From Rikenellaceae bacterium (GTDB lineage: Bacteria > Bacteroidota > Bacteroidia > Bacteroidales > Rikenellaceae): a stretch of 64,000 bases of DNA. Position 1 is the stretch's first letter. The number at the start of each line of letters is the position of its first letter. Below are positions 1 through 64,000 of the stretch, one piece after another. The stretch is taken from assembly GCA_902363575.1 (NCBI GenBank), contig CABJAJ010000004.1, forward strand, positions 186,001 through 250,000, read 5' to 3'. The notes below the pieces were generated by a model. The model had not been told where the DNA came from and did no database searches. It saw nothing but the letters and a program-made list of their open reading frames with translations. A program made the translations under genes and the position numbers.

Positions 1-255
1 GCCGATAAGGACCGTATCGGCAAAATCGAAATGGTCCCAATAATGCACAGCCAGGTAATCGGCCCGGTCGGCAGGCTCGCGCAGGGTCGCCGGCACGTCT
101 GGAAGCCGGAATTCCGGCTTCCAGACGGTTTCTGTCGTTTTCATATCCACCGCTTCGGCGGATACCGAGTCGGCAGCGTGTTGTCTCGGATATCCGATCA
201 AAGCACCTGCACTACAGAGCGGCACGAGCAGTAACAACCTGTTTACCCGCCCCAT
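1..255 (-). CDS. DUF5106-type thioredoxin-like protein, N-terminal part
   Basis: Partial gene running off the left edge; 85 codons are visible from an ATG at 255. A hydrophobic leader (residues 6-20, rich in Leu) suggests export. The stretch around residues 68-85 (RADYLAVHYWDHFDFADT) matches the conserved opening of the DUF5106 domain found in Bacteroidetes periplasmic thioredoxin-like proteins; the thioredoxin part would lie outside the window. It starts 10 bases after the stop of the large tip lipoprotein and is therefore probably the last visible member of the fimbrial operon, although a role in fimbria biogenesis is only inferred from position. The family call rests on a short segment. 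Confidence 0.7.
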   Translation of the reverse strand, partial: MGRVNRLLLLVPLCSAGALIGYPRQHAADSVSAEAVDMKTTETVWKPEFRLPDVPATLREPADRADYLAVHYWDHFDFADTVLIG

Positions 256-265
256 AACTCTGTGC

Positions 266-3200
266 TTACTCCGTTGCCTTAACCAACGTGACATAGGGGT
301 TTTGGATGAACTGGCCAAGCGTCAATGTTTGATTCTCGTTATGGTAGACTACATTCCCTGTAGTGTAGTGCAGTTCTATCTCGCTGAGCCAACTGGGATT
401 GTATTCCTTACGCAGACGCAACTCGAAATGTCCGTCATCCCCTACGGACATCGAACCGATACGACTTCCTGTCCGTTTTTCCGCGAACGAAACAGATGCG
501 CCGTTCGGAATAACCGATGTTTCCGCAGCACCTTCGGGCAGGTATTTGAGCTGACCTGTGACTGAGGGGTTCGTTACGCGGAACATCTTGCGGAAGTACA
601 CCACCTTCGTCTCGTTCGACGACAGGGTGATGTCGCCGGCGCTCACCACCTGGTTGGTCTTGAACGGCAAACGTTTGCGCTCTCCCGTCTGATCTGCCCG
701 GGGATCTCCTCCGGAAATACCCGAGAGCGGCGTGTCCGGTTTTATCACCTGCAAATCGGGGATACCGAAGGCACGCTCCTCTTCCCGGTCTGCTTCGACC
801 GTGTAGATGAAGCGTCCCGCAACCGAGGGATCGGGCCTGAGTTTGTCTTCCGTCAGGTTACAACCGGCCAGACGAGCCGCGTCGATCGTGAGCATCGGCG
901 CGTCGATGTAGATTTCGAATGCCTCGCCGAACGGGTCGACCGAACGGTTGTCCGTGCCGCGGAAACTGGTCACGTCGAACTCGATGTCGACCTCTCTCGT
1001 TTCGGGATCGGCGTAGGCCCATTCCAAGCCGGTCATCGGCTCTTCGACATCGCTGGTCGCATCCTCGCCCTCGCCGTCGATGCGTGCCGCGAAGCGGAAC
1101 GGGTTGTAGTTGGCCAGCTCGAATGAGGTCGAACGGTAGCCGCGGCCTTGATAAGGCCCCGGTACTTCGGGATTCAGATTCTCTCCCGTCGTGTTCGAGG
1201 CGATGCGTACAACCTCGGCGCTCTTGGGCGTGTTGGTCCGCATGTAGATCGAGTAGTTACCCGCCTCACCGGACGAGGGCGGATTCGACGGATCGCGCGG
1301 TTTGAACATATGCACACGTCCGCTCGTGGTCCAAAGGTTCTCGCTGACCGGCCAGAACCGGCAATCGAATGCTGCCACTCCCTCCGGCTTCGCCTCGTCG
1401 TCGGTAATATGGTTGAGGTGCTGCGAGTAGATCAGGAACTCGTCTCCGGGCTGGGCAGGGACAAACTCGCCGTAATCGCCGTTCACCTTTTCCGTTGCAT
1501 TGTTGTGCAGGTGAATGTTGAACTGCACATAGGCGTTGTTCTTCTGAGGCACCAGGCGGTAGTAGATCGTCTCATCATTTGCGAACTCGTCGTCGTTGTC
1601 ACGGAACTGGTACTCCTCCAAGCCGAACACCTCGATCATGTACTGCTCCGAGGTGTAGGTCACCTCTTTGGTCTCCCGTTTGAAGTGCTCGCTCTCGACC
1701 GTCACATTGGTCTTGACACCGTTTCCCGCCTGCGGGAGAATCGTGCGGAAATAGACCCGCTGCACGCCCGGCTGCGTGGCTTCGTAGACATACTTGAAGT
1801 CGATCGGATCGCCCTTGGAGTTTAGGATATCCGTATCGCCGAAATCGGCCTCGCCGCGGCGAATTATCGGTAACTCCATACCGGCCGCCGCACGCACGTC
1901 GAGATCCTCGGTCCCGATCAGCACCCGCAGCGGGAACAGCTCGGCGGGGCAGGTCTCCGGTATGGTGAACATCAGCGTCACGTGCTCGCCGTAGACACCT
2001 TCGGCGTCGGTCGAGGGGTTGCCGTACACCTGCGAGGCCACCCAGATGGGGATGAACTGCTGCTCCCTGATGGCGATGACCTTGATCTTGCGTTGGAGCA
2101 TTCCTTTCTTGACGAGCAGCGTACCTTCGAGTTTCTGGTCGTTTTCGCCGAACTGGCGCAACGAGACGGTGATCCAACCTTCACCGTTCAGGTGATTAAA
2201 GTCGTTCGTAATCCCCTGCGTACCGACGGTGTTGCCGTCGAGCCATGTCACCAGAGGTCCGTCATTTGGCGTGAGGGTGATGCCGGTCGCCCCCGTGAGC
2301 GTGTACCCGAGGCGGATCGTGCGGCTCTGACCGTCCTGCCCCGGAACCGTTTCCTCCTGTCGCAGGATGCGGCTCGTCTCATTGACTTTGAGCGTGTATT
2401 TGCCGTCCGACACCTCGTCGATATTGTCCTGGATCGAGATCCATACGTTGTTCGTTGCGGCGGCCGTGAGCGCATCGTCGAACGTCGCCTGTCCGTAGGC
2501 CAGCTCGCCGCGGATCTCGATTTCGTAGCTGATGTTGCGGCAAATGGGCAACTGCTCGCCCTGCTCGTCGATCAGCATCACGCGGTAGTAAGAGTCCTGA
2601 GCGCCGGGTGTGTCGGCGGGGTGTCCGCGCAGAATCACGCTGACGGGTTTGTCGGCAGCATTCTCGCTCTCGAATACATATTGGGAGGTGTTTTCCGTCA
2701 CGTCGTACACGTCGCTCAGCATGGCCGTGTTGTGGGGCAGCGTCACGAAGTAGCCGTTATCCTTGCCGGGCCGCACGAATCTCTGCGTGGGGTGGTAGGG
2801 AGCCACGGTGCCGAAGGCGTTGGTATTGTAGACCGCCATGCCGGTTATCGCCATGTGAGCGTTTTCGGGATTCTTCACCCGGATACGGGCATGGTTGCGC
2901 AGCAGCTCGATCTCTTTCAACTCGGTGGCCAGGTCATTCTGCGCTTCGAAGCGCGCCCAGTAGACCATCATGCCCGAGGAACCTTCGAGCGAGGCCATCA
3001 CCTCGGACTCCGACTGGCTGTAAAAATCGCTCTCCTTGAATCCGGTCATGATCTGGTTGGCCAGAAAGTGGATCGTGCGGGTATTCTGCGGAACCTTGGC
3101 CGAGAATGTGCCTGAAATCAAGTAGTTGCCGGTTTCTTCGTCGTATTCGGGGTCTTCCGGCGATACCGTGGCTTGGGCCGTGGTGATGAAGAGTCCGTAG

Positions 3201-3421
3201 GAGTCGAAGCAGAAGAGCGTCATGTTCTGCACGCCCCCTCCGTCGGGGTCGACCGAGCGGGTTCCGACGGCGGGCATCGGAGGGATGTCGGCGCCGAAAC
3301 TTATTGCGATGTACCCGTCGGCGGGTTTCGCGTCGCCGGGCAGCTTGTCGCGCAGGCACGAGGTGGCGAGGGCCAGCATCCCCGCCAGCACGGCCGCAGC
3401 GTATATCACTCTTTTTATCAT
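266..3421 (-). CDS. Large fimbrial tip-like lipoprotein (DUF4906-type)
   Basis: A 1051-residue lipoprotein with a lipobox ending at Cys22 (LATSC) and a Thr-Arg-Ser motif at 54-56, where related fimbrins are cut by an Arg-specific protease. The N-terminal third resembles the N-terminal domain of Mfa/FimA subunits (a strand naming the domain start, then a segment describing an aspartate-rich loop); the rest consists of beta-rich modules without a motif I can name. Size, position at the distal end of the subunit genes and lipoprotein export fit the large tip or accessory proteins of Bacteroidales type V pili, often annotated DUF4906. It follows the preceding subunit gene by 24 bases. Ligand unknown. 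The family label is moderately certain, the tip role is inferred. Confidence 0.75.
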   Translation of the reverse strand: MIKRVIYAAAVLAGMLALATSCLRDKLPGDAKPADGYIAISFGADIPPMPAVGTRSVDPDGGGVQNMTLFCFDSYGLFITTAQATVSPEDPEYDEETGNYLISGTFSAKVPQNTRTIHFLANQIMTGFKESDFYSQSESEVMASLEGSSGMMVYWARFEAQNDLATELKEIELLRNHARIRVKNPENAHMAITGMAVYNTNAFGTVAPYHPTQRFVRPGKDNGYFVTLPHNTAMLSDVYDVTENTSQYVFESENAADKPVSVILRGHPADTPGAQDSYYRVMLIDEQGEQLPICRNISYEIEIRGELAYGQATFDDALTAAATNNVWISIQDNIDEVSDGKYTLKVNETSRILRQEETVPGQDGQSRTIRLGYTLTGATGITLTPNDGPLVTWLDGNTVGTQGITNDFNHLNGEGWITVSLRQFGENDQKLEGTLLVKKGMLQRKIKVIAIREQQFIPIWVASQVYGNPSTDAEGVYGEHVTLMFTIPETCPAELFPLRVLIGTEDLDVRAAAGMELPIIRRGEADFGDTDILNSKGDPIDFKYVYEATQPGVQRVYFRTILPQAGNGVKTNVTVESEHFKRETKEVTYTSEQYMIEVFGLEEYQFRDNDDEFANDETIYYRLVPQKNNAYVQFNIHLHNNATEKVNGDYGEFVPAQPGDEFLIYSQHLNHITDDEAKPEGVAAFDCRFWPVSENLWTTSGRVHMFKPRDPSNPPSSGEAGNYSIYMRTNTPKSAEVVRIASNTTGENLNPEVPGPYQGRGYRSTSFELANYNPFRFAARIDGEGEDATSDVEEPMTGLEWAYADPETREVDIEFDVTSFRGTDNRSVDPFGEAFEIYIDAPMLTIDAARLAGCNLTEDKLRPDPSVAGRFIYTVEADREEERAFGIPDLQVIKPDTPLSGISGGDPRADQTGERKRLPFKTNQVVSAGDITLSSNETKVVYFRKMFRVTNPSVTGQLKYLPEGAAETSVIPNGASVSFAEKRTGSRIGSMSVGDDGHFELRLRKEYNPSWLSEIELHYTTGNVVYHNENQTLTLGQFIQNPYVTLVKATE

Positions 3422-3445
3422 AGTCGTTGCTTTTGTAGTTTATGT

Positions 3446-5758
3446 TTAGTTTTCGTCGCCATACGCATCGTGGACACAGCGGATGTTTCCCGAAGTAGAT
3501 GACGGGTTGCCATTGGGGGTTTCTTTATTTACCAATCCGCTTGCCGACCAGTAATTGTTACCGCTCATCACTACATCGATCGCGGAATCGGGAACCTTCT
3601 GGAATCTAAGAATAATTTCCACCTCGGAATGCGTCGGCAGACGCCATTGGTCGTATTTCACGACTTTGGGGTAGCCGTTTTCCATCACCTCTTTGCCGTT
3701 TTCGTCGAGCACCTTGTGTACCTCGACATAGTTCCGGCAATGAGTTTCGGCCGTGCTCTTTGAACTAGTGGTAGGCGTTGTCCCCAACTGCGAAGCGATC
3801 AGGAACGAGGGCGATACGATTTTCGCATTCTCCGCGCTGCCATCCGTAATCTCGTTGGTTATCCGCGGACGGCCCAGCGTATAATCGCCCGACGAAACCG
3901 TAATCCGGACATGGTACATACGATTATTGGGATTACTACTCTCGGCGTCAGGCGCACTTCTCTGATAACGATAGGTATTGTTGTTTGGACCTATTTCCTG
4001 CCATGTATAACGGTAAATGCTCTTTGTTTCCGGTTTATATACTTTTGAATAGAATTTAAAAGTCTCGTTAGAACTATTTGTCTTCCTTTGGGCCGCAGTA
4101 AAGCGGTTATTTCTGCCGTAAGTTTGGCTTTCGACAACCTCCGCTCTGTTGCCGTCCAGATACTCCCAGTTGGTTTTACCGCCGTTGAAATCGTCGCGGT
4201 AGGAGTACCAGCCGTGAACATTGGTGATATATTCCAGCGGGTATTGGACGACCGTGATATAGCGTTCGGTCCCCTCCTCGTTAGTCACTTTCAGCTTGAT
4301 ATAGCGCGGGGCGTTGTTCGTCGGAAGCGGGCTGTCGATCTTGATATGTCCCGACAGGTCCGGGTCCGGCGTAGCATGGATATCGGTGAACGGTTTGCTA
4401 TTCTTGTTCAAATATCGTTCGTCATCGTTTTTGTCGTAATACCACGCCTCCACGACCGTCACGGTCACCTTCGACGACGAGGCGAATTCGAGGGTGTTGT
4501 TGTCCTCGTCGATATTGTACATCGCCATCTCGTCGGTATTCACCATCAGGTAGTTCGGGCGGCTGCTGTCGTCGCCGACACCGATCGTCATCGTCTCCCA
4601 GGGGATGACGGTGTAAGAGGCCTCCAAGTCGACGGCTTGCGTGGGGTTGGAGGCGCCTACGGCATTGACCGTCACGGTGATCCGGTAGATATGGTTGCGG
4701 TCGAGGCGTTTCTGCGCCGGGTTGCAGATCGGAATCTGGTAGTAGTTGGACTGCTCGTATTTCGCGTCGCTATCGGGATCCTGTGTCGGGTCATATGTCG
4801 AACCACCTTCCACGTCGGGCTGGTCCGGGTGGTTCCACAGCGGCAGGTTGACGACCAGGTAAGGCTCCGACTCGAACGCGCTCTGCCGGCTCCAATCATG
4901 GCTGTAAACGTAGGTCTTGATGCGGACTTGCTCAGGGTAGACCTCTGCGCCGGGGTTGTCGCCCCAGGAGAAATAAGGGCCGTTATAGCGGCCGGTGGTG
5001 ACTACCTCGGGCAGGTACGTCTCGTTGGTCGGAGGCACGAGCCGTGTCGTGTAGGGCATATTGTTGATGTAGTAACCGGCGGCATTATTTCCCTCTGCGG
5101 CGTGGGTCTGGTCGGCGAACGTGATTTTGTCGCCCTTTTTGATAACGACCTCGATTTTGGCGGCGGCGCGGCGCAGGGTCACCAGCAGCTCGGTGTTCTC
5201 CGACATGTTGCCGTCGTTAAGCACCACCCGGCCCGGGGCGGAGGGTTCCGTCTCGTTTTTCGGGTAGGCTACGCCCTCCATGAGGAACGTCTCGGGGGCC
5301 CCGGAGGTCCGTCCGTCGCCCGTCACATGGATCAGCTCGTCCTGCTGCACCTTGGCCCGCAGATCGGTAAGGGTTGCGATCTTCCCGAAATCCTCCGTTT
5401 CGGAGAGCGTGGAGTTGGCGATCAGGTAGACCCAATATTCGGCTCCCGGCGTAAATTCGTTGCGCCGTTTCGAGAGTGTGATCTGCCCTTTGTCCTGTTG
5501 GCTGCCGGCCACACGTTCGTAATGCGCCTTCTTGCCGTCGGTGTCGAAGATTAGTACGTCGAGCCTGTCGACGCGCGACTCGGTGGCTTCGTCAGCCACG
5601 GAAGCGCGTGTTTTCAACTGTTCGATGCCCGAAATGCCGAGGCGGATGGCGTTGTCGCCCGGCACGTTCGGCGCTACGGGCGCATCGTCCCGGATACAGC
5701 CCGCAAGACCGCACGCCGCGAAGCAGAACATTGCTAAATAGGATAAAGTCCGTTTCAT
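3446..5758 (-). CDS. Fimbrial minor subunit or tip adhesin with Lcl/FISUMP-like C-terminal domain
   Basis: A 770-residue lipoprotein: lipobox at Cys21 (LAGC), a Thr-Arg-Ala motif at 50-52, then an Mfa/FimA-type N-terminal domain (residues about 37-390). The last 100 residues differ from a normal fimbrin: they contain WRLPT, a spaced YWSAS and a terminal RCV, the signature order of the DUF1566/FISUMP-type C-type-lectin-like fold seen in surface proteins. I infer an adhesive domain fused to a fimbrial scaffold, so the protein would sit at or near the tip. It lies 55 bases after the preceding subunit gene in the operon. Mid-gene composition (about 3900-4240) is more AT-rich than its neighbours. 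Confidence 0.75.
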   Translation of the reverse strand: MKRTLSYLAMFCFAACGLAGCIRDDAPVAPNVPGDNAIRLGISGIEQLKTRASVADEATESRVDRLDVLIFDTDGKKAHYERVAGSQQDKGQITLSKRRNEFTPGAEYWVYLIANSTLSETEDFGKIATLTDLRAKVQQDELIHVTGDGRTSGAPETFLMEGVAYPKNETEPSAPGRVVLNDGNMSENTELLVTLRRAAAKIEVVIKKGDKITFADQTHAAEGNNAAGYYINNMPYTTRLVPPTNETYLPEVVTTGRYNGPYFSWGDNPGAEVYPEQVRIKTYVYSHDWSRQSAFESEPYLVVNLPLWNHPDQPDVEGGSTYDPTQDPDSDAKYEQSNYYQIPICNPAQKRLDRNHIYRITVTVNAVGASNPTQAVDLEASYTVIPWETMTIGVGDDSSRPNYLMVNTDEMAMYNIDEDNNTLEFASSSKVTVTVVEAWYYDKNDDERYLNKNSKPFTDIHATPDPDLSGHIKIDSPLPTNNAPRYIKLKVTNEEGTERYITVVQYPLEYITNVHGWYSYRDDFNGGKTNWEYLDGNRAEVVESQTYGRNNRFTAAQRKTNSSNETFKFYSKVYKPETKSIYRYTWQEIGPNNNTYRYQRSAPDAESSNPNNRMYHVRITVSSGDYTLGRPRITNEITDGSAENAKIVSPSFLIASQLGTTPTTSSKSTAETHCRNYVEVHKVLDENGKEVMENGYPKVVKYDQWRLPTHSEVEIILRFQKVPDSAIDVVMSGNNYWSASGLVNKETPNGNPSSTSGNIRCVHDAYGDEN

Positions 5759-5813
5759 CGCTTGGTGGTTTATGTCGTAATTCGTTTGCCGCCGGTCGCC
5801 CGGTCGCTCTCGT

Positions 5814-7463
5814 TTATTGAATGATGTGTTCGATTCCTATTAAAATGTCGCTCGAAACCCTTTGGTCTTCGGGTTCGTTGGTGGGCCAGTAAAGCCCCGT
5901 ATCGGTTTTATTGATAAGCAACAACTGGTTGTCCCCGAGCCACGAAGGGGTGTTGATGCCCAGCATCACGAAGTTGCCCGCCAATGAGACGTCGGGGTCG
6001 AGAACACGCACCACGATCCGGTAGAAATTCGGGCCGGCCTCGATGGCGGCGGTGTGCATCGGGTCGTTCGGGTCGTTGTCGTAGACCTTCTTGTCGGTGT
6101 TGTCGTAGACCGTCAGCGAATACTGGGTCGTCGCTGCATTCATCAGCGTGGGCGTCCACCGCTGCCCGCTGGGAGCGGACATCTGGAAGAAGAAAGAGCA
6201 GGTGCCGGCAGAACTGGGATCGTTTGCGACGAAATGGTCGGGAACGTCCGCAGAGTAATAGTAGATCGTCGGGGCTGTCACGGGATCCGGAGCCTGCTGG
6301 TTTCCCTCCGTAAGCAGGTTGGTGTAGGTGGGATATTCGAACGTCGATTCCCAGTTGTCATCGTCGTCGTTCTCCCAGTCGGCGACCAGGTATTCCACGG
6401 TGAACAGCCCCGAGTTGTTGACCAGGCAGCGGACGCGGTAATAGTGGTTGCGCAGCATCGCGGGCAGGTAGACTTCGTGCGTCCGAACGTCGGAGCCCGC
6501 GAACCGATAGCTGACAACGAGCACATTGCCGTCGGGGGCGCCCGGAGCATTGGGGGCATCACTTCCCCACGGGTTTTCGAACGGGTAGAACGGGGCTTCG
6601 AGTACAGGAGTGTAGCCGTCATCGCCCGCTCCTGGGCCATTCAACTCGGCGACGGGAGCCTGAACCGGAACGAGGGCAAAGTCGGTGTCGCTGCCCGACG
6701 CTTGCATGCCTTTCAGCGTCTCTTCGCTCTGCGGCATCAGGTAGTTGCTCGTGCGCATACCCTGCCGTTGCAACGCCAGGCCGGTGATCGTCAGTTCGGC
6801 CGTTTCGCCCGGCTGTTTGGCGGCGAAGACCCCCAGTTTGGCGACGGGGCGCCGGAGTTCCAATTTGATCGTTTCAGCCGCCAGTTGCGTATGGTCGTCG
6901 TGGTCCCCGGCGTTGACCGGCGGATTGGGATCCTCCGGAGCATTCGGGTCTTTATCCTGGGCTACATCGATTTCGACACCCACCTTTTTGCAAAACATCG
7001 GAAGGCCGTTCGTGAGCGAGGCTCCCGTGAACGAGAGTCCCGTGAACGTATAGCCGTCGAGCTGGTCGCGGGTCGTCGTTGCCGACAAGGTGTGGCTGCC
7101 GCCGGTCATCGCCTGTTCGTTGGCCACCACGTAGAAATCGACCGTCTGCGTGGTCGTTGATTTCAGGGTCATGTCCATCAGGAACCGGACAGACCCCTTC
7201 TCGCTCGGGACTTCGCTGTAATAGTAGCCGACGCGCTCGTTGCCGATAAAGGCATAGACGCGGAGCGTGTGCAACTTCGCCTCTTCGGAAGTGGGCGTTC
7301 CGTCCGTGGCATCGACGCTGCGCGTGCCGATATTCAGCAGCACGGGGACGTTCTTCGTGTCGGAGCCGGGAGTTGCCCCATCCTCCTTGATGCAGCCGGA
7401 CATCGCCCCGCCGCAGCAGGCGGCGACAAACGCCGCAAAAAACAGGTATCTGACTTTACGCAT
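5814..7463 (-). CDS. Mfa1/FimA-family fimbrial subunit (accessory)
   Basis: 549 residues, lipobox at Cys24 (MSGC), a Thr-Arg-Ser motif at 47-49. The segment after the motif (LHTLRVYAFIGNERVGYY) is the typical first strand of the FimA/Mfa N-terminal domain (P_gingi_FimA), and a second hallmark is the ADWEND strand near residue 365, the position of the usual C-terminal beta strand of the N-terminal half. In this pilus class subunits are exported as lipoproteins, cleaved after Arg on the cell surface and polymerised by strand exchange. Twelve bases separate it from the anchor gene, so translation is probably coupled. Whether it is a shaft or tip component cannot be read from the sequence. Confidence 0.8.
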   Translation of the reverse strand: MRKVRYLFFAAFVAACCGGAMSGCIKEDGATPGSDTKNVPVLLNIGTRSVDATDGTPTSEEAKLHTLRVYAFIGNERVGYYYSEVPSEKGSVRFLMDMTLKSTTTQTVDFYVVANEQAMTGGSHTLSATTTRDQLDGYTFTGLSFTGASLTNGLPMFCKKVGVEIDVAQDKDPNAPEDPNPPVNAGDHDDHTQLAAETIKLELRRPVAKLGVFAAKQPGETAELTITGLALQRQGMRTSNYLMPQSEETLKGMQASGSDTDFALVPVQAPVAELNGPGAGDDGYTPVLEAPFYPFENPWGSDAPNAPGAPDGNVLVVSYRFAGSDVRTHEVYLPAMLRNHYYRVRCLVNNSGLFTVEYLVADWENDDDDNWESTFEYPTYTNLLTEGNQQAPDPVTAPTIYYYSADVPDHFVANDPSSAGTCSFFFQMSAPSGQRWTPTLMNAATTQYSLTVYDNTDKKVYDNDPNDPMHTAAIEAGPNFYRIVVRVLDPDVSLAGNFVMLGINTPSWLGDNQLLLINKTDTGLYWPTNEPEDQRVSSDILIGIEHIIQ

Positions 7464-7475
7464 GATCGTAATTGC

Positions 7476-8375
7476 TTAAAATTCGGGTTTCACATCCTGG
7501 ACAAACCACTCCGGTACCGAGACCTCGACGCCCACCGAGGTGAACTCGATGCGGATCGGAATTAGCACTTCGTGTTTCGAGCAGTCGATCTTCGGGTTGG
7601 CGGCGATGAACTCCGCGAGGTTGATCTCGACGAAAGTACTCTCGCCCGAAGCGGTGCGCAGGCAGACGTTCACGTCTTCGTGGTTCGTGTGCCGCATTAT
7701 ATTGGTCCGGGCCGTCAGCAACATTTTGCCGGCGTCGTATTTGGTTTCGAGTCGGTAATCGGTCGCCTCTCCGCATGCGCGGTTCTCAAAGTCGGTGCAA
7801 GGCGTGACACCGCAGATTTCGAGCATCGGCAATGCGCCGGCTCTGACATCGGGCTGGGGAATGCCGGCTACCTCGATCGCTACGTCGTAGTGGGAGCTGG
7901 CAAAGGATACGAGCGTCGTGCGGTTCGCGTCCTTTCCGGTGAATCCATCCACCTTTACGGGAACCGATGCATGATAGAGCGAGTCGTTGCCCGAGGCGAC
8001 TCCGCCTTCCAGGTAGGTTGCGTCGGCGAAACGGATCGCGTCGAAGCGCCCGGCCGACAGGTTGTGGACTTTCGTCCGGTGGGTGTTGCCCAGGCACACC
8101 ACCCGATAATCGCCGGGGGCGAGGGGCGGCAGTTGCGCCGTGCGCGCCGCGACCTGGTCGTTGGGAACGACGAAATTTTCCACGCAGTTGTTCTGCGCAT
8201 CGAAAACATACATTTCGACCCGGCAGATTTTATCCCCGAAGATCTCGGTCGTGCCGTCGCCCAGGTAACTCAACACCAGTTTGTGCGTGTTGCGGCATCC
8301 GCTCAGGTCCTCCTGGACACACGACGATGCCAATCCTGCAAGCAACAAGCCCAAAGCGAAAATTCTGAATTTCAT
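7476..8375 (-). CDS. FimB/Mfa2-family fimbrial anchor lipoprotein
   Basis: 299 residues. The start SSCVQEDLSGC, with the lipidated Cys19 followed by a second Cys eight residues on, is characteristic of the FimB/Mfa2 family (PF08842), which terminates and anchors the pilus in the outer membrane. Unlike the four other subunits it has no Thr-Arg-Ser/Ala site after the lipid Cys, in keeping with a protein that stays attached. It follows the major fimbrin by 92 bases that contain a strong hairpin. Loss of such anchors gives overlong, shed fimbriae in Porphyromonas; the same role here is inferred from family and gene order. Confidence 0.88.
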   Translation of the reverse strand: MKFRIFALGLLLAGLASSCVQEDLSGCRNTHKLVLSYLGDGTTEIFGDKICRVEMYVFDAQNNCVENFVVPNDQVAARTAQLPPLAPGDYRVVCLGNTHRTKVHNLSAGRFDAIRFADATYLEGGVASGNDSLYHASVPVKVDGFTGKDANRTTLVSFASSHYDVAIEVAGIPQPDVRAGALPMLEICGVTPCTDFENRACGEATDYRLETKYDAGKMLLTARTNIMRHTNHEDVNVCLRTASGESTFVEINLAEFIAANPKIDCSKHEVLIPIRIEFTSVGVEVSVPEWFVQDVKPEF

Positions 8376-8405
8376 AAGTCTGTATGTTTTTCGTCTGAAA
8401 GAAGA

Positions 8406-8444
8406 ACGGGAGAGGAGCAGAGGAACGCCCGGCTCCTCTCCCGT
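8406..8444 (-). terminator. Intra-operon hairpin after the major fimbrin gene
   Basis: A perfect 13-base-pair stem (8406-8418 with 8432-8444, 13-base loop) lies 24 bases beyond the stop of the major fimbrin and before the anchor gene. There is no clean U-run on the minus strand, so it may be a partial terminator or an mRNA-stabilising 3' end. Either would give more major subunit than anchor. Confidence 0.6.
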
Positions 8445-8467
8445 GAAAAAATTGTCAATAGCAAAAA

Positions 8468-9619
8468 TTAGAATTCGGCGTTAACGTTTCTCACCTCCCA
8501 TTCAACGACATCAACGGTAACATCGACGCACTTCAACTCCTGTTTCAGGTCGTTATCGTTGAACGCGAAGCTCACCCGGTAGATCTTGGCGAACTCATTC
8601 GTTATGACCGGCTCACCGTTGGTGGTAAATCTGGAGGTAAGCAGATAGAGGGGCACCTGGGTGCCATCTGCCTTCGTACCGATCAACTGTACCGCGAGCT
8701 GCGGCTGAGCTGTGGTTCCGATGTTAGTGGCGTTAGGGAAGAAATGGTATGCCGGACGAGCTTCGCCGTCAGCGTAGGTCTTCGCGTACGAAGCCGCTGC
8801 ATTGAGGTCGATCGCCGGATCGATGGTATCGTTATACCAAAACCCAACACCATCCTGCTGTTTGGCAGCATTTAAGAAGAACTCGGCGGCTTTTTCATCG
8901 TCGATCGGCTCAGACTTTATTGCACCGATTACTGCTCCGTCTGCGAACTTTGCCGTCTCATAGTAGTTGTTCAGTACGACCTGCTTGACAGCGATGCTCG
9001 TGTAATCACGCGGCAACTCCGTCTGGCCATCCTCATCAAGTACTGCGTTGTACTTGAAGCTGGCAACCTCGATACGCGACACGCGGGGGACGAGCGATAC
9101 GGAAACTTCGTAAAGCGGGTGTCCTTTGTCGTCTGTACCTGTGATCTTGTCCAGCTCGGCCTCGGCATAAAGGGAAAGGTTCGCATCGTCCTGCTCGTCG
9201 GCAATCGCCAGGGATTGTTTCAAATCGCCTACGGTCGCAGCCTCACTTTTGGCTCCCAGGTTACCGATAACGATTACTTTGGTCACATTGGAAGGCAGGA
9301 AATGGAATATCTGCTTTTCGAGCTTGATGAAGCCCTCATCCGTAAAATCAAAATAATGTTCTGTGGCGACGTTGTCTTCCGTCTTGCCCTGCACCAAAGT
9401 ATTGCCACTGACGAAAAACACTTGAAGATCGTTTACCGTGACCTTGGTCTGATCGCCGACAGGAAGATCGGCACGGGTTCCGGGTACGACATTTTTCAGG
9501 GAAAGAGTTACACTCTTTGGGGTGTTATCACTGACCCCGGCCCCGTTCTCGTCCTTGTTGCAGGCCGTGAACGCCATCGCTGCCATAGCGGTTAGCGCAA
9601 GTAAATTTTTGATTTTCAT
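8468..9619 (-). CDS. Major fimbrial subunit, FimA/Mfa1 family
   Basis: 383 residues with lipobox at Cys20 (FTAC) and a Thr-Arg-Ala motif at 48-50, followed by the FimA/Mfa-type strand VNDLQVFFVSGN. The C-terminal end (VDVTVDVVEWEVRNVNAEF) is the conserved final strand used in donor-strand exchange of type V pili. First subunit gene of the operon, directly upstream of the FimB/Mfa2-like anchor, as is usual for the shaft protein. Codon use is less GC-biased than in the rest of the operon, as expected of a highly expressed or variable surface protein. The 80 bases before it hold no convincing promoter, so it is probably transcribed from the DUF3575 gene onward. Confidence 0.87.
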   Translation of the reverse strand: MKIKNLLALTAMAAMAFTACNKDENGAGVSDNTPKSVTLSLKNVVPGTRADLPVGDQTKVTVNDLQVFFVSGNTLVQGKTEDNVATEHYFDFTDEGFIKLEKQIFHFLPSNVTKVIVIGNLGAKSEAATVGDLKQSLAIADEQDDANLSLYAEAELDKITGTDDKGHPLYEVSVSLVPRVSRIEVASFKYNAVLDEDGQTELPRDYTSIAVKQVVLNNYYETAKFADGAVIGAIKSEPIDDEKAAEFFLNAAKQQDGVGFWYNDTIDPAIDLNAAASYAKTYADGEARPAYHFFPNATNIGTTAQPQLAVQLIGTKADGTQVPLYLLTSRFTTNGEPVITNEFAKIYRVSFAFNDNDLKQELKCVDVTVDVVEWEVRNVNAEF

Positions 9620-9699
9620 AATAAAAAGAATTAAAGGAGTTTGTTGATGTTAAGTGGTGTTTTATGATTTTTTCTGCGGAAAAGTATTCGTTCTGCAGA

Positions 9700-11193
9700 T
9701 TACAACTGGTCGATGACCTGCCGGACATGGTCGAGGTTGTGACGTGCTTCGTCCGAACCCAGCTCCGCAGCCCGGCGGAACAACTCCTCGGCCTTGTGCA
9801 ACTCGCCACTGCGGGCATAGGCCACGCCCAGCGTATTGAGCAGCACGGGCTGTTGTGCCATTTCGCCACTCTTTTCCAGCCCGGCGATCGCCTCAGCCGT
9901 GTCGCCGCGGCCGAGCGCGTCGAGCGCACGGTCGTTCAGCACGGCCGGTTTGTCGGGAAAGTAACGCGCGGCAGCGTCCATCACCCGCTTGTAGTCGACC
10001 GAGCCTTTCTCGTAGGAACCGGCGACCTTGTACATCTCCTGCAGGCTCAGCAGGTCGGGACGCTCGTCGACCATCCGCCGCGCCTCTTGCAGGTCGAAGT
10101 TGCGCACGTTGTACTCGATTTTGTACTCGTTACGGCGCAGCGGGGGATAGACCTCGTTCAGCAGACGCTGGTAAATCTTAGCGGGTTGCAATTTGCGGAA
10201 TTCCCGCTCGCAATAGTCGTGGTTGTCGGGATATTGGGCGATCAATTCGCGGATACGGTCGAGTCGCAGCAACTGCGGATAGTCGTCCAGCGCACGGATA
10301 AATCCATCCCAGTCCTCACCGTGCCACTCGACATGGATCAGTTCGGGGGAGATGTCGTCGTGGCGGCGGATATACTCGGCGAGCGCCTTGGCGCGGTTCT
10401 CCGAAAGCGTGAGGTTGTGCGCCATCGAACCCTCGGGCGACGCATAACCCGAAATGTAGATCCCCGTGATCTTCACGTCCTCGTTCCGCTTCACGAGCAG
10501 GATCGAATTCGACACCGTGTCGAGTTCGGCGCGGTTGTTCCTGAAATCCGGCTGGATTTTGTAGCTGTCCTGACGGAATTGCAGCCGTGCTGTGCGGGTT
10601 TCGGCGCGTACCTTCACCGGTTCGGGTTCGGGGGCGATCGTCGCAAGGCGGTAGTCGGGGATGAACTCGGGGATAATGCCGGAGAGCAGAATTTCCTCCG
10701 ACTCGCCGGAGCCGCAGTTGACACATCCGTGAACCTCCTCGCGCAACTCCACGCGCCCGTCGAGCATCCAGCGCTCGTAAGGCAGCGATGCCGTATAGTC
10801 GTAGGTCTGTTCCTTGCCGTTGCGGCGGCGGATCACGACTTTCGTCTCGTCGTTGTGGTAGGGAGGCAACTCCACGCTTTTCAGGCGCTGAGCGCGCAGG
10901 TAAACCCGGTTGCGGGTGCCGCCGTCCACCACCACCGGGGGGAAGGCCGCCTCCCGTTTGCCATCACGCGATACCAGCACGGGCGTCAGCGCCACCGTGT
11001 GCTGTGTCCGGATACGCGCCCGGCTCAGGTCGACGCTCATCGTCAGCGCTACATTGCGGTTCTCTTTCCGGACCTCCTTGTCCTGCACCTCGATAACCGG
11101 CAGGTAGGTCACGATCTTTTCGGCTTTGCCGGCATGCGCCCAAACCGGGCACCATATCCAGACCGATAATACTATGCGAAAGATGTACTTCAT
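9700..11193 (-). CDS. DUF3868 protein with OmpA-like and TPR segments
   Basis: 497 residues with a signal peptide (residues 1-21). The first 150 residues match the DUF3868 type of domain found at the head of Bacteroidales fimbrial loci. Residues about 215-300 form an OmpA/peptidoglycan-binding-like domain (GYASPEGS, then NLTLSENRAKAL), and the C-terminal 120 residues contain TPR-like helices (VLLNTLGVAYARSGELHKAE). I infer an envelope-tethered assembly or scaffold protein that links the fimbrial machinery to peptidoglycan. It starts 14 bases after the DUF3575 gene and is followed after 80 bases by the major fimbrin. Confidence 0.8.
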   Translation of the reverse strand: MKYIFRIVLSVWIWCPVWAHAGKAEKIVTYLPVIEVQDKEVRKENRNVALTMSVDLSRARIRTQHTVALTPVLVSRDGKREAAFPPVVVDGGTRNRVYLRAQRLKSVELPPYHNDETKVVIRRRNGKEQTYDYTASLPYERWMLDGRVELREEVHGCVNCGSGESEEILLSGIIPEFIPDYRLATIAPEPEPVKVRAETRTARLQFRQDSYKIQPDFRNNRAELDTVSNSILLVKRNEDVKITGIYISGYASPEGSMAHNLTLSENRAKALAEYIRRHDDISPELIHVEWHGEDWDGFIRALDDYPQLLRLDRIRELIAQYPDNHDYCEREFRKLQPAKIYQRLLNEVYPPLRRNEYKIEYNVRNFDLQEARRMVDERPDLLSLQEMYKVAGSYEKGSVDYKRVMDAAARYFPDKPAVLNDRALDALGRGDTAEAIAGLEKSGEMAQQPVLLNTLGVAYARSGELHKAEELFRRAAELGSDEARHNLDHVRQVIDQL

Positions 11194-11207
11194 CGTTATC
11201 TGTCCTC

Positions 11208-11783
11208 CTATTTAATGATGTATATAATGGAAATACCGGCCTTCGTCGGACCGAAATAGTGCCGGTCGTTCGAACCGCGAAATTCTCCGCAGGTTGCGCA
11301 TTCGTAGCGGTCGAATTTCGTATAGACGTATCCGAAACCGAGCGTTGCTTCGAGGTTCCAGCGCTTGCCCAGCAGCCACGAATAGCCGTAGGAAATACCC
11401 AGGCCGGTAGCCCAGCCTTGGTAACGGTGATCACGCATGGATTTTTTCAGGAACGGAATGCGCACGCGGCTGATGTTGTACTCGCCGTAGCCCGTGTGCA
11501 GGCCGAAGAAGTGGCCGTTGAAACGCTCGCAGAGCCAATAGCGGAACTCGGGCATCACTGACCAGAATTTGAGCTTTTTGTTCTCCTCTTTGTTGAGTGT
11601 CCAGGGGTTGTAGTCGCCCATCAATTCGAGCGTCGTCTGCTTACCCAGGCCGATTTCGAGCCCGACGTTGAGTGTGCCGGCCGCAGCCCAATGCACCGCA
11701 TTGGTTTTGACCCCGAGCTGTTGGGCGACAGCCGCACCCGCCGAACAGCAAAATAGAAATGCGATGACAAGAATTTTTCTCAT
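11208..11783 (-). CDS. DUF3575 outer-membrane protein, first gene of fimbrial operon
   Basis: 191 residues from the ATG at 11783; an in-frame ATG at 11804 would add seven polar residues before the signal peptide and is less likely. The signal peptide ends at AVAQ. The body alternates short beta strands with turns (LGVKTNAVHWAAAGTLNVGL is the typical DUF3575 opening, then WTLNKEENKK and a G-rich C-terminal barrel), fitting a small outer-membrane barrel. DUF3575 plus DUF3868 genes head many Bacteroidales fimbrial loci. A promoter-like pair of boxes lies about 80-110 bases upstream. Exact role in pilus assembly is not established by the sequence. Confidence 0.83.
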   Translation of the reverse strand: MRKILVIAFLFCCSAGAAVAQQLGVKTNAVHWAAAGTLNVGLEIGLGKQTTLELMGDYNPWTLNKEENKKLKFWSVMPEFRYWLCERFNGHFFGLHTGYGEYNISRVRIPFLKKSMRDHRYQGWATGLGISYGYSWLLGKRWNLEATLGFGYVYTKFDRYECATCGEFRGSNDRHYFGPTKAGISIIYIIK

Positions 11784-11863
11784 GTACATATAATTTGTTT
11801 GCATGTGTCAAGTCAATTACCCAATGGCGCCGTACACGATAGCGGTCCGGCAGTATGCAGCGA

Positions 11864-11895
11864 CAAATTGTCTGCATATTGTTAATCACCACAAA
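11864..11895 (-). promoter_or_regulatory. Candidate promoter of the fimbrial operon
   Basis: On the minus strand a TTTG box (11892-11895) is followed after 20 bases by ACAATTTG (11864-11871), which fits TAnnTTTG at the four 3' bases but not at the TA pair. It would start transcription near 11858, about 75 bases before the DUF3575 start. It lies outside the putative invertible segment. Confidence 0.45.
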
Positions 11896-11917
11896 ATAAG
11901 GTGTATAAGGAAATCCA

Positions 11918-11950
11918 ATATGACAGTCTTTTCCAAAAAGACTGTCATAT
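11918..11950. repeat. Palindromic element A, left inverted copy
   Basis: A perfect 15-base inverted repeat (11918-11932 with 11936-11950) around a CCA centre. Bases 11926-11945 are the exact reverse complement of 13148-13167. No T-run follows on either strand, so it is not a terminator. Arms around a short asymmetric centre is the layout of a tyrosine-recombinase crossover site; an operator for the AraC-type regulator is the alternative. Confidence 0.8.
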
Positions 11951-12041
11951 GTGAATTAAAAAACGATATGAATTGAAAATGAAATGCTTAAATATGCAAT
12001 AAACGATAGAAACGTTTAATCGGAATATTTTCTGCGGATTA

Positions 12042-12072
12042 TTGTGAAACATATAACGCAAGCATCTGTTTG
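12042..12072 (+). promoter_or_regulatory. Candidate promoter of the AraC-type gene
   Basis: TTG (12042-12044), 20 bases, then TCTGTTTG (12065-12072), one mismatch from TAnnTTTG. Transcription would start near 12078, which favours the ATG at 12108 over the GTG at 12081. Confidence 0.5.
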
Positions 12073-12107
12073 CCAGATACGTGGCTCACTTCATAACAGA
12101 ATCATCG

Positions 12108-13037
12108 ATGAAACTAAATGAATTCGATTCTGTCTGGGGGACGCTCCGCACGGACGGATGTCCGGTCGGCTGTGCGGTATGCTCCTACGATCAGGAAAGA
12201 TTTTCCGCTCAATTCTCGCAAATTTCAATTCAGGACGGGCAGAGCCTGCCCGAAGCACCCTATAATTCGCACCGTATCCTGTTTCTGCTCTCAGGACGCA
12301 TACAGGTCAATATCGGCGTATGCGGTCCCTACATCCTCTCTGACGGACAGTGCATCTTTCTCTCCAGAAAGCGCAACGCATCGGTGGTGGCGCAGATGGA
12401 GAGCAATGTGATTACGCTCGACTTCAACAACCGTATCACTTTCTGTCACCACGATTTTTTAGCAAAAGTGGCGACAAAAAGCCAACGCACCGCTATCGTC
12501 GGTCCAGTGCTGAAAATCGTTCCTGAGATTTTGGCATTTCTCCGAAATCTCGAACCGGGGCTTGATCCCCGAAAACTCCATATTCCTTGCTATCACATTA
12601 TTAAAGAACACGAATTGTTGTTAATGATGCGCCATTGCTATGGAAATACCCGACTGGGCAGGTTCTTCCGCGACATCCTCAAACCCAGGGACGACTTCGA
12701 GTTATTCGTTCTGAATAACTGGCGATACGTGGAGAGCGTCACGGAACTGGCGCAAGTAGCTCACATAAGCGAAAGCACTTTCATCCGCCGTTTTCGTGAA
12801 ACATTCAACGAATCCTGCCATACCTGGTTGGTGAAACAGCGGGCGGCTGAAATCGAGCTGGCCATCCGCAATGGAGTAACCGATAACGAAGAGTTGATCC
12901 ACCGGTTCGGATTCAAGAGTTACCTGGCTTTTTACCGGTTCTGCCAACGTTATCTGGGCGCTTCTCCGACCGGCATTAAAAACAAGTATAACTTTAAGAC
13001 CCAGAATATTGAAGCACATTATGTGACAGAAAAATGA
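12108..13037 (+). CDS. AraC-family transcriptional regulator
   Basis: 309 residues from the ATG at 12108; a GTG at 12081 would add nine residues. The N-terminal 190 residues look like a cupin-type sensing domain (strands around residues 40-110), and the last 100 residues hold two helix-turn-helix motifs of the AraC/XylS type (SVTELAQVAHISESTFIRRF, then a second recognition region ending FCQRYLGASPTGIKNK). It is transcribed away from the fimbrial operon and is the only gene inside the segment bounded by the two inverted copies of the palindromic element. I infer that it controls the fimbrial operon, its recombinase neighbour, or both; the ligand is unknown. Its GC content is lower than the chromosomal core genes. 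Confidence 0.88.
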   Translation: MKLNEFDSVWGTLRTDGCPVGCAVCSYDQERFSAQFSQISIQDGQSLPEAPYNSHRILFLLSGRIQVNIGVCGPYILSDGQCIFLSRKRNASVVAQMESNVITLDFNNRITFCHHDFLAKVATKSQRTAIVGPVLKIVPEILAFLRNLEPGLDPRKLHIPCYHIIKEHELLLMMRHCYGNTRLGRFFRDILKPRDDFELFVLNNWRYVESVTELAQVAHISESTFIRRFRETFNESCHTWLVKQRAAEIELAIRNGVTDNEELIHRFGFKSYLAFYRFCQRYLGASPTGIKNKYNFKTQNIEAHYVTEK

Positions 13038-13061
13038 TATTAAATTGATTGTTTTTGGTCC

Positions 13062-13070
13062 GGGGGGGGG
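13062..13070 (+). repeat. G9 homopolymer tract
   Basis: Nine consecutive G downstream of the AraC-type gene, 25 bases before a perfect TAnnTTTG box (TATTTTTG, 13095-13102). Such tracts change length by slippage. Confidence 0.8.
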
Positions 13071-13094
13071 AGAATGCGAACCATTATAAAAACT

Positions 13095-13102
13095 TATTTT
13101 TG
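13095..13102 (+). promoter_or_regulatory. Promoter-like TATTTTTG box inside the putative invertible segment
   Basis: A perfect TAnnTTTG match pointing right, toward the element at 13148. No TTG lies 19-21 bases upstream, so it would be weak or activator-dependent. In the present orientation it reads into a hairpin with a T-run; after inversion of the segment it would read into the fimbrial operon. Confidence 0.4.
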
Positions 13103-13146
13103 TGTAGGCTAACAAAGAGGGTGAAGAAAGGTAAATGAAACCATTT

Positions 13147-13177
13147 TACAGTCTTTTTGGAAAAGACCGTATTTTTT
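13147..13177 (+). repeat. Palindromic element B, right inverted copy; also a terminator-like hairpin
   Basis: An 11-base stem with one mismatch (13147-13157 with 13161-13171) followed by six T. Bases 13148-13167 equal the reverse complement of 11926-11945. The T-run lets it end transcripts of the AraC-type gene. A second small hairpin (ATCCCC with GGGGAT) follows at 13182-13198. Confidence 0.75.
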
Positions 13178-13225
13178 CTGTATCCCCTTTTTGGGGATTG
13201 AAATCCCCGGCTATGAGCAAATATA

Positions 13226-14584
13226 TTATTTTTCTCGCTTTTTTACTAATCCTGCACCGTTCTTTTTCAATAACCCCGCAACTTTTTCATTGGCGGCATC
13301 GACCGTCGTGTTGTCCAGTTCATCCAGATAAATCTGGGTGGTCTTCTCCGAGGTGTGCCCCAGTCCGGTGCTGATTACGGAGACCGGAATGCCCTCCCGG
13401 CGGGCCAAACTCGCCCAACTGTGGCGCGCCACATTGAAAGAGAGTTTGATCGGCAGGTTCAGCCGCTGGCTCATGCTGCGGAAAAAACGCAGGTAATGGG
13501 AGAGGTTGTATTTATAGCGTAAGTAGAGTCTGGCCTCGAACCGGGCCTGTTCTTCGGGCGTCGAGCCTTCGTACACGAGCGGATGCAGCAGACCGTCCTC
13601 TTTGAAATCGAGCAGTACGGGCAGTGCCCATGGGGAACACTGTTCCCGATAACGGTCGAGAATCTTCTGAGCCTCGGGGATAATCCGGATCGTGTACATC
13701 TGCCCCGTTTTGCGGCGCCGGTAGCGGATGAACCCGTCCTGAACATCCTCCTGACGCAAGTAGGACATATCGACGAATGACATACCCCGGGTATAGAAAC
13801 TGAACATGAACATATCGCGGGCGCAGTTTAACTTGTCGGAGTCCGGAAACTCCGACGTGGCAACCCGGCGAATGATCTCGACGCTGACAGCCAGTTTGCG
13901 CGTCTTCTCGATACGCACGGGTACAGCCCGAAAAGGCGACTTGTCGTGGGTGACATACCCCCGTTTCTGCGCCTTGTTGTAAACGGCCCGGAAATTACTC
14001 ATGTAAAAGGAGACGGTATTGGGTTGCAGCGGGATTTGCCGCAGATAGCGTTCGAAATCGAGTATCATATTCTCGTCCACGTTATCGAAATTGATGCGCC
14101 GTGAACCGGAGAATTTCTCGAATACGATCAGTGTGGCGTTGTACTTGTTGGCAGTCCCCAGCGCCCCTTCCCTGCGCAGCTCCTCGATCTGGCGTTTGAA
14201 AAATGTGTGTACATAGTGGTTGTCGTAACGCTGGCGGTAGGCCAGGGTGATGTCCCGAATGGTAAACGACCGTCCCTCGCGTTCCAGTTCGGAGAGGATA
14301 TGCGCGATCTCTTTTTTCTGCCGCTCCAGAAAGACATTGATCTCTCGGATAAAGGCCGTATGTGCTTTTTGCCGGGAGGTTGCGACAGCCTTTTGCCGCT
14401 TGGCATCGAACTCTCCGGGCAGCAACCGGTAGGGCGTGAAGATCACACCCCTGCGACGCTCCCGAATCAGTTGAATGACGAGTGTATAACGGCCGTCCCC
14501 GGAGCCTTCTCGGATGTTGAGCATCGGCTTGATGCTCATATTGGGATGTTTGACGTCCGCATGCGATTCTTTTCTGTTAATCAT
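13226..14584 (-). CDS. Tyrosine recombinase of the Bacteroidales DNA-invertase type
   Basis: 452 residues. An N-terminal arm-binding domain (about 15-110) and core-binding SAM-like domain (about 120-215) precede the catalytic domain. Visible catalytic residues are Arg266 (in YTRGMSFVDMSYL), Lys292 (YRRRKTGQ), Arg387 (ARHSW), His410 (GLGHTSEKTT) and Tyr419. The first His of the usual HxxR box is Asn384. The RGM.FVD, YRRRKTGQ and GHTSEKTTQIYL blocks are those I associate with the invertases that flip surface-gene promoters in Bacteroides. It lies convergent to the AraC-type gene and 54 bases from element B, so it is the natural candidate to act on elements A and B. The start could also be Met16 (14539). 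Confidence 0.9.
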   Translation of the reverse strand: MINRKESHADVKHPNMSIKPMLNIREGSGDGRYTLVIQLIRERRRGVIFTPYRLLPGEFDAKRQKAVATSRQKAHTAFIREINVFLERQKKEIAHILSELEREGRSFTIRDITLAYRQRYDNHYVHTFFKRQIEELRREGALGTANKYNATLIVFEKFSGSRRINFDNVDENMILDFERYLRQIPLQPNTVSFYMSNFRAVYNKAQKRGYVTHDKSPFRAVPVRIEKTRKLAVSVEIIRRVATSEFPDSDKLNCARDMFMFSFYTRGMSFVDMSYLRQEDVQDGFIRYRRRKTGQMYTIRIIPEAQKILDRYREQCSPWALPVLLDFKEDGLLHPLVYEGSTPEEQARFEARLYLRYKYNLSHYLRFFRSMSQRLNLPIKLSFNVARHSWASLARREGIPVSVISTGLGHTSEKTTQIYLDELDNTTVDAANEKVAGLLKKNGAGLVKKREK

Positions 14585-15515
14585 GGCACCACCTTTTTAA
14601 CGGGTTATTCATTTTGGAAACCGCAAAGTAGGTGTTTCGATACAGAAAAAATCCAGATGTCGAAACGACATAGCGGGAATAAATCCCAATGCGTCCTGTC
14701 CATCGGGAGCATGGATCAGCATGAGATGCGTTTTTATCATCTTATCTTCGTGTTAGCGTTATGTGTACGTAACCGCAAATACGAAGTCAGGGTGACGTGG
14801 ACTCGACAACGCGATTCGTGCCGGACACAGTTCGCCCCGGAGGGCATGAATAGTTTTGGGTCGGTGAAGTTTATTGGGCAGGATCGATCATAAATCGAGC
14901 TTCCATATGTTCGATCGGCATATTCCTTTTCTTGGAATCTGAGGTCTCGTTGCGTTCCGGGGCATCTCCGCCATGTGCATAGCCCCCGGCTTGATCTGTC
15001 GGTCGTACCGGCATACAACGTAAAGATGGACGCATGTAGTATTCGAAGTCCTAAACTTTTCGGCACAACGTACTTAAACTCGCCGATATAAGGGCTGACA
15101 AGAGTTACACTCGACGGTTATGCGGGGTATTCGGGTTCACTTGCCGAAAAATGCCGTTATCCCGTCCTGCGGTATCGCACCGTCTGAAACTTCTATTTGA
15201 TGCCAGACTTGTCGTAATAAGAAAAGAGGGTAAGGAAGGTATTATCGATTGGAATTGACGGCCGCAGTCGAATTACTGGAAGGCTTGTTGCGTTCATTAA
15301 AAAATGACCTGCAAGAATAATCTTTTTCTCGCCATATAGGTCTAAATGTTTAAATTTAGCCACTGCGTTCGCAGTCTTCTCCGCGAAGCGGTACGACAAC
15401 GAAAGTGCGACGTCGGAATCCCGCGCTGCCGCCATAGGGACTGGGAGCGTGCTGGTCACAAAGGTCGAACGCCGTGAGGTAACGGAACAGCCGTCCTTAC
15501 TTTACGACCTAAATG
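14585..15515. other. Non-coding, probably decayed region
   Basis: About 930 bases between the recombinase and tRNA-Lys without a convincing gene. Short open frames on the minus strand (14737-15066 and 15193-15459) have no family features or promoter. Base composition is lower in GC than flanking core genes. A 14-base segment at 14639-14652 is the exact inverse of 13171-13184, so the recombinase gene is flanked by short inverted repeats. No copy of the tRNA 3' end was seen near the recombinase. Confidence 0.5.
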
Positions 15516-15550
15516 CAAAAAAGACCGGTAATCATTGATTACCGGTCTTT
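15516..15550 (-). terminator. Terminator of tRNA-Lys
   Basis: A 15-base perfect inverted repeat (15520-15534 with 15536-15550) followed on the minus strand by a run of T, directly after the tRNA. Confidence 0.85.
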
Positions 15551-15557
15551 CGCCTTG

Positions 15558-15630
15558 TACCCCCTCAGGGGCTCGAACCCTGGACCCCAACATTAAGAGT
15601 GTCGTGCTCTACCAACTGAGCTAAAGAGGC
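15558..15630 (-). tRNA. tRNA-Lys (anticodon CTT)
   Basis: 73 bases folding as a cloverleaf: acceptor GCCTCTT with AGGGGGT (three G-U pairs), D arm GCTC/GAGC, anticodon loop CTCTTAA with anticodon CTT, T arm CAGGG/CCCTG with TTCGAGC loop, discriminator A. The CCA end is not encoded. It reads AAG codons. A promoter (TTTG, 20 bases, TACCTTTG at 15642-15649) precedes it and a strong terminator follows. Confidence 0.95.
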
Positions 15631-15641
15631 ATTTGCGGATG

Positions 15642-15673
15642 CAAAGGTAAGTGTTAAAATTCGGATATGCAAA
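15642..15673 (-). promoter_or_regulatory. Promoter of tRNA-Lys
   Basis: TTTG (15670-15673), 20 bases, TACCTTTG (15642-15649) on the minus strand, 11 bases before the tRNA 5' end. Confidence 0.8.
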
Positions 15674-15702
15674 AAAATTGCCGGAAATTTTAACGAAAAA
15701 AA

Positions 15703-17061
15703 TTATTTTTCTGCCGCAGAAGGCCGCGGAGCGGGCTCCGTAAGCGGAGGCAGCGGGTCGCTGTTCCACTCACCGCCCGCGTCGGGATAGAGGATCGGGC
15801 GGGAGTCTTCCAGCTCTTTCATGCGCAGATAGCTTTCGTAGAGGTTGATGCCGTTGGCCGACTGCTCGGCGATCGAAAAGGCAATTACCGACGGATGGAG
15901 CTTGGCGGTGTGGTAACTCTCCTCCGCGCGGGCGATGTAGGCCGGACCCCATTGCGGATCGTTGCTCGGATTGCCGTCGCGCCGAATGGAGGTGCCGCTC
16001 GCGCTGCTGTTTATCGGGGCCTGTCGAACGACATAGCATCCCGCCTGATCGCACAGGGCGAAAACATCCGGCGAGACCGGCCCCGCCGGAAGCCGAAGGG
16101 TGTTGTAGCCTTGCATTTTGAGTGTCCAGAGGGACTCTTCGTCGAGGGAGGCGGGCAGATCGGCGGGGCGGAGTTCGACGTGTTTTCCGTTGATGAAAAG
16201 CCGTCCGTCGGGCAGTGCGTCCACGGTGCGGAAGCCGACCTTGAGCGCGATGTTTTCGGTAATGCGTCCCTCGGTGCGCGTACTCAGAAGCAGGGTGTAA
16301 AGGGTTGGCTTTTCAGCGCTCCAGAGCATTTCGGCCGGTACGGTTGCGATGAAGCGGAGCGTGTCCTCGCGTCGCATGTCAAGCGCGATGTCCTTGTGTC
16401 CCGTGGCTGCGGATTCCCCGGCCGGGGTGAGCAGGTCGAATTGGATGCGGGCGGATTTGGGGTTGAGGGCCTCTGTCCTGACCGCCACCACGATCTCGGC
16501 GTTGATTCGTCCCTCCACGATCGAGGTGCGGGTCTCCACGTCGCGGATGCGGATGGTCGGCTGACTTTGTACATAGGTATCGACGAGTGCGGGCGTCTGC
16601 GGACGGGGCCAGCTTTCGAGCACGGCGCATGCCGGACGGTCGTGGACGAGGATGGCGATTTTATTTTTTCCTTCCGAGGCGTATTTGGTCAGGTTGAACT
16701 CCGTCGGGGTGCTGCCGTTTTGGGTGTATCCGACGGTTTTACCATTGACGTTCACCGTATAGGACGACGGTGCGCTGCCGACGTGGAGCAGGATTTGACG
16801 GTTGAGCCATGCGAACGGATAGATGAATTCGGCAGTGAAGAGCGTGCCTTCGTCCGTGGCCGCGGTTTCCCAGGAGTCGAGCGGTTGCAGGTATTTCGAC
16901 TTTCCTTCCAGGGGGGCACGCGCCTCGCTCGGCGTGGGGTAGGCTACGATGCGGCTGCGGGGCGGCTCCTTACCCGCTCCGATGCAGCCGGGATCGGCGG
17001 GATGCTGTGCGAAAAGCGGGAGGGCGGCGCAAAGAAGTGCGATGGAAAGCAGACCTTTCAT
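15703..17061 (-). CDS. Truncated GH2-like protein, probably not a hydrolase
   Basis: 452 residues with a signal peptide ending near residue 18. Order of parts: GH2 sugar-binding jelly-roll (about 55-170), Ig-like domain (about 175-285, opening with QPTIRIRDVETRTS), then the start of a TIM barrel that stops after the fourth strand. In GH2 enzymes the motif HPSVIxWSxGNE carries the acid/base Glu; here it reads HPSVIAFSIAEQ, so the Asn-Glu pair is Glu399-Gln400. The nucleophile-bearing half is missing altogether; GH2 beta-galactosidases are usually 600-1000 residues. The frame is intact, with its own promoter (17085-17115). I infer a secreted glycan-binding relative or a decaying gene. Confidence 0.75.
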   Translation of the reverse strand: MKGLLSIALLCAALPLFAQHPADPGCIGAGKEPPRSRIVAYPTPSEARAPLEGKSKYLQPLDSWETAATDEGTLFTAEFIYPFAWLNRQILLHVGSAPSSYTVNVNGKTVGYTQNGSTPTEFNLTKYASEGKNKIAILVHDRPACAVLESWPRPQTPALVDTYVQSQPTIRIRDVETRTSIVEGRINAEIVVAVRTEALNPKSARIQFDLLTPAGESAATGHKDIALDMRREDTLRFIATVPAEMLWSAEKPTLYTLLLSTRTEGRITENIALKVGFRTVDALPDGRLFINGKHVELRPADLPASLDEESLWTLKMQGYNTLRLPAGPVSPDVFALCDQAGCYVVRQAPINSSASGTSIRRDGNPSNDPQWGPAYIARAEESYHTAKLHPSVIAFSIAEQSANGINLYESYLRMKELEDSRPILYPDAGGEWNSDPLPPLTEPAPRPSAAEK

Positions 17062-17084
17062 AAGGAAAACATTTTGGCTTGATG

Positions 17085-17115
17085 CAAAGATAGCGGAAAT
17101 AACCTATTTTTCAAA
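17085..17115 (-). promoter_or_regulatory. Promoter of the GH2-like gene
   Basis: TTTG (17112-17115), 19 bases, TATCTTTG (17085-17092) on the minus strand, 24 bases before the start codon. Confidence 0.8.
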
Positions 17116-17375
17116 TTCCGGATACGGGCCTTCTGCGTCCCGGGTGGGATGGCGGCACGCGGAGTGCGAAAGGCACGTGTCATCGGTCTGTCGTGTGTCC
17201 GGTCGTTGTCCCGGCCTGTCGGCGGTTACTTTTTTCCGCGGATTCCGGGCCGCAGGTACGACCGGGCCGACAACACGGGGCGGAGCGTTATTTGCGGCCG
17301 GACTAAGCGGTCGGGGCGATCGATTACATCCGGGCAGCAGGGGGATAATGACGGAGCAGAGCGTGTTGCTCGGAG
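17116..17375. other. Intergenic, nothing recognised
   Basis: Divergent spacer between the GH2-like gene and the HsdR_N gene. Beyond the two promoters at its edges I see no gene, repeat or RNA. Confidence 0.5.
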
Positions 17376-17407
17376 GCGTTGTGCGGAACCGGTTTTTTCG
17401 TATCTTT
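17376..17407 (+). promoter_or_regulatory. Promoter of the HsdR_N gene
   Basis: TTG about 17376-17378, about 19-20 bases, then TATCTTTA (17400-17407), one mismatch from TAnnTTTG. It places the transcript start near 17412, so the translation start must lie downstream of the upstream ATG at 17379. Confidence 0.6.
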
Positions 17408-17435
17408 ACCGGACCGAACAAACTTATCTTATACC

Positions 17436-17879
17436 GTGCCCGGACTGCCGAAACTCAATTTTCCTCCCGTCAGGTTGCGCGCCTGCCGGCGCGACGGTCA
17501 GGTGCTCGTGTGGGATGCGCTCCGTGGCATCCATCTGGTGCTGACCCCCGAAGAGTGGGTGCGGCAGCATCTGATCGGCTTTTTGGTCGGACGATGCGGG
17601 GCCCAGCCCATGCGGATCGTGCAGGAGTATGCCGTGGAGGTGAACGGCTGTCCGCAGCGTGCCGACGTGGTGGTGGTGGACGATCGGGCGCAGCCGCTCC
17701 TATTGGCCGAGTGCAAGGCGCCGGAGGTGCGGATCGACCGGCATGTACTGGCACAGGCCGTACGGTATAATTCGGTGCTCGGCGCCCGCTATGTGGTGCT
17801 CACCAACGGAATGACCCACTATTGTTACGAACGGGTCGGCGAGGGGTACGAAGTGCGCGACGCCTTTCCGACGCTATAA
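17436..17879 (+). CDS. Stand-alone HsdR N-terminal-domain protein
   Basis: 147 residues from a GTG at 17436; the ATG at 17379 lies inside the promoter and is rejected. The start PKLNFP, the ALTPEEWVRQH-like block (VLTPEEWVRQHL) and the PD-(D/E)XK-like pair (ADVVVVDD, then LLLAECKAP) match the small HSDR_N_2 proteins common in Bacteroidetes. These carry the restriction-endonuclease fold without the helicase part of type I enzymes; no methylase or specificity gene is nearby, so it is not a restriction system on this evidence. Function unknown. It converges with and overlaps the response-regulator gene by six bases. Confidence 0.82.
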   Translation: MPGLPKLNFPPVRLRACRRDGQVLVWDALRGIHLVLTPEEWVRQHLIGFLVGRCGAQPMRIVQEYAVEVNGCPQRADVVVVDDRAQPLLLAECKAPEVRIDRHVLAQAVRYNSVLGARYVVLTNGMTHYCYERVGEGYEVRDAFPTL

Positions 17880-18614
17880 ATTGCGGTAGTGGGTGTCGAT
17901 GTACTCCTGGAACGCATCCCGGTAATTCTCCCCGATAGGCACGTATTCGTCGTCGCTCAGGAAAATTCGCCCCTTGACGAATCCCTTGATCCGTTGCAGA
18001 TTGACGATATAGGAGCGGTGAACGCGCATGAACGAGGCGGCGGGCAGGGCCGCTTCCATGTTCTTGAGGCGGAACAGGGTGGTGATGGTCGTGCGGTCGG
18101 CCAGATGCAGCCGCACGTATTCGCCTTCGCTTTCCAGATAGACGATTTCGCTGATTCTGACGAGCGAGACCTTGTAGTCGGCTTTGATCGAGAGGTACTC
18201 CTGGTCGCGGGGCGTGGCCTCCGCGAGAGGTTCGCCCGGCTCGCGTTGGTTGAGCAGCAATTCGTGCAGCGAATTGGCTTTTGCCGCCGAGCGGCTGAAA
18301 TCCGCAAAGCTGAAGGGCTTGAGCAGGTAGTCCACCGCATCGAGCCGGAACCCCTCGACGGCGTATTCGGAATAGGCGGTGGTGAAAATGACCATCGGCC
18401 GTTGGGGAAGCGCACGCACGAACTCCACGCCGCTCAGGTCGGGCATGTTGATATCGGCGAAGATCAGGTCCACGCTGCGTGCGGCCAGAAACTCCTGGGC
18501 TTCGAGGGCATTGTTGCAACAGCCGGCGAGCTCGAGGTAGGGGATTTTTGCAATGTAGTTTCTGAGTTGCCGCAAAGCCAGCGGCTCGTCGTCTATGGCC
18601 AGGCATCTAAGCAT
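17874..18614 (-). CDS. LytTR-family response regulator
   Basis: 246 residues. Receiver domain (1-125) with acidic pocket Asp8-Asp9, phosphoacceptor Asp54 (FADINMPD) and Lys99 (YLLKPF); a LytTR DNA-binding domain fills residues about 145-240 (SIKADYKVSLVRISEIVYLE, then FMRVHRSYIVNLQRI). It acts with the histidine kinase whose gene ends inside its first codons (8-base overlap), so the two are translationally coupled. LytS/LytR-type pairs in Bacteroidetes control envelope or metabolic genes; the target here is not evident. Confidence 0.93.
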   Translation of the reverse strand: MLRCLAIDDEPLALRQLRNYIAKIPYLELAGCCNNALEAQEFLAARSVDLIFADINMPDLSGVEFVRALPQRPMVIFTTAYSEYAVEGFRLDAVDYLLKPFSFADFSRSAAKANSLHELLLNQREPGEPLAEATPRDQEYLSIKADYKVSLVRISEIVYLESEGEYVRLHLADRTTITTLFRLKNMEAALPAASFMRVHRSYIVNLQRIKGFVKGRIFLSDDEYVPIGENYRDAFQEYIDTHYRNL

Positions 18615-19671
18615 TGAAAACGGGGATTTCGAGTTTGACGGAATAGACGGTGGGCAGGCTGTCGTCGATGCGGAGCGAGAAGTCGTCGCCGTAGATCAGT
18701 TCGAGGCGTTTGCGGACGTTCTCCAATCCGATGCCCGCGCTGCTGCCGTCGCCGGAGACCGGATGGCGGCTGTTTACGATGGTCGCCGACACCCGGCGAT
18801 CCGCATAACCGACCTGAATGTGGATGAACGAATGGCGGTTGTAGCTCACCCCGTGCTTGAAGGCGTTTTCCACAAAGACGATCAGCAGCAGCGGAGGGAT
18901 GGAGATGCGCCCGGGCAGACTCCCGGGAGCGTCGAGCCGGATATCGATGGCGTCCGTATAACGGATGCGCATGAGTTCGATGTAGTTTCGGATGAACTGG
19001 ATGTCCTTTTCGAGCGAAATGCTCTCGCGCCCCGAATCGTAGAGGACGTAGCGCATCATCTTCGAGAGTTCGATCACGGTCTGCTTTGCATATTCGGCAT
19101 CGATGTCGATCAGGGCGTGGATGTTGTTGAGCGTGTTCATGAAGAAGTGCGGATTGATCTGGTATTTGAGATAATCCATCTCCGCCTGGAGGTTCTGGCG
19201 CTTGAGCGCCTCCATCTCCTGCTCGTCGCGCATCGACTTGTAAACGAGTTTGATGCTGGTGTTTACGCCCGTCATGAAGAGTCCCAGCAGCACGTTCCAG
19301 TAAATCGCCAGGTCGGTGAACGAGGCCTTGCGCGATATGATGTAGGGGCCGTCGTGCGCGAGCATGCTTTCGGGCAGGAACCGTTCATAGAGTTCGACCG
19401 CCGCAAAGACGGCCGTGATCGTGAGCAGGTCGGCCACGATGTAGAGCACATATTTCTTGCGCAACATGTAGCGCGGGGCGATCACACTGTTGTGGATCAG
19501 GAAGATGAGCAGGTAGGGAGCGATTTTCCGCCAGGCCGTGAGCACGTTCTCGACACCTACGTGCATCTCGCCGAGCATCTTGGAATTGAGCACCGGCACC
19601 AGCATCACGATCGTCCAGACCATGACGTAAAGCAGGTTTTCGCCTATCGCTTGTTTCTTACTGAGCTTCAC
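18607..19671 (-). CDS. LytS-type sensor histidine kinase (His_kinase family)
   Basis: 354 residues with four membrane segments (about 12-28, 50-66, 73-92, 122-140), a short coiled linker and a His_kinase domain: phospho-acceptor His175 in YQINPHFFMNTLNNI, N-box FVENAFKHGV and G-box GIGLENVRKR. There is no extracellular sensor domain, so the signal is probably sensed within the membrane. It forms a two-gene operon with the LytTR regulator. The TATATTTG box at 19676-19683 lies so close to the ATG that the mRNA would be leaderless or nearly so. Confidence 0.93.
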   Translation of the reverse strand: MKLSKKQAIGENLLYVMVWTIVMLVPVLNSKMLGEMHVGVENVLTAWRKIAPYLLIFLIHNSVIAPRYMLRKKYVLYIVADLLTITAVFAAVELYERFLPESMLAHDGPYIISRKASFTDLAIYWNVLLGLFMTGVNTSIKLVYKSMRDEQEMEALKRQNLQAEMDYLKYQINPHFFMNTLNNIHALIDIDAEYAKQTVIELSKMMRYVLYDSGRESISLEKDIQFIRNYIELMRIRYTDAIDIRLDAPGSLPGRISIPPLLLIVFVENAFKHGVSYNRHSFIHIQVGYADRRVSATIVNSRHPVSGDGSSAGIGLENVRKRLELIYGDDFSLRIDDSLPTVYSVKLEIPVFNA

Positions 19672-19675
19672 GAGG

Positions 19676-19683
19676 CAAATATA
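19676..19683 (-). promoter_or_regulatory. -7 box of the histidine-kinase operon
   Basis: TATATTTG on the minus strand ends five bases before the start codon at 19671. Confidence 0.65.
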
Positions 19684-19684
19684 C

Positions 19685-19719
19685 GAAAAAAATCGGCCAA
19701 CCCCTGCGGGTCGGCCGAT
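19685..19719 (-). terminator. Terminator of the fatty acid-CoA ligase gene
   Basis: Seven-base stem (19692-19698 with 19713-19719) followed by a T-run on the minus strand. Confidence 0.8.
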
Positions 19720-19826
19720 CTGAAAAGGCAGGCGGCGATGAAATCAGTGACGCTTCAAAGGAACGGACCCTGCGGATAGTTTGGGATAGAGAATCCGTGC
19801 CGCCTGCCGGTGGGGAAGCGGGATGA

Positions 19827-21524
19827 TTAGCTGGTCAGAAGCGAGGGATCGTAGAGGTAGCGTTTGATGCTCCGCTTCGGCGTTTTCTCGAATTCGGTGG
19901 GGTAGATGGCGATGCTCGCCACACGTTCGTAGGATGCCAGCAGACCGTTGAGCTCCCGCAGGTTGTTCTCCATGATCCGGGGCAGCTCGCTCTTGTCGAT
20001 CCCTTCCGACTCGGCCTGCTCGCTGTCGGGCACCACCAGGGCGTGGAGTCGGCCATTGTTTTCCAGGACGAGGGATTCGAGCACCAGGTACATGTTGTTG
20101 AGCTTGTCCTCGATCTCTTCGGGATAGATGTTCTGCCCGTTGCCGCTCAGGATCATGGTCTTGGAGCGACCCCGGATGTAAAGGGTGCCGTCCTCGTCCA
20201 TGGTGGCCATGTCGCCCGTGTGGAGCCATCCCTCGGCATCGAGCATGCGGTCGGTGTCCTTTTCGTTCTTGAAATAGCCCTGCATCACATGCTCGCCCCG
20301 CACGATGATCTCGCCGGCGACCCGCTGCGGGTCGGGCGAATCGATCCTTACCTCGAGCATGTCCCGCAGGTAGCGGCCGCAGGAGCCCGCCTTGAACTCG
20401 TTGTCGGGGGTGAAGCTGATTAGGGGTGCACATTCAGTCATGCCGTACCCGATGGTGATGGGGAAGCGTATTTTCATCAGGAACGATTCGGTCTCCTGGT
20501 TCATCGGAGCACCGCCCACGATGAAGATATTGACGTTGCCGCCGAACGCGTCCATGAGTTTCTTGCGGATCACCGAGTAGATGGCCGTGTTGAGCAGCGG
20601 AATTTTCACGGCGAGGCTCATGGGGCCCTTTTCCAGCAGGGGAAGAACCTGCTTGCGATAGACTTTCTCGAGGATCAGCGGCACGCAGCAGATCACCGTC
20701 GGACGCACCTCGGCCATCGCCTCCAGCAGGATTTTGGGCGAAGGTATTTTTCCCAGCAGGGTGATGTGTCCGCCCACGGCGAGCGGCGCCAGGAAGTCGA
20801 AGGCGCAGCCGTAGGCGTGCGCCAGCGGGAGGAACGAAAGCGTCCGTCCTCCCTGCGCGAAATAGTGGGTGCCGGTCTGGGTGTTTACCACTGAGCGGGC
20901 GAACAGCACGTTGCCCGTCAGGTTATTGACCGTCAGCATCACCCCTTTCGAGTAGCCCGTCGTGCCGGAGGTGTAATTCAGCAGGATCACCCGGTCGTTG
21001 GGAATTTCGGGATACCGGATGTCGTTGATGCTGAATCCCCGGGGGTATTTGGCCCGGTAGTTCCGGGTGATGTTGCGCTGGAAATTGGAGAGCGACTTGC
21101 CGCTCCGCTCGTGGATTGCGTGAAAGTCGGTGAGCGAAAAGACCGCTTCGATGCGGGGAATCTGCTCCTCCTCGATCAGGTCCCAATAGGAGTCGCCTAC
21201 GAAGAGCAGGCGGCTTTCCGAGTGGTTGATGATGTGGATGATGTCGCCGGGGGTGAAATCCTGGAGAATCGGGACGATGACCGCGCCGAAGGTGATCGCG
21301 GCCATGTAGGTGATGCACCAGCGGGGGTTGTTGCGGCCGATGAGTGCGATCTTGTCGCCCTGCCGGATCCCCGCCTTGCGGAAGAGCAGGTGCAGTTTGG
21401 CGATCTCTTTGGCCATCTCATAGTACGAAAAGTGCTCGTCCTTGAAGTAGTCGGACAGGGCGGGAAGCTCGCGGTTGTCGCGGAAACTCTTTTCGTAAAT
21501 ACGGATCAGGTTCTCTTGTAACAT
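19827..21524 (-). CDS. AMP-binding long-chain fatty acid-CoA ligase
   Basis: 565 residues from the ATG at 21524. It activates a carboxylic acid as acyl-AMP and joins it to CoA. The P-loop-like motif YTSGTTGYSKGV and the adenylation motif YGMTECAPLISF are present, as is WLHTGDMATMDEDG and the C-terminal Lys motif (KTPKRSIKRYLY). The long-chain acyl-CoA synthetase family (FadD/LC-FACS type) is likeliest given length; substrate not determined. The adjacent gene plsY works in phospholipid synthesis, so the pair may handle exogenous or recycled fatty acids. It has its own promoter (TATCTTTG at 21553-21560) and terminator. Confidence 0.9.
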   Translation of the reverse strand: MLQENLIRIYEKSFRDNRELPALSDYFKDEHFSYYEMAKEIAKLHLLFRKAGIRQGDKIALIGRNNPRWCITYMAAITFGAVIVPILQDFTPGDIIHIINHSESRLLFVGDSYWDLIEEEQIPRIEAVFSLTDFHAIHERSGKSLSNFQRNITRNYRAKYPRGFSINDIRYPEIPNDRVILLNYTSGTTGYSKGVMLTVNNLTGNVLFARSVVNTQTGTHYFAQGGRTLSFLPLAHAYGCAFDFLAPLAVGGHITLLGKIPSPKILLEAMAEVRPTVICCVPLILEKVYRKQVLPLLEKGPMSLAVKIPLLNTAIYSVIRKKLMDAFGGNVNIFIVGGAPMNQETESFLMKIRFPITIGYGMTECAPLISFTPDNEFKAGSCGRYLRDMLEVRIDSPDPQRVAGEIIVRGEHVMQGYFKNEKDTDRMLDAEGWLHTGDMATMDEDGTLYIRGRSKTMILSGNGQNIYPEEIEDKLNNMYLVLESLVLENNGRLHALVVPDSEQAESEGIDKSELPRIMENNLRELNGLLASYERVASIAIYPTEFEKTPKRSIKRYLYDPSLLTS

Positions 21525-21552
21525 GGCCAATCGCGGGATTGTTCCCGCCGGG

Positions 21553-21560
21553 CAAAGATA
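21553..21560 (-). promoter_or_regulatory. -7 box of the fatty acid-CoA ligase gene
   Basis: TATCTTTG on the minus strand, 28 bases before the ATG and just after the plsY terminator. Confidence 0.65.
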
Positions 21561-21564
21561 GATG

Positions 21565-21597
21565 AAAAAAACGGATCGGCAAATACCGTGATCCGTT
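21565..21597 (-). terminator. Terminator of plsY
   Basis: ACGGATC (21571-21577) pairs with GATCCGT (21590-21596), followed by seven T on the minus strand. Confidence 0.75.
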
Positions 21598-21638
21598 TTG
21601 TCCCGTTTCCGGGCCGGTTCGGGCCCCTACCCGGGCGG

Positions 21639-22328
21639 TCACGACCGATTCGACGGATCGTGCGGCGATCGATCCGTACGGGCTTTCCGCGGCTTCCAGA
21701 TGTAGATTTTCGACTCGGTTCCGGCCTTCAGGCGGTCGATGTTTTTGCGGTGGGTATATACGAGCAGCACGGCGATCACGAACGAGAAGACCACGAACGG
21801 CACCGAGCCGTTGACTTTGGGCGAGATGAGCGTAAAGACCGGGAAGCAGCCGCCGGCCACCATCGAGGCGAGCGACACGTAATGCGAGACGATCAGCACC
21901 ACGCACCAGACGGCGAAGCAGAGCAGGGCCACGGGAGGGTAGATGCCCGTGACGGCTCCCACGAGCGTAGCCACCCCTTTGCCGCCCCGGAAACCGGCGA
22001 AGATCGGGAAGATATGGCCCAGCACGGCCGCAAAGACGGCGATGAGTTTCAGGTTGATGAGCCACATGTCGTCGATATGGTCGTCGTACTTGAGGATTTC
22101 GATGAGCGTCACCGCCACGAAACCTTTCAGGAAGTCGAGCAGAAAGACCGGCAGGGCGGCCCGGCGGCCCAGCACGCGCAGCATGTTGGTCGTGCCGGCG
22201 TTCCTGCTGCCGTGTTCCCGGATGTCGATGCCGTAGTATTTTTTGCCGATCCACACCGCGCTCGGAATCGAGCCCAGCAGATAGGCGATGATGATCATGG
22301 TGACGATGCAGTAATAGGTAAGTATCAT
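21639..22328 (-). CDS. plsY: Acyl-phosphate:glycerol-3-phosphate acyltransferase PlsY
   Basis: 229 residues from the ATG at 22328. Transfers an acyl group from acyl-phosphate to glycerol-3-phosphate, the first step of phosphatidic acid synthesis, in the inner membrane. Family motifs are visible: GSIPSAVWIG near the N terminus, the SRNAGTTNMLRVLG loop and GHIFPIFAGFRGGKGVAT. Five or more hydrophobic segments. The C-terminal tail after the last membrane segment is about 25 residues longer than usual and basic. A TATATTTG box at 22353-22360 supports the chosen start. Confidence 0.95.
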   Translation of the reverse strand: MILTYYCIVTMIIIAYLLGSIPSAVWIGKKYYGIDIREHGSRNAGTTNMLRVLGRRAALPVFLLDFLKGFVAVTLIEILKYDDHIDDMWLINLKLIAVFAAVLGHIFPIFAGFRGGKGVATLVGAVTGIYPPVALLCFAVWCVVLIVSHYVSLASMVAGGCFPVFTLISPKVNGSVPFVVFSFVIAVLLVYTHRKNIDRLKAGTESKIYIWKPRKARTDRSPHDPSNRS

Positions 22329-22352
22329 CCGGTCGGTTTTAGGTTCCTTATG

Positions 22353-22360
22353 CAAATATA
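22353..22360 (-). promoter_or_regulatory. -7 box of plsY
   Basis: TATATTTG on the minus strand, 24 bases before the ATG at 22328. Confidence 0.65.
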
Positions 22361-22435
22361 GTCAAAAATTCGCATTCCGGTCGCAGGGGTGCGAAAATTA
22401 GCGGCGGGCGGACGGTTATTTCGCCGGAAAAACCG

Positions 22436-22443
22436 TATCTTTG
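22436..22443 (+). promoter_or_regulatory. -7 box of the YitT-family gene
   Basis: TATCTTTG 37 bases before the ATG at 22481; the -33 element is weak. Confidence 0.6.
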
Positions 22444-22480
22444 CGTCACGCGAAAAAACCCACTTAAAACGAACCCTTTT

Positions 22481-23473
22481 ATGGTCAATACGAAAGCTTT
22501 GCTCGAGCCGATGGGCTCGTGGTCCTGGTGGCGCTCCTGGATACTCATTTTCGTCGGATGCTCGATCATGGGCGCCGGCTTCGTTTTTTTCATCAACCCC
22601 TATAACTTCGTTCCGGGCGGCGTGTACGGGGCCGGTATCGTCCTGCACAATATTTTCCCCTCGATCCAGATCGGTACCTTCGGCTATATGTTCGACGTGC
22701 CGCTGATGATTACCGCGGTGCTCGTTTTCGGCGGACAGTTCGGGGCCCGCACGGTGTTGGCAGCGCTCTATACGCCGGGCTTCATGAACATCCTCACCCG
22801 GCTGGTCTATCCCAACGAGGAGGCCGTTCACAGCCTCGATCCCGCGCTGCTGCTGGGCGGGCGGCTCGACCTGTCGGGCGACATGCTGCTTACGTGCATC
22901 ATCGGCGCGGTGGTGGTCGGTGTGGGCCAGGGGCTCGTCGTGCGGCAGCAGGCGACCACCGGCGGTACGGACATCGTCGGGATGCTCCTCCAGAAGTTCG
23001 CCGGCATCAAGTTCTCGACCGGCATCCTGCTCGCCGACGGCGTAGTGGTGCTCTCGGGCCTGCTGGTGATCGGCTTCGGTCTCGGGACGGGCGACGCAGG
23101 ACAGGGCGGCTGGATGCTGACGCTCTATTCGCTCATCACCATCTACATCACCTCGCGCGTAGTGGCCTACATGCTCGACGGGGCTTCCTACGACAAGCTG
23201 CTTTTCATCAACAGCACCCGGCAGGAGGAGCTCCGGCGTTTCATCATCGAGGACCTCGACCGGAGCGCTACCTACATCAAGGCCAAGGGCATGTACTCGG
23301 GCCGCGACAACGACATGATCTTCCTTGTGGTAAGCCGCAAGGAGGTGCATCACGTGCTCGGCAAGATCCGCGATATCGACCCCCGTGCTTTCTCGGTGGT
23401 GACCGATGCCTACGACACCTACGGCGAGGGCTTCAAGCCCTTCCCCGACAAGGGCACGATCCACGCGGAGTAG
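22481..23473 (+). CDS. YitT-family membrane protein (DUF161 plus DUF2179)
   Basis: 330 residues. An N-terminal membrane half of about six segments begins with the family hallmark GCSIMGAGFVFFINPYNFVPGG and contains the glycine-rich QQATTGGTDIVGMLLQKF; the C-terminal DUF2179 cytoplasmic domain spans about 240-325 (KGMYSGRDNDMIFLVVSRKE). The family is widespread and its transported substrate, if any, is unknown. It is followed 25 bases later by miaB on the same strand, so the two may share a transcript. Confidence 0.9.
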   Translation: MVNTKALLEPMGSWSWWRSWILIFVGCSIMGAGFVFFINPYNFVPGGVYGAGIVLHNIFPSIQIGTFGYMFDVPLMITAVLVFGGQFGARTVLAALYTPGFMNILTRLVYPNEEAVHSLDPALLLGGRLDLSGDMLLTCIIGAVVVGVGQGLVVRQQATTGGTDIVGMLLQKFAGIKFSTGILLADGVVVLSGLLVIGFGLGTGDAGQGGWMLTLYSLITIYITSRVVAYMLDGASYDKLLFINSTRQEELRRFIIEDLDRSATYIKAKGMYSGRDNDMIFLVVSRKEVHHVLGKIRDIDPRAFSVVTDAYDTYGEGFKPFPDKGTIHAE

Positions 23474-23498
23474 CCCTTTCCCGGATAAACGAGCGAAC

Positions 23499-24878
23499 AT
23501 GACGGACTGGAATACACATGCCCTGCGGCCGTTGCAGGGCGACGGACGAAAACTCTTCATCGAAACCTACGGCTGCCAGATGAACGTCTCCGATACGGAG
23601 GTCGTCGTCGCGGTCATGCAGCGCGAGGGATACGTTTACACCGACCGTATCGACGAGGCGGACGTGGTGCTGTTGAACACCTGCTCGATCCGCGACAACG
23701 CCGAGCAGCGCATCTGGGGGCGGCTCGGCGAGCTGCGCGGTCTCAGGCGCCGCCGCCCGGGACTCATTATGGGGGTGATCGGCTGCATGGCCGAGCGGCT
23801 CCGCGAACGATTGACCGAGGGCGATAACGCGGTCGATGTGGTGGCCGGTCCCGACGCCTACCGCGATCTGCCCCGGCTGGTGCGGCAGGCCGAAGCGGGC
23901 GGACGCGGAGTGAACGTGCTGCTTTCGGCCGAGGAGACCTATGCCGAAATCGCACCCGTGCGCCTCGACCGCAACGGGGTATCCGCCTTTGTCGCCATCA
24001 TGCGGGGGTGCGATAATTTCTGCTCCTACTGCGTGGTGCCCTATACGCGCGGCCGTGAGCGCAGCCGCGATCCGCAGACCATTCTGGAGGAGGTGCGCAC
24101 GCTGTTCGACAACGGCTACCGCGAGGTTACGCTGCTCGGGCAGAACGTCAATTCCTACCGCTTCGGCCAGACCGACTTCCCGGCGCTGATCGACGCGGTG
24201 GCGCAGGTGTCGCCCCTGCTGCGGGTGCGGTTCGCCACCTCCCATCCCAAGGATATCGGCGACCGGCTGCTGGAGATCATGGCGGCCCGGCCCAACGTCT
24301 GCCGGGCCATCCACCTGCCCGCCCAGTCGGGATCGACGCGGATGCTGGAGCGCATGAACCGCAAATATACCCGCGAGTGGTACCTCGGGCGCGTCGCCGC
24401 GATCCGCCGTCTGCTGCCCGACTGCGCCGTGACCACCGACCTGATCGCCGGTTTCTCGGGCGAGACGGAGGAGGACCACCGCGAAACCCTCTCGCTGATG
24501 CGGGAGGCGCGCTACGAGTCGGCTTTCATGTTCAAATATTCGGAACGGCCGGGCACCTTTGCGGCTCGGAAACTTCCGGACGACGTGCCGGAGGAGGTCA
24601 AGAACCGCCGCCTGCAGGAGATCATCGCCCTGCAGGGAGAGCTCTCGGCCGAGAGCAACCGCCGCGACGTGGGCCGCACGTTCGAGGTGCTGGCCGAGGG
24701 TTTTTCGCGCCGCAGCGAGAAGCAGCTGTCGGGCCGCACGTCGCAGAACAAGGTCGTGGTTTTCGACCGGGGCGATCATAAGCCGGGCGACTACGTGCGA
24801 GTGCGCATCACGGGTTGCTCGTCGGCGACCCTTCTGGGCGTGGAGGCGGATTCCTGCGGGAAAGATGCGGAAAATTAG
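23499..24878 (+). CDS. miaB: tRNA methylthiotransferase MiaB
   Basis: 459 residues from the ATG at 23499. A radical-SAM enzyme that adds a methylthio group to i6A37 in tRNAs reading UNN codons. The N-terminal UPF0004 domain carries its three cluster Cys (ETYGCQMN, LNTCSIR, VIGCMAE), the radical-SAM loop is RGCDNFCSYC, and a TRAM domain closes the protein (about 395-455). Length is typical. It lies between the YitT-family gene and a DEAD helicase with its own promoter. Confidence 0.96.
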   Translation: MTDWNTHALRPLQGDGRKLFIETYGCQMNVSDTEVVVAVMQREGYVYTDRIDEADVVLLNTCSIRDNAEQRIWGRLGELRGLRRRRPGLIMGVIGCMAERLRERLTEGDNAVDVVAGPDAYRDLPRLVRQAEAGGRGVNVLLSAEETYAEIAPVRLDRNGVSAFVAIMRGCDNFCSYCVVPYTRGRERSRDPQTILEEVRTLFDNGYREVTLLGQNVNSYRFGQTDFPALIDAVAQVSPLLRVRFATSHPKDIGDRLLEIMAARPNVCRAIHLPAQSGSTRMLERMNRKYTREWYLGRVAAIRRLLPDCAVTTDLIAGFSGETEEDHRETLSLMREARYESAFMFKYSERPGTFAARKLPDDVPEEVKNRRLQEIIALQGELSAESNRRDVGRTFEVLAEGFSRRSEKQLSGRTSQNKVVVFDRGDHKPGDYVRVRITGCSSATLLGVEADSCGKDAEN

Positions 24879-24889
24879 CGGCGAATCGG

Positions 24890-24897
24890 TATCTTTG
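24890..24897 (+). promoter_or_regulatory. -7 box of the DEAD-box helicase gene
   Basis: TATCTTTG 27 bases before the ATG; the preceding bases resemble those before the YitT-family gene (GCGGAAAATTAGCGGCG-like). Confidence 0.6.
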
Positions 24898-24923
24898 CGG
24901 TCGGATTTAAAATGTAGTGATTT

Positions 24924-26435
<1,512 letters not shown>

Positions 26436-26790
26436 CCCCGCAGTGGGCCCCGCATGGGCGGGTATGATCGAAGCAGGGAGCGATGGAAGTCGCTCCTTCG
26501 CATTTTATCCGGCTGATGTTTATGCGTTTGTCCGGCTGTCCGGCCGGGTCGAAAGCTGCGGGGCTATAAACGGTTCGTGTCCGCAAGGCGCTCTGTCCTT
26601 GTGCCCCCCCCCATCTCTCTGCCGCAGTTTGACATGCAGCATTTGCTGTCTCGCGCCGTGGAGACTTATCTGACTCAGAGAGCTGTGTGGACAGCCGGAC
26701 GTCGGGGAACTGCTTTGTGGCCATGGGTTCCCGTGCCGGCAAGAACGCGGCGGGAGTCGTGCGTCGCTTGGTTCTGAAATTCCGAACGGA
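26436..26790. other. Intergenic with helicase terminator and a C9 tract
   Basis: Convergent spacer. A seven-base hairpin (26477-26483 with 26490-26496) followed by a T-rich stretch ends the helicase transcript. A run of nine C lies at 26604-26612. Otherwise I see no gene. Confidence 0.6.
26604..26612 (+). repeat. C9 homopolymer tract
   Basis: Nine consecutive C in the convergent spacer between the DEAD helicase and mnmA; not in a gene or next to a promoter. Confidence 0.75.
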
Positions 26791-27969
26791 TTATTCCGCG
26801 ATCACGCCCGAGCCCACCAGTTCGTCGCCGTCGTACCATGCGGCGAACTGTCCCGGGGTGATGCCCCGCTGCGGCTCGTCGAAAAGCAGATAGGCTCCTT
26901 CGGGACGTATCACCAGTTCGGCCCCCTGCAAAGGCTGGCGGTAGCGGATGCGCGCGAAGAAACGGCCGCTTTCGCCCGGCGCCAGCCGGCGTGCGGGGTC
27001 GATCCAATGCACCTCCGTGGGAAGCATGCGCAGCGCGGGGCGGTAAAGTCCCGGATGGGCGTCCCCCTCGCCGACGTAGATGACATTCTCGCGAACGTCG
27101 GTCGCCAGGATGAAAAGCGACTCTTTGCGACCGCCGATGCCGAGCCCTTTGCGTTGGCCGATCGTGTAGAAGTGAGCTCCGTTATGGGTTCCGATTTTTT
27201 TGCCGTCGCGCACGGTATAGCGGTAGGGGCGGGCGAGGGCCTCGAGGTCGTCGGGGTCGGCCGGCCGTGCATACCCCGGCCAGGAGGGGAGGATTTCATG
27301 GACGTTGCCCTGGCGTGCGGCGAGCCGCTGTTGCAGAAAGACAGGCAGATCGACTTTGCCCACGAAGCAGATGCCCTGCGAATCCTTGCGTTTGGCCGTC
27401 GCCAGGCGATGCTGCTCTGCAATACGCCGCACCTCCGACTTGAGCAGGCCGCCGACGGGGAAGAGCGCCCGCGAAAGCTGCTCCTGCGAGAGCTGGCAGA
27501 GGAAATAGCTCTGGTCTTTGCCGGGATCGGAGCCCGCCAGCAGTTTGTAACTCGTGCGGCCGTCGGGATGCGTCAGCGTCCGCTTGCGGCAATAATGGCC
27601 CGTAGCGACATAGTCGGCTCCGAGAGCCAGCGCCTCCCTGAGAAAGACGTCGAACTTGATTTCGCGGTTGCAAAGCACGTCGGGATTGGGCGTGCGTCCC
27701 CGCTCGTATTCGGCGAACATGTAGTCCACCACGCGGCGGCGGTAGGCATCCGACAGATCGACCACGTGCAGCGGGATATCGAGCCGCCGGGCCACCATTT
27801 CTGCGAAAAGACGGTCGTCGTGCCACGGACAGTCGCCTTCGAGCGTGCCGGTCGTGTCGTGCCAGTTGACCATGAAAAGGCCGATCACCTCATGCCCCTG
27901 TTCTTTGAGCAGACAGGCCGCCACCGACGAATCGACGCCGCCTGAAAGACCGATCACCACGCGTGCCAT
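26791..27969 (-). CDS. mnmA: tRNA-specific 2-thiouridylase MnmA
   Basis: 392 residues. Adenylates and thiolates the wobble uridine of tRNA-Lys, -Glu and -Gln. The PP-loop SGGVDSSVAA is at the N terminus; the two catalytic Cys are in NPDVLCNREIKF and GICFVGK. Length and C-terminal beta-barrel region (about 290-390) are typical, with the tail GITPGQFAAWYDGDELVGSG. Single gene, convergent with the helicase and directly downstream of rimM on the same strand. Confidence 0.96.
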   Translation of the reverse strand: MARVVIGLSGGVDSSVAACLLKEQGHEVIGLFMVNWHDTTGTLEGDCPWHDDRLFAEMVARRLDIPLHVVDLSDAYRRRVVDYMFAEYERGRTPNPDVLCNREIKFDVFLREALALGADYVATGHYCRKRTLTHPDGRTSYKLLAGSDPGKDQSYFLCQLSQEQLSRALFPVGGLLKSEVRRIAEQHRLATAKRKDSQGICFVGKVDLPVFLQQRLAARQGNVHEILPSWPGYARPADPDDLEALARPYRYTVRDGKKIGTHNGAHFYTIGQRKGLGIGGRKESLFILATDVRENVIYVGEGDAHPGLYRPALRMLPTEVHWIDPARRLAPGESGRFFARIRYRQPLQGAELVIRPEGAYLLFDEPQRGITPGQFAAWYDGDELVGSGVIAE

Positions 27970-28065
27970 ATCTTTCCTGAAATTTGGTTGTCCGAATGAA
28001 ATGTATCTTGTCGTTCTGTCCGAAGCCGTCCCTTTAGGACGCCACGGACGGATGGAGCACCGGGT

Positions 28066-28620
28066 TCAATCGTGCCGGTCGAGATCCGTCAACCCCTCGG
28101 GCAGCACCAGGCGGATGCGGCGCCGGTCGAAGTCGATGCGGGCGACAAAGGCTTCGGTGGCCGGAACAAGGATGCTGCGGCCGTCGATTTCGAGCTCGAA
28201 GAGCGGGTTCAGATCGCTGTCGTAATAGTCGCGGATCACCCCTTTGAGTTCCCGTCGGCCGGGCTTGCGTCCCTCCTCCGCGTGCACCGGCTCGATCGCC
28301 GTCGCCTCGAAACCGATCAGATCCTCCATGCGGAACTCCTCTTCGGCCTCTTCCACCTGCCCGGCGGTGTCGATGCGCAGTTCGCGGCCGACCAGCTCGG
28401 CGGCGCGCCGCTCGGTGTCGATATCGGCGAATGAGACTACGGCGCCCGCCGCGCCGCGCCGCTCGAAGCGCTCGCAGTAAAGCGGTACGTCGAGCCCGTC
28501 GATCTCCGCCATCAGCGGCGTGTCGGGATCGAAATCCTCGGGAAATCCGGCATAGAGGCCGATCATCAGACCCCCGTCGGTGCCGAAAAGCTTGTTGATT
28601 CTGGCTGCCTTGACTAACAT
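28066..28620 (-). CDS. rimM: 16S rRNA processing protein RimM
   Basis: 184 residues. Binds ribosomal protein S19 and helps mature the 30S head. An N-terminal RimM barrel (about 1-95) is followed by a PRC-barrel-like domain (about 100-180, with LVPATEAFVARIDFDRRRIRL). Sequence divergence is high, as usual in this phylum, but position after rpsP is decisive. A hairpin terminator lies in the 148-base spacer after rpsP, so rimM may be expressed at a lower level than S16. Confidence 0.88.
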   Translation of the reverse strand: MLVKAARINKLFGTDGGLMIGLYAGFPEDFDPDTPLMAEIDGLDVPLYCERFERRGAAGAVVSFADIDTERRAAELVGRELRIDTAGQVEEAEEEFRMEDLIGFEATAIEPVHAEEGRKPGRRELKGVIRDYYDSDLNPLFELEIDGRSILVPATEAFVARIDFDRRRIRLVLPEGLTDLDRHD

Positions 28621-28708
28621 GATGCTCTTGCGATGGGGCGGCGGAGCGCGTTGCCCTGTGCCGCCGGCTCCGTCCCCCGGACGAAGCCATGACCCGTGAC
28701 GGGCCGAA

Positions 28709-28749
28709 TAAAAAGCCCGGCGAATCTCCGCTCACGAAGATCCGCCGGG
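28709..28749 (-). terminator. Attenuator-like terminator between rpsP and rimM
   Basis: CCCGGCG (28716-28722) pairs with CGCCGGG (28743-28749); on the minus strand the stem is followed by a short T-run. It would limit read-through into rimM. Confidence 0.7.
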
Positions 28750-28768
28750 TGGGTCGTGTGTGTCGGTA

Positions 28769-29332
28769 TTACGCCTCGGCGGGGGCTTCGCCCTCGGCGG
28801 GGGCCTCAGCGGGAGCTGCGGCTCCTTCCTCGGCCTGTGCGGCGGCTTCCGCCTCGCGGGCTGCTGCTTCGGCAGCGGCCTTCTTCTCGGCGATGGCCTT
28901 CGCACGCTCCTCGTTCACCTTGGCCTCGGCGGCCATGCGGGCTTTCTCGGCCGAACGGGCATCGGCGGCGAGCTTGTCGTTCTTCGAGGCGATGCGGCCC
29001 TCTTTGTCGCCCAGCCATTTGTTGAATCTGGCCTCGGCGTCCGATTCCGAGAAGGCTCCCTTGGCAACGCCTCCAAGCAGGTGCTTCTTGTAAAGCACGC
29101 CCTTGTAGGAGAGGATGGCCCGACAGGTGTCGGTGGGTTGTGCGCCTTTGAGCAACCAATCCAGAGCTTTCTCGAAGTTCAGATCGATCGTAGCAGGATT
29201 CGTGTTGGGGTTGTAGGTTCCCAGCTTTTCGATGAATTTACCATCACGTGGCGCCCTGCTGTCGGCGGCGACGATATGATAGAAGGCGTAGCCTTTCTTA
29301 CCATGACGTGCCAGACGAATTTTAACAGCCAT
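28769..29332 (-). CDS. rpsP: 30S ribosomal protein S16 with Ala/Glu-rich C-terminal extension
   Basis: 187 residues. The first 80 are S16 ([19 protein letters not shown], then GTYNPNT), a structural protein of the 30S body. The remainder is a charged, alanine-rich helix-forming tail, absent from most bacterial S16 proteins (about 80-90 residues) but seen in Bacteroidetes. The promoter box TACTTTTG lies at 29394-29401; the 60-base leader holds a small hairpin (29371-29388). Confidence 0.95.
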
Positions 29333-29393
29333 TTGCTATAAAATTTTAGTGTGTTGAATAAAAACGCTCAACCCGTTCGGGTTTTTTAGCCTG

Positions 29394-29401
29394 CAAAAGT
29401 A
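29394..29401 (-). promoter_or_regulatory. -7 box of rpsP
   Basis: TACTTTTG on the minus strand, about 60 bases before the rpsP start. Confidence 0.6.
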
Positions 29402-29573
29402 GGGATAATTTCCCGAATATCCATGCGTCGGCGGATCTTTTTTCCGTGCGATCCGCAAAATTTCGATCCCGTCACACGGCCGCGACCGGTGCGTGCGGGG
29501 ATGGCATCGGATTGCCGTGCGCAAACCGGTCCCCACCGGCGGCGGTTCGTGCGTAACGATAAAAGGGGCATTG

Positions 29574-29605
29574 TTTGGAGAATCGCGGGATTTGTGCTAA
29601 TTTTG
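29574..29605 (+). promoter_or_regulatory. Promoter of tRNA-Arg
   Basis: TTTG (29574-29577), 20 bases, TAATTTTG (29598-29605), 25 bases before the tRNA. Confidence 0.75.
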
Positions 29606-29630
29606 TCCCCCGTAATTTCAGGTTAATCGG

Positions 29631-29704
29631 GGTTCCGTAGCTCAGTTGGATAGAGCAACAGCCTTCTAAGCTGTGGGTCGCGCGTTCGAGCCGCGCCGGA
29701 ATCA
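29631..29704 (+). tRNA. tRNA-Arg (anticodon TCT)
   Basis: 74 bases with acceptor GGTTCCG/CGGAATC, D arm GCTC/GAGC, anticodon stem ACAGC/GCTGT with loop CTTCTAA (anticodon TCT), T arm GCGCG/CGCGC and discriminator A. CCA is not encoded. Reads AGA codons, rare in this GC-rich genome. Confidence 0.95.
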
Positions 29705-29711
29705 CCTTTCA

Positions 29712-29736
29712 AGATCCGCTTCAGGGCGGATTTTTT
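29712..29736 (+). terminator. Terminator of tRNA-Arg
   Basis: ATCCGC (29714-29719) pairs with GCGGAT (29726-29731), followed by T6. Confidence 0.8.
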
Positions 29737-30119
29737 GTCCTGCTCTGTCCCTCCGTTTCCGTGCGTCCTTTTCGCTCCCTCCTCAGCGGTTGCCGTGCCG
29801 TCGTCCGCGCCGGACTGACCCTCTTCTCCCGCCGCTTCGGGCATCGGCGAAACGGCCATTCGTCCGTTTGTTTCCGTCCGGTGTCCGCACTTCGGGAAAG
29901 GGGCCGGTAAAGATGTGCATAAACAGGCCAGGACAAGGCGAAAAGAGGCCGATTTTCAACGAATCGAACAAATTTTTCAACTATTTCAATAATATCGATT
30001 TGTTATTCGCAGTTGAGTAAAACGATCGAATTGTTTCCGAATCGGATTTTCCGGTTTCGGTTTGTTCCTTTTTGCCGGTTTTTTGATTCTGTCCGTCATG
30101 CGGAGCCGTTGTACGGGGG
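29737..30119. other. Intergenic, nothing recognised
   Basis: About 380 bases between tRNA-Arg and the promoter of the modular lipoprotein. AT-rich toward the right. No gene, repeat or structured RNA that I can recognise. Confidence 0.5.
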
Positions 30120-30150
30120 TTGCAATTTAAGGGAATTAGGCCTATATTTG
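30120..30150 (+). promoter_or_regulatory. Promoter of the modular lipoprotein gene
   Basis: TTG (30120-30122), 20 bases, TATATTTG (30143-30150). The 60-base leader contains an inverted repeat (ATCAGCC with GGCTGAT). Confidence 0.8.
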
Positions 30151-30210
30151 ACACCCCCATCAGCCCTGACGGGCAATGGCTGATTGCTAAATTAAACTAA
30201 AAGATCGATT

Positions 30211-32379
30211 ATGAAAATGAACCTGAAAGCTGGTTTTGCGTTCCCCCTGCTGGCCATGTTGTTTGCAGCGGGCTGCAGCAACGAGGACACCCCGGGCCCA
30301 CCCCCGGCAGAATCCATGTTTACCGTAGATGTTAGGAGCATCACCCATACCGAAGCGACGGTAGTCGTCAATCCGGTCGATCCCGCTATGCCTTATACGT
30401 TCGACGTGATCGAAAAGGCTGCGTTCGACAGGAATTACAACGGGAGCGTCGAGGCGGTGGTCAACGGTTATATCGACTACATGACCCAGGAGGAGAAAAT
30501 GCCCCTGGCCGAGGTGCTCGAGAACATGCGCTCCGTCGGCGACGATTACTACGACTTCTCGACGCTCGATCCCGAGACCGACTATGTGGCCTATGCCATC
30601 GGTCTGGGCGATTCGGGTACCTGCACGACTTTGCCGACGGTAAAGCAGTTCCGCACGGCCGACCTGGATCCGGTCAAGCCGAAGGATTGCACCTTCCGCG
30701 TGAGCGTGTCGGATATTTCGGTGACGCGGGCGATTATCGACGTCGAGCCGTCCGACAAGACCGTGCCCTATTATTTCGACGTGATCGCAGCGGATCGGCT
30801 TGCAGCGGCCGACAGCCCTGCCGCGGCGCTCGAAGAGTTGATGGCTGAAGGTATCGCCTACTTCCGTTCTCAGGGATACAGTCTGGAGGATGCGATCAAG
30901 GAGCTGCGCTCGGTGGGTAACGACGGCATAGACCTGGAATACGGCACGCTTAAGGCGCTTACCAAGTACAGTGTCGTTGCGGGCGGTATCGACGAGTGGG
31001 GCCGGGTGAATACCGAGGTGGCGACCAAGGAGTTCACCACGCAGGCCGTGTCGCCTTCCGACAACACGTTCAGCATCGCCGTGGAGGAGATTACCGCCAT
31101 CGGTGCGATGGTGACCGTGACGCCGACCAATAACGATCCCTACTACGCCGCCGTATTCGAGGCCGCCGGACTGGAAGGCCGCACCGACGCGGAGATCGTG
31201 GCCGCCGTCGAGCAGACGGGCTCGATCGACTGGCAGACCCGCACCGGCAAAGGTGAGCTCGATTATTCGCAGGACCTCGAATCCGACACGAACTATCTGG
31301 TCGTTGTCTTCGGGTACCGGGAAGGGGCGACCACCCCGGTTTCGCGCCAGACGTTCCGTACTGAGCAGGGCGGCGATCCGGCCCTGTGCGAGTTCGAGTT
31401 CGACATGATAACGGAGAGCCGCATCGCCAACATGGGCGTGCTGCCTTCGGACGAGACGGTCAGCTACATCTTCGGCATGATCGCCAAATCGGACTATATC
31501 GACGACGAGATGCTCGTCGAGATCATGCAGGAGCAGATGGAGGAAGAGGCCGAGATGGCCGGAATAACGCTCGACGAGCTGTTCTCCGTCGCACGTTACC
31601 GCGGCATCGGCGAGGCGAGCTTCCCGTTCGTGTCGTTGCAGGAGTATGTGCTCTACGCCTATGCGATCAACCGCGACTTCTCGGCTGCGGGCCCTGTTTT
31701 CACCGAAGCGTGGACGGCACCCGAAATCAAGGTTTCGACGGCGACGGCGACCGTCGTTTGGAGCAAGTATTACGACGGCGAGGCGCTTTACGCCTACGAT
31801 CCCGAAACGTATTCCGACGGACAGATGAATCTGGCCTTCATTCCGACGACCATCGAGCATAGCGACGATGCGGCGGAATGGTATGCAGCCATTTATGCCG
31901 ACGATCTGACGGACCGTTCCGACCTGTCGATCATCAACAACCTGCTGAAGAGCGGTCAGAAGAACCCGACCACGCTCTCCTATTCGTGGGCTTATTTCTA
32001 CGATGTCGCCTATTGGGGCGCCACCGGTACGGCCAATACGTTCTGTGCGGTAGCTCTCGATGCCGAAGGCAATTACGGGCCGGTTTTCCGCTCCGTGGCC
32101 ATGCCTCTCAAGTCGGGGTGCTCGCCCATCTCCGACCTGGTCGGCAATACGACCGCGATCAAGGCCGACCGGCCTGTGCCGTTCAGCTCGGTGAGCGTGC
32201 CGGCTGCCCGTGAAACCGCAGTCAGCGTGGCGCGCAAGGCGCAGGACGGGGCGCATGCCGGGAATCACAAGCTGTTCGAGGGGCCTGCGGCTCCGCGCGA
32301 AAAGGCGAAACTGACCTCGCTGCGGCATGCGGAGTATGCGGCAGCGGCCGGTCGGGTGTTCGGCGTGCGGCTGCGCTGA
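30211..32379 (+). CDS. Surface lipoprotein with repeated beta modules
   Basis: 722 residues, lipobox at Cys22 (FAAGC). The body consists of four related modules of about 120 residues, starting near residues 36, 155, 285 and 394: each opens with a strand like FRVSVSDISVTRAIIDVEPS, then PYYFDVI, and ends with a sentence-like loop (TDYVAYAIG type). A fifth, different module (from about 505) and a basic C-terminal tail follow. Such repeated fibronectin-III-like lipoproteins are typical of Alistipes and relatives; function is unknown, surface exposure is inferred from the lipobox. It is a single gene with strong promoter and terminator. Confidence 0.85.
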   Translation: MKMNLKAGFAFPLLAMLFAAGCSNEDTPGPPPAESMFTVDVRSITHTEATVVVNPVDPAMPYTFDVIEKAAFDRNYNGSVEAVVNGYIDYMTQEEKMPLAEVLENMRSVGDDYYDFSTLDPETDYVAYAIGLGDSGTCTTLPTVKQFRTADLDPVKPKDCTFRVSVSDISVTRAIIDVEPSDKTVPYYFDVIAADRLAAADSPAAALEELMAEGIAYFRSQGYSLEDAIKELRSVGNDGIDLEYGTLKALTKYSVVAGGIDEWGRVNTEVATKEFTTQAVSPSDNTFSIAVEEITAIGAMVTVTPTNNDPYYAAVFEAAGLEGRTDAEIVAAVEQTGSIDWQTRTGKGELDYSQDLESDTNYLVVVFGYREGATTPVSRQTFRTEQGGDPALCEFEFDMITESRIANMGVLPSDETVSYIFGMIAKSDYIDDEMLVEIMQEQMEEEAEMAGITLDELFSVARYRGIGEASFPFVSLQEYVLYAYAINRDFSAAGPVFTEAWTAPEIKVSTATATVVWSKYYDGEALYAYDPETYSDGQMNLAFIPTTIEHSDDAAEWYAAIYADDLTDRSDLSIINNLLKSGQKNPTTLSYSWAYFYDVAYWGATGTANTFCAVALDAEGNYGPVFRSVAMPLKSGCSPISDLVGNTTAIKADRPVPFSSVSVPAARETAVSVARKAQDGAHAGNHKLFEGPAAPREKAKLTSLRHAEYAAAAGRVFGVRLR

Positions 32380-32403
32380 GCGGTTGCATGATGTAGGTAT
32401 GAA

Positions 32404-32436
32404 ACGGGCTCCCGGATTTCGGGAGCCCGTTGTTTT
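32404..32436 (+). terminator. Terminator of the modular lipoprotein gene
   Basis: A perfect 11-base stem (32404-32414 with 32420-32430), loop GATTT, then a T-rich tail. Confidence 0.85.
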
Positions 32437-32541
32437 GCCGGAGATTCGCTTGCTGCGGCAGGTTGCCGGTGACGGCTCTCGAAGAACGACCCGTGGCTGC
32501 CGTGCAACCGTTTTCGGGCCGGTCGCGGCGTGTCGGTTGCG

Positions 32542-34290
32542 TCAGCGGAGAAAAGTGCCTTCCCAGCTTGCCGTATTGCCGCAGCGGTCGGCGGCGGTGA
32601 CGCGCAGCCGGTGCAGTTCGCCGGTCGGCAGGTCGCGGTCGTCGAAGGTGTGCGTGACGATGCCCCGGATCGGATCGCGGTCGAGGATGGCCCAACGTCC
32701 GTCGATCTCGGCACGGACGGAGGCGATGCCCGAGAAGTTGTCATCGATCGCCAAGCTGAAACCGCGTGCGCGGCTCAGGTCCGCTCCGTCGCCGAACCGG
32801 GGTTCCAGCCGGGGCGGTACCGTGTCGGCGACCATGAGTAGGTAGCCGAGCGTCCGGGTGCGGAGCGTAATGCCGCCGCTCCGGTAGGCGCCGCCCAGGT
32901 AGCTCAGGCGTCCTTTGCCGTTTATTGTGGCCAGGGCCGCATGGGGTTGCAGGTCGCGCGGCACGAAGGCCCGTACGGTCACTTCGGCGGGCTCGTGCAG
33001 AGGCGTCTCCCGGGAAAGCACCCGATAGACGGACGAAAGTACCGTCAGCGTCGTGTCGCGGGGCGCCGGGCGGGCATGGCGTGTCATTTCATACCGTACG
33101 GGCTCGTACAATGCGCCGGCGGGGATCGTAACGCAGAGGTCGTCGTGGAGGTCGGCGAAGCGTTTGGACGGGTCGATGACCCGCACGAGGGTATCCGCAT
33201 CGGCATGGAACGCCTTTTGGTCGCTGCCGGTGACCGCAAAGGTGAGCGACGAGCGATTGCCGCTGTCATCCTCGGCTACGATGCGCAGTTGCCGCCGTTC
33301 GCCCGCCGAACAGGCGATAAGTCCCCGGTTGCGCAGGATCGGGTAGCAGTCCAGCCGGTTGCTTTCGGGCACGGCGAGGCGGATCGCTTCGTTGCGCGAG
33401 GCGATTTGCAGCGGATAGCTGGCCACCACGTTGCAATAGCGGGTTTCGTCGAACGCATAGCCGTCCATCCGGTATTGGAAAACAGGCTCCCCGTCCGCTT
33501 CGAGCGTCACGCGATAGAGACCGAACGTGTTGTTCACGTCGTTCTTGCGGTCGGTGGCTTCCAGCACGAAGTAGCCCAGCCGTCCGACCGGCAGCGGGTC
33601 GGGGGCGTCCAGGCGGTAGTCGCCGTCGGAGGTGCGCCGGATCGGGAAGCTGCGCCCCGGAGCGGCGACGGGCAACCCGCCGAGCGTGTCCACCTCGAAG
33701 TAGTGCAACCGCACCAGCAAGGGGGCGATGTCGTCCGGAACCCGGATGATGCCGGCGGCTACCGTGTTGAGCGTGCGCTGGGTGGGGGTGTCGCGTACCT
33801 CGAAATGGAGGTGGGGCCCGAACGACTGGCCCGTGTTCCCCGAGAGGGCGATGCGCTCGCCCTGCCGCACGGGAAAGCGGCCCCGTGCGGGGTAGAGGTC
33901 CACACGGTTGCGCCGCTGTCGGTAGCGTTCCTCCCGCACATAGGTTTCGATGTCGTCCCGGAATTGCGAGAGGTGGCCGTAAACCGTCGTCGTGCCGTTG
34001 GGATGGGCGACGTAGAGCGCCCGTCCGTAACCCGACGGGGAGACCAGGATGCGCACCACCTCGCCGTCGGCTGCTGCGAGCACGGGTTTGCCCGTCACGC
34101 CGTCGGTTTTGATGTCCACGCCGGAGTGGAAGTGATCGGGCCGCATTTCGCCGAAATTGGCGGAGAGTGCCCTGACCGCGCCGCCGACGGGATAGATGTA
34201 ATAGGCGGTGTCGGGAGTCTGTGCCGCAGCCGGAAGCATCGCGGCGAGCAGGGGCAGCGCTGCTGCGCTGCGGATCAGAAATCTGAGCAT
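32542..34290 (-). CDS. M23 family metallopeptidase (LytM-type)
   Basis: 582 residues with a signal peptide (to about residue 23). The LytM domain is N-terminal: zinc ligands are in HFHSGVDIKT (His and Asp) and in GPHLHFEV (HxH), with the usual glycine-rich YGRALYVAHPNG strand between. The remaining 380 residues are beta-rich and of no clear family. It probably cuts cell-wall cross-links in the periplasm. Last gene of a six-gene operon; its ATG overlaps the end of recX by 16 bases. Confidence 0.88.
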   Translation of the reverse strand: MLRFLIRSAAALPLLAAMLPAAAQTPDTAYYIYPVGGAVRALSANFGEMRPDHFHSGVDIKTDGVTGKPVLAAADGEVVRILVSPSGYGRALYVAHPNGTTTVYGHLSQFRDDIETYVREERYRQRRNRVDLYPARGRFPVRQGERIALSGNTGQSFGPHLHFEVRDTPTQRTLNTVAAGIIRVPDDIAPLLVRLHYFEVDTLGGLPVAAPGRSFPIRRTSDGDYRLDAPDPLPVGRLGYFVLEATDRKNDVNNTFGLYRVTLEADGEPVFQYRMDGYAFDETRYCNVVASYPLQIASRNEAIRLAVPESNRLDCYPILRNRGLIACSAGERRQLRIVAEDDSGNRSSLTFAVTGSDQKAFHADADTLVRVIDPSKRFADLHDDLCVTIPAGALYEPVRYEMTRHARPAPRDTTLTVLSSVYRVLSRETPLHEPAEVTVRAFVPRDLQPHAALATINGKGRLSYLGGAYRSGGITLRTRTLGYLLMVADTVPPRLEPRFGDGADLSRARGFSLAIDDNFSGIASVRAEIDGRWAILDRDPIRGIVTHTFDDRDLPTGELHRLRVTAADRCGNTASWEGTFLR

Positions 34291-34787
34291 GGTTCCGGGC
34301 CGGCGTCTCCGGCCAGTTTGTTCGCTTCGTCCAGCACCGTCTCGTATTCGTAACCGAGCGAGAGGCCGTAGCGGATGAGTTTCGTTTTGAGTTCAAAGGG
34401 GGTGCGGCAGCGCGTCGTGCGGGCTTTGCGCACGAGCTGTTCGCGGAGCCGCGGCCCGGCGGTTTCGGGGTCGGCCTGCGCGAGCGCACCCGCTATGAAC
34501 GCCTCGGCGATCCCCTTGCGGGCGAGGGCCGCCCGGATTTTGCGGCCGCCCCAGCCGCTCAGCCGCATCTTCTCCCGCACGAATGCAGCGGCATAGCGCT
34601 CGTCGTCGATGAAGCGCTGCTGTTGCAGTTGCCGCAACACCTGCTGCTGCGCAGCCGGCTCCACGCCCCAGCCGCGCATGAGCCGCAAGGCGTCGCCCGA
34701 GCACTTCTCCGCGCGTGCGCAGAGCCGCATCAGGGCCGAGAGAGCCTGCTCGGGGCTTTTGCTGCGTTTTATGTGTTGCGGCACCAT
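34275..34787 (-). CDS. recX: RecA regulator RecX
   Basis: 170 residues from the ATG at 34787; an upstream open extension lies inside prmC and is rejected. Three-helix repeats typical of RecX are visible (ALRLMRGWGVEP, FIDDERYAAAFVREKMRLSGWG, GRKIRAALARKGI). RecX binds RecA filaments and limits recombination. Overlaps prmC by 19 bases and the M23 gene by 16 bases, so the three are co-translated. Confidence 0.85.
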   Translation of the reverse strand: MVPQHIKRSKSPEQALSALMRLCARAEKCSGDALRLMRGWGVEPAAQQQVLRQLQQQRFIDDERYAAAFVREKMRLSGWGGRKIRAALARKGIAEAFIAGALAQADPETAGPRLREQLVRKARTTRCRTPFELKTKLIRYGLSLGYEYETVLDEANKLAGDAGPEPCSDF

Positions 34788-35614
34788 GCCATGCGGGGTT
34801 TGTCGTTCATGTCCAGGTAAATTTCGATCGCCTCGTAAGCCTCGGACGCCAGCAGACGGCGCATTGCCTCCGCCTGCCGTTCGTCGATCTCCAGCCACAG
34901 GCTTCCGCCGGGGCGGAGCAGCCGCCGGGCCGAGCGTGCGATGGCCCGGTAGAAGCGCAGGGGGTCGTCGTCGGGGACGAAAAGCGCTTCCGCGGGCTCG
35001 TAACCGGTCACGTTGCGGCGCATGGCCGGCCGATCGCCGGCAGGTACATAGGGCGGATTGGAGACGATGATGTCGTATTGCCGGTCGGCCGCTTCGTGCA
35101 GATCCCCCAGAGCGTCGGCCCGGAAGAAACGGACGCCCGAGCCGAGAGCGGCAGCATTTTCACGGGCGATGGCGAGGGCACGTTCGGAGAGATCGACCGC
35201 ATGGACTTCCGCGCCCGCGATCAGCCGGTCGAGCGCGATGGCGATGCAGCCGCTTCCGGTGCCGATGTCGAGCACCGTGGGCGATGGCGGGGCCTGCCGC
35301 ACGATCCGCATGACGAGCTCCTCGGTTTCGGGGCGGGGAATGAGCACCCCTTCCCTTACGCCGATCCGCAGTCCGCAGAACTCGGTGTAGCCCAGCACGT
35401 ATTGCAGGGGGCGGCCCGCTGCCAGCGCGGCGATCTGCTCCTCCAATCCTTCGATGCGCACGGTTTCGTCGGGATTCACGAGCAGCTCCGTCGGGGTGAG
35501 GCCGCTGCGTTCGGCGACGAGGATGCGGGCGATCTGCAGGGCCTCGCGTTCGGGATAGAGGGAACGCAGGGCTTCGGCGATACGGCGGATGGTTTCTCGG
35601 CGGGTGGACATCAT
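34769..35614 (-). CDS. prmC: Release-factor glutamine methyltransferase PrmC
   Basis: 281 residues from the ATG at 35614 (Met2 at 35611 is equally possible). Methylates the GGQ glutamine of release factors 1 and 2. The SAM-binding motif VLDIGTGSGCIAIAL and the catalytic NPPY (VSNPPYVP) are present, plus an N-terminal helical domain (about 1-75) with the IPRPETEELV block. Starts on the 4-base ATGA overlap with aroC. Confidence 0.95.
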   Translation of the reverse strand: MMSTRRETIRRIAEALRSLYPEREALQIARILVAERSGLTPTELLVNPDETVRIEGLEEQIAALAAGRPLQYVLGYTEFCGLRIGVREGVLIPRPETEELVMRIVRQAPPSPTVLDIGTGSGCIAIALDRLIAGAEVHAVDLSERALAIARENAAALGSGVRFFRADALGDLHEAADRQYDIIVSNPPYVPAGDRPAMRRNVTGYEPAEALFVPDDDPLRFYRAIARSARRLLRPGGSLWLEIDERQAEAMRRLLASEAYEAIEIYLDMNDKPRMAWCRNT

Positions 35615-36591
35615 CGGCGGCGCATGGAGAGGTCGGCCAGAACGGCGGCGGCGGCCGCTTCGACGATCGCCGGAGCGCGCAGGGCGATGCAGGCGTCGTG
35701 CCGTCCCCTGATCGTGAGGGGTTGTACGGTGCCGCTCGCGGGATCGTAGGTCGGCTGCGGCATGCCGATGCTGGGGGTCGGTTTGACGGCGACCCGGAAC
35801 GAAAGTTCGTTGCCGTTGGTCAGGCCGCCGTTGATGCCCCCCTCCCGGTTGGTGGCCGTATGCCCACCTGCGTCGGTCAGCAGGTCGTTGCGCTGCGATC
35901 CCCGCGCTTCGGCGGCGGCGAATCCGTCGCCGAACTCCACCCCCTTGACGGCGGGTATGGCGAAGAGCAGGTGGCTCAGCAGGCTTTCGGCCGAATCGAA
36001 GAAAGGCTCGCCCCACCCGGTCGGAAGACCTGTGACGCGACATTCGATCACCCCGCCGACGGAGTCGCCCGCTGCGGCTGCAGCCGCGACCACCTCCCCG
36101 AAACGGTCGGGGTCGTCGCAGCCGCCGATGCGGACGGCGCGGGTATGGAACCGCAGGCCGGGCAGACACTTTTTTGCGACCACGCCCGCAGCCACGATCC
36201 CCACCGTGAGGCGGCCCGAAAATGCCCCTCCGCCGCGGGGGTCGTTGCAGCCGCCATAGCGGACGAAAGCCGTGCGGTCGGCATGGGAGGGGCGGAAACA
36301 GCTTCCCGTCGGGGGATAGGCCGCCGGGTCGGTGTCCTCGTTGGCGAACTCCACGGTCAGGGGAGCCCCGGTGGTCACGCCCCGGTAAATGCCCGAAACG
36401 AGTTCGGGACGGTCCGGCTCGCGGCGGGCGGTGGTGCCGTGCGCTCCGCTGCGCCGGCGCGACAGGTCGCCCTCGAAATCGGCGGCCGAGAGGGGAATGC
36501 CCGGCGGCACGCCGTCGATCGATACCCCGATGCGGGGGCCGTGGGACTCGCCCCAGAGGGTGATGCGGAAGATTTGGCCGAAACTGTTCAT
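35611..36591 (-). CDS. aroC: Chorismate synthase
   Basis: 326 residues from the ATG at 36591; a further ATG at 36603 overlaps the aroA stop (ATGA) and is possible. Converts EPSP to chorismate with reduced FMN. Signature blocks: SFGQIFRITLWGESHGPRIG, the RRRSGAHGTTARREPD loop and GDSVGGVIEC. Slightly shorter than the usual 350-360 residues. Neighbour aroA makes its substrate. Confidence 0.95.
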   Translation of the reverse strand: MNSFGQIFRITLWGESHGPRIGVSIDGVPPGIPLSAADFEGDLSRRRSGAHGTTARREPDRPELVSGIYRGVTTGAPLTVEFANEDTDPAAYPPTGSCFRPSHADRTAFVRYGGCNDPRGGGAFSGRLTVGIVAAGVVAKKCLPGLRFHTRAVRIGGCDDPDRFGEVVAAAAAAGDSVGGVIECRVTGLPTGWGEPFFDSAESLLSHLLFAIPAVKGVEFGDGFAAAEARGSQRNDLLTDAGGHTATNREGGINGGLTNGNELSFRVAVKPTPSIGMPQPTYDPASGTVQPLTIRGRHDACIALRAPAIVEAAAAAVLADLSMRRR

Positions 36592-36599
36592 GGCGGCGG

Positions 36600-37853
36600 T
36601 CATGCTTGGATGCGCAGCGCGTCGAGCGCTTCGTAAAATCCGGGATAGCTTTTGGATACGACTTCGGCATCGCGCAGGGTCACGCTGCCGCCCGTGCAGC
36701 GCAGGGCGGCCACGGCCAGCGACATGGCGATGCGGTGGTCGCCGTGGCTCCACACCTCGGCGGGTCGGATTGCACCGCCCCGGACCAGCATCCGGTTTTC
36801 GTCGGGCAGGTCGATGGCGATTCCCAGCCGGGCGTACTCTTCCTGCAGGGTGTCGGCCCGGTCGCACTCTTTGCTGTGGAGACGGCCGGCGCCTTCGATG
36901 ACGCTGACCCCTTCGGCTGCGGCGGCCAGAGCCACCAGAGCGGGAAAGAGGTCGGGGCATTGGGTGGCGTCGAAACGGAACGCCCGCAGCTCGCGCCGCA
37001 GGGCGGTGACGGAATCGGCTTCGCTGACCAGTCCCGCTCCGGCCCGTTCGAGGGCCGTGCAGATGGCGGTGTCGGCCTGTAGGGAGAGGGGCGACAGGTT
37101 CCTGACGGTCACTTCGCCCGCCGTGGCGCCCGCCACGAGCAGGGCGGACGCGGCGCTCCAATCCCCCTCGATGCGCAGCTCGGCCGGGCGGTAGCGCTGG
37201 CCCCCGGCAATATAGAACTCCCGGTATTGCTCGTGCAGGATTTCCACGCCGAAAGCCGCCGCCGCCGCGATCGTCATATCCAGGTAGGGTGTCGAAACGG
37301 GGTCATGCACCCGGATCACCGTGTCCCGTCCGGCCACGGGAAGGGCGAGCAGCAGCCCGGTCACGAACTGCGACGAGAGCGACCCGTCCACCTCGACCCG
37401 TCCGCCGCGGATCGGGCCCCGGACTTCGATGGGGAGATAACCCCCGCCGTCGCGCACCTCGACGCCCAGCGCTCGGAGCGGCTCGACCAGCATGGCCATG
37501 GGGCGGTGGAGCAGCGTGCCTTCGCCTTCGATCCGGACGGGGAAGCCGCACAGCGCGGCGATTGGGGTGAAAAGGCGCGCGGCCAGTCCCGATTCCCCGA
37601 CGAAGAGGCGGTTGCCGACCGGGTCGAGCCCGCCTTCGACGGCGAGGGTCTGCCGGTCGATGCGCTGCACGGAGGCCCCGAGGGTTTCGATGCAGCGAAC
37701 CGCGGCGCGGGTGTCGTCGCAGTACGCCAGGTTATGCAGCACGGAACGACCGTCCGCCAGCAGCGAAGCGGCCAGCGCGCGTTGCGCGTAACTTTTGGAA
37801 CAGGGGGGAGTGAGTTCGCCTCGTAAGCTCCCGGCCGGTATGGATTTGTCCAT
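36600..37853 (-). CDS. aroA: 3-phosphoshikimate 1-carboxyvinyltransferase (EPSP synthase)
   Basis: 417 residues. Joins PEP to shikimate-3-phosphate, giving EPSP for aroC next door. Family motifs include SKSYAQRALAASLLADG near residue 20, GLAARLFTPIAAL, the LSSQFVTGLLLA block and DHRIAMSLAVAAL near the C terminus. Starts 13 bases after lptB. Placing two shikimate-pathway genes between an LPS-export ATPase and prmC is a convenience of operon packing rather than a pathway link. Confidence 0.95.
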   Translation of the reverse strand: MDKSIPAGSLRGELTPPCSKSYAQRALAASLLADGRSVLHNLAYCDDTRAAVRCIETLGASVQRIDRQTLAVEGGLDPVGNRLFVGESGLAARLFTPIAALCGFPVRIEGEGTLLHRPMAMLVEPLRALGVEVRDGGGYLPIEVRGPIRGGRVEVDGSLSSQFVTGLLLALPVAGRDTVIRVHDPVSTPYLDMTIAAAAAFGVEILHEQYREFYIAGGQRYRPAELRIEGDWSAASALLVAGATAGEVTVRNLSPLSLQADTAICTALERAGAGLVSEADSVTALRRELRAFRFDATQCPDLFPALVALAAAAEGVSVIEGAGRLHSKECDRADTLQEEYARLGIAIDLPDENRMLVRGGAIRPAEVWSHGDHRIAMSLAVAALRCTGGSVTLRDAEVVSKSYPGFYEALDALRIQA

Positions 37854-37866
37854 TGCGTGAGGATGG

Positions 37867-38805
37867 TTATTCCCGCCCGTCGCGGTCTGCGTCACGGGTC
37901 GCCTCCCGCTCCGTCCGGTCGTCGGGGTTGTTTGCGGCCTCCGCCGGCGTGGTCCCCTCCGGACACTCCGCGGCAGCGGCGCCGCTTGGCGGCGGGGTGG
38001 CTGTCTGCGGACCCGAATCGGGGTGCGCCGTCTCCTGTTCGCGACGGATCTTGTCGAGCTGAGGCGAGCGGCGGAGCTCGAAATGCTGGCCCAGATAGAC
38101 CTTGCGCACCATCTCATCGGCGGCCAGCTCCTCGGCGCTGCCGGTCTTGAGGATTTTGCCCTCGAAGAGCAGGTAGGTGCGGTCGGTGATGGCGAGCGTC
38201 TCATCGACGTTGTGGTCGGTGATGATGACTCCGATATTTTTGTTCTTGAGCGTGGCCACGATGCTCTGAATATCCTCGACGGCGATCGGATCGACGCCCG
38301 CGAAAGGCTCGTCGAGCAGGATGAATGCCGGGTTGATGGCCACCGCGCGGGCGATTTCCGTGCGCCGACGCTCGCCGCCCGAGAGCTGGATGCCCAGGCT
38401 CTTGCGTACTTTCTGCAGGCGGAACTCCTCGATCAGCGCTTCGCAGCGCTCCGCCTGATAGGCCTTGCTGAAGTCGGTCATCTCGAGCACGGCCCGGATG
38501 TTGTCCTCCACGCTCAGGCGACGGAATACCGACGCCTCCTGGGCCAGGTAGCCCACGCCCATCTGCGCACGGCGGTAAACGGGTTCATTCGTAAGTTCCG
38601 AGACGCGGCCCTGATCGTCCTGGAGGAAAATCTGCCCCTCGTTGGGCTTGATGAGCCCGACGATCATGTAGAACGTGGTCGTTTTCCCCGCTCCGTTGGG
38701 CCCGAGCAGGCCGACGATTTCTCCCTGATTCACATCGATCGAGACGTGGTTCACCACCGTTCGGGCCTTGTATTTCTTGACCAGTTCGCTTGTGTAGAGG
38801 CGCAT
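37867..38805 (-). CDS. lptB: LPS export ABC transporter ATPase LptB with acidic C-terminal tail
   Basis: 312 residues from the ATG at 38805. Powers extraction of lipopolysaccharide from the inner membrane with LptFG. Walker [11 protein letters not shown] loop, signature LSGGERRR, Walker [14 protein letters not shown] and the switch His (ITDHNV) are present. The usual protein ends at about 245 residues; here 65 further residues are Pro/Ala/Glu/Asp-rich and disordered-looking. Heads the six-gene minus-strand operon, with promoter TAACTTTG (38826-38833). Confidence 0.93.
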
Positions 38806-38825
38806 TTTTTTCGTGGAATTTTGTA

Positions 38826-38863
38826 CAAAGTTAGCTAATTTCCGAAATAATTTTTTATCTTTA
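38826..38863. promoter_or_regulatory. Divergent promoters of lptB (minus) and recQ (plus)
   Basis: TAACTTTG on the minus strand (38826-38833) reads to lptB; TATCTTTA on the plus strand (38856-38863) reads to recQ. The 96-base spacer holds both. Confidence 0.6.
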
Positions 38864-38901
38864 CATAGAATTTGTATCTGTAAGATTGTTGTAGGCTGTA
38901 A

Positions 38902-41097
<2,196 letters not shown>

Positions 41098-41194
41098 CGC
41101 GGCCGGGGCCGGGAAAACGCCGACCGAGCTCGGGCCCGGTCTGCCGGACAGGAGGAAAAAGCGACTGCAATTGTCCAACCATAAAGCAAAGCGT

Positions 41195-41407
41195 ATGAAC
41201 AAGAAGACTTTTACCGTAGCTCTGATTTTTCTGTGTGCGACGCTCGTCTGGCTTGCCGTCAATCTGGTTTGGTTCATGCAGGATGGCAAGTGGTCCGAAA
41301 TCTTCGTTCCCGTGCTGCTCGTCGCTGCCGGCGTGTATATGGTTTACAGCGAATACCACAAGCGCAAGCGCCGTCACGTCGAGGAGGTTAAAAAATACCT
41401 CAAGTAG
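41195..41407 (+). CDS. Small two-segment membrane protein
   Basis: 70 residues from the ATG at 41195. Two hydrophobic segments (about 7-26 and 38-54) and a basic tail ([17 protein letters not shown]). No family recognised with certainty; small proteins of this form are common in Bacteroidales. Lies 97 bases after recQ and may be co-transcribed. Confidence 0.65.
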
Positions 41408-41672
41408 AAACGCGGGTTCCTGCCCGCCATAGGGTTTCCGGCCGCATCGGGATCGGAGGGCCGCTCGGTAGCTCGGCGGTTTCATGGCGCCGAAATGGTG
41501 CGGGGACTTCGGATCGCGCCGTCGGATGTGGCGGATTGCGCGGCGGTCGTATCGCAGAAGGTGTGCGGACGTTTGCAACCGTTTCCGCGGCCCGGCGTTC
41601 CTTTGCGAATAATTGGCCTCTGAGACCGGACAGGCATACCGGTAACTCCGAATTAAAACGAACAAAGCACCC

Positions 41673-42086
41673 ATGAAATCCGATCCGATCAATCCGACCG
41701 ATTTCCCGCGACCGCCGCTTTGGGAAAGCGTCGCATCGTTGGCGTCGCTGGCGATGCTCCTTGCGGGCAACTTCCTTTTGTCCCGTTTTCCGATTGCGGG
41801 CATCTGCATGATCGCGGTCTCGCTCGCTCTCGTGAGCTGGTTTTTCGTGCGGGATCTGCGGCGGCGTTCGCCCGCGGGCCGCGCCTTCTGGCTGAGGTTG
41901 CTGTGCACATCGCTCGCCGTGGTTTTTCTGCTGATGACCCTCTTTCTTGCCTGGCGGATTTCGGGGCCGGAACGCGCCCTGCTGATCGGCGCTTTCGCCC
42001 TGATGACGCTGCTTGCAGCCGCATGCGCTTATGCGGCCCACAGATGGCTCGCACGGCTACGCCGCGGATCTTCCCGCCGCCCCTGA
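41673..42086 (+). CDS. Hypothetical four-segment membrane protein
   Basis: 137 residues with four hydrophobic segments (about 20-38, 42-60, 70-88 and 98-117) and basic loops. No family recognised. Its stop codon lies at the very start of the CTGACTTTG repeat patch, so the real 3' end may have been changed by the repeats. Confidence rests on membrane-like composition and a start after a clean spacer. Confidence 0.55.
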   Translation: MKSDPINPTDFPRPPLWESVASLASLAMLLAGNFLLSRFPIAGICMIAVSLALVSWFFVRDLRRRSPAGRAFWLRLLCTSLAVVFLLMTLFLAWRISGPERALLIGAFALMTLLAAACAYAAHRWLARLRRGSSRRP

Positions 42087-42330
42087 TTTTGTGACAGCCT
42101 GACTTTGTGGCGCTCTGACTTTGCGCTGTGGAATTCCGTTGCCCCTGACTTTGGCTTCTGACCTTGCGCTGTCGCTCTCATCCGCCGCCCCTGAGTTGGC
42201 ATTGCTCTGACCTTTGTGCCCCTCTTGAATTGCGCTGTCGAATTCCGTTGCCCCTGACTCTGGCTTCTGACCTTGCGCTGTCGCTCTCTTCCCGCCGCCC
42301 CTGACCTCCCGACCGATCGCATCGGCCGGG
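42087..42330. repeat. Degenerate CTGACTTTG repeat patch with a 73-base direct duplication
   Basis: Units of the form CTGAC(T/C)TTG recur about ten times from 42083 to 42310. Inside, 42122-42194 and 42231-42304 are direct copies of about 73 bases differing at a few positions. No protein family in any frame. Upstream of rsmA. Confidence 0.75.
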
Positions 42331-42507
42331 ATTTCGGGGCAGTATGCGGCATCCGGTCGGATCATTTCCGGTTGTGATATGCGCTTTCATGTTTCACGAT
42401 CGGCAGACCGTCGTGCGACCTGCGCGTAACCGAGCGGGTGGTGCCCGACAGGGCCTAAATCGTTTGCATTCCGACGGGCGGGTGCTTGCGGGGTGTGGAA
42501 AAAACGC

Positions 42508-42515
42508 TAACTTTG
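42508..42515 (+). promoter_or_regulatory. -7 box of rsmA
   Basis: TAACTTTG ends six bases before the ATG at 42522, implying a leaderless or near-leaderless mRNA. Confidence 0.6.
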
Positions 42516-42521
42516 CGGCGT

Positions 42522-43310
42522 ATGCAGCAGGTAAAAGCAAAGAAGTCGTTGGGGCAGCATTTCCTCGTCGATCTGAATATCGCCCGTAAAATCGCCGGCG
42601 CTCTTGCGGGCGGAACCTCCGAATCCCCGGCCGATGTACTGGAGGTGGGGTGCGGCATGGGGGTGCTGACGCAATACCTGCTCGCGCGTGAGGACCTGAC
42701 GACCTACGGCGCCGAGATCGATGCCGAGAGCGTCGCCTACCTGCATGAGCGATTCCCGGAGTTCACGCCGCGACTGCTCGAAGGCGACTTCCTGGGCATG
42801 GATCTGCGACGTCTTTTCCCCGCCGGAGTTCGCATCATCGGGAATTTTCCCTACAACATCTCCTCGCAGATTTTCTTCAAGGTGATCGAGAACCGCGACC
42901 TGGTGTCGGAATGTGTCGGTATGATCCAGCGCGAGGTGGCCGTGCGGCTGGCCGAACCGCCGGGATCGCGCGAATACGGCATCCTGAGCGTACTGTTGCA
43001 GGCGTGGTACGATATCGAATACCTCTTCACGGTTTCGGAGTCGGTGTTCAATCCGCCGCCCAAGGTCAAAAGCGCCGTGATTCGCCTGCGACGCAATGCC
43101 ACCGTGCGGCTCGACTGCGACGAGACGCTTTTCGTCCGGGTGGTCAAGGCCGCGTTCGGTCAGCGGCGGAAGATGATCCGCAATGCACTGAAAGCCGTTT
43201 TCGGGGATTTCGGCGGAGCGGAGCATCCGTTCTTCACGCACCGCGCGGAACAACTGTCGGTTGCGGACTTTGCGGAGCTGACCCGCTGGGTCGGAACGCA
43301 TCGCGTCTGA
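42522..43310 (+). CDS. rsmA: 16S rRNA dimethyladenosine transferase RsmA (KsgA)
   Basis: 262 residues from the ATG at 42522, preferred because the promoter box sits just before it. Dimethylates two adjacent adenines in helix 45 of 16S rRNA. Motifs: KAKKSLGQHFLVD, SAM loop VLEVGCGMGVLTQYLL, catalytic NFPYNISSQIFFK and the C-terminal PPPKVKSAVIRL. Length typical. Confidence 0.96.
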   Translation: MQQVKAKKSLGQHFLVDLNIARKIAGALAGGTSESPADVLEVGCGMGVLTQYLLAREDLTTYGAEIDAESVAYLHERFPEFTPRLLEGDFLGMDLRRLFPAGVRIIGNFPYNISSQIFFKVIENRDLVSECVGMIQREVAVRLAEPPGSREYGILSVLLQAWYDIEYLFTVSESVFNPPPKVKSAVIRLRRNATVRLDCDETLFVRVVKAAFGQRRKMIRNALKAVFGDFGGAEHPFFTHRAEQLSVADFAELTRWVGTHRV

Positions 43311-43530
43311 TACGTGACGGATCGCCGCTTACTCTCCCCCCCCCTCGTCTGCACTGACCGGTTTCGCATGAAAAGTTGATTCCGTTTTCCGGCGGCAGAG
43401 AAGCCGATGCGTGCGGTTGCAGCCGGGACCCGCGTTCAGTTCGGGCGAATGAAGCGTGGCAGGCCGCTGGGATGACAATACATCCGCTATGCCGGAAATC
43501 CGGAAGCGGCGCGCCGGCAGGCTTGTCGAA
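43311..43530. other. Intergenic with C9 tract
   Basis: Convergent spacer between rsmA and the M16 pair. Nine C at 43336-43344. No clear terminator stem or gene seen. Confidence 0.55.
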
Positions 43531-44805
43531 TCAGAACCCTTCGGGTTTCCGGGGCCCGGCCACCACGGTGGTCAGGTCTTGCGGTGCGAGGTAGCGTGCG
43601 GCGAGGTCGCGCACCTGCTCCGGACCAATTGCCAGGATGCGTTGCAGGTTGCGTCCGATCACTCCGTTGTCCATGCCGCAGAGGGCGTTTTCGATCGTCA
43701 CGTCGGCGATGCCGAAAGGCCCGTCCAGCACGCGCATCATCTCCCCGATAAGGATGTTCTTCACGGTTTGCAACTCTTCGGCCGGCATGGGTTCGCGGCG
43801 CAGCCGCTCGATCTCGGCGTAAATCTCCCGCAGGGCCGCGTCCGTCACCTCGGCTCCGGTCTGGGTGGCGACGGCGAAGTAGCCCGCCCGCTCGAAATTG
43901 ACCATGGCGGCCGCCACGCCGTAGGTGTAGCCGTTCCGTTCGCGCAGGTTGCTCATCAGGCGTGAGCCGAAATAGCCGCCCAGAGCGGCTGCGACCACCT
44001 GCATCGGAACGAAGTCGGGGTGTTCGCGCGTAAAGAGCAGCCGGCCCAGTCGGATCGAGGACTGCACCGCATCGGGGGTGTGGACGAAGCGCCGGGATTG
44101 CGTGACGGGATCGGGGAAAGAGGAGCGGAGGCGTTCGCCCCCGCGGGGGAGGCGTTCGGCGAGCGCGACGATGGCCTGCAGGTGCGCGTCGGTGATGTTG
44201 CCGCTGCACACGGCCAGGCAATTCCCGGCCGTGTAGTGTGTGCGGTACATATCCGCCAGGTCCTCGCGCGTGAGGGTGTCGTAAGCCGCCTCGTTATAGG
44301 AAATCCCATAGGGATGCCGCTCGCCGAAAAGGGCTTGGGCAAGCGCTTCGCGTGCTTTCGTATCCACCTTGAGCCGCTCGATGGCCAACCGCTGCTTGCG
44401 TTTGCGGCGGTAGGCGTCCACCTCGTCCTCCGGAAAAACGGGCCCGAGCAGGATGCGTTCGGCCACTTCGAGCGTCGGCAGGAAGAATTTGGACAGGGAG
44501 CAGAAGCTCAGGTAAACATAGTCGCGATCGACGTTCACGTCGTAGTAGGAGCCGTAAAAATCGAGTTTTTCGGCGATCTGCTGCGCGTCCATGTCCCGGC
44601 TGCCCTCGCTCAGCAGGTTGGCTGTCGAAGAGGCCGAAAAGGGGACGCGCTGCACGGCGGAGCCGGCGCGGAATACGAAACTCAGGCGCAGCACCTCGAA
44701 CTCGTCGTCGGGCAGCGTGTGCAACTCGACGCCGTTGCGAAGCGTCTGTCGGCGGGCCATCGGCACGTCGAGCCGGTCGGGAGTACGCAGGGGCGGCTGT
44801 TTCAT
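43531..44805 (-). CDS. M16 peptidase partner without zinc site
   Basis: 424 residues with the two-lobed M16 fold (substrate-binding R/Y pair region RERNGYTYGVAAAM near residue 300), but the HxxEH zinc motif is replaced by FSASSTANLLSEGS. It is therefore the non-catalytic partner of the M16 peptidase encoded just before it, with which it shares a 4-base ATGA overlap. Such heterodimers process peptides in the periplasm or cytosol; no signal peptide is visible. Confidence 0.9.
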   Translation of the reverse strand: MKQPPLRTPDRLDVPMARRQTLRNGVELHTLPDDEFEVLRLSFVFRAGSAVQRVPFSASSTANLLSEGSRDMDAQQIAEKLDFYGSYYDVNVDRDYVYLSFCSLSKFFLPTLEVAERILLGPVFPEDEVDAYRRKRKQRLAIERLKVDTKAREALAQALFGERHPYGISYNEAAYDTLTREDLADMYRTHYTAGNCLAVCSGNITDAHLQAIVALAERLPRGGERLRSSFPDPVTQSRRFVHTPDAVQSSIRLGRLLFTREHPDFVPMQVVAAALGGYFGSRLMSNLRERNGYTYGVAAAMVNFERAGYFAVATQTGAEVTDAALREIYAEIERLRREPMPAEELQTVKNILIGEMMRVLDGPFGIADVTIENALCGMDNGVIGRNLQRILAIGPEQVRDLAARYLAPQDLTTVVAGPRKPEGF

Positions 44806-46040
44806 CGTTTGGCGCGGTATAAGAGAGTCGAACTGTTTTCGGGCCGGAACGTGCGGCGGCTGAAGGCGGCGATCTCTTGGGGCGTGACCGCCTGGTAGAG
44901 CGCCACTTCACGATTGACGAGCGACGCATCGCTCGTCATGGCGTAGAATCCGAGGTTCATGGCCTTGTTCATCACGTTGATTTCGCCGAAAAGGGTGTTG
45001 GCCTCGAATTTGTTTTTCACTTTTTCGATTTCGTAAGGCGTTGCGGGGCAATCCTTCATCGCCTCGATCTCCTGCCAAAGCGCCTTTTCCGCTTCGTCGA
45101 ACCCGATGCCGGGGAGCAGTTGCCCGGTGAAGATGAACAACCCCGGATCGAGGTCGCCCGTGATGTAGGCATTGACGCTCGCAAAGAGCTTTTCCTCCCG
45201 CACCAGACGCCGGTAGAGCCGTCCCGAGTCCCCTCCGGCCAGCAGGTCGGAGCAGAGGTCGCTCGCATAGAAGTCGGGCGAGCGGCGCGGCTCCGTGTGA
45301 AAGGCGATGGTGAGCATGTCGGCGGGGACGTCGCGTTCGACCTCCAGGCGGCGGGGCTCGGTCTGGTCGGGTTCCTGCGGCAGTGTATCGTCGGGGTGCG
45401 GCGTGTCGGGCAGGGCGGCGAACCATTTTTCGGCCAGGTCGATCATCTGCTGTTCGCCCAGGTCGGCCGAGATCGAGAGAATGGCGTTAGAGGGGTGGTA
45501 GTAGCGTTTGTAGAACGCGGTCACTTCCGGCAACGTCGCTTCGAGAATATGGTCGGGCGTCAGCCCGATGGTGGCCCAGCGGTAGGGATGTACCCGGTAG
45601 GCGAGGCTGCGCAGCAGCATCGTGTGGTCGCCGTAGGGCTGGTTGAGGTAGCGCTGGCGGAACTCCTCGACCACCACGCGCTTCTCGGTCTCCAGTTTCT
45701 CGGGGGTGATGTCGAGGCCCGTCATGCGGTCGCTTTCGAGCCAGAGGGCCGTTTCGAGGTTATCGACCGGCAGGGTGATGTAGAAATCCGTGTAGTCGTT
45801 GTTGGTGAAAGCGTTGTTGTCGCCGCAGGCCCGCTGCACGGGCCCGTCGAAATCGGGGATGCGCCGCGTGCCCCGGAACATGAGGTGCTCGAACAGGTGG
45901 GCGAAACCCGTGCGCCGGGGGTTCTCGTTGCGCGACCCCACCCGGTAGAGGAGGTTCACGGCGGCCAGCTTCGAGGCGTGGTCGCGGTTCACCAGGACGC
46001 GCAGGCCGTTGGCCAGCGTATGACTGCTATACGGGATCAT
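44802..46040 (-). CDS. M16 zinc peptidase, catalytic subunit
   Basis: 412 residues from the ATG at 46040; the upstream extension lies over the promoter. HLFEH (His48, Glu51, His52) is the inverted zinc motif and Glu126 in VVVEEFRQR is the distal ligand. The C-terminal lobe is intact. No clear signal peptide. It pairs with the following zinc-less homologue. Promoter TAACTTTG at 46067-46074. Confidence 0.93.
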   Translation of the reverse strand: MIPYSSHTLANGLRVLVNRDHASKLAAVNLLYRVGSRNENPRRTGFAHLFEHLMFRGTRRIPDFDGPVQRACGDNNAFTNNDYTDFYITLPVDNLETALWLESDRMTGLDITPEKLETEKRVVVEEFRQRYLNQPYGDHTMLLRSLAYRVHPYRWATIGLTPDHILEATLPEVTAFYKRYYHPSNAILSISADLGEQQMIDLAEKWFAALPDTPHPDDTLPQEPDQTEPRRLEVERDVPADMLTIAFHTEPRRSPDFYASDLCSDLLAGGDSGRLYRRLVREEKLFASVNAYITGDLDPGLFIFTGQLLPGIGFDEAEKALWQEIEAMKDCPATPYEIEKVKNKFEANTLFGEINVMNKAMNLGFYAMTSDASLVNREVALYQAVTPQEIAAFSRRTFRPENSSTLLYRAKR

Positions 46041-46066
46041 GGTTTTCCGGTTTGAGGAATCGGTCG

Positions 46067-46158
46067 CAAAGTTACGATTTATATTCCGTTCGGGGGTATG
46101 TTTTTTGCAAATTTGTTGCCGCACCCTGTGCCCGTTTCAACCGATTTTCTTACCTTTG
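46067..46158. promoter_or_regulatory. Divergent -7 boxes: M16 pair (minus) and PFOR (plus)
   Basis: TAACTTTG on the minus strand (46067-46074) and TACCTTTG on the plus strand (46151-46158). Distances to the starts are 27 and 83 bases. Confidence 0.6.
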
Positions 46159-46240
46159 CCTTGCCGGTGTCTGCCGGCACAGGTTCAGGTTTTGAGAAAC
46201 AAACAGTAACACAACATACGACCAACTAAATTTAATCAAC

Positions 46241-49200
46241 ATGGCAGAAAAAAAGTTTATCACCTGCGATGGAAATTACGCGGCGGCTCACGTGGCCTAC
46301 ATGTTCTCCGAGGTCGCTGCGATCTATCCCATCACGCCCTCCTCGACGATGGCGGAACTGGTGGACGAATGGGCCGCCCAGGGGCGTCGAAATATGTTCG
46401 GTGAAACCGTGAAAGTGATCGAGATGCAGTCTGAGGCGGGTGCTGCCGGGGCGGTGCACGGCTCCCTGCAGGGAGGCGCCCTCACCTCGACCTTCACCGC
46501 GTCGCAGGGATTGCTGCTGATGATTCCCAATATGTACAAGATCTCGGGAGAGCTGCTTCCGGGCGTGTTCCACGTCTCTGCGCGGGCGCTGGCGGCGCAG
46601 GCGCTCTCCATTTTCGGCGACCACCAGGACGTCATGGCCGCCCGGCAAACCGGTTTCGCCATGCTGGCGACCTCGTCGGTGCAGGAGGTGATGGACCTGG
46701 CGGGCGTGGCGCACCTCGTCTCGCTGAAATCCCGCGTGCCGTTCCTGCATTTCTTCGACGGCTTCCGCACCTCGCACGAAATCCAGAAAATCGAGCTGAT
46801 CGACGAAGCCGCTCTCACCGGGTTGCTCGACCGCGATGCCCTCGCCGCGTTCCGCCGCCGGGCGCTCAATCCCGAGCACCCCGTCACGCGCGGCACGGCG
46901 CAGAATCCCGATATTTACTTCCAGAGCCGCGAGGCTGCCGACCGTTTTTACGACGCCCTGCCCGACATGGTGGCCGAAACCATGCGGGAAATCTCCCGCA
47001 TCACCGGCCGCGATTACAAGCCGTTCGTCTATTACGGCGCTCCGGACGCCGAGCGCGTGGTGATCGCCATGGGATCGGTGACCGAAACGCTCAGGGAGAC
47101 CGTGGATTACCTCAATGCCCGCGGCGAAAAAGTCGGCGTGGTGACCGTTCACCTCTTCCGGCCCTTCTCGGCCCGGTACCTGGGTGCTGTGCTGCCCGAA
47201 ACGGTGAAGCGCATCTGCGTGCTCGACCGCACGAAGGAACCCGGCGCCAACGGCGACCCGCTCTATCTGGATGTGGTGGAGGCTTTCGCCTCGTGCAACT
47301 ATATGCCCGCCGCGTGCAAGCCGCTCATCATCGGCGGCCGTTACGGTCTCTCGTCGAAAGACACCACCCCGGCGCAGATGCTGGCCGTCTTCGCCAACCT
47401 GGGGGCCAACGAGCCCAAAAACCGGTTTACGGTGGGCATCGTCGATGACGTGACCTTCCGTTCGCTGCCCGTGGGCGAGGAGATTTCGCTGGCCAAGCCG
47501 GGCACTTTCGAGGCGGTTTTCTATGGCCTGGGGGCCGACGGCACCGTGGGCGCGAACAAGAATTCGATCAAGATCATCGGCGGTACGACCGACAAGTACT
47601 GCCAGGCCTATTTCTCCTACGACTCCAAAAAGTCGGGCGGCTACACCTCCTCGCATCTGCGCTTCGGCGACCGGCCCATCACCTCGCCCTATCTGGTGAC
47701 CACGCCCGACTTCGTGGCATGCCACGTCCCTTCGTACGTGGACAAGTACGACGTGCTGCGGGGCCTCAAGCCGGGCGGCTCGTTCCTGCTCAACTCCGTG
47801 CACGACGCCGCGACCACCTGCCGCACGCTGCCCGATGCGATGAAGGTCTCTCTGGCCAGGAACCGGATCAATTTCTACATCATCAACGCCACGAAGATCG
47901 CCGCCGAGCTGGGGCTCGGCTCGCGCACCAATACGATCATGCAGTCGGCCTTTTTCAAAATCGCCGACGTGATTCCCTTCGACAAGGCCGTCGAGCAGAT
48001 GAAGAAGGCGATCTACAAGTCCTACGGAATGAAGGGCGAGGATATCGTCAATATGAACTATGCCGCCGTCGATGCCGGAGGCCGTGCGGTCGAAAAGGTC
48101 GAGGTACCTGCCGAATGGGCCTCCATCGAACTCAAACCCGCCTCGCACGGGGTCGATATGAACCGTCCGGAGTTCGTGCGCAACGTCGTCGATCCGATCA
48201 ACGCCCTCGAGGGCGACCGCTTGCCCGTGTCGGCTTTCGTCGGGCGCGAGGACGGAACGTGGGAGAACGGGACGGCCGCCTGGGAGAAGCGCGGCATCGC
48301 GGTCAATGTACCCGAGTGGCAGATCGACAAGTGTATCCAGTGCAACCAGTGCGCCTATGTCTGCCCCCATGCCGTGATCCGGCCCTTCCTGGCCACCGAG
48401 GAGGAGGCCGCCGCTTCGGGCGTGGATTGGAAACAGGGTTTGGGCGAGACCAAAGGCTACAGGTTCCGCATTCAGCTTACGCCGCTCGACTGTACGGGCT
48501 GCGGCAACTGCGTAGATGTCTGCCCGGCCAAGGAGAAGGCGTTGGTGATGAAGCCGCTCGAGACGCAGCTTCCGCAGCAGCGCAACTGGGCGTGGATTAA
48601 CGAGCACGTCGGCTACAAAGAGGTGGTCGATAAGACCCGCAGCGTCAAGAACCTCCAGTTCGCACAACCCCTGTTCGAGTTCTCGGGAGCCTGCGCCGGC
48701 TGCGGCGAGACCCCCTACATCAAGGCGATCACGCAGCTTTTCGGCGACAAAATGATGGTGGCCAACGCCACGGGCTGCACCTCGATCTATTCGGGGTCGG
48801 CGCCTTCGACCCCCTACTGCACCAACGCCGCGGGACAAGGCCCCGCCTGGGCGAATTCCCTGTTCGAGGACAACGCCGAATTCGGGCTTGGCATGCATCT
48901 GGGCGTCGAGAAGCTCCGCGACCGCATCCAGCATATCATGGAGGAGGCCATTGCCGGCTGTACCCGCTGCCCGGACGAGCTCAAGGGGGTGATGCGGGAG
49001 TGGATCGCCGCACGCGGCTCTTCGTCCGCCTCGGCCGAGGTGACGGCCCGGTTGGTGCCGATGATGGAGGCCTGCGGCTGCGACTACTGCCGCCGTATCC
49101 TGGAGATGAAGGATTGGCTGGTCAAAAAATCGCAGTGGATCATCGGCGGCGACGGCTGGGGTTACGACATCGGCTTCGGGGGCGTGGACCATGTGCTCGC

Positions 49201-49783
49201 CTCCGGCATGGACGTCAATATTCTGGTGGTCGATACCGAAGTCTATTCCAATACGGGCGGCCAGTCGTCGAAATCCACGCCTGTGGGCGCCGTGGCCAAG
49301 TTCGCTTCGGCCGGCAAGCGCATCCGCAAGAAGGACCTCGGAGCGATCGCGATGACCTACGGTTACGTCTATGTGGCGCAGGTGTCGATGGGGGCTTCCC
49401 AGGCGCAGTTAATGAACGTGCTGAAGGAGGCCGAGGCCTATCCCGGTCCGTCGCTCATCATCGCTTATGCGCCGTGCATCAACCACGGCATCAAGGGGGG
49501 CATGACCCGCACGCAGACCGTCGGCAAGGAGGCCGTAGCCTGCGGTTACTGGCATCTGTGGCATTACAACCCGCTGCTGGAGGAGCAGGGCAAGAATCCC
49601 TTTGTGCTGGACTCGAAGGAGCCCGACTGGTCGAAGTTCCGCGATTTCCTGATGAAGGAGGTGCGCTACACGTCGCTCACCAAATCCTTCCCTGCCGAAG
49701 CCGAGGAGCTGTTCAAGGCTGCCGAGGAGAACGCCCGCTGGCGGTACAACGGCTATGCGCGTCTGGCCGGTATGACCTATTGA
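46241..49783 (+). CDS. nifJ: Pyruvate:ferredoxin (flavodoxin) oxidoreductase
   Basis: 1180 residues, full-length single-chain PFOR. Oxidises pyruvate to acetyl-CoA and CO2 and passes electrons to ferredoxin, central in anaerobic fermentation. Domain order: N-terminal pyrimidine-binding domain (YPITPSSTMAELVDEWA), gamma domain (about 410-650), two 4Fe-4S motifs (CIQCNQCAYVCPHAV and CTGCGNCVDVCPA), and the TPP domain (CAGCGETPY, GDGWGYDIGFGGVDHV, SNTGGQSSKST). The strong leader and terminator fit a highly expressed gene. Confidence 0.97.
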   Translation: MAEKKFITCDGNYAAAHVAYMFSEVAAIYPITPSSTMAELVDEWAAQGRRNMFGETVKVIEMQSEAGAAGAVHGSLQGGALTSTFTASQGLLLMIPNMYKISGELLPGVFHVSARALAAQALSIFGDHQDVMAARQTGFAMLATSSVQEVMDLAGVAHLVSLKSRVPFLHFFDGFRTSHEIQKIELIDEAALTGLLDRDALAAFRRRALNPEHPVTRGTAQNPDIYFQSREAADRFYDALPDMVAETMREISRITGRDYKPFVYYGAPDAERVVIAMGSVTETLRETVDYLNARGEKVGVVTVHLFRPFSARYLGAVLPETVKRICVLDRTKEPGANGDPLYLDVVEAFASCNYMPAACKPLIIGGRYGLSSKDTTPAQMLAVFANLGANEPKNRFTVGIVDDVTFRSLPVGEEISLAKPGTFEAVFYGLGADGTVGANKNSIKIIGGTTDKYCQAYFSYDSKKSGGYTSSHLRFGDRPITSPYLVTTPDFVACHVPSYVDKYDVLRGLKPGGSFLLNSVHDAATTCRTLPDAMKVSLARNRINFYIINATKIAAELGLGSRTNTIMQSAFFKIADVIPFDKAVEQMKKAIYKSYGMKGEDIVNMNYAAVDAGGRAVEKVEVPAEWASIELKPASHGVDMNRPEFVRNVVDPINALEGDRLPVSAFVGREDGTWENGTAAWEKRGIAVNVPEWQIDKCIQCNQCAYVCPHAVIRPFLATEEEAAASGVDWKQGLGETKGYRFRIQLTPLDCTGCGNCVDVCPAKEKALVMKPLETQLPQQRNWAWINEHVGYKEVVDKTRSVKNLQFAQPLFEFSGACAGCGETPYIKAITQLFGDKMMVANATGCTSIYSGSAPSTPYCTNAAGQGPAWANSLFEDNAEFGLGMHLGVEKLRDRIQHIMEEAIAGCTRCPDELKGVMREWIAARGSSSASAEVTARLVPMMEACGCDYCRRILEMKDWLVKKSQWIIGGDGWGYDIGFGGVDHVLASGMDVNILVVDTEVYSNTGGQSSKSTPVGAVAKFASAGKRIRKKDLGAIAMTYGYVYVAQVSMGASQAQLMNVLKEAEAYPGPSLIIAYAPCINHGIKGGMTRTQTVGKEAVACGYWHLWHYNPLLEEQGKNPFVLDSKEPDWSKFRDFLMKEVRYTSLTKSFPAEAEELFKAAEENARWRYNGYARLAGMTY

Positions 49784-49800
49784 CCGGCAGATACACCGAA

Positions 49801-49830
49801 AGCCGCGGCATGAATGCCGCGGCTTTTTTT
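49801..49830 (+). terminator. Terminator of the PFOR gene
   Basis: Ten-base perfect stem (49801-49810 with 49815-49824) plus T7. Confidence 0.9.
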
Positions 49831-49879
49831 ACGCCCGCACGGGATCGGTTCCCATGCAGGTGTACGGAGCGAACGATGC

Positions 49880-49906
49880 AAAAAGCCCGGAGCCGAAGCT
49901 CCGGGC
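49880..49906 (-). terminator. Terminator of the G-tract lipoprotein gene (minus strand)
   Basis: GCCCGGAG (49885-49892) pairs with CTCCGGGC (49899-49906), with T-run on the minus strand. Confidence 0.85.
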
Positions 49907-49928
49907 CGAAGAGGTGGTAAGGCGCCGA

Positions 49929-52015
49929 CTATTCCTCGGGCGCGAGAGTCAGTTCCAGTCCGAGGGTCTGGATGTATTTTTTTGGCGTGGCCAGCGAAAC
50001 GACTTTCTCGGTGGTAAAGACGAGCGTTTTCCCTTCCGTGACGGTGAATGCGATATCGAGATACAGCGATCCCCATCCGTCGGGTTTGCCCTGAAGAACC
50101 TGCGAGAGAACCAGCGTACCGGCTACCGGGTCATAGATGTAGGGAACGCAATCGCTGATGATCTCGAACTGTCGGCCGATCCAGTCGGGAAGCAGCATTT
50201 TTATCAGGGCATAGCGCGGCTTGGGATTTCCCGAATAGTCGATGTCCATATCGAGATAAACCCAGCCCTTGACCCATTCCGTCGAGGATACGTCGGAATT
50301 GTAGCCGTAATCGCTTTCGGCATAGAAGTGCATCGTGCCGTCCCACGCTTCGTCGGACTGCACTTCATAGTAGGTGTAATTTTCGGTGTCGATCAGGTAT
50401 TTGGTCGTTTTTTCGTCGGTCGTGAAGTTGACGATTCCCTTTTCGATGGTATAGCTGCCCGGCGTGTCGCCCACCGAGGCGCCGCCGAATCCGTCGAGCG
50501 TCAGGTCGGGACCCGATCCTTCCTGCAACCGGTAGCTGCCGGCTTCATTGCCCTTGAACCGAAATTCGGGAGCGGTCGCATCCGTCCCCAGCACATATCG
50601 GAACAGGGGCGTACCGTCGCGCGACACGAGTGCGGAGCAGCGGTCGCCGATCGAGGAGCCGTCATCGAATGCCACATCGACCCGATCCCAGGTATAGCTC
50701 AGCATATCGACATAATAGTAAGTTCGGTCGGCTCCGCGGCGGATTTCAAGCAGGAATCGCTGGTCGTAGCTGTCGGATGCCGCGCATGTGTATTCGTATG
50801 CGCCGCGGGCCGTGAAATAATAGCGGTTGTGATCGGGCTTGTCTTCCAGAAGGTTGTTCGTCCGGATGAACATGTCGCCGCCGATCCGCCACCCCAATAT
50901 GCCATAGGTTTTCTTGCAGGTCTCACGTATGCAGTCGAATTTGTCCGCCGCCTCGTCGTAGGTGTAGTTCCCGTCGAAATCGAACGCATTGCGGTCGGTG
51001 GAGGTGACCGTGAACGATGCGTTGGCTTTCAGATCCATCGCAAGCGTCGGCGCTGCGCCCGAGACAAGGCCGGTGCCCGAGGTGAAGAATTCGATTCCGT
51101 TGTAGATTCCCACGAAATCCTTGCCGTCGTAAACGGTCTTTTCCGTGGCGACGGTTTCGATGGTAAGCGGCTCGTCGGGCATCTGCACGAACCAGCATGC
51201 GCCGTAACTTTCGTCTTTGGGGTTGTAGCCGATCTCGATCTCCTGCCCGCTTTCGCCCCGTGCGACGCACCGGATGTCGTAGCCCAGATCGACCTCGTAG
51301 CGGAACCGGACCAGCGTGTATTGCGACGCCTGGATCACGTGGTCGGGCGTCCCGTAGTTGTAGTGGCAGTTGAGGATGGCCAGGGTGGTGTGCTCGCCCT
51401 CGATCGGGGTGATCGGGTGGAGGTCCTCTTCGACCGTGGCGGTGAGCGTCACGTCCTGGGCGGGCATCGTAAATTCGTAGAAGTATTCCGCGCCTTCATC
51501 GGAAAGGTAGGTACACGGTCGATCGTTGTACCGCACGGAGCCGACCTTGAAGAAGGTTTCGGCAACGGTTATCGTGACCTGCACGGTCTCGCCGCTCTTC
51601 GCGCTTTCGGGGGCGTCGATCTCGAAGTTTTTGTCATTGACAACGGCGATGGAATAGGTGGAAGGTGTTTTCGGGCGGGTGGAGACGACAAGGGTTACAT
51701 CCTCATCGGGCATGGTGAAACGATACGGGAACACAGAATTCCCCCCCCCTCGGACACGGGGTCGCACGGCTTGTCGTTGTAGGTTACGGAGGCGATATCC
51801 ACCGTTTCGTTGAGCAACGTCACGGTGGCGAGCACCTCTTCGCCGGCGATCTCCTGCGCTTTTACATCGATCTTGCAATCCGCGTTGGGAGCGGTCGTGA
51901 TCGAATGGTAGCGGGCCTCGACCCGCGAATCGCTGTTGTCGCATCCCCAGGCGCACGTAAGCAGTGCTCCCAGCGCGGCGATGCAGCAGTAGATGGATGT
52001 AGCTTTCGATTTCAT
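49929..52015 (-). CDS. Phase-variable surface lipoprotein, frame broken at a G9 tract
   Basis: The ATG at 52015 opens a lipoprotein (signal peptide, Cys25 in CAWGC) that runs to a tract of nine G on this strand (51741-51749) after residue 92 and then stops at 51695 (106 residues). The main open frame, down to 49929, is in another register; adding one G joins the two into 695 residues with a smooth protein sequence (EGGG, then NSVFPYRFTMPDEDVTL). The restored protein has at least two repeats of a domain with YNDKPC or YNDRPC and FTMPxxDVTL, then a large unassigned beta-rich part. The repeat style resembles bacterial Ig-like surface domains. Transcribed divergently from the next lipoprotein. 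Confidence 0.8.
51741..51749 (-). repeat. G9 slippage tract in lipoprotein gene
   Basis: Nine C on the plus strand, nine G in the coding sense. Ten (or seven) would give an open frame; nine is OFF. Confidence 0.85.
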
Positions 52016-52521
52016 AATGCACTTGTTTTGATGGTCGGGGGAAATGGAGTGTTCTCGGGCCGGTTTTGCGGACGTCCCCCGTGTCCGCAACCGGTTCCGT
52101 GCGTAACGGTTCTGTGTCAGGGACTTCGTGACATGGGCGTTCGGTTTTGGGGTTTGTTTGCTGCTCGTGCGGAGCGAGTTGTTCCGAAATGCCGGATTAT
52201 TGGTCCGGGAAGTCGGATCGGCTCACGTCTTTACGGGCGAAGATCAAGATAGTGAAAATTTCCGAACTGGAAAAAGGTTTCCGGATTTTTAAGCCATTCT
52301 TTTTTAGGAGCTTGTTCGCGTGCGATAATTTTTCGTCCGGTGTGCGTGGGGTTCGCCGTCGTAAGTGCGGGGTCGCATTTTCGGCGTTTTTGTTCCGATC
52401 GCCCGAAAATATGTGCGGAATTGTTGGGAATATTCCTATTTTTGATTATATTTGTTAAGCTTGTGAGCGTCCGCAGAGGATGTTACACAGGCCAACGCAT
52501 TAACCTAATTAATTTAAAACA
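52016..52521. other. Divergent control region of two slippage-tract lipoprotein genes
   Basis: 506 bases between the two starts. The plus-strand promoter is TTG (52424-52426), 20 bases, TATATTTG (52447-52454), with transcription from about 52460. No equally good promoter is seen for the minus-strand gene. No gene or repeat recognised between them. Confidence 0.65.
52424..52454 (+). promoter_or_regulatory. Promoter of the BACON-domain lipoprotein gene
   Basis: TTG, 20 bases, TATATTTG: a perfect match to the phylum consensus, with a leader of about 62 bases. Confidence 0.8.
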
Positions 52522-53945
52522 ATGAAAAAATTTACTGTGTGTGTGCTGGCCTTGGCCGCACTTGTAGGTTTTGCTTCGTGTGACGACGACAAGACCGAAA
52601 ATCCGGCAAACGTGACCATCTCGGTCGCGCCCCAGACCCTGACGCTGAGTCTTGCGGATTCGTCGCCCAAGAAGGTCGTCGTGACGACCGATGCCTCGTC
52701 GTGGACGGCGGTGCCTGATAACGAATGGGTTAAGGTAGAACGTGTTGGGGGGGGGATTTCAACGTTTCGATTGCTGACGGCCTGAACGAAGACCGCACGA
52801 CGAAGATCGTCGTGACGGCTGCCGAAGGCCCGACAGCCGAAGTTGCGGTCACTCAGGTCAAGACGGACGATCCGACTCCTCCGGAAACGACCGTCAGAAT
52901 TTATCTTATGCCGGAAGATTTGCTCAACGAAATTTTCGACGGTCAGATTTCCGGCGTTTCATCCAACGGAGCTTATGCCGTCGGCCACAATTCCGATTAC
53001 GACAAAGGTTTTATCTGGACGAAGGCGACCGGCCAATATGCGCTCATTACCGGATCGACGGACGACGATTGTGCGGCATATGCCGTTTCCGACGACGGTA
53101 CGGTGGTCGGCACGTTCAAGGATTCCAATAAGAAAATGGTGCCGGGCTACTGGAAAAACGGCACCTGGACGGCGCTGCCCATGTTGGACGGCGTGGGTTT
53201 CTATACCGATAACGGTGCGGCCGTTACCGTTTCGCCCGACGGAGGGACGATTACCGGTTATATCAATATGATGTCCTACCGTGACGAGCTCCAGAAGGAG
53301 GTGGAAGTTTCCCGGCCGGTCGTATGGGTCAATGGTGTGATCCAGGACAATCTGTCGGGCGACGCACTCCCCGATGCCAATTTGCAACAGTCGGGCTATT
53401 GGGTATGGGGCGCTTCCAATGACGGCAGCGTGATCGGCGGGGTCGCCGATTTCACCACAGGTACGCGCTCTCCGGCCGTATGGGTGAACGGGACGATGAC
53501 CCGTCTTTACGGCAAGGAGGATATCGACCCCACGGTTTCGCAGGATTTCTTCGACGGAATGGTATCCGGCGTTAGCCGCAACGGCCGCTATGCCGTCGGT
53601 TACTTTTCGCAGGCCGGCGATTACAGCGATGCGTTCTCTTTCGTTTACGACACCCAGTCCGGTACGCTCGAGGAGATCACCGAGTGGAGTGTTCTCTCCG
53701 CCGTGCTGGACGACGGCACGGTTTTCGGCATGGATATGCAGTTCGGCAACGGAGTGATCCGCACCGCCGATTTCAAGGGGATGCTTACGGATTACCTGGT
53801 CGAGCGAGGACTCGACGCTTCGTCGGAGGGTATTCCCGCGGTGATATTCGCATCAACGGCCGACTGCTCGGTGATGGGCGGATACTTCATCGAAGTATAT
53901 GACTTCGGGCCGGTAAGTACACCGACGCTCGTGGTGATCGAATAA
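52522..53945 (+). CDS. Phase-variable BACON-domain lipoprotein, frame broken at a G9 tract
   Basis: Starts with a lipoprotein signal (lipobox ending FASC, about residue 20) and a BACON-like domain (SVAPQTLTLSL, then SSWTAVPDNEWVKV). At nine G (52747-52755) the reading frame slips and ends after 87 residues. With ten G it continues as GGGDFNVSIADGLNEDRTT, the standard BACON ending, and then a C-terminal domain with several copies of GVSSNGAYAVGH-type and AVSDDGTVVG-type repeats, reminiscent of HAF/beta-propeller repeats. Full length would be 474 residues. Surface or periplasm-facing; BACON domains are thought to bind mucin or carbohydrate. Strong promoter at 52424-52454. Confidence 0.82.
52747..52755 (+). 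repeat. G9 slippage tract in BACON lipoprotein gene
   Basis: Nine G inside the last strands of the BACON domain; ten would restore the frame. Confidence 0.85.
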
Positions 53946-53966
53946 TCTTTTTTCAACGCATTACGA

Positions 53967-53989
53967 AAAGGGCCCCGTCGGGGCCCTTT
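53967..53989 (+). terminator. Terminator of the BACON lipoprotein gene
   Basis: AAAGGGCCCC (53967-53976) pairs with GGGGCCCTTT (53980-53989), loop GTC. Confidence 0.75.
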
Positions 53990-54167
53990 CGCTTTGGGAT
54001 CGTTCGCTGCGGATAAACGGGTCGGTTTGTGCCTCTCTGCGGAAGCAGGAGGTTCGAGGGTTCCCACTCTGCAATGCACGGGAATTGTGGACGCCTGCGG
54101 AGCGTAATTCCGATGCGTTCGGACGGGATCGCAGGCGGGCGGTTGCAGGCGGCGCCTGATGGGCTGC

Positions 54168-54377
54168 TCAATTGCGGAGGTCGCTCGCTTCGAGCTCGAA
54201 AATCGACTCGACCGATTGGCGGAACAGCCGCGCGATCTTGAGGGCCAACAGGGTCGAAGGGATGAACTTGCCCGCTTCGATGGCGTTGATGGTCTGGCGG
54301 CTGACTCCGACGGCGTCGGCCAACTGCTGCTGGGTCATGCGCTCGACGGCGCGCGCCACCCGGATGTTATTCTTCAT
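54168..54377 (-). CDS. XRE-family helix-turn-helix regulator
   Basis: 69 residues, a single HTH_3 domain (TQQQLADAVGVSRQTINAIEAGKF) like the YozG-type small regulators. Starts inside the last codons of the membrane-protein gene (11-base overlap), which is the usual order of this pair in Bacteroidetes. It probably represses its own operon; an 18-base dyad in the promoter is the candidate site. Confidence 0.9.
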   Translation of the reverse strand: MKNNIRVARAVERMTQQQLADAVGVSRQTINAIEAGKFIPSTLLALKIARLFRQSVESIFELEASDLRN

Positions 54378-54831
54378 GGTCGGTGCTTTTGCGGAACCGC
54401 CACAGAGCGATTCGGAGAATCAGGATGAACAGCAGCAGCACGCCCAGAATCATGCAGGCCATGACGGTGATGAAAGCCAGGTCGTAAACCAGCAGGGCCG
54501 TGACGATCAGCACGGCGTAATTGACGTAGAGCGCCGTCAGCAGGGAGTTCAGGCGGATGCGGGCGATCATTTCGTCCTCGATCCGCTCTTTCGAGCAGGC
54601 GACGAAGATTCCCCCGATGCTGATGCCGATCAGGACGATGTTGTTCAGCCAATGCTGGGCATTGGAGGTGAACGAACCGGAACCCGTCCGGACGCTCAGG
54701 CCAAAGAACCGAAAGACGGCATCGGCATCGAAGTCCGAAAACAACAGTACGATTCCCAGCAAAGCCGTCGGAATAAGGATCACCCAACCGATTTTTCTGA
54801 AACCGTAGGGCAGCAAAAAACTTTTGAGCAT
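54367..54831 (-). CDS. Membrane protein paired with the XRE regulator
   Basis: 154 residues with four hydrophobic segments (about 15-32, 63-81, 97-114 and 118-138). No named family, but the tandem with a small XRE regulator is recurrent. Function unknown; a sensing or stress-related role is only a guess from the pairing. Confidence 0.75.
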   Translation of the reverse strand: MLKSFLLPYGFRKIGWVILIPTALLGIVLLFSDFDADAVFRFFGLSVRTGSGSFTSNAQHWLNNIVLIGISIGGIFVACSKERIEDEMIARIRLNSLLTALYVNYAVLIVTALLVYDLAFITVMACMILGVLLLFILILRIALWRFRKSTDHEE

Positions 54832-54869
54832 GGCAGTAAATTTTTAAGGTTATACCGGAGTTGCCTGTG

Positions 54870-54900
54870 CAAATGTAAAGTATATTTTACAAAAATACAA
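54870..54900 (-). promoter_or_regulatory. Promoter and dyad of the membrane protein/XRE operon
   Basis: TTG (54898-54900), 20 bases, TACATTTG (54870-54877) on the minus strand. Overlapping it is an 18-base dyad TGTAAA, six bases, TTTACA (54874-54891), a likely operator. Confidence 0.75.
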
Positions 54901-55165
54901 CCAAACTTGACAAATTTTTTGGTTGAAGCCTCTCGGTCGGTAACGTGATGGCAAACTGGGGACGGATTTCGCATTGCCCAACAGATGCTTTAAACCCGTT
55001 TCCCGGACAACGAAGGGTTTGTTCTACGGGTTCGTTCGGCCGAACAACCGTTTATCCGATTCCGGGAAAGGCTCGCCGGCTTTCTTTGCATGTAAATATA
55101 TTGTTCTGTTATTCAATGAAATATATGTCATTCTGCGCGAAATGCCCATGCAGTCGTACCTATGT

Positions 55166-55231
55166 AACTAAAAAATATAGTTATAAAACTATGGAAAGTA
55201 GTTGTATGTGAAAATTTTTTAGTTACCTTTG
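55166..55231 (+). promoter_or_regulatory. BlaI-type double operator and promoter
   Basis: Two 17-base palindromes AACTA-N7-TAGTT lie at 55166-55182 and 55187-55203, 21 bases centre to centre (two helical turns). The second covers the -33 TTG (55202-55204); the -7 box TACCTTTG is at 55224-55231, and a further TAGTT half-site touches it. A 13-base inverted repeat (55164-55176 with 55214-55226) encloses the region. Confidence 0.75.
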
Positions 55232-55255
55232 TTGCGACGACCAATTCATCCGATC

Positions 55256-55627
55256 ATGGAAAGACTCACACCCCGGGAAGAGGAGCTGATGCGCTGGTTC
55301 TGGACGCGCGGCCCGCTGTTCGTAAGGGAGCTGGTGGCGCTTTATCCCGAGCCTCGTCCCCACTTCAATACGCTATCGACCATGGTGCGCACGCTCGAGG
55401 CCAAAGGCTATGTGGCGCACAAGAGCTATGGCAACACCTACCAATACTATGCGGTGGTGACCGAGGAGGAGTTTCGGCGCTGCACGCTCAAAGGCGTAAT
55501 CCGCAAATACTTCGACAACTCCTACCTCGGGGCGGTTTCGACCCTGATCCGCGAGGAGCAGATTTCGGTGGACGAGCTGCGCGAACTGATTGCCCGGATC
55601 GAAGGTCAGCAGGAGGAACGGCGATGA
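55256..55627 (+). CDS. BlaI/MecI-family transcriptional repressor
   Basis: 123 residues from the ATG at 55256. A winged-helix domain (about 1-70, with NTLSTMVRTLEAKGYVAHK) and a C-terminal dimerisation part. BlaI-type proteins bind a palindrome upstream of their own operon and are removed by cleavage when the partner receptor is active. The AACTA-N7-TAGTT pair at 55166-55203 is its likely site. Overlaps the receptor gene by four bases (ATGA). Confidence 0.92.
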   Translation: MERLTPREEELMRWFWTRGPLFVRELVALYPEPRPHFNTLSTMVRTLEAKGYVAHKSYGNTYQYYAVVTEEEFRRCTLKGVIRKYFDNSYLGAVSTLIREEQISVDELRELIARIEGQQEERR

Positions 55628-58600
55628 ACGAATTTGTGCTCTATAACCTGAAGGCAGGGGCGTGTCTGGCCGGTTTTTACCTGTTTTACAAGCTGCTGCT
55701 CAGCCGCGAAACCCTGCACAGGTTCAACCGCATCGTGTTGCTGCTGCTTGCGGTGCTGTCGTTCGTGCTGCCTCTGTGCGTGGTGACCATCGAGCGCGAG
55801 CTGCCGCCCGCACCGGTGCAGAAGCCTGTCGTGTCGTTGCCCGTGGAGGCTGTGCCCATGGTGACGGCTGCGCCGCCCGTGCAGGAGGCTGCGGACAACG
55901 CAGTGGCGGTCCCGTTCGCGTGGGATACTTTTATGCTCGCCCTGTTGCTTGCAGGTGCTATGGGGGCGTTGGCGTGGAGCGCTTGGTCGTTGGCCGGGGT
56001 TGTGCGGCTGATCCGGCGTGGCAGGCATGAGCTGTTGGACGGGCGGATCGTGCTGGTGCGTACCCGGGAGCGGGTGACCCCGTTCAGTTGGCTGCGCTAT
56101 ATCGTCATGTGCGATCGCGATTACGACGAGAGCGGGCGGGAGATCATCGCCCACGAGCGGGCGCATATCCGGCTGCGCCATTCGCTCGACCTGATGCTGA
56201 CCGACCTGTGCAGTTGCCTGCAATGGTTCAATCCGGCGATGTGGCTGCTGAGGCAGGAGCTGCGGGCGATCCATGAATACGAAGCGGACGAAGCGGTGCT
56301 CCGCGAAGGCGCCGATCCGAAAAGCTACCAGATGCTACTTATCAAGAAGGCCGTTGGCGGGAGGTGGTACTCAGTCGCCAACAGCCTCAATCACAGTAAC
56401 CTTAAAAGCAGAATTACCATGATGTTACGCAAAAGATCGTCCCGGTGGGCGGCGGCCAAGGCGCTGCTGCTCCTGCCGCTGGTGGGCGTAGCGCTCGGCG
56501 CGTTCGCCCGTACCGCCTATGTCGTCGCCGACGACAAAGTTACGCAAAATTCTCCGGAACCGCAAGGATTCAGCGGTTGGATGGGGGTCCGTGCCGACGG
56601 CGAGGGCTCGATGGTTTTCGAACTGGAGGGACAAGGCGACCCGTACCTCGGCGCATTGGGTTTGATGAGCTGGTACAGTTCGCTCAAACTCGGTGAGGAA
56701 AGTGCGAAGAACGTGTATGTCCGCGAACTGATGGCGCTTTCTTTCGAGCAGGACGCCGAGGGTAACGCATTGCGGCGGCCACTCTGCGTGGTCGATGGAA
56801 AGGTCGTGAATGTGACGGAACCGCTGCCTGACGGGGACCGGGTCGCAGCGATCAAGGTGCTCGATCCGGAGGTGGGAAAAGCGGCCTACGGAAACCGGGG
56901 TGAACACGGCGTCGTCCTTATCTCGACCAAAGCGGCCGGAGCGCCCAATCCGCAGGTGCGGCGGGCGATGGAGCAGGGAGTGACGGACGAATCCGGGAAT
57001 ACGGTCTGGTTTTCCGGCAGGACTTTATTCGGAACCGCGGCAGGCGGCCTGAGTATGAGCGGCGGGTTTTCCGGCGCACCGCTGAACGAGTCGAAGCTGG
57101 ACGAACTTTTCGATCCCGAACGGAACGAAATGGACGAAGTGCCCGACGAGCGTACTTTCGTCGGCAAGATGGCAGTGCGTCTGGAGGGGGACGAGCGGGC
57201 CGTTGCGACGATCGCTGGGTACCGCGACGGAATGATGGCCGTGGCGGGTGAGTTAGGCTTCTATTCTCCTAAGTTCAAGGATCGTTCCGAGGAGCTCCGC
57301 AAGCTCTCTAAGATCGCCTACCGGCTTTCGCGCACGGCGGCGGCTTCACCCGTGTGGATGGCCTATCCGATGCCTTATACGCTGGTGGACGGGCAGCGGA
57401 TCGAGCGGATGGAGCAGGTGCCCGATGCCGACCGGATGCTGCGCGTCGAGGTGCTCGGCAGGAGGCGGGCGCAGGAAAGGTATGGCGAAGCGGGAGCATA
57501 CGGTGCGGTGCTGATTACCACCAAGCCGCAGGGAAGTTCATCGCTTGCCGAGGTGGATGCCGTTACGGGCCCGGGGATGGTCAAAATGGACTGCGGATCG
57601 GAGGACGGGACGCCTCCGAAGGCGGGAGATAAAGGTTTTTATGCCACGGCAGGGTTCCCGACCGTTGAAATGGACAAGCAATTCAAGGCGTTCGTCGAGA
57701 AGCTGCGACTGCCCGGCGGGCTGGACGATGAGCAAGTCGAGGCGCTATGGGAAGAGTTCATTATGACAGGCGAACTGAAATCGCTGGAGGGGCTGGGAGC
57801 TGCGGCTATCCGGATCACCTCCGGGGAGGCGGACGAGGTGCGACCGACGACGCAAAGAACGACGGTTACGCTCGGAGCCGATCAAGCGCCCTCTTTCGGC
57901 GATTTTTCAGGCAGAATATCGATCCGTATGCTCAAGAACGGGTCTGCGTATGCTGTCCTCTCGGGCAAGGGCGACGGCATGATGGCCGTGGCATCCCAAC
58001 TCGCGCAGGATCACATGCCGTTGTGCCGCATAGCCTACCGGCTGTCCCGCGCCGGGACGGCTTCTACGGCATGGAAAGCCCTCCCGATGCCCTATACGCT
58101 GGTGAACGGGAAACGGATCGAATCCGCCGACCGGGTGCCCGATGCCGACCGGATACGGTCGGTCGAGATCCTCGGCGCAGAGCGTGCTACGGCGGCTTAC
58201 GGCGAGGTCGGAGCCAACGGCGCCGTCCTGATCGTCACCCGGAAACGGGGCGTTTCGACCGAAGCCGCGATAGCGGCCGAAAAGGAGAAAGGCGCAGCGA
58301 TCATGTCGGCGGGTCAGATGACTTTCGGGCTTTCGATCGAGCAGGCTGCGGCGGCCAGTACCGGAACGTCGGTCGCCGGCGGGCCCGTGCAGGTGGCGAC
58401 AGCCGCTTCGTCCGGCACCCCGGTTGCGGCGGAGCGCCGCGCGTACCGGATGGAGTACCGCATGTCCGACGGGGACGAGCCGGTGCGGGCGATGACCCTC
58501 ATGGTGAACGGCGACACGGTGCGCACGATGCTGGTGGATACGCTCCGGCGACCGTTGTCGGCCGCACAGGTTACGACCAGGCGGATTGCTTCGGATGAGG

Positions 58601-58941
58601 GCTTTGGGACTGCCGATGCGGTCGGCGTACAAACGGCCGGACCGGATTACCGTGCCTCTTCAATAAATGCGACGGCCCTGTATGATCCTGAAATAGGAGC
58701 TGCAATGGTCGGGGACACCGGTCGGGGGTTTCGGATTGTGGCCAGCGGAAATTACCGCGAGGTAATGGTTTTCGTCAATGGTGAGCGTGTGGACGCGTCA
58801 TACCTCGACGAGTTGGACCCTTCGAAGATCGAATCCGTGAAATGGCTGCGTACGGACGACCAGTTCGCGCCTTTCGGGGAAAAGGCTGCCGAGGGGAAGA
58901 TCGGTGTGGCAATCGTGCTCAAAAATGAAAAGCGCGACTGA
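55624..58941 (+). CDS. BlaR1/M56-family metallopeptidase receptor with TonB-plug-like modules
   Basis: 1105 residues. N-terminal BlaR1/M56 part: membrane segments (about 8-25, 36-55, 104-128), the zinc motif HERAH (His177, Glu178, His181) and downstream Glu near 218-220 in HEYEAD; another membrane segment near 285. The rest is extracellular and unusual: four stretches resembling the TonB-receptor plug or carboxypeptidase-like sequence (VDGKxxxxxxxxxDxxxVxVL, then YGxxGANGVVLIxT), near residues 400, 590, 840 and 1050. Modules two and three are an internal duplication (AYPMPYTLVDG and ALPMPYTLVNG). No penicillin-binding domain is visible, so beta-lactam sensing is not indicated. Confidence 0.85.
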   Translation: MNEFVLYNLKAGACLAGFYLFYKLLLSRETLHRFNRIVLLLLAVLSFVLPLCVVTIERELPPAPVQKPVVSLPVEAVPMVTAAPPVQEAADNAVAVPFAWDTFMLALLLAGAMGALAWSAWSLAGVVRLIRRGRHELLDGRIVLVRTRERVTPFSWLRYIVMCDRDYDESGREIIAHERAHIRLRHSLDLMLTDLCSCLQWFNPAMWLLRQELRAIHEYEADEAVLREGADPKSYQMLLIKKAVGGRWYSVANSLNHSNLKSRITMMLRKRSSRWAAAKALLLLPLVGVALGAFARTAYVVADDKVTQNSPEPQGFSGWMGVRADGEGSMVFELEGQGDPYLGALGLMSWYSSLKLGEESAKNVYVRELMALSFEQDAEGNALRRPLCVVDGKVVNVTEPLPDGDRVAAIKVLDPEVGKAAYGNRGEHGVVLISTKAAGAPNPQVRRAMEQGVTDESGNTVWFSGRTLFGTAAGGLSMSGGFSGAPLNESKLDELFDPERNEMDEVPDERTFVGKMAVRLEGDERAVATIAGYRDGMMAVAGELGFYSPKFKDRSEELRKLSKIAYRLSRTAAASPVWMAYPMPYTLVDGQRIERMEQVPDADRMLRVEVLGRRRAQERYGEAGAYGAVLITTKPQGSSSLAEVDAVTGPGMVKMDCGSEDGTPPKAGDKGFYATAGFPTVEMDKQFKAFVEKLRLPGGLDDEQVEALWEEFIMTGELKSLEGLGAAAIRITSGEADEVRPTTQRTTVTLGADQAPSFGDFSGRISIRMLKNGSAYAVLSGKGDGMMAVASQLAQDHMPLCRIAYRLSRAGTASTAWKALPMPYTLVNGKRIESADRVPDADRIRSVEILGAERATAAYGEVGANGAVLIVTRKRGVSTEAAIAAEKEKGAAIMSAGQMTFGLSIEQAAAASTGTSVAGGPVQVATAASSGTPVAAERRAYRMEYRMSDGDEPVRAMTLMVNGDTVRTMLVDTLRRPLSAAQVTTRRIASDEGFGTADAVGVQTAGPDYRASSINATALYDPEIGAAMVGDTGRGFRIVASGNYREVMVFVNGERVDASYLDELDPSKIESVKWLRTDDQFAPFGEKAAEGKIGVAIVLKNEKRD

Positions 58942-59045
58942 GGAGTTTCCCTCGCCGGGCCTTTTTTCTCGGATAAAGGGCTTTTCGGCGGGTAATTTGC
59001 ATACGGATATTACATAAGCGTTTTTAAGTAAAAAGTTCAGCGCTT

Positions 59046-59084
59046 CGGCCGGCATAATCAGCGGTTATGCCGGCCGGATTTTTT
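59046..59084 (+). terminator. Terminator of the BlaI/BlaR operon
   Basis: 11-base perfect stem (59047-59057 with 59065-59075) and T6 tail. Confidence 0.88.
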
Positions 59085-59293
59085 ATGCGTGGGGGCGGTG
59101 CCGCATCGGTGAGGTGCTGGTCGGCCGTGCCTGCGCCCATGATGATCCCGGTTGCGACCCTGTTTTGCGTCTGCCGCCGGTCGGTCGAAACGCATAACCG
59201 GGAACGACATCATTCCGGATTTTTCTCTCATCCGTCGCCGCAATGCGAACGATTTACTGACAAATGTTAGTAAAATTCCGGGAACTCGCATTT

Positions 59294-59303
59294 CCCCCCC
59301 CCC
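59294..59303 (+). repeat. C10 homopolymer tract in promoter region
   Basis: Ten C, 138 bases before the lipoprotein start. A near-consensus TATCTTTT lies at 59312-59319 and a further TATTTTAG at 59332-59339; TTT at 59291-59293 just before the tract could serve as -33, so the tract sits in the spacer of the first. Confidence 0.7.
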
Positions 59304-59441
59304 GGATAATTTATCTTTTCTCTGAAAATCATATTTTAGTTTCCGAAAAAGGCGGATGAATCTCGACGGGGATTCCGAACTGCCATCCGCCTGGTCCCAT
59401 TAACCGCTTCGTTGCAGTTCGGGGAGCGTGAATCAACCGTT

Positions 59442-61433
59442 ATGAAAAAAATGTTACGCAGAATCTGGCCGATGATCGCCGTCCTTGCCGCGATGGTGAG
59501 TTGCAATGACGACCCAGCGAACGTACCCGAATTGCCCGAACCTCCGGATCCCACGGACAAAGTATCCGTTGAGCTCCTGAAACTCGACGTTACGACGACC
59601 TCCGTGTCGTTCCGTATCACCCCCGCAAACGCCGAACGGGTCGCATGGGTTTGCAGACCCGCATCCGAAAAGGCGCTGACGGCCGAGGAGCTGCTGGCCG
59701 AAGGCACGCAAGGTCGTGCCGACGCAGTATCCGAAGCGAAGGCCGAAGGGCTGCAGCCCGAAACGGACTACTTGGTACAGGCTGTCGCCGTAGCCGGCGA
59801 CCGGACGAGCGAAATAGCGCTCCTTAAGGTCACGACTCTCGGGGAGGAGGTCGAATGGATCCTGCTGACGGATACGCCTGTTGCGGGAGCTTATCAGCTC
59901 GAAGCCGGAGCCGACAAATCGGCCCGTTATGCTTTCACACTTTCGACAGGTGACACGACGACAGATAATCTGGACGGTATCATCGCCGGAGGAGCCGGTG
60001 CCTATGTATTCACCGTCGAACTTTATGCCGCCGCTTGCGAAGACCCCAACAATCCCCGGATTCCGGAAGGCACCTACACCTTCGACGGCCATCCGCTGAC
60101 GGGCGGGCCGCTCACGGAGGGTTCGGCCAACCCCGCAGCCTCCGCCATCTCCTATTGGGTCGATGCAAGAGATGCCGAGTGGCACGATTATCCGGCCGCA
60201 GGGAGTACCGTTACCGTCACGCACACGGCAGGCGGATATGTGGTAACACTCTCCGTGGACGAGCATTTCGGCCGCGATGACGAAGGACGCAGACATTTAG
60301 ACGCCCGCTACGAAGGGGAAATCCCGCTGAAATGGAACCTGGCTTACGATGCGATCACCGACCCTGTCACAACGACGTTCACCGGCGTGGATGCCGTTTA
60401 CATGGGCGATTTCGGCACTCCCGGGCACGATAATTTCCAGATGGATTTTTACGACAGCACGCCCGACGAGCAGGGGAATCTGCACGAAGGCAATCTGCTG
60501 CGGCTGGATATGTACATGCCGCTCATCGAGGATCGCACGATGCTGTACCTCGCGGAGGGAACCTACATCTTCGACTACGATGCCAGCGAAACTTATCTGG
60601 GCCGCGGCGCCATAGTGGACTTCTTCGGATCCCCCATGGTGTTCGGCACTTCATGGCGGGTCATCGATCCCGAAAAGGGTCAGCGGTTGGGACTGATTAC
60701 CGAAGGTCAGCTCGAAGTGAACCGGACGGGGGGATACTACTATTCGATCACTTTCGACTTCCGGACGCAGGAAGGCGTCTCACTTAAGGGCACTTACGAA
60801 GGCAAAATCGATCCGATCGACAACGCGCTCGACCGACCCGCTTCGCCCTTCACCGAAGATTTTCACCTCGACTACGGCTCCGACGCCTATGCCGAGCTGA
60901 GCTATTGGGGCAATAAATTCGACGTCGTCCGGCCGACGACGGGGACCGGTTTTCTCTATCTGACCAATCCCTCGACGCAGGAAGGCGCTCTCTTCACGCT
61001 GAATATGCCGCTCGCCGACGGATGCACATTGTCGGAAGGCACGTACAGGCTGGCCCCTGAAGGCGACAACAACACCGACTTCACCTACCGCGCAGGCAAA
61101 GTAGATGGGGATGCCTACGGCTCGTTCGGTTATGTTCACTACAAAGACGAGGATCTGGACGTCATGGATCAGTTGGCTCCGGCGCGCGGCGGCGAAATCA
61201 CCATAAGCAAAGAGGGCGACGAATACCTGGTGGAGTGGTCGCTGACCGACGATGCCTACCAGCCGAATACCGTTTCGGGCAAGTTCCGCGGAAAACTCGC
61301 CTCGATCAAGGACTGGAGCATCTATGCGGCCTTCGGCGGCGAACCGGCGGTTTATCGCCCCGATGGGCCGCGCGTGGCCCGCAGCAGGGAGGCGCTGGAA
61401 CGGATTCTCAACGTGAGAACCCGCTATAGATAG
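59442..61433 (+). CDS. Surface lipoprotein with beta repeats
   Basis: 663 residues from the ATG at 59442. Lipobox at Cys21 (AAMVSC) and a Pro-rich linker, then an FN3-like module (about 35-140) and three related modules (starting near 165, 330 and 495) that share EGTYxFD or EGTYRLA and a KGTYEGK/SGKFRGK closing strand. No known family assigned. Start chosen because the signal peptide begins here. A C10 tract lies in the upstream region, a perfect 14-base terminator follows. Surface exposure inferred. Confidence 0.85.
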   Translation: MKKMLRRIWPMIAVLAAMVSCNDDPANVPELPEPPDPTDKVSVELLKLDVTTTSVSFRITPANAERVAWVCRPASEKALTAEELLAEGTQGRADAVSEAKAEGLQPETDYLVQAVAVAGDRTSEIALLKVTTLGEEVEWILLTDTPVAGAYQLEAGADKSARYAFTLSTGDTTTDNLDGIIAGGAGAYVFTVELYAAACEDPNNPRIPEGTYTFDGHPLTGGPLTEGSANPAASAISYWVDARDAEWHDYPAAGSTVTVTHTAGGYVVTLSVDEHFGRDDEGRRHLDARYEGEIPLKWNLAYDAITDPVTTTFTGVDAVYMGDFGTPGHDNFQMDFYDSTPDEQGNLHEGNLLRLDMYMPLIEDRTMLYLAEGTYIFDYDASETYLGRGAIVDFFGSPMVFGTSWRVIDPEKGQRLGLITEGQLEVNRTGGYYYSITFDFRTQEGVSLKGTYEGKIDPIDNALDRPASPFTEDFHLDYGSDAYAELSYWGNKFDVVRPTTGTGFLYLTNPSTQEGALFTLNMPLADGCTLSEGTYRLAPEGDNNTDFTYRAGKVDGDAYGSFGYVHYKDEDLDVMDQLAPARGGEITISKEGDEYLVEWSLTDDAYQPNTVSGKFRGKLASIKDWSIYAAFGGEPAVYRPDGPRVARSREALERILNVRTRYR

Positions 61434-61450
61434 CCGTTCCCCGATCCGCG

Positions 61451-61484
61451 AAGAGGGGCTGAATCTGCATTCAGCCCCTCTTTA
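61451..61484 (+). terminator. Terminator of the C-tract lipoprotein gene
   Basis: 14-base perfect stem (61451-61464 with 61469-61482), loop CTGC, short T tail. Confidence 0.88.
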
Positions 61485-61681
61485 TCGCAGCGATCAACGG
61501 ATCGGAAATCCGGTACGCCCAATCGCCTACATGTGCTGCGATCCGTCGGATGCGAAGGCACCGGCGGGTTAGGCACGGCATGACTTTCGTTGCAAAATAA
61601 TCATTTCGGAAAAACATGAATTTTGTGTCATATGCTGATAATAGCTTGTGACATGTCTATAGACTGAAAAATAGCGAATGA

Positions 61682-62278
61682 ATGATATCGTTGACCGAGC
61701 TGAAAAAAAGCCTTACGCACAGATGTCCTTTTCCCGACGAAGAGTTCGACGCACTGATGGAAAAAGGCGAGGAACTGCATTTTGCAGCCCATGTCCCGAT
61801 CGTCAGGATCGGTACGGAAGACGACCGGGTTTACATTGTCCGTGAGGGAATGGTTCGGGGCGTTTATTGCTCCGGAGGGCGGGAGCATACGATCTATTTC
61901 GCCTTCCCGGGGGATTTCGCCGCCTCGACCGCCACGCTTTGTCTGGGCGAGCCGGCACTCATCACGGTGGAAGCATTTACCGATACGATTGTAACGGCGA
62001 TTCGGATGGAGGAGTTCCTGCGCATGGGTGCGCAGTCGCCCGCGTTCATGCGCTGGATGTTCGAGTGGTTTCTCGGGCAGATTTACACGATCGAACGCAA
62101 ACGGACAATTCTCACGGGCAGTGCTTCCGAGCGGTACGACGCACTGATTAAACGGCGTCCCGAGTTGATCCGGCAGGTGCCGATCAAGGCGATCGCCTCT
62201 TACCTGGGCATTGCCGAGACCTCGCTGAGCAGATTGAGAAATCCGAAGAAGCGGTCGTATAAAAAGCGGGTGAAGTAA
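61682..62278 (+). CDS. Crp/Fnr-family transcriptional regulator
   Basis: 198 residues with an N-terminal cyclic-nucleotide-binding-like barrel (about 20-125) and a C-terminal helix-turn-helix (VPIKAIASYLGIAETSLSRLR). No Fe-S Cys pattern and no canonical cAMP-binding set is visible, so the effector is unknown. Members of this group in Bacteroidetes often act as single-gene stress or metabolite regulators. The upstream region holds an inverted pair TGTCA/TGACA (about 61626-61652) that could be its own site. Confidence 0.87.
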   Translation: MISLTELKKSLTHRCPFPDEEFDALMEKGEELHFAAHVPIVRIGTEDDRVYIVREGMVRGVYCSGGREHTIYFAFPGDFAASTATLCLGEPALITVEAFTDTIVTAIRMEEFLRMGAQSPAFMRWMFEWFLGQIYTIERKRTILTGSASERYDALIKRRPELIRQVPIKAIASYLGIAETSLSRLRNPKKRSYKKRVK

Positions 62279-62324
62279 CGGGGAGGAGGCTTCATGGATG
62301 CGGTGGCCTGCCGGGCAGCTATGC

Positions 62325-62353
62325 AAAAAGGGATTCGCATTTGCGAATCCCTT
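62325..62353 (-). terminator. Terminator of the ileS/DksA-type operon
   Basis: 12-base perfect stem (62328-62339 with 62342-62353), loop TT, T-run on the minus strand. It can also stop the convergent Crp/Fnr-type transcript. Confidence 0.85.
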
Positions 62354-62450
62354 GTCAATTTACCGTAAAGATAGGAGCCGATCATGTGGCGGCACCCTAT
62401 ATTCGACTACAACCGTCCGCCCCTGCCTGTTTGCACAACCTGTGCGCGGA

Positions 62451-62846
62451 TCAGTTCGTCGGCTTGCGGGCCTCTTTCGCCTCGATGCACTCCGTGGCGT
62501 GGGGCACTTTCATCAGCCGCTCCTTGGGGATCAGCTTCCCGGTGGTCTTGCAGATACCGTAGGTTTTGTTCTCGATCCGCACGAGCGCCATTTCGAGGTT
62601 GCGGATGAACTTCATCTGATGGGCCGCCAGGCGTCCGCTCTCCTCTTTGGAAAGGGTGGCTGCCCCCTCTTCGAGCACCTTGAACGTGGGGGAGGTATCC
62701 TCGGTATCGTTGTCGGCGGTATGCGTAATGGTGGCGCGCAGCAGCTCGTAGTCCGCGCGCGCATTCTCCAGCTTCTTCAGGATCAACTGCCTGAACTCCT
62801 CCAACTCGGCGTCGCTGTATCGGGTTTTTTCTACTTCTTCGGCCAT
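62451..62846 (-). CDS. TraR/DksA-family protein with degenerate zinc finger
   Basis: 131 residues. N-terminal coiled-coil (about 10-75) and a C-terminal zinc-finger region in which only two Cys remain (GICKTTGKLIPKERL, then ATECIEAK); the usual four-Cys pattern CxxC...CxxC is reduced. The family binds the RNA polymerase secondary channel. The loss of two Cys is common in Bacteroidetes members. Lies 81 bases after ileS on the same strand. Confidence 0.9.
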   Translation of the reverse strand: MAEEVEKTRYSDAELEEFRQLILKKLENARADYELLRATITHTADNDTEDTSPTFKVLEEGAATLSKEESGRLAAHQMKFIRNLEMALVRIENKTYGICKTTGKLIPKERLMKVPHATECIEAKEARKPTN

Positions 62847-62927
62847 AATTTTTCTCTCTTCTCTTAGATGGTTTTCGTAAAAATAGGATTTTTATTCAAC
62901 AAATCCAAATTTACATGGTAAAAACGG

Positions 62928-64000
62928 TCACACCCGCGTCACGGCGATGCGCACGGGCTGGTCGTCCACTTCGGTTTCGACGACGACCGCGCCTGCTGGA
63001 GCATCCGCGGCACGCACTTCGACGGCGAGGGTCTGCGTGGCGATGTAGTCGGCGAAGCCGGCCACGGCGTCGGCGGTCAGGATGCTGCGTTCGATCTCCG
63101 CGCGGATTTTGTCCGTCACCTCGAATCCGGCATCCTTGCGGATGTTCTGGATGCGGTTAATCAACTCGCGTGCCACGCCTTCGGCCCGAAGGCAGTCAGT
63201 CAGCGTGATATCCAGCGCGACGGTCAGCCTCCCCTCGGTGGCGACCAGCCAGCCGGGCATATCCTCCGAGGTGATCTCGAAGTCGGCGGGGGTGACTGCA
63301 ATCCGTTCGCCCGCCACGTCGAGTATCGTTTCGGGTGCGGCTTCGATGGCGGCGATCTGTTCCTGCGTGAAGGTCGCCGTGAGTGCCGCGATCTGCTTCA
63401 TCTGCTTGCCATAGCGCGGGCCGAGGGTCTTGAAGTTGGGCTTGATCCGTTTGGTTATCAACCCGGCGGTGTTTTCGATCAGCTCCGCCTGCTTGACGTT
63501 CACCTCGTTGATAATCAATCCGCGCACGGCTTCCAGTTGGCGCACCATCGCGCGGTCGAGCACCGGAATAAGGATTTTGGTGAGCGGCTGCCGAACCTTG
63601 ATTCCCACCTTGCGGCGCAGGGCCAGCACCATCGAAGAAACCTGCTGCGCAAGGGCCATCGTCTGCTCCAGGTCGGCGTCGATCGCTGTTTCATCGGCCC
63701 GGGGGAAGGTCGCCAGGTGTACCGACGATTCCGTGTGGCGGCCGCTCACAGCGTTCAGGTCGATGAAAATACGGTCGGCGATGAAAGGCGCGAACGGAGC
63801 CGACAGCAGCGCGACGGTCTCCAGACAGGTGTAGAGCGTCTGGTAGGCCGCGAGCTTGTCCTCGTTCATGCCGCCGCCCCAGAAACGCTTGCGGTTCAGG
63901 CGCACGTACCAGTTGGAGAGGCTCTCGCAGACGAACTCCTGGATCATGCGTGCGGCGGGCGTCGGGTCGTAATTCTCGAGCGACGCCGTCACGTCCCGCA
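62928..64000 (-). CDS. ileS: Isoleucyl-tRNA synthetase, C-terminal part
   Basis: The last 356 residues of IleS; the gene continues past the right edge. The visible part is the anticodon-binding helical domain (ENYDPTPAARMIQEFVCESLSNWYVRLNRKRFW region, split over residues 7-40 of the visible stretch) and the C-terminal domain (EGVARELINRIQNIRKDAGFEV). No C-terminal zinc Cys cluster is seen, as in the type of enzyme common in Bacteroidetes. Charges tRNA-Ile. Confidence 0.94.
   Translation of the reverse strand, partial: RDVTASLENYDPTPAARMIQEFVCESLSNWYVRLNRKRFWGGGMNEDKLAAYQTLYTCLETVALLSAPFAPFIADRIFIDLNAVSGRHTESSVHLATFPRADETAIDADLEQTMALAQQVSSMVLALRRKVGIKVRQPLTKILIPVLDRAMVRQLEAVRGLIINEVNVKQAELIENTAGLITKRIKPNFKTLGPRYGKQMKQIAALTATFTQEQIAAIEAAPETILDVAGERIAVTPADFEITSEDMPGWLVATEGRLTVALDITLTDCLRAEGVARELINRIQNIRKDAGFEVTDKIRAEIERSILTADAVAGFADYIATQTLAVEVRAADAPAGAVVVETEVDDQPVRIAVTRV

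Follow-up and report, generated by a model that had tools for sequence, protein, structure and literature searches.

A predicted invertible promoter carrying its own AraC-type regulator gene beside a fimbrial operon in Alistipes-family genomes

Invertible promoters usually flip little beyond the promoter itself. The outer-surface-protein loci of Bacteroides fragilis reportedly carry promoters of this kind that are switched by tyrosine recombinases, an account associated with Weinacht et al. 2004. The fimS segment of Escherichia coli, where the tyrosine recombinase FimB flips a promoter for fimbriae, is 314 bp long and is not known to hold a regulator gene. The fim promoters of Bordetella, which are not known to involve DNA inversion, have a poly-C tract between the presumed activator site and the promoter. 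In the flagellar switch of Salmonella, Hin is a serine recombinase and an outward promoter lies on the inverting DNA. One account of that switch places the recombinase inside the invertible segment (PMC5903667), and the Bacteroides -7 consensus is given as TANNTTTGY in PMC12632263. The term AraC is absent from the main text of PMC11892184 and PMC5903667. Searches of the open literature, outside which most subscription papers lie, listed no title on an AraC-carrying invertible cassette; the one paper matching a combined search was, by title, on a Streptococcus equi genome.

Here we describe a locus in a 64,000-nucleotide stretch of contig CABJAJ010000004.1 (positions 186,001 to 250,000), hereafter the window, from a Rikenellaceae bacterium (Table 1). 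We think it likely that the element is an invertible promoter, driven by a recombinase, that carries its own AraC-family regulator gene. A preliminary description of this DNA had proposed an invertible cassette that flips a whole regulator. The invertible cassette is well supported, as the sites track the recombinase and related segments occur both ways around. The emphasis on the regulator needs revision: an outward -7 promoter box at the 3' end of the AraC-type gene had been missed, along with the G9 tract before it, and the element is better described as a promoter plus a gained gene.

Table 1. Coordinates of the features of the locus within the window.
Feature	Coordinates	Strand	Remarks
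Mfa2/FimA-type fimbrillin, possible tip	3446..5758	-	C-terminal Lcl_C match below cut-off
FimA-type fimbrillin	5814..7463	-	Pfam match
Mfa2-type anchor fimbrillin	7476..8375	-	Pfam match
ORF of fimbrial operon, likely fimbrillin by position	8468..9619	-	no Pfam hit
DUF3868/OmpA-domain gene of fimbrial operon	9700..11193	-	Pfam match
First gene of fimbrial operon, DUF3575	11208..11804	-	Pfam match
Left recombination site (predicted)	11918..11950	.	exact repeat 11926-11945 within 15-base-arm palindrome
TGAAAC element, candidate operator	12045..12050	+	upstream of AraC-type gene
AraC-type regulator gene	12108..13037	+	309 aa from ATG; HTH_18; inside cassette
Candidate activator site GATTGTTTTTG	13047..13057	+	upstream of outward box; motif roughly GGTGcATTTTG
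G9 tract	13062..13070	+	ends 24 bases before -7 box
Outward -7 promoter box TATTTTTGT	13095..13103	+	consensus match only; faces recombinase now
Right recombination site (predicted)	13148..13167	.	exact inverted copy of 11926-11945
Tyrosine recombinase, presumed invertase	13226..14584	-	Phage_int_SAM_5, Phage_integrase, Arm-DNA-bind_5

The AraC-type gene lies alone between two exact inverted copies of a 20-base sequence, and both the pair and the single gene within it (ORF and Pfam matches) agree with the initial proposal. So does the form of the sites, each of which is a near-palindrome around a short asymmetric centre (GTCTTTT-CCA-AAAAGAC); the left copy is embedded in a longer hairpin, an extension that the right copy lacks. 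No longer exact inverted repeat was found between 11.1 and 15.3 kb, and a search of the 64 kb allowing up to three mismatches found the site at these two places only (0.01 expected; one was counted twice, the sequence being near-palindromic). The inverted pair around the gene is not a product of chance. An 18-base inverted pair occupies the same places in L001 (Alistipes sp. CHKCI003) and L002 (A. montrealensis; L numbers denote loci). The centre reads CCA in the window, CCT in L001 and TGG in L002, and the two sites agree within each genome. These three loci were found by synteny; other loci were selected partly by an exact site match, and the agreement of their sites is therefore not independent evidence. 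A site pattern with an open centre occurs in 3 of 180 genus genomes, and two of those three matches are at this locus.

The pair stands beside a site-specific recombinase, whose gene reads towards the cassette and stops 58 bases beyond the right copy; the preliminary description had recognized the tyrosine recombinase here, which Pfam bears out, and had put the spacing at 54 bases. The Phage_integrase match of 33.2 bits (cut-off 27.1) identifies a tyrosine-recombinase catalytic domain. Candidate catalytic residues appear in the translation in YTRG, RRKTG, ARHSW, GLGH and IYL, assigned with R, K, H, R, H/W, Y, which we take to be the catalytic motif, and all XerC/XerD-type matches fall below the NCBIfam cut-offs. 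A PDB sequence search gave no match, the viral contigs searched held no relatives, and plasmid records gave 80 matches, all below 60% identity among the matches listed (5 of 80). The AraC and recombinase protein clusters have equal longest contigs in both searches (10505, 13618 and 24332), which indirectly suggests that the two genes occur on the same contigs.

Relatives of the recombinase at E 1e-60 or better were found in 57 of 268 family genomes, at 68 places, five of them already in the analysis, 60 added and three left out. In half of the added loci (30) an inverted pair encloses a short segment, roughly 140-490 bases long; six have an AraC-type gene between the pair, and 24 have no usable pair of at least 14 bases, some of the latter lying near a contig end. 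The short segments exclude L114, where the pairs lack the near-palindromic form and fall on the opposite side of the recombinase; a further recombinase, at L028, is 105 bases from a contig end and its left side is unreadable. In a midpoint-rooted tree of 46 recombinases (L129 and L131 left out), the 11 enzymes of AraC cassettes form one group with those of L063-L066 (94/84, not starred), with L063-L066 sister to the window's branch of five (100/100). Explaining the AraC label on this tree takes two changes, either a pair of gains or a gain and a loss.

Read from an alternative GTG start at 12081, the AraC-type ORF matches HTH_18 at 43.4 bits (cut-off 33.6) and HTH_AraC at 28.1 bits (cut-off 26.6), identifying an AraC-family helix-turn-helix DNA-binding domain, and its named relatives are from Alistipes. 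To the left of the cassette and reading away from it lies the fimbrial operon that had been proposed earlier, now confirmed by DUF3575, DUF3868/OmpA, Mfa2 and FimA matches. Mfa2 and P_gingi_FimA are above their cut-offs within this one cluster, as in Mfa/FimA (type V) fimbriae of the Bacteroidales.

Cassettes of the same plan number thirteen, the window and twelve more in Alistipes-family genomes. Eleven have a recognized recombinase (window, L001, L002, L026, L027, L067, L069, L078, L081, L105 and L117, of which L067 and L069 are near copies), and two further ones, L129 and L131, have a pair of 21-22 bases around an AraC-type gene beside a fimbrial marker gene. Gene order in L001 and L002 is as in the window, with identities to the window of 54-55% for the AraC-type protein and 78-79% for the recombinase. 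In all 13, genes that include a DUF3575 or OmpA/DUF3868 marker form a leftward set, and the AraC-type gene is directed away from it; a different ORF comes first in that set in some (L067, L069, L081, L117 and L129). The contig of L131 ends 43 bases past the site. To its right L129 has only a C-terminal recombinase fragment, covering residues 327-412 of the L081 enzyme with 93% identity. L129 (8880-9137) and L081 are two AraC cassettes of a single genome (G605) with similar site arms, and one enzyme might serve both. At L026 (2196-4832) the recombinase has the direction of the AraC-type gene, reversed relative to the other cassettes, so that, as now oriented, the outward box there reads towards the start of the recombinase gene. 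L142 was left out of the thirteen because its 13-base pair overlaps the AraC coding end, although it has a recombinase match and its AraC-type gene is followed by a -7 box. Four loci with a recombinase and then an AraC-type gene in tandem (L068, L070, L071 and L073), considered as flipped cassettes, were dropped because the DNA examined held no flanking pair or fimbrial gene; their recombinases form a separate group.

Examination of the DNA between the AraC stop codon and the right site revealed, in every one of the 13 cassettes, a TAnnTTTGY box that lies 28-57 bases from that site and points across it, out of the segment. Shuffling predicts 0.57 in 11, and the three other combinations of place and direction gave 1, 0 and 1 of 11; the pattern was known beforehand, and its place was chosen after looking. 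Every promoter call here is a consensus match only; a clear -33 box is missing by eye in most cassettes, and Sigma70-type and terminator scans found no more than chance. None of the 13 gaps beyond the left site holds a leftward, operon-facing -7 box, and of the 13 cassettes only L129 has one in the first 160 bases on the inner side of that site. With the outward box on the far side, the fimbrial operon thus has no recognizable promoter at present, and inversion would supply one. All 13 cassettes, the window's included, look OFF by this arrangement.

Upstream of the outward box there is a weaker motif, at about -48 from the box in the window, L001, L002, L026 and L027 and, roughly one helical turn away, at about -37 in some others (L078, L081, L105, L128 and L130); it does not fit L067, L117, L125, L126 or L131. 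Near copies (L069, L127 and L132) were omitted from the search, some of the sequences used are related, and the shuffled controls were given fewer starts and iterations; the motif is a suggestive candidate for an activator site. The G tract of the window has counterparts at the matching place in L001 (G9) and L002 (G10), both at 25 bases; L026 has a G9 farther from the box, and seven other cassettes of the 11 compared have no tract. Slippage of the tract is possible. Poly-G as a general promoter feature was rejected, only 2 of 34 tracts in other loci preceding a -7 box (distance 25, the position already noted for L001 and L002). The window holds further G/C homopolymers of 9-10 bases at 26604, 43336, 51741, 52747 and 59294, none of them within 60 bases before a -7 box, and some of these may be slippage sites in genes.

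The region in front of the AraC-type gene has features of its own. TGAAAC/GTTTCA, a pattern chosen after looking at the sequences, has 20 occurrences, spread over 10 of the 13 regions upstream of the AraC-type gene, where 1.6 hits in 1.5 loci are expected; one of the 20, in L026, is apparently the AraC start itself. Copies lie 11-12 bases apart in five loci, four of which have an opposite copy 84-85 bases off (counts in which L067 and L069 are near copies), and near the outward box the pattern occurs in 1 of 12. The arrangement suggests a conserved control region for the AraC-type gene. A rightward consensus -7 box between the left site and the gene is absent in 12 of 13 cassettes. Shuffling predicts 0.98 where one was found, and the missing box is therefore weak evidence; boxes are present in the stretch scanned in three of six relatives without a pair and in 3 of 9 recombinase upstream regions. 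The AraC start was set roughly in several loci, where the scanned stretch may end slightly early or late. The absence nevertheless leaves AraC expression in the OFF state unexplained, which is a point against our main reading.

We propose that the adjacent tyrosine recombinase would exchange strands at the two near-palindromic sites and so invert the enclosed DNA of approximately 1.2 kb. As sequenced, the promoter at the 3' end of the AraC-type gene would face the 3' end of the recombinase gene, leaving the operon OFF. After inversion it would read across the left site into the DUF3575 gene with a leader of about 180 bases (ON), and the recombinase, AraC-type gene and fimbrial operon would all run in the same direction. 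The sites, the enzyme family and the promoter geometry are well supported; we infer the inversion of this particular cassette, the role of the box as operon promoter, its activation by the AraC-type protein and a tuning of the promoter by the poly-G tract. The single orientation and the recombinase fragment of L129 led us to lower our confidence in the invertible promoter a little.

A more elaborate scheme, a switch of up to three layers, seems doubtful to us. Inversion would connect the promoter, and the co-inverting AraC-type protein would then activate the promoter beside it. The regulator would be well expressed only in the ON state, when its gene is co-directional with the recombinase, and the switch would latch itself and have memory. 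In the window's lineage the G9-G10 tract, which separates the -7 box from the candidate activator site, would add slipped-strand tuning on top of inversion.

The preliminary description had taken a single orientation in deep read data and in all related strains as telling against inversion, and our comparison across species, with one genome per species, has so far found just that for the AraC cassettes: none of the 13 is opposite. This uniform orientation is the main result against free switching. Both orientations are seen at related loci that lack the AraC-type gene. A 545 bp segment is opposite in L064 and L065 (95.6% identity, flanks collinear on both sides), as are a 299 bp segment in L101 and L102 (100%) and a 190 bp segment in L104 and L112 (84%), again with collinear flanks; a shorter comparison found opposite segments in L063/L064 and L084/L085. 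Since L063-L066 are sister to the window's branch, segments of neighbouring enzymes are thus seen both ways. L101 and L102 belong to one genome, which has two recombinase copies with a 261-base segment, over 99% identical across several kb, in opposite orientations.

Among the 30 short segments, the outward -7 box faces the recombinase in 20, faces away in six, points both ways in two and is lacking in two; facing the recombinase was taken as OFF for whatever genes lie beyond the segment, and some loci are close relatives. At the rate of the one-way segments (20 of 26 OFF, 6 of 26 facing away), 13 of 13 OFF has a chance of about 0.03 (about 3%, for loci that are not independent), and the AraC cassettes are therefore either more strongly OFF or partly locked. 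This imbalance and the fragmentary recombinase of L129 would fit a former inverton that is now locked OFF in some or all lineages. The recombinase ORFs of the window, L001 and L002 are full-length, however, and the paired sites, though they differ from species to species, have remained identical to each other in each genome; we regard such locking as unlikely.

It is less probable still that the AraC-type gene is a fixed divergent regulator whose flanking repeats are operators, or an operator and a terminator, with no inversion at all. The one orientation of all 13 cassettes would be expected of such a regulator, the left site forms a strong palindrome within the operon leader, and the right site reads by eye as a hairpin followed by a T-rich run, although the terminator scan did not list it. 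The repeats, however, follow the enzyme and not the regulator. Nine AraC homologues with no recombinase match nearby all lack a flanking exact pair of more than 11 bases within 450 bases. Among 20 further AraC loci, comprising the best new matches and a sample of weaker ones, 17 have no pair of at least 13 bases, though four of these (L126, L127, L132 and L139) cover less than 450 bases on one side and so say little; the remaining three of the 20 are L129, L131 and L142. Conversely, recombinase relatives that lack the AraC-type gene have like sites, some of them around visibly inverted segments. That the sites go with the recombinase family rather than with the AraC-type gene is well supported. 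Agreement of the centres within each of the three genomes, with change between the species, is required for strand exchange and not for an operator, nor would operators lead one to expect a box that faces away from the operon in every one of the 13. Some AraC relatives in which no pair was found have a -7 box just after the gene (L125-L128, L130 and L132, three of them truncated), and eleven more distant AraC loci (L133-L141, L143 and L144) have none there. In L130 the AraC-type gene, the box, a lipoprotein-like ORF, DUF3575 and a further ORF all run in one direction with no pair found, an order that resembles a fixed ON arrangement. L125, L127 and L132 share AAATAGGGGTTATATAATATTATAT downstream of the AraC-side promoter box; this sequence is also exactly where the L127 and L132 contigs end.

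That the recombinase gene rather than the AraC segment inverts is hardly credible: a 14-base exact inverted pair (ATTTTTTCTGTATC, 13171-13184 and 14639-14652) does flank it in the window and the L026 recombinase is reversed, but neither L001 nor L002 has a counterpart of that pair, whereas the AraC-flanking pair is present in all 13 cassettes. Between the recombinase gene and the next gene there is a hairpin (15520-15550) whose 15-base arms match perfectly.

An invertible promoter that travels with a dedicated transcription factor would join random switching to signal-dependent control in one unit: a cell would be OFF by chance but still subject to regulation after turning ON, and inversion would also flip the regulator's own transcriptional surroundings. 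The cassette offers a direct way into the question of why such fimbrial switches are found OFF, and its anatomy can be searched for to find other phase-variable regulators in gut commensals.

Compared with known systems, the locus shares with the Bacteroidales invertible promoters a tyrosine recombinase, an inverted pair, a -7-box promoter between the sites and surface genes beyond them, but its segment is approximately 1.2 kb long and holds a complete AraC-type gene. Its box lies at the 3' end of a gene and 28-57 bases from the site, whereas the distance is 5-15 bases in most short segments. As in the Hin switch, a gene and an outward promoter are on the DNA predicted to invert; in contrast to that serine recombinase, which is encoded inside its segment, the recombinase gene here is outside the pair and the regulator gene inside. 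Unlike fimS of E. coli, the cassette holds a regulator gene. It resembles the Bordetella fim promoters in having a homopolymer, of possible length variation, between a candidate activator site and the promoter, and differs from them in its predicted DNA inversion. The AraC-carrying cassette is best read as an enlarged version of the known recombinase-driven invertible promoter.
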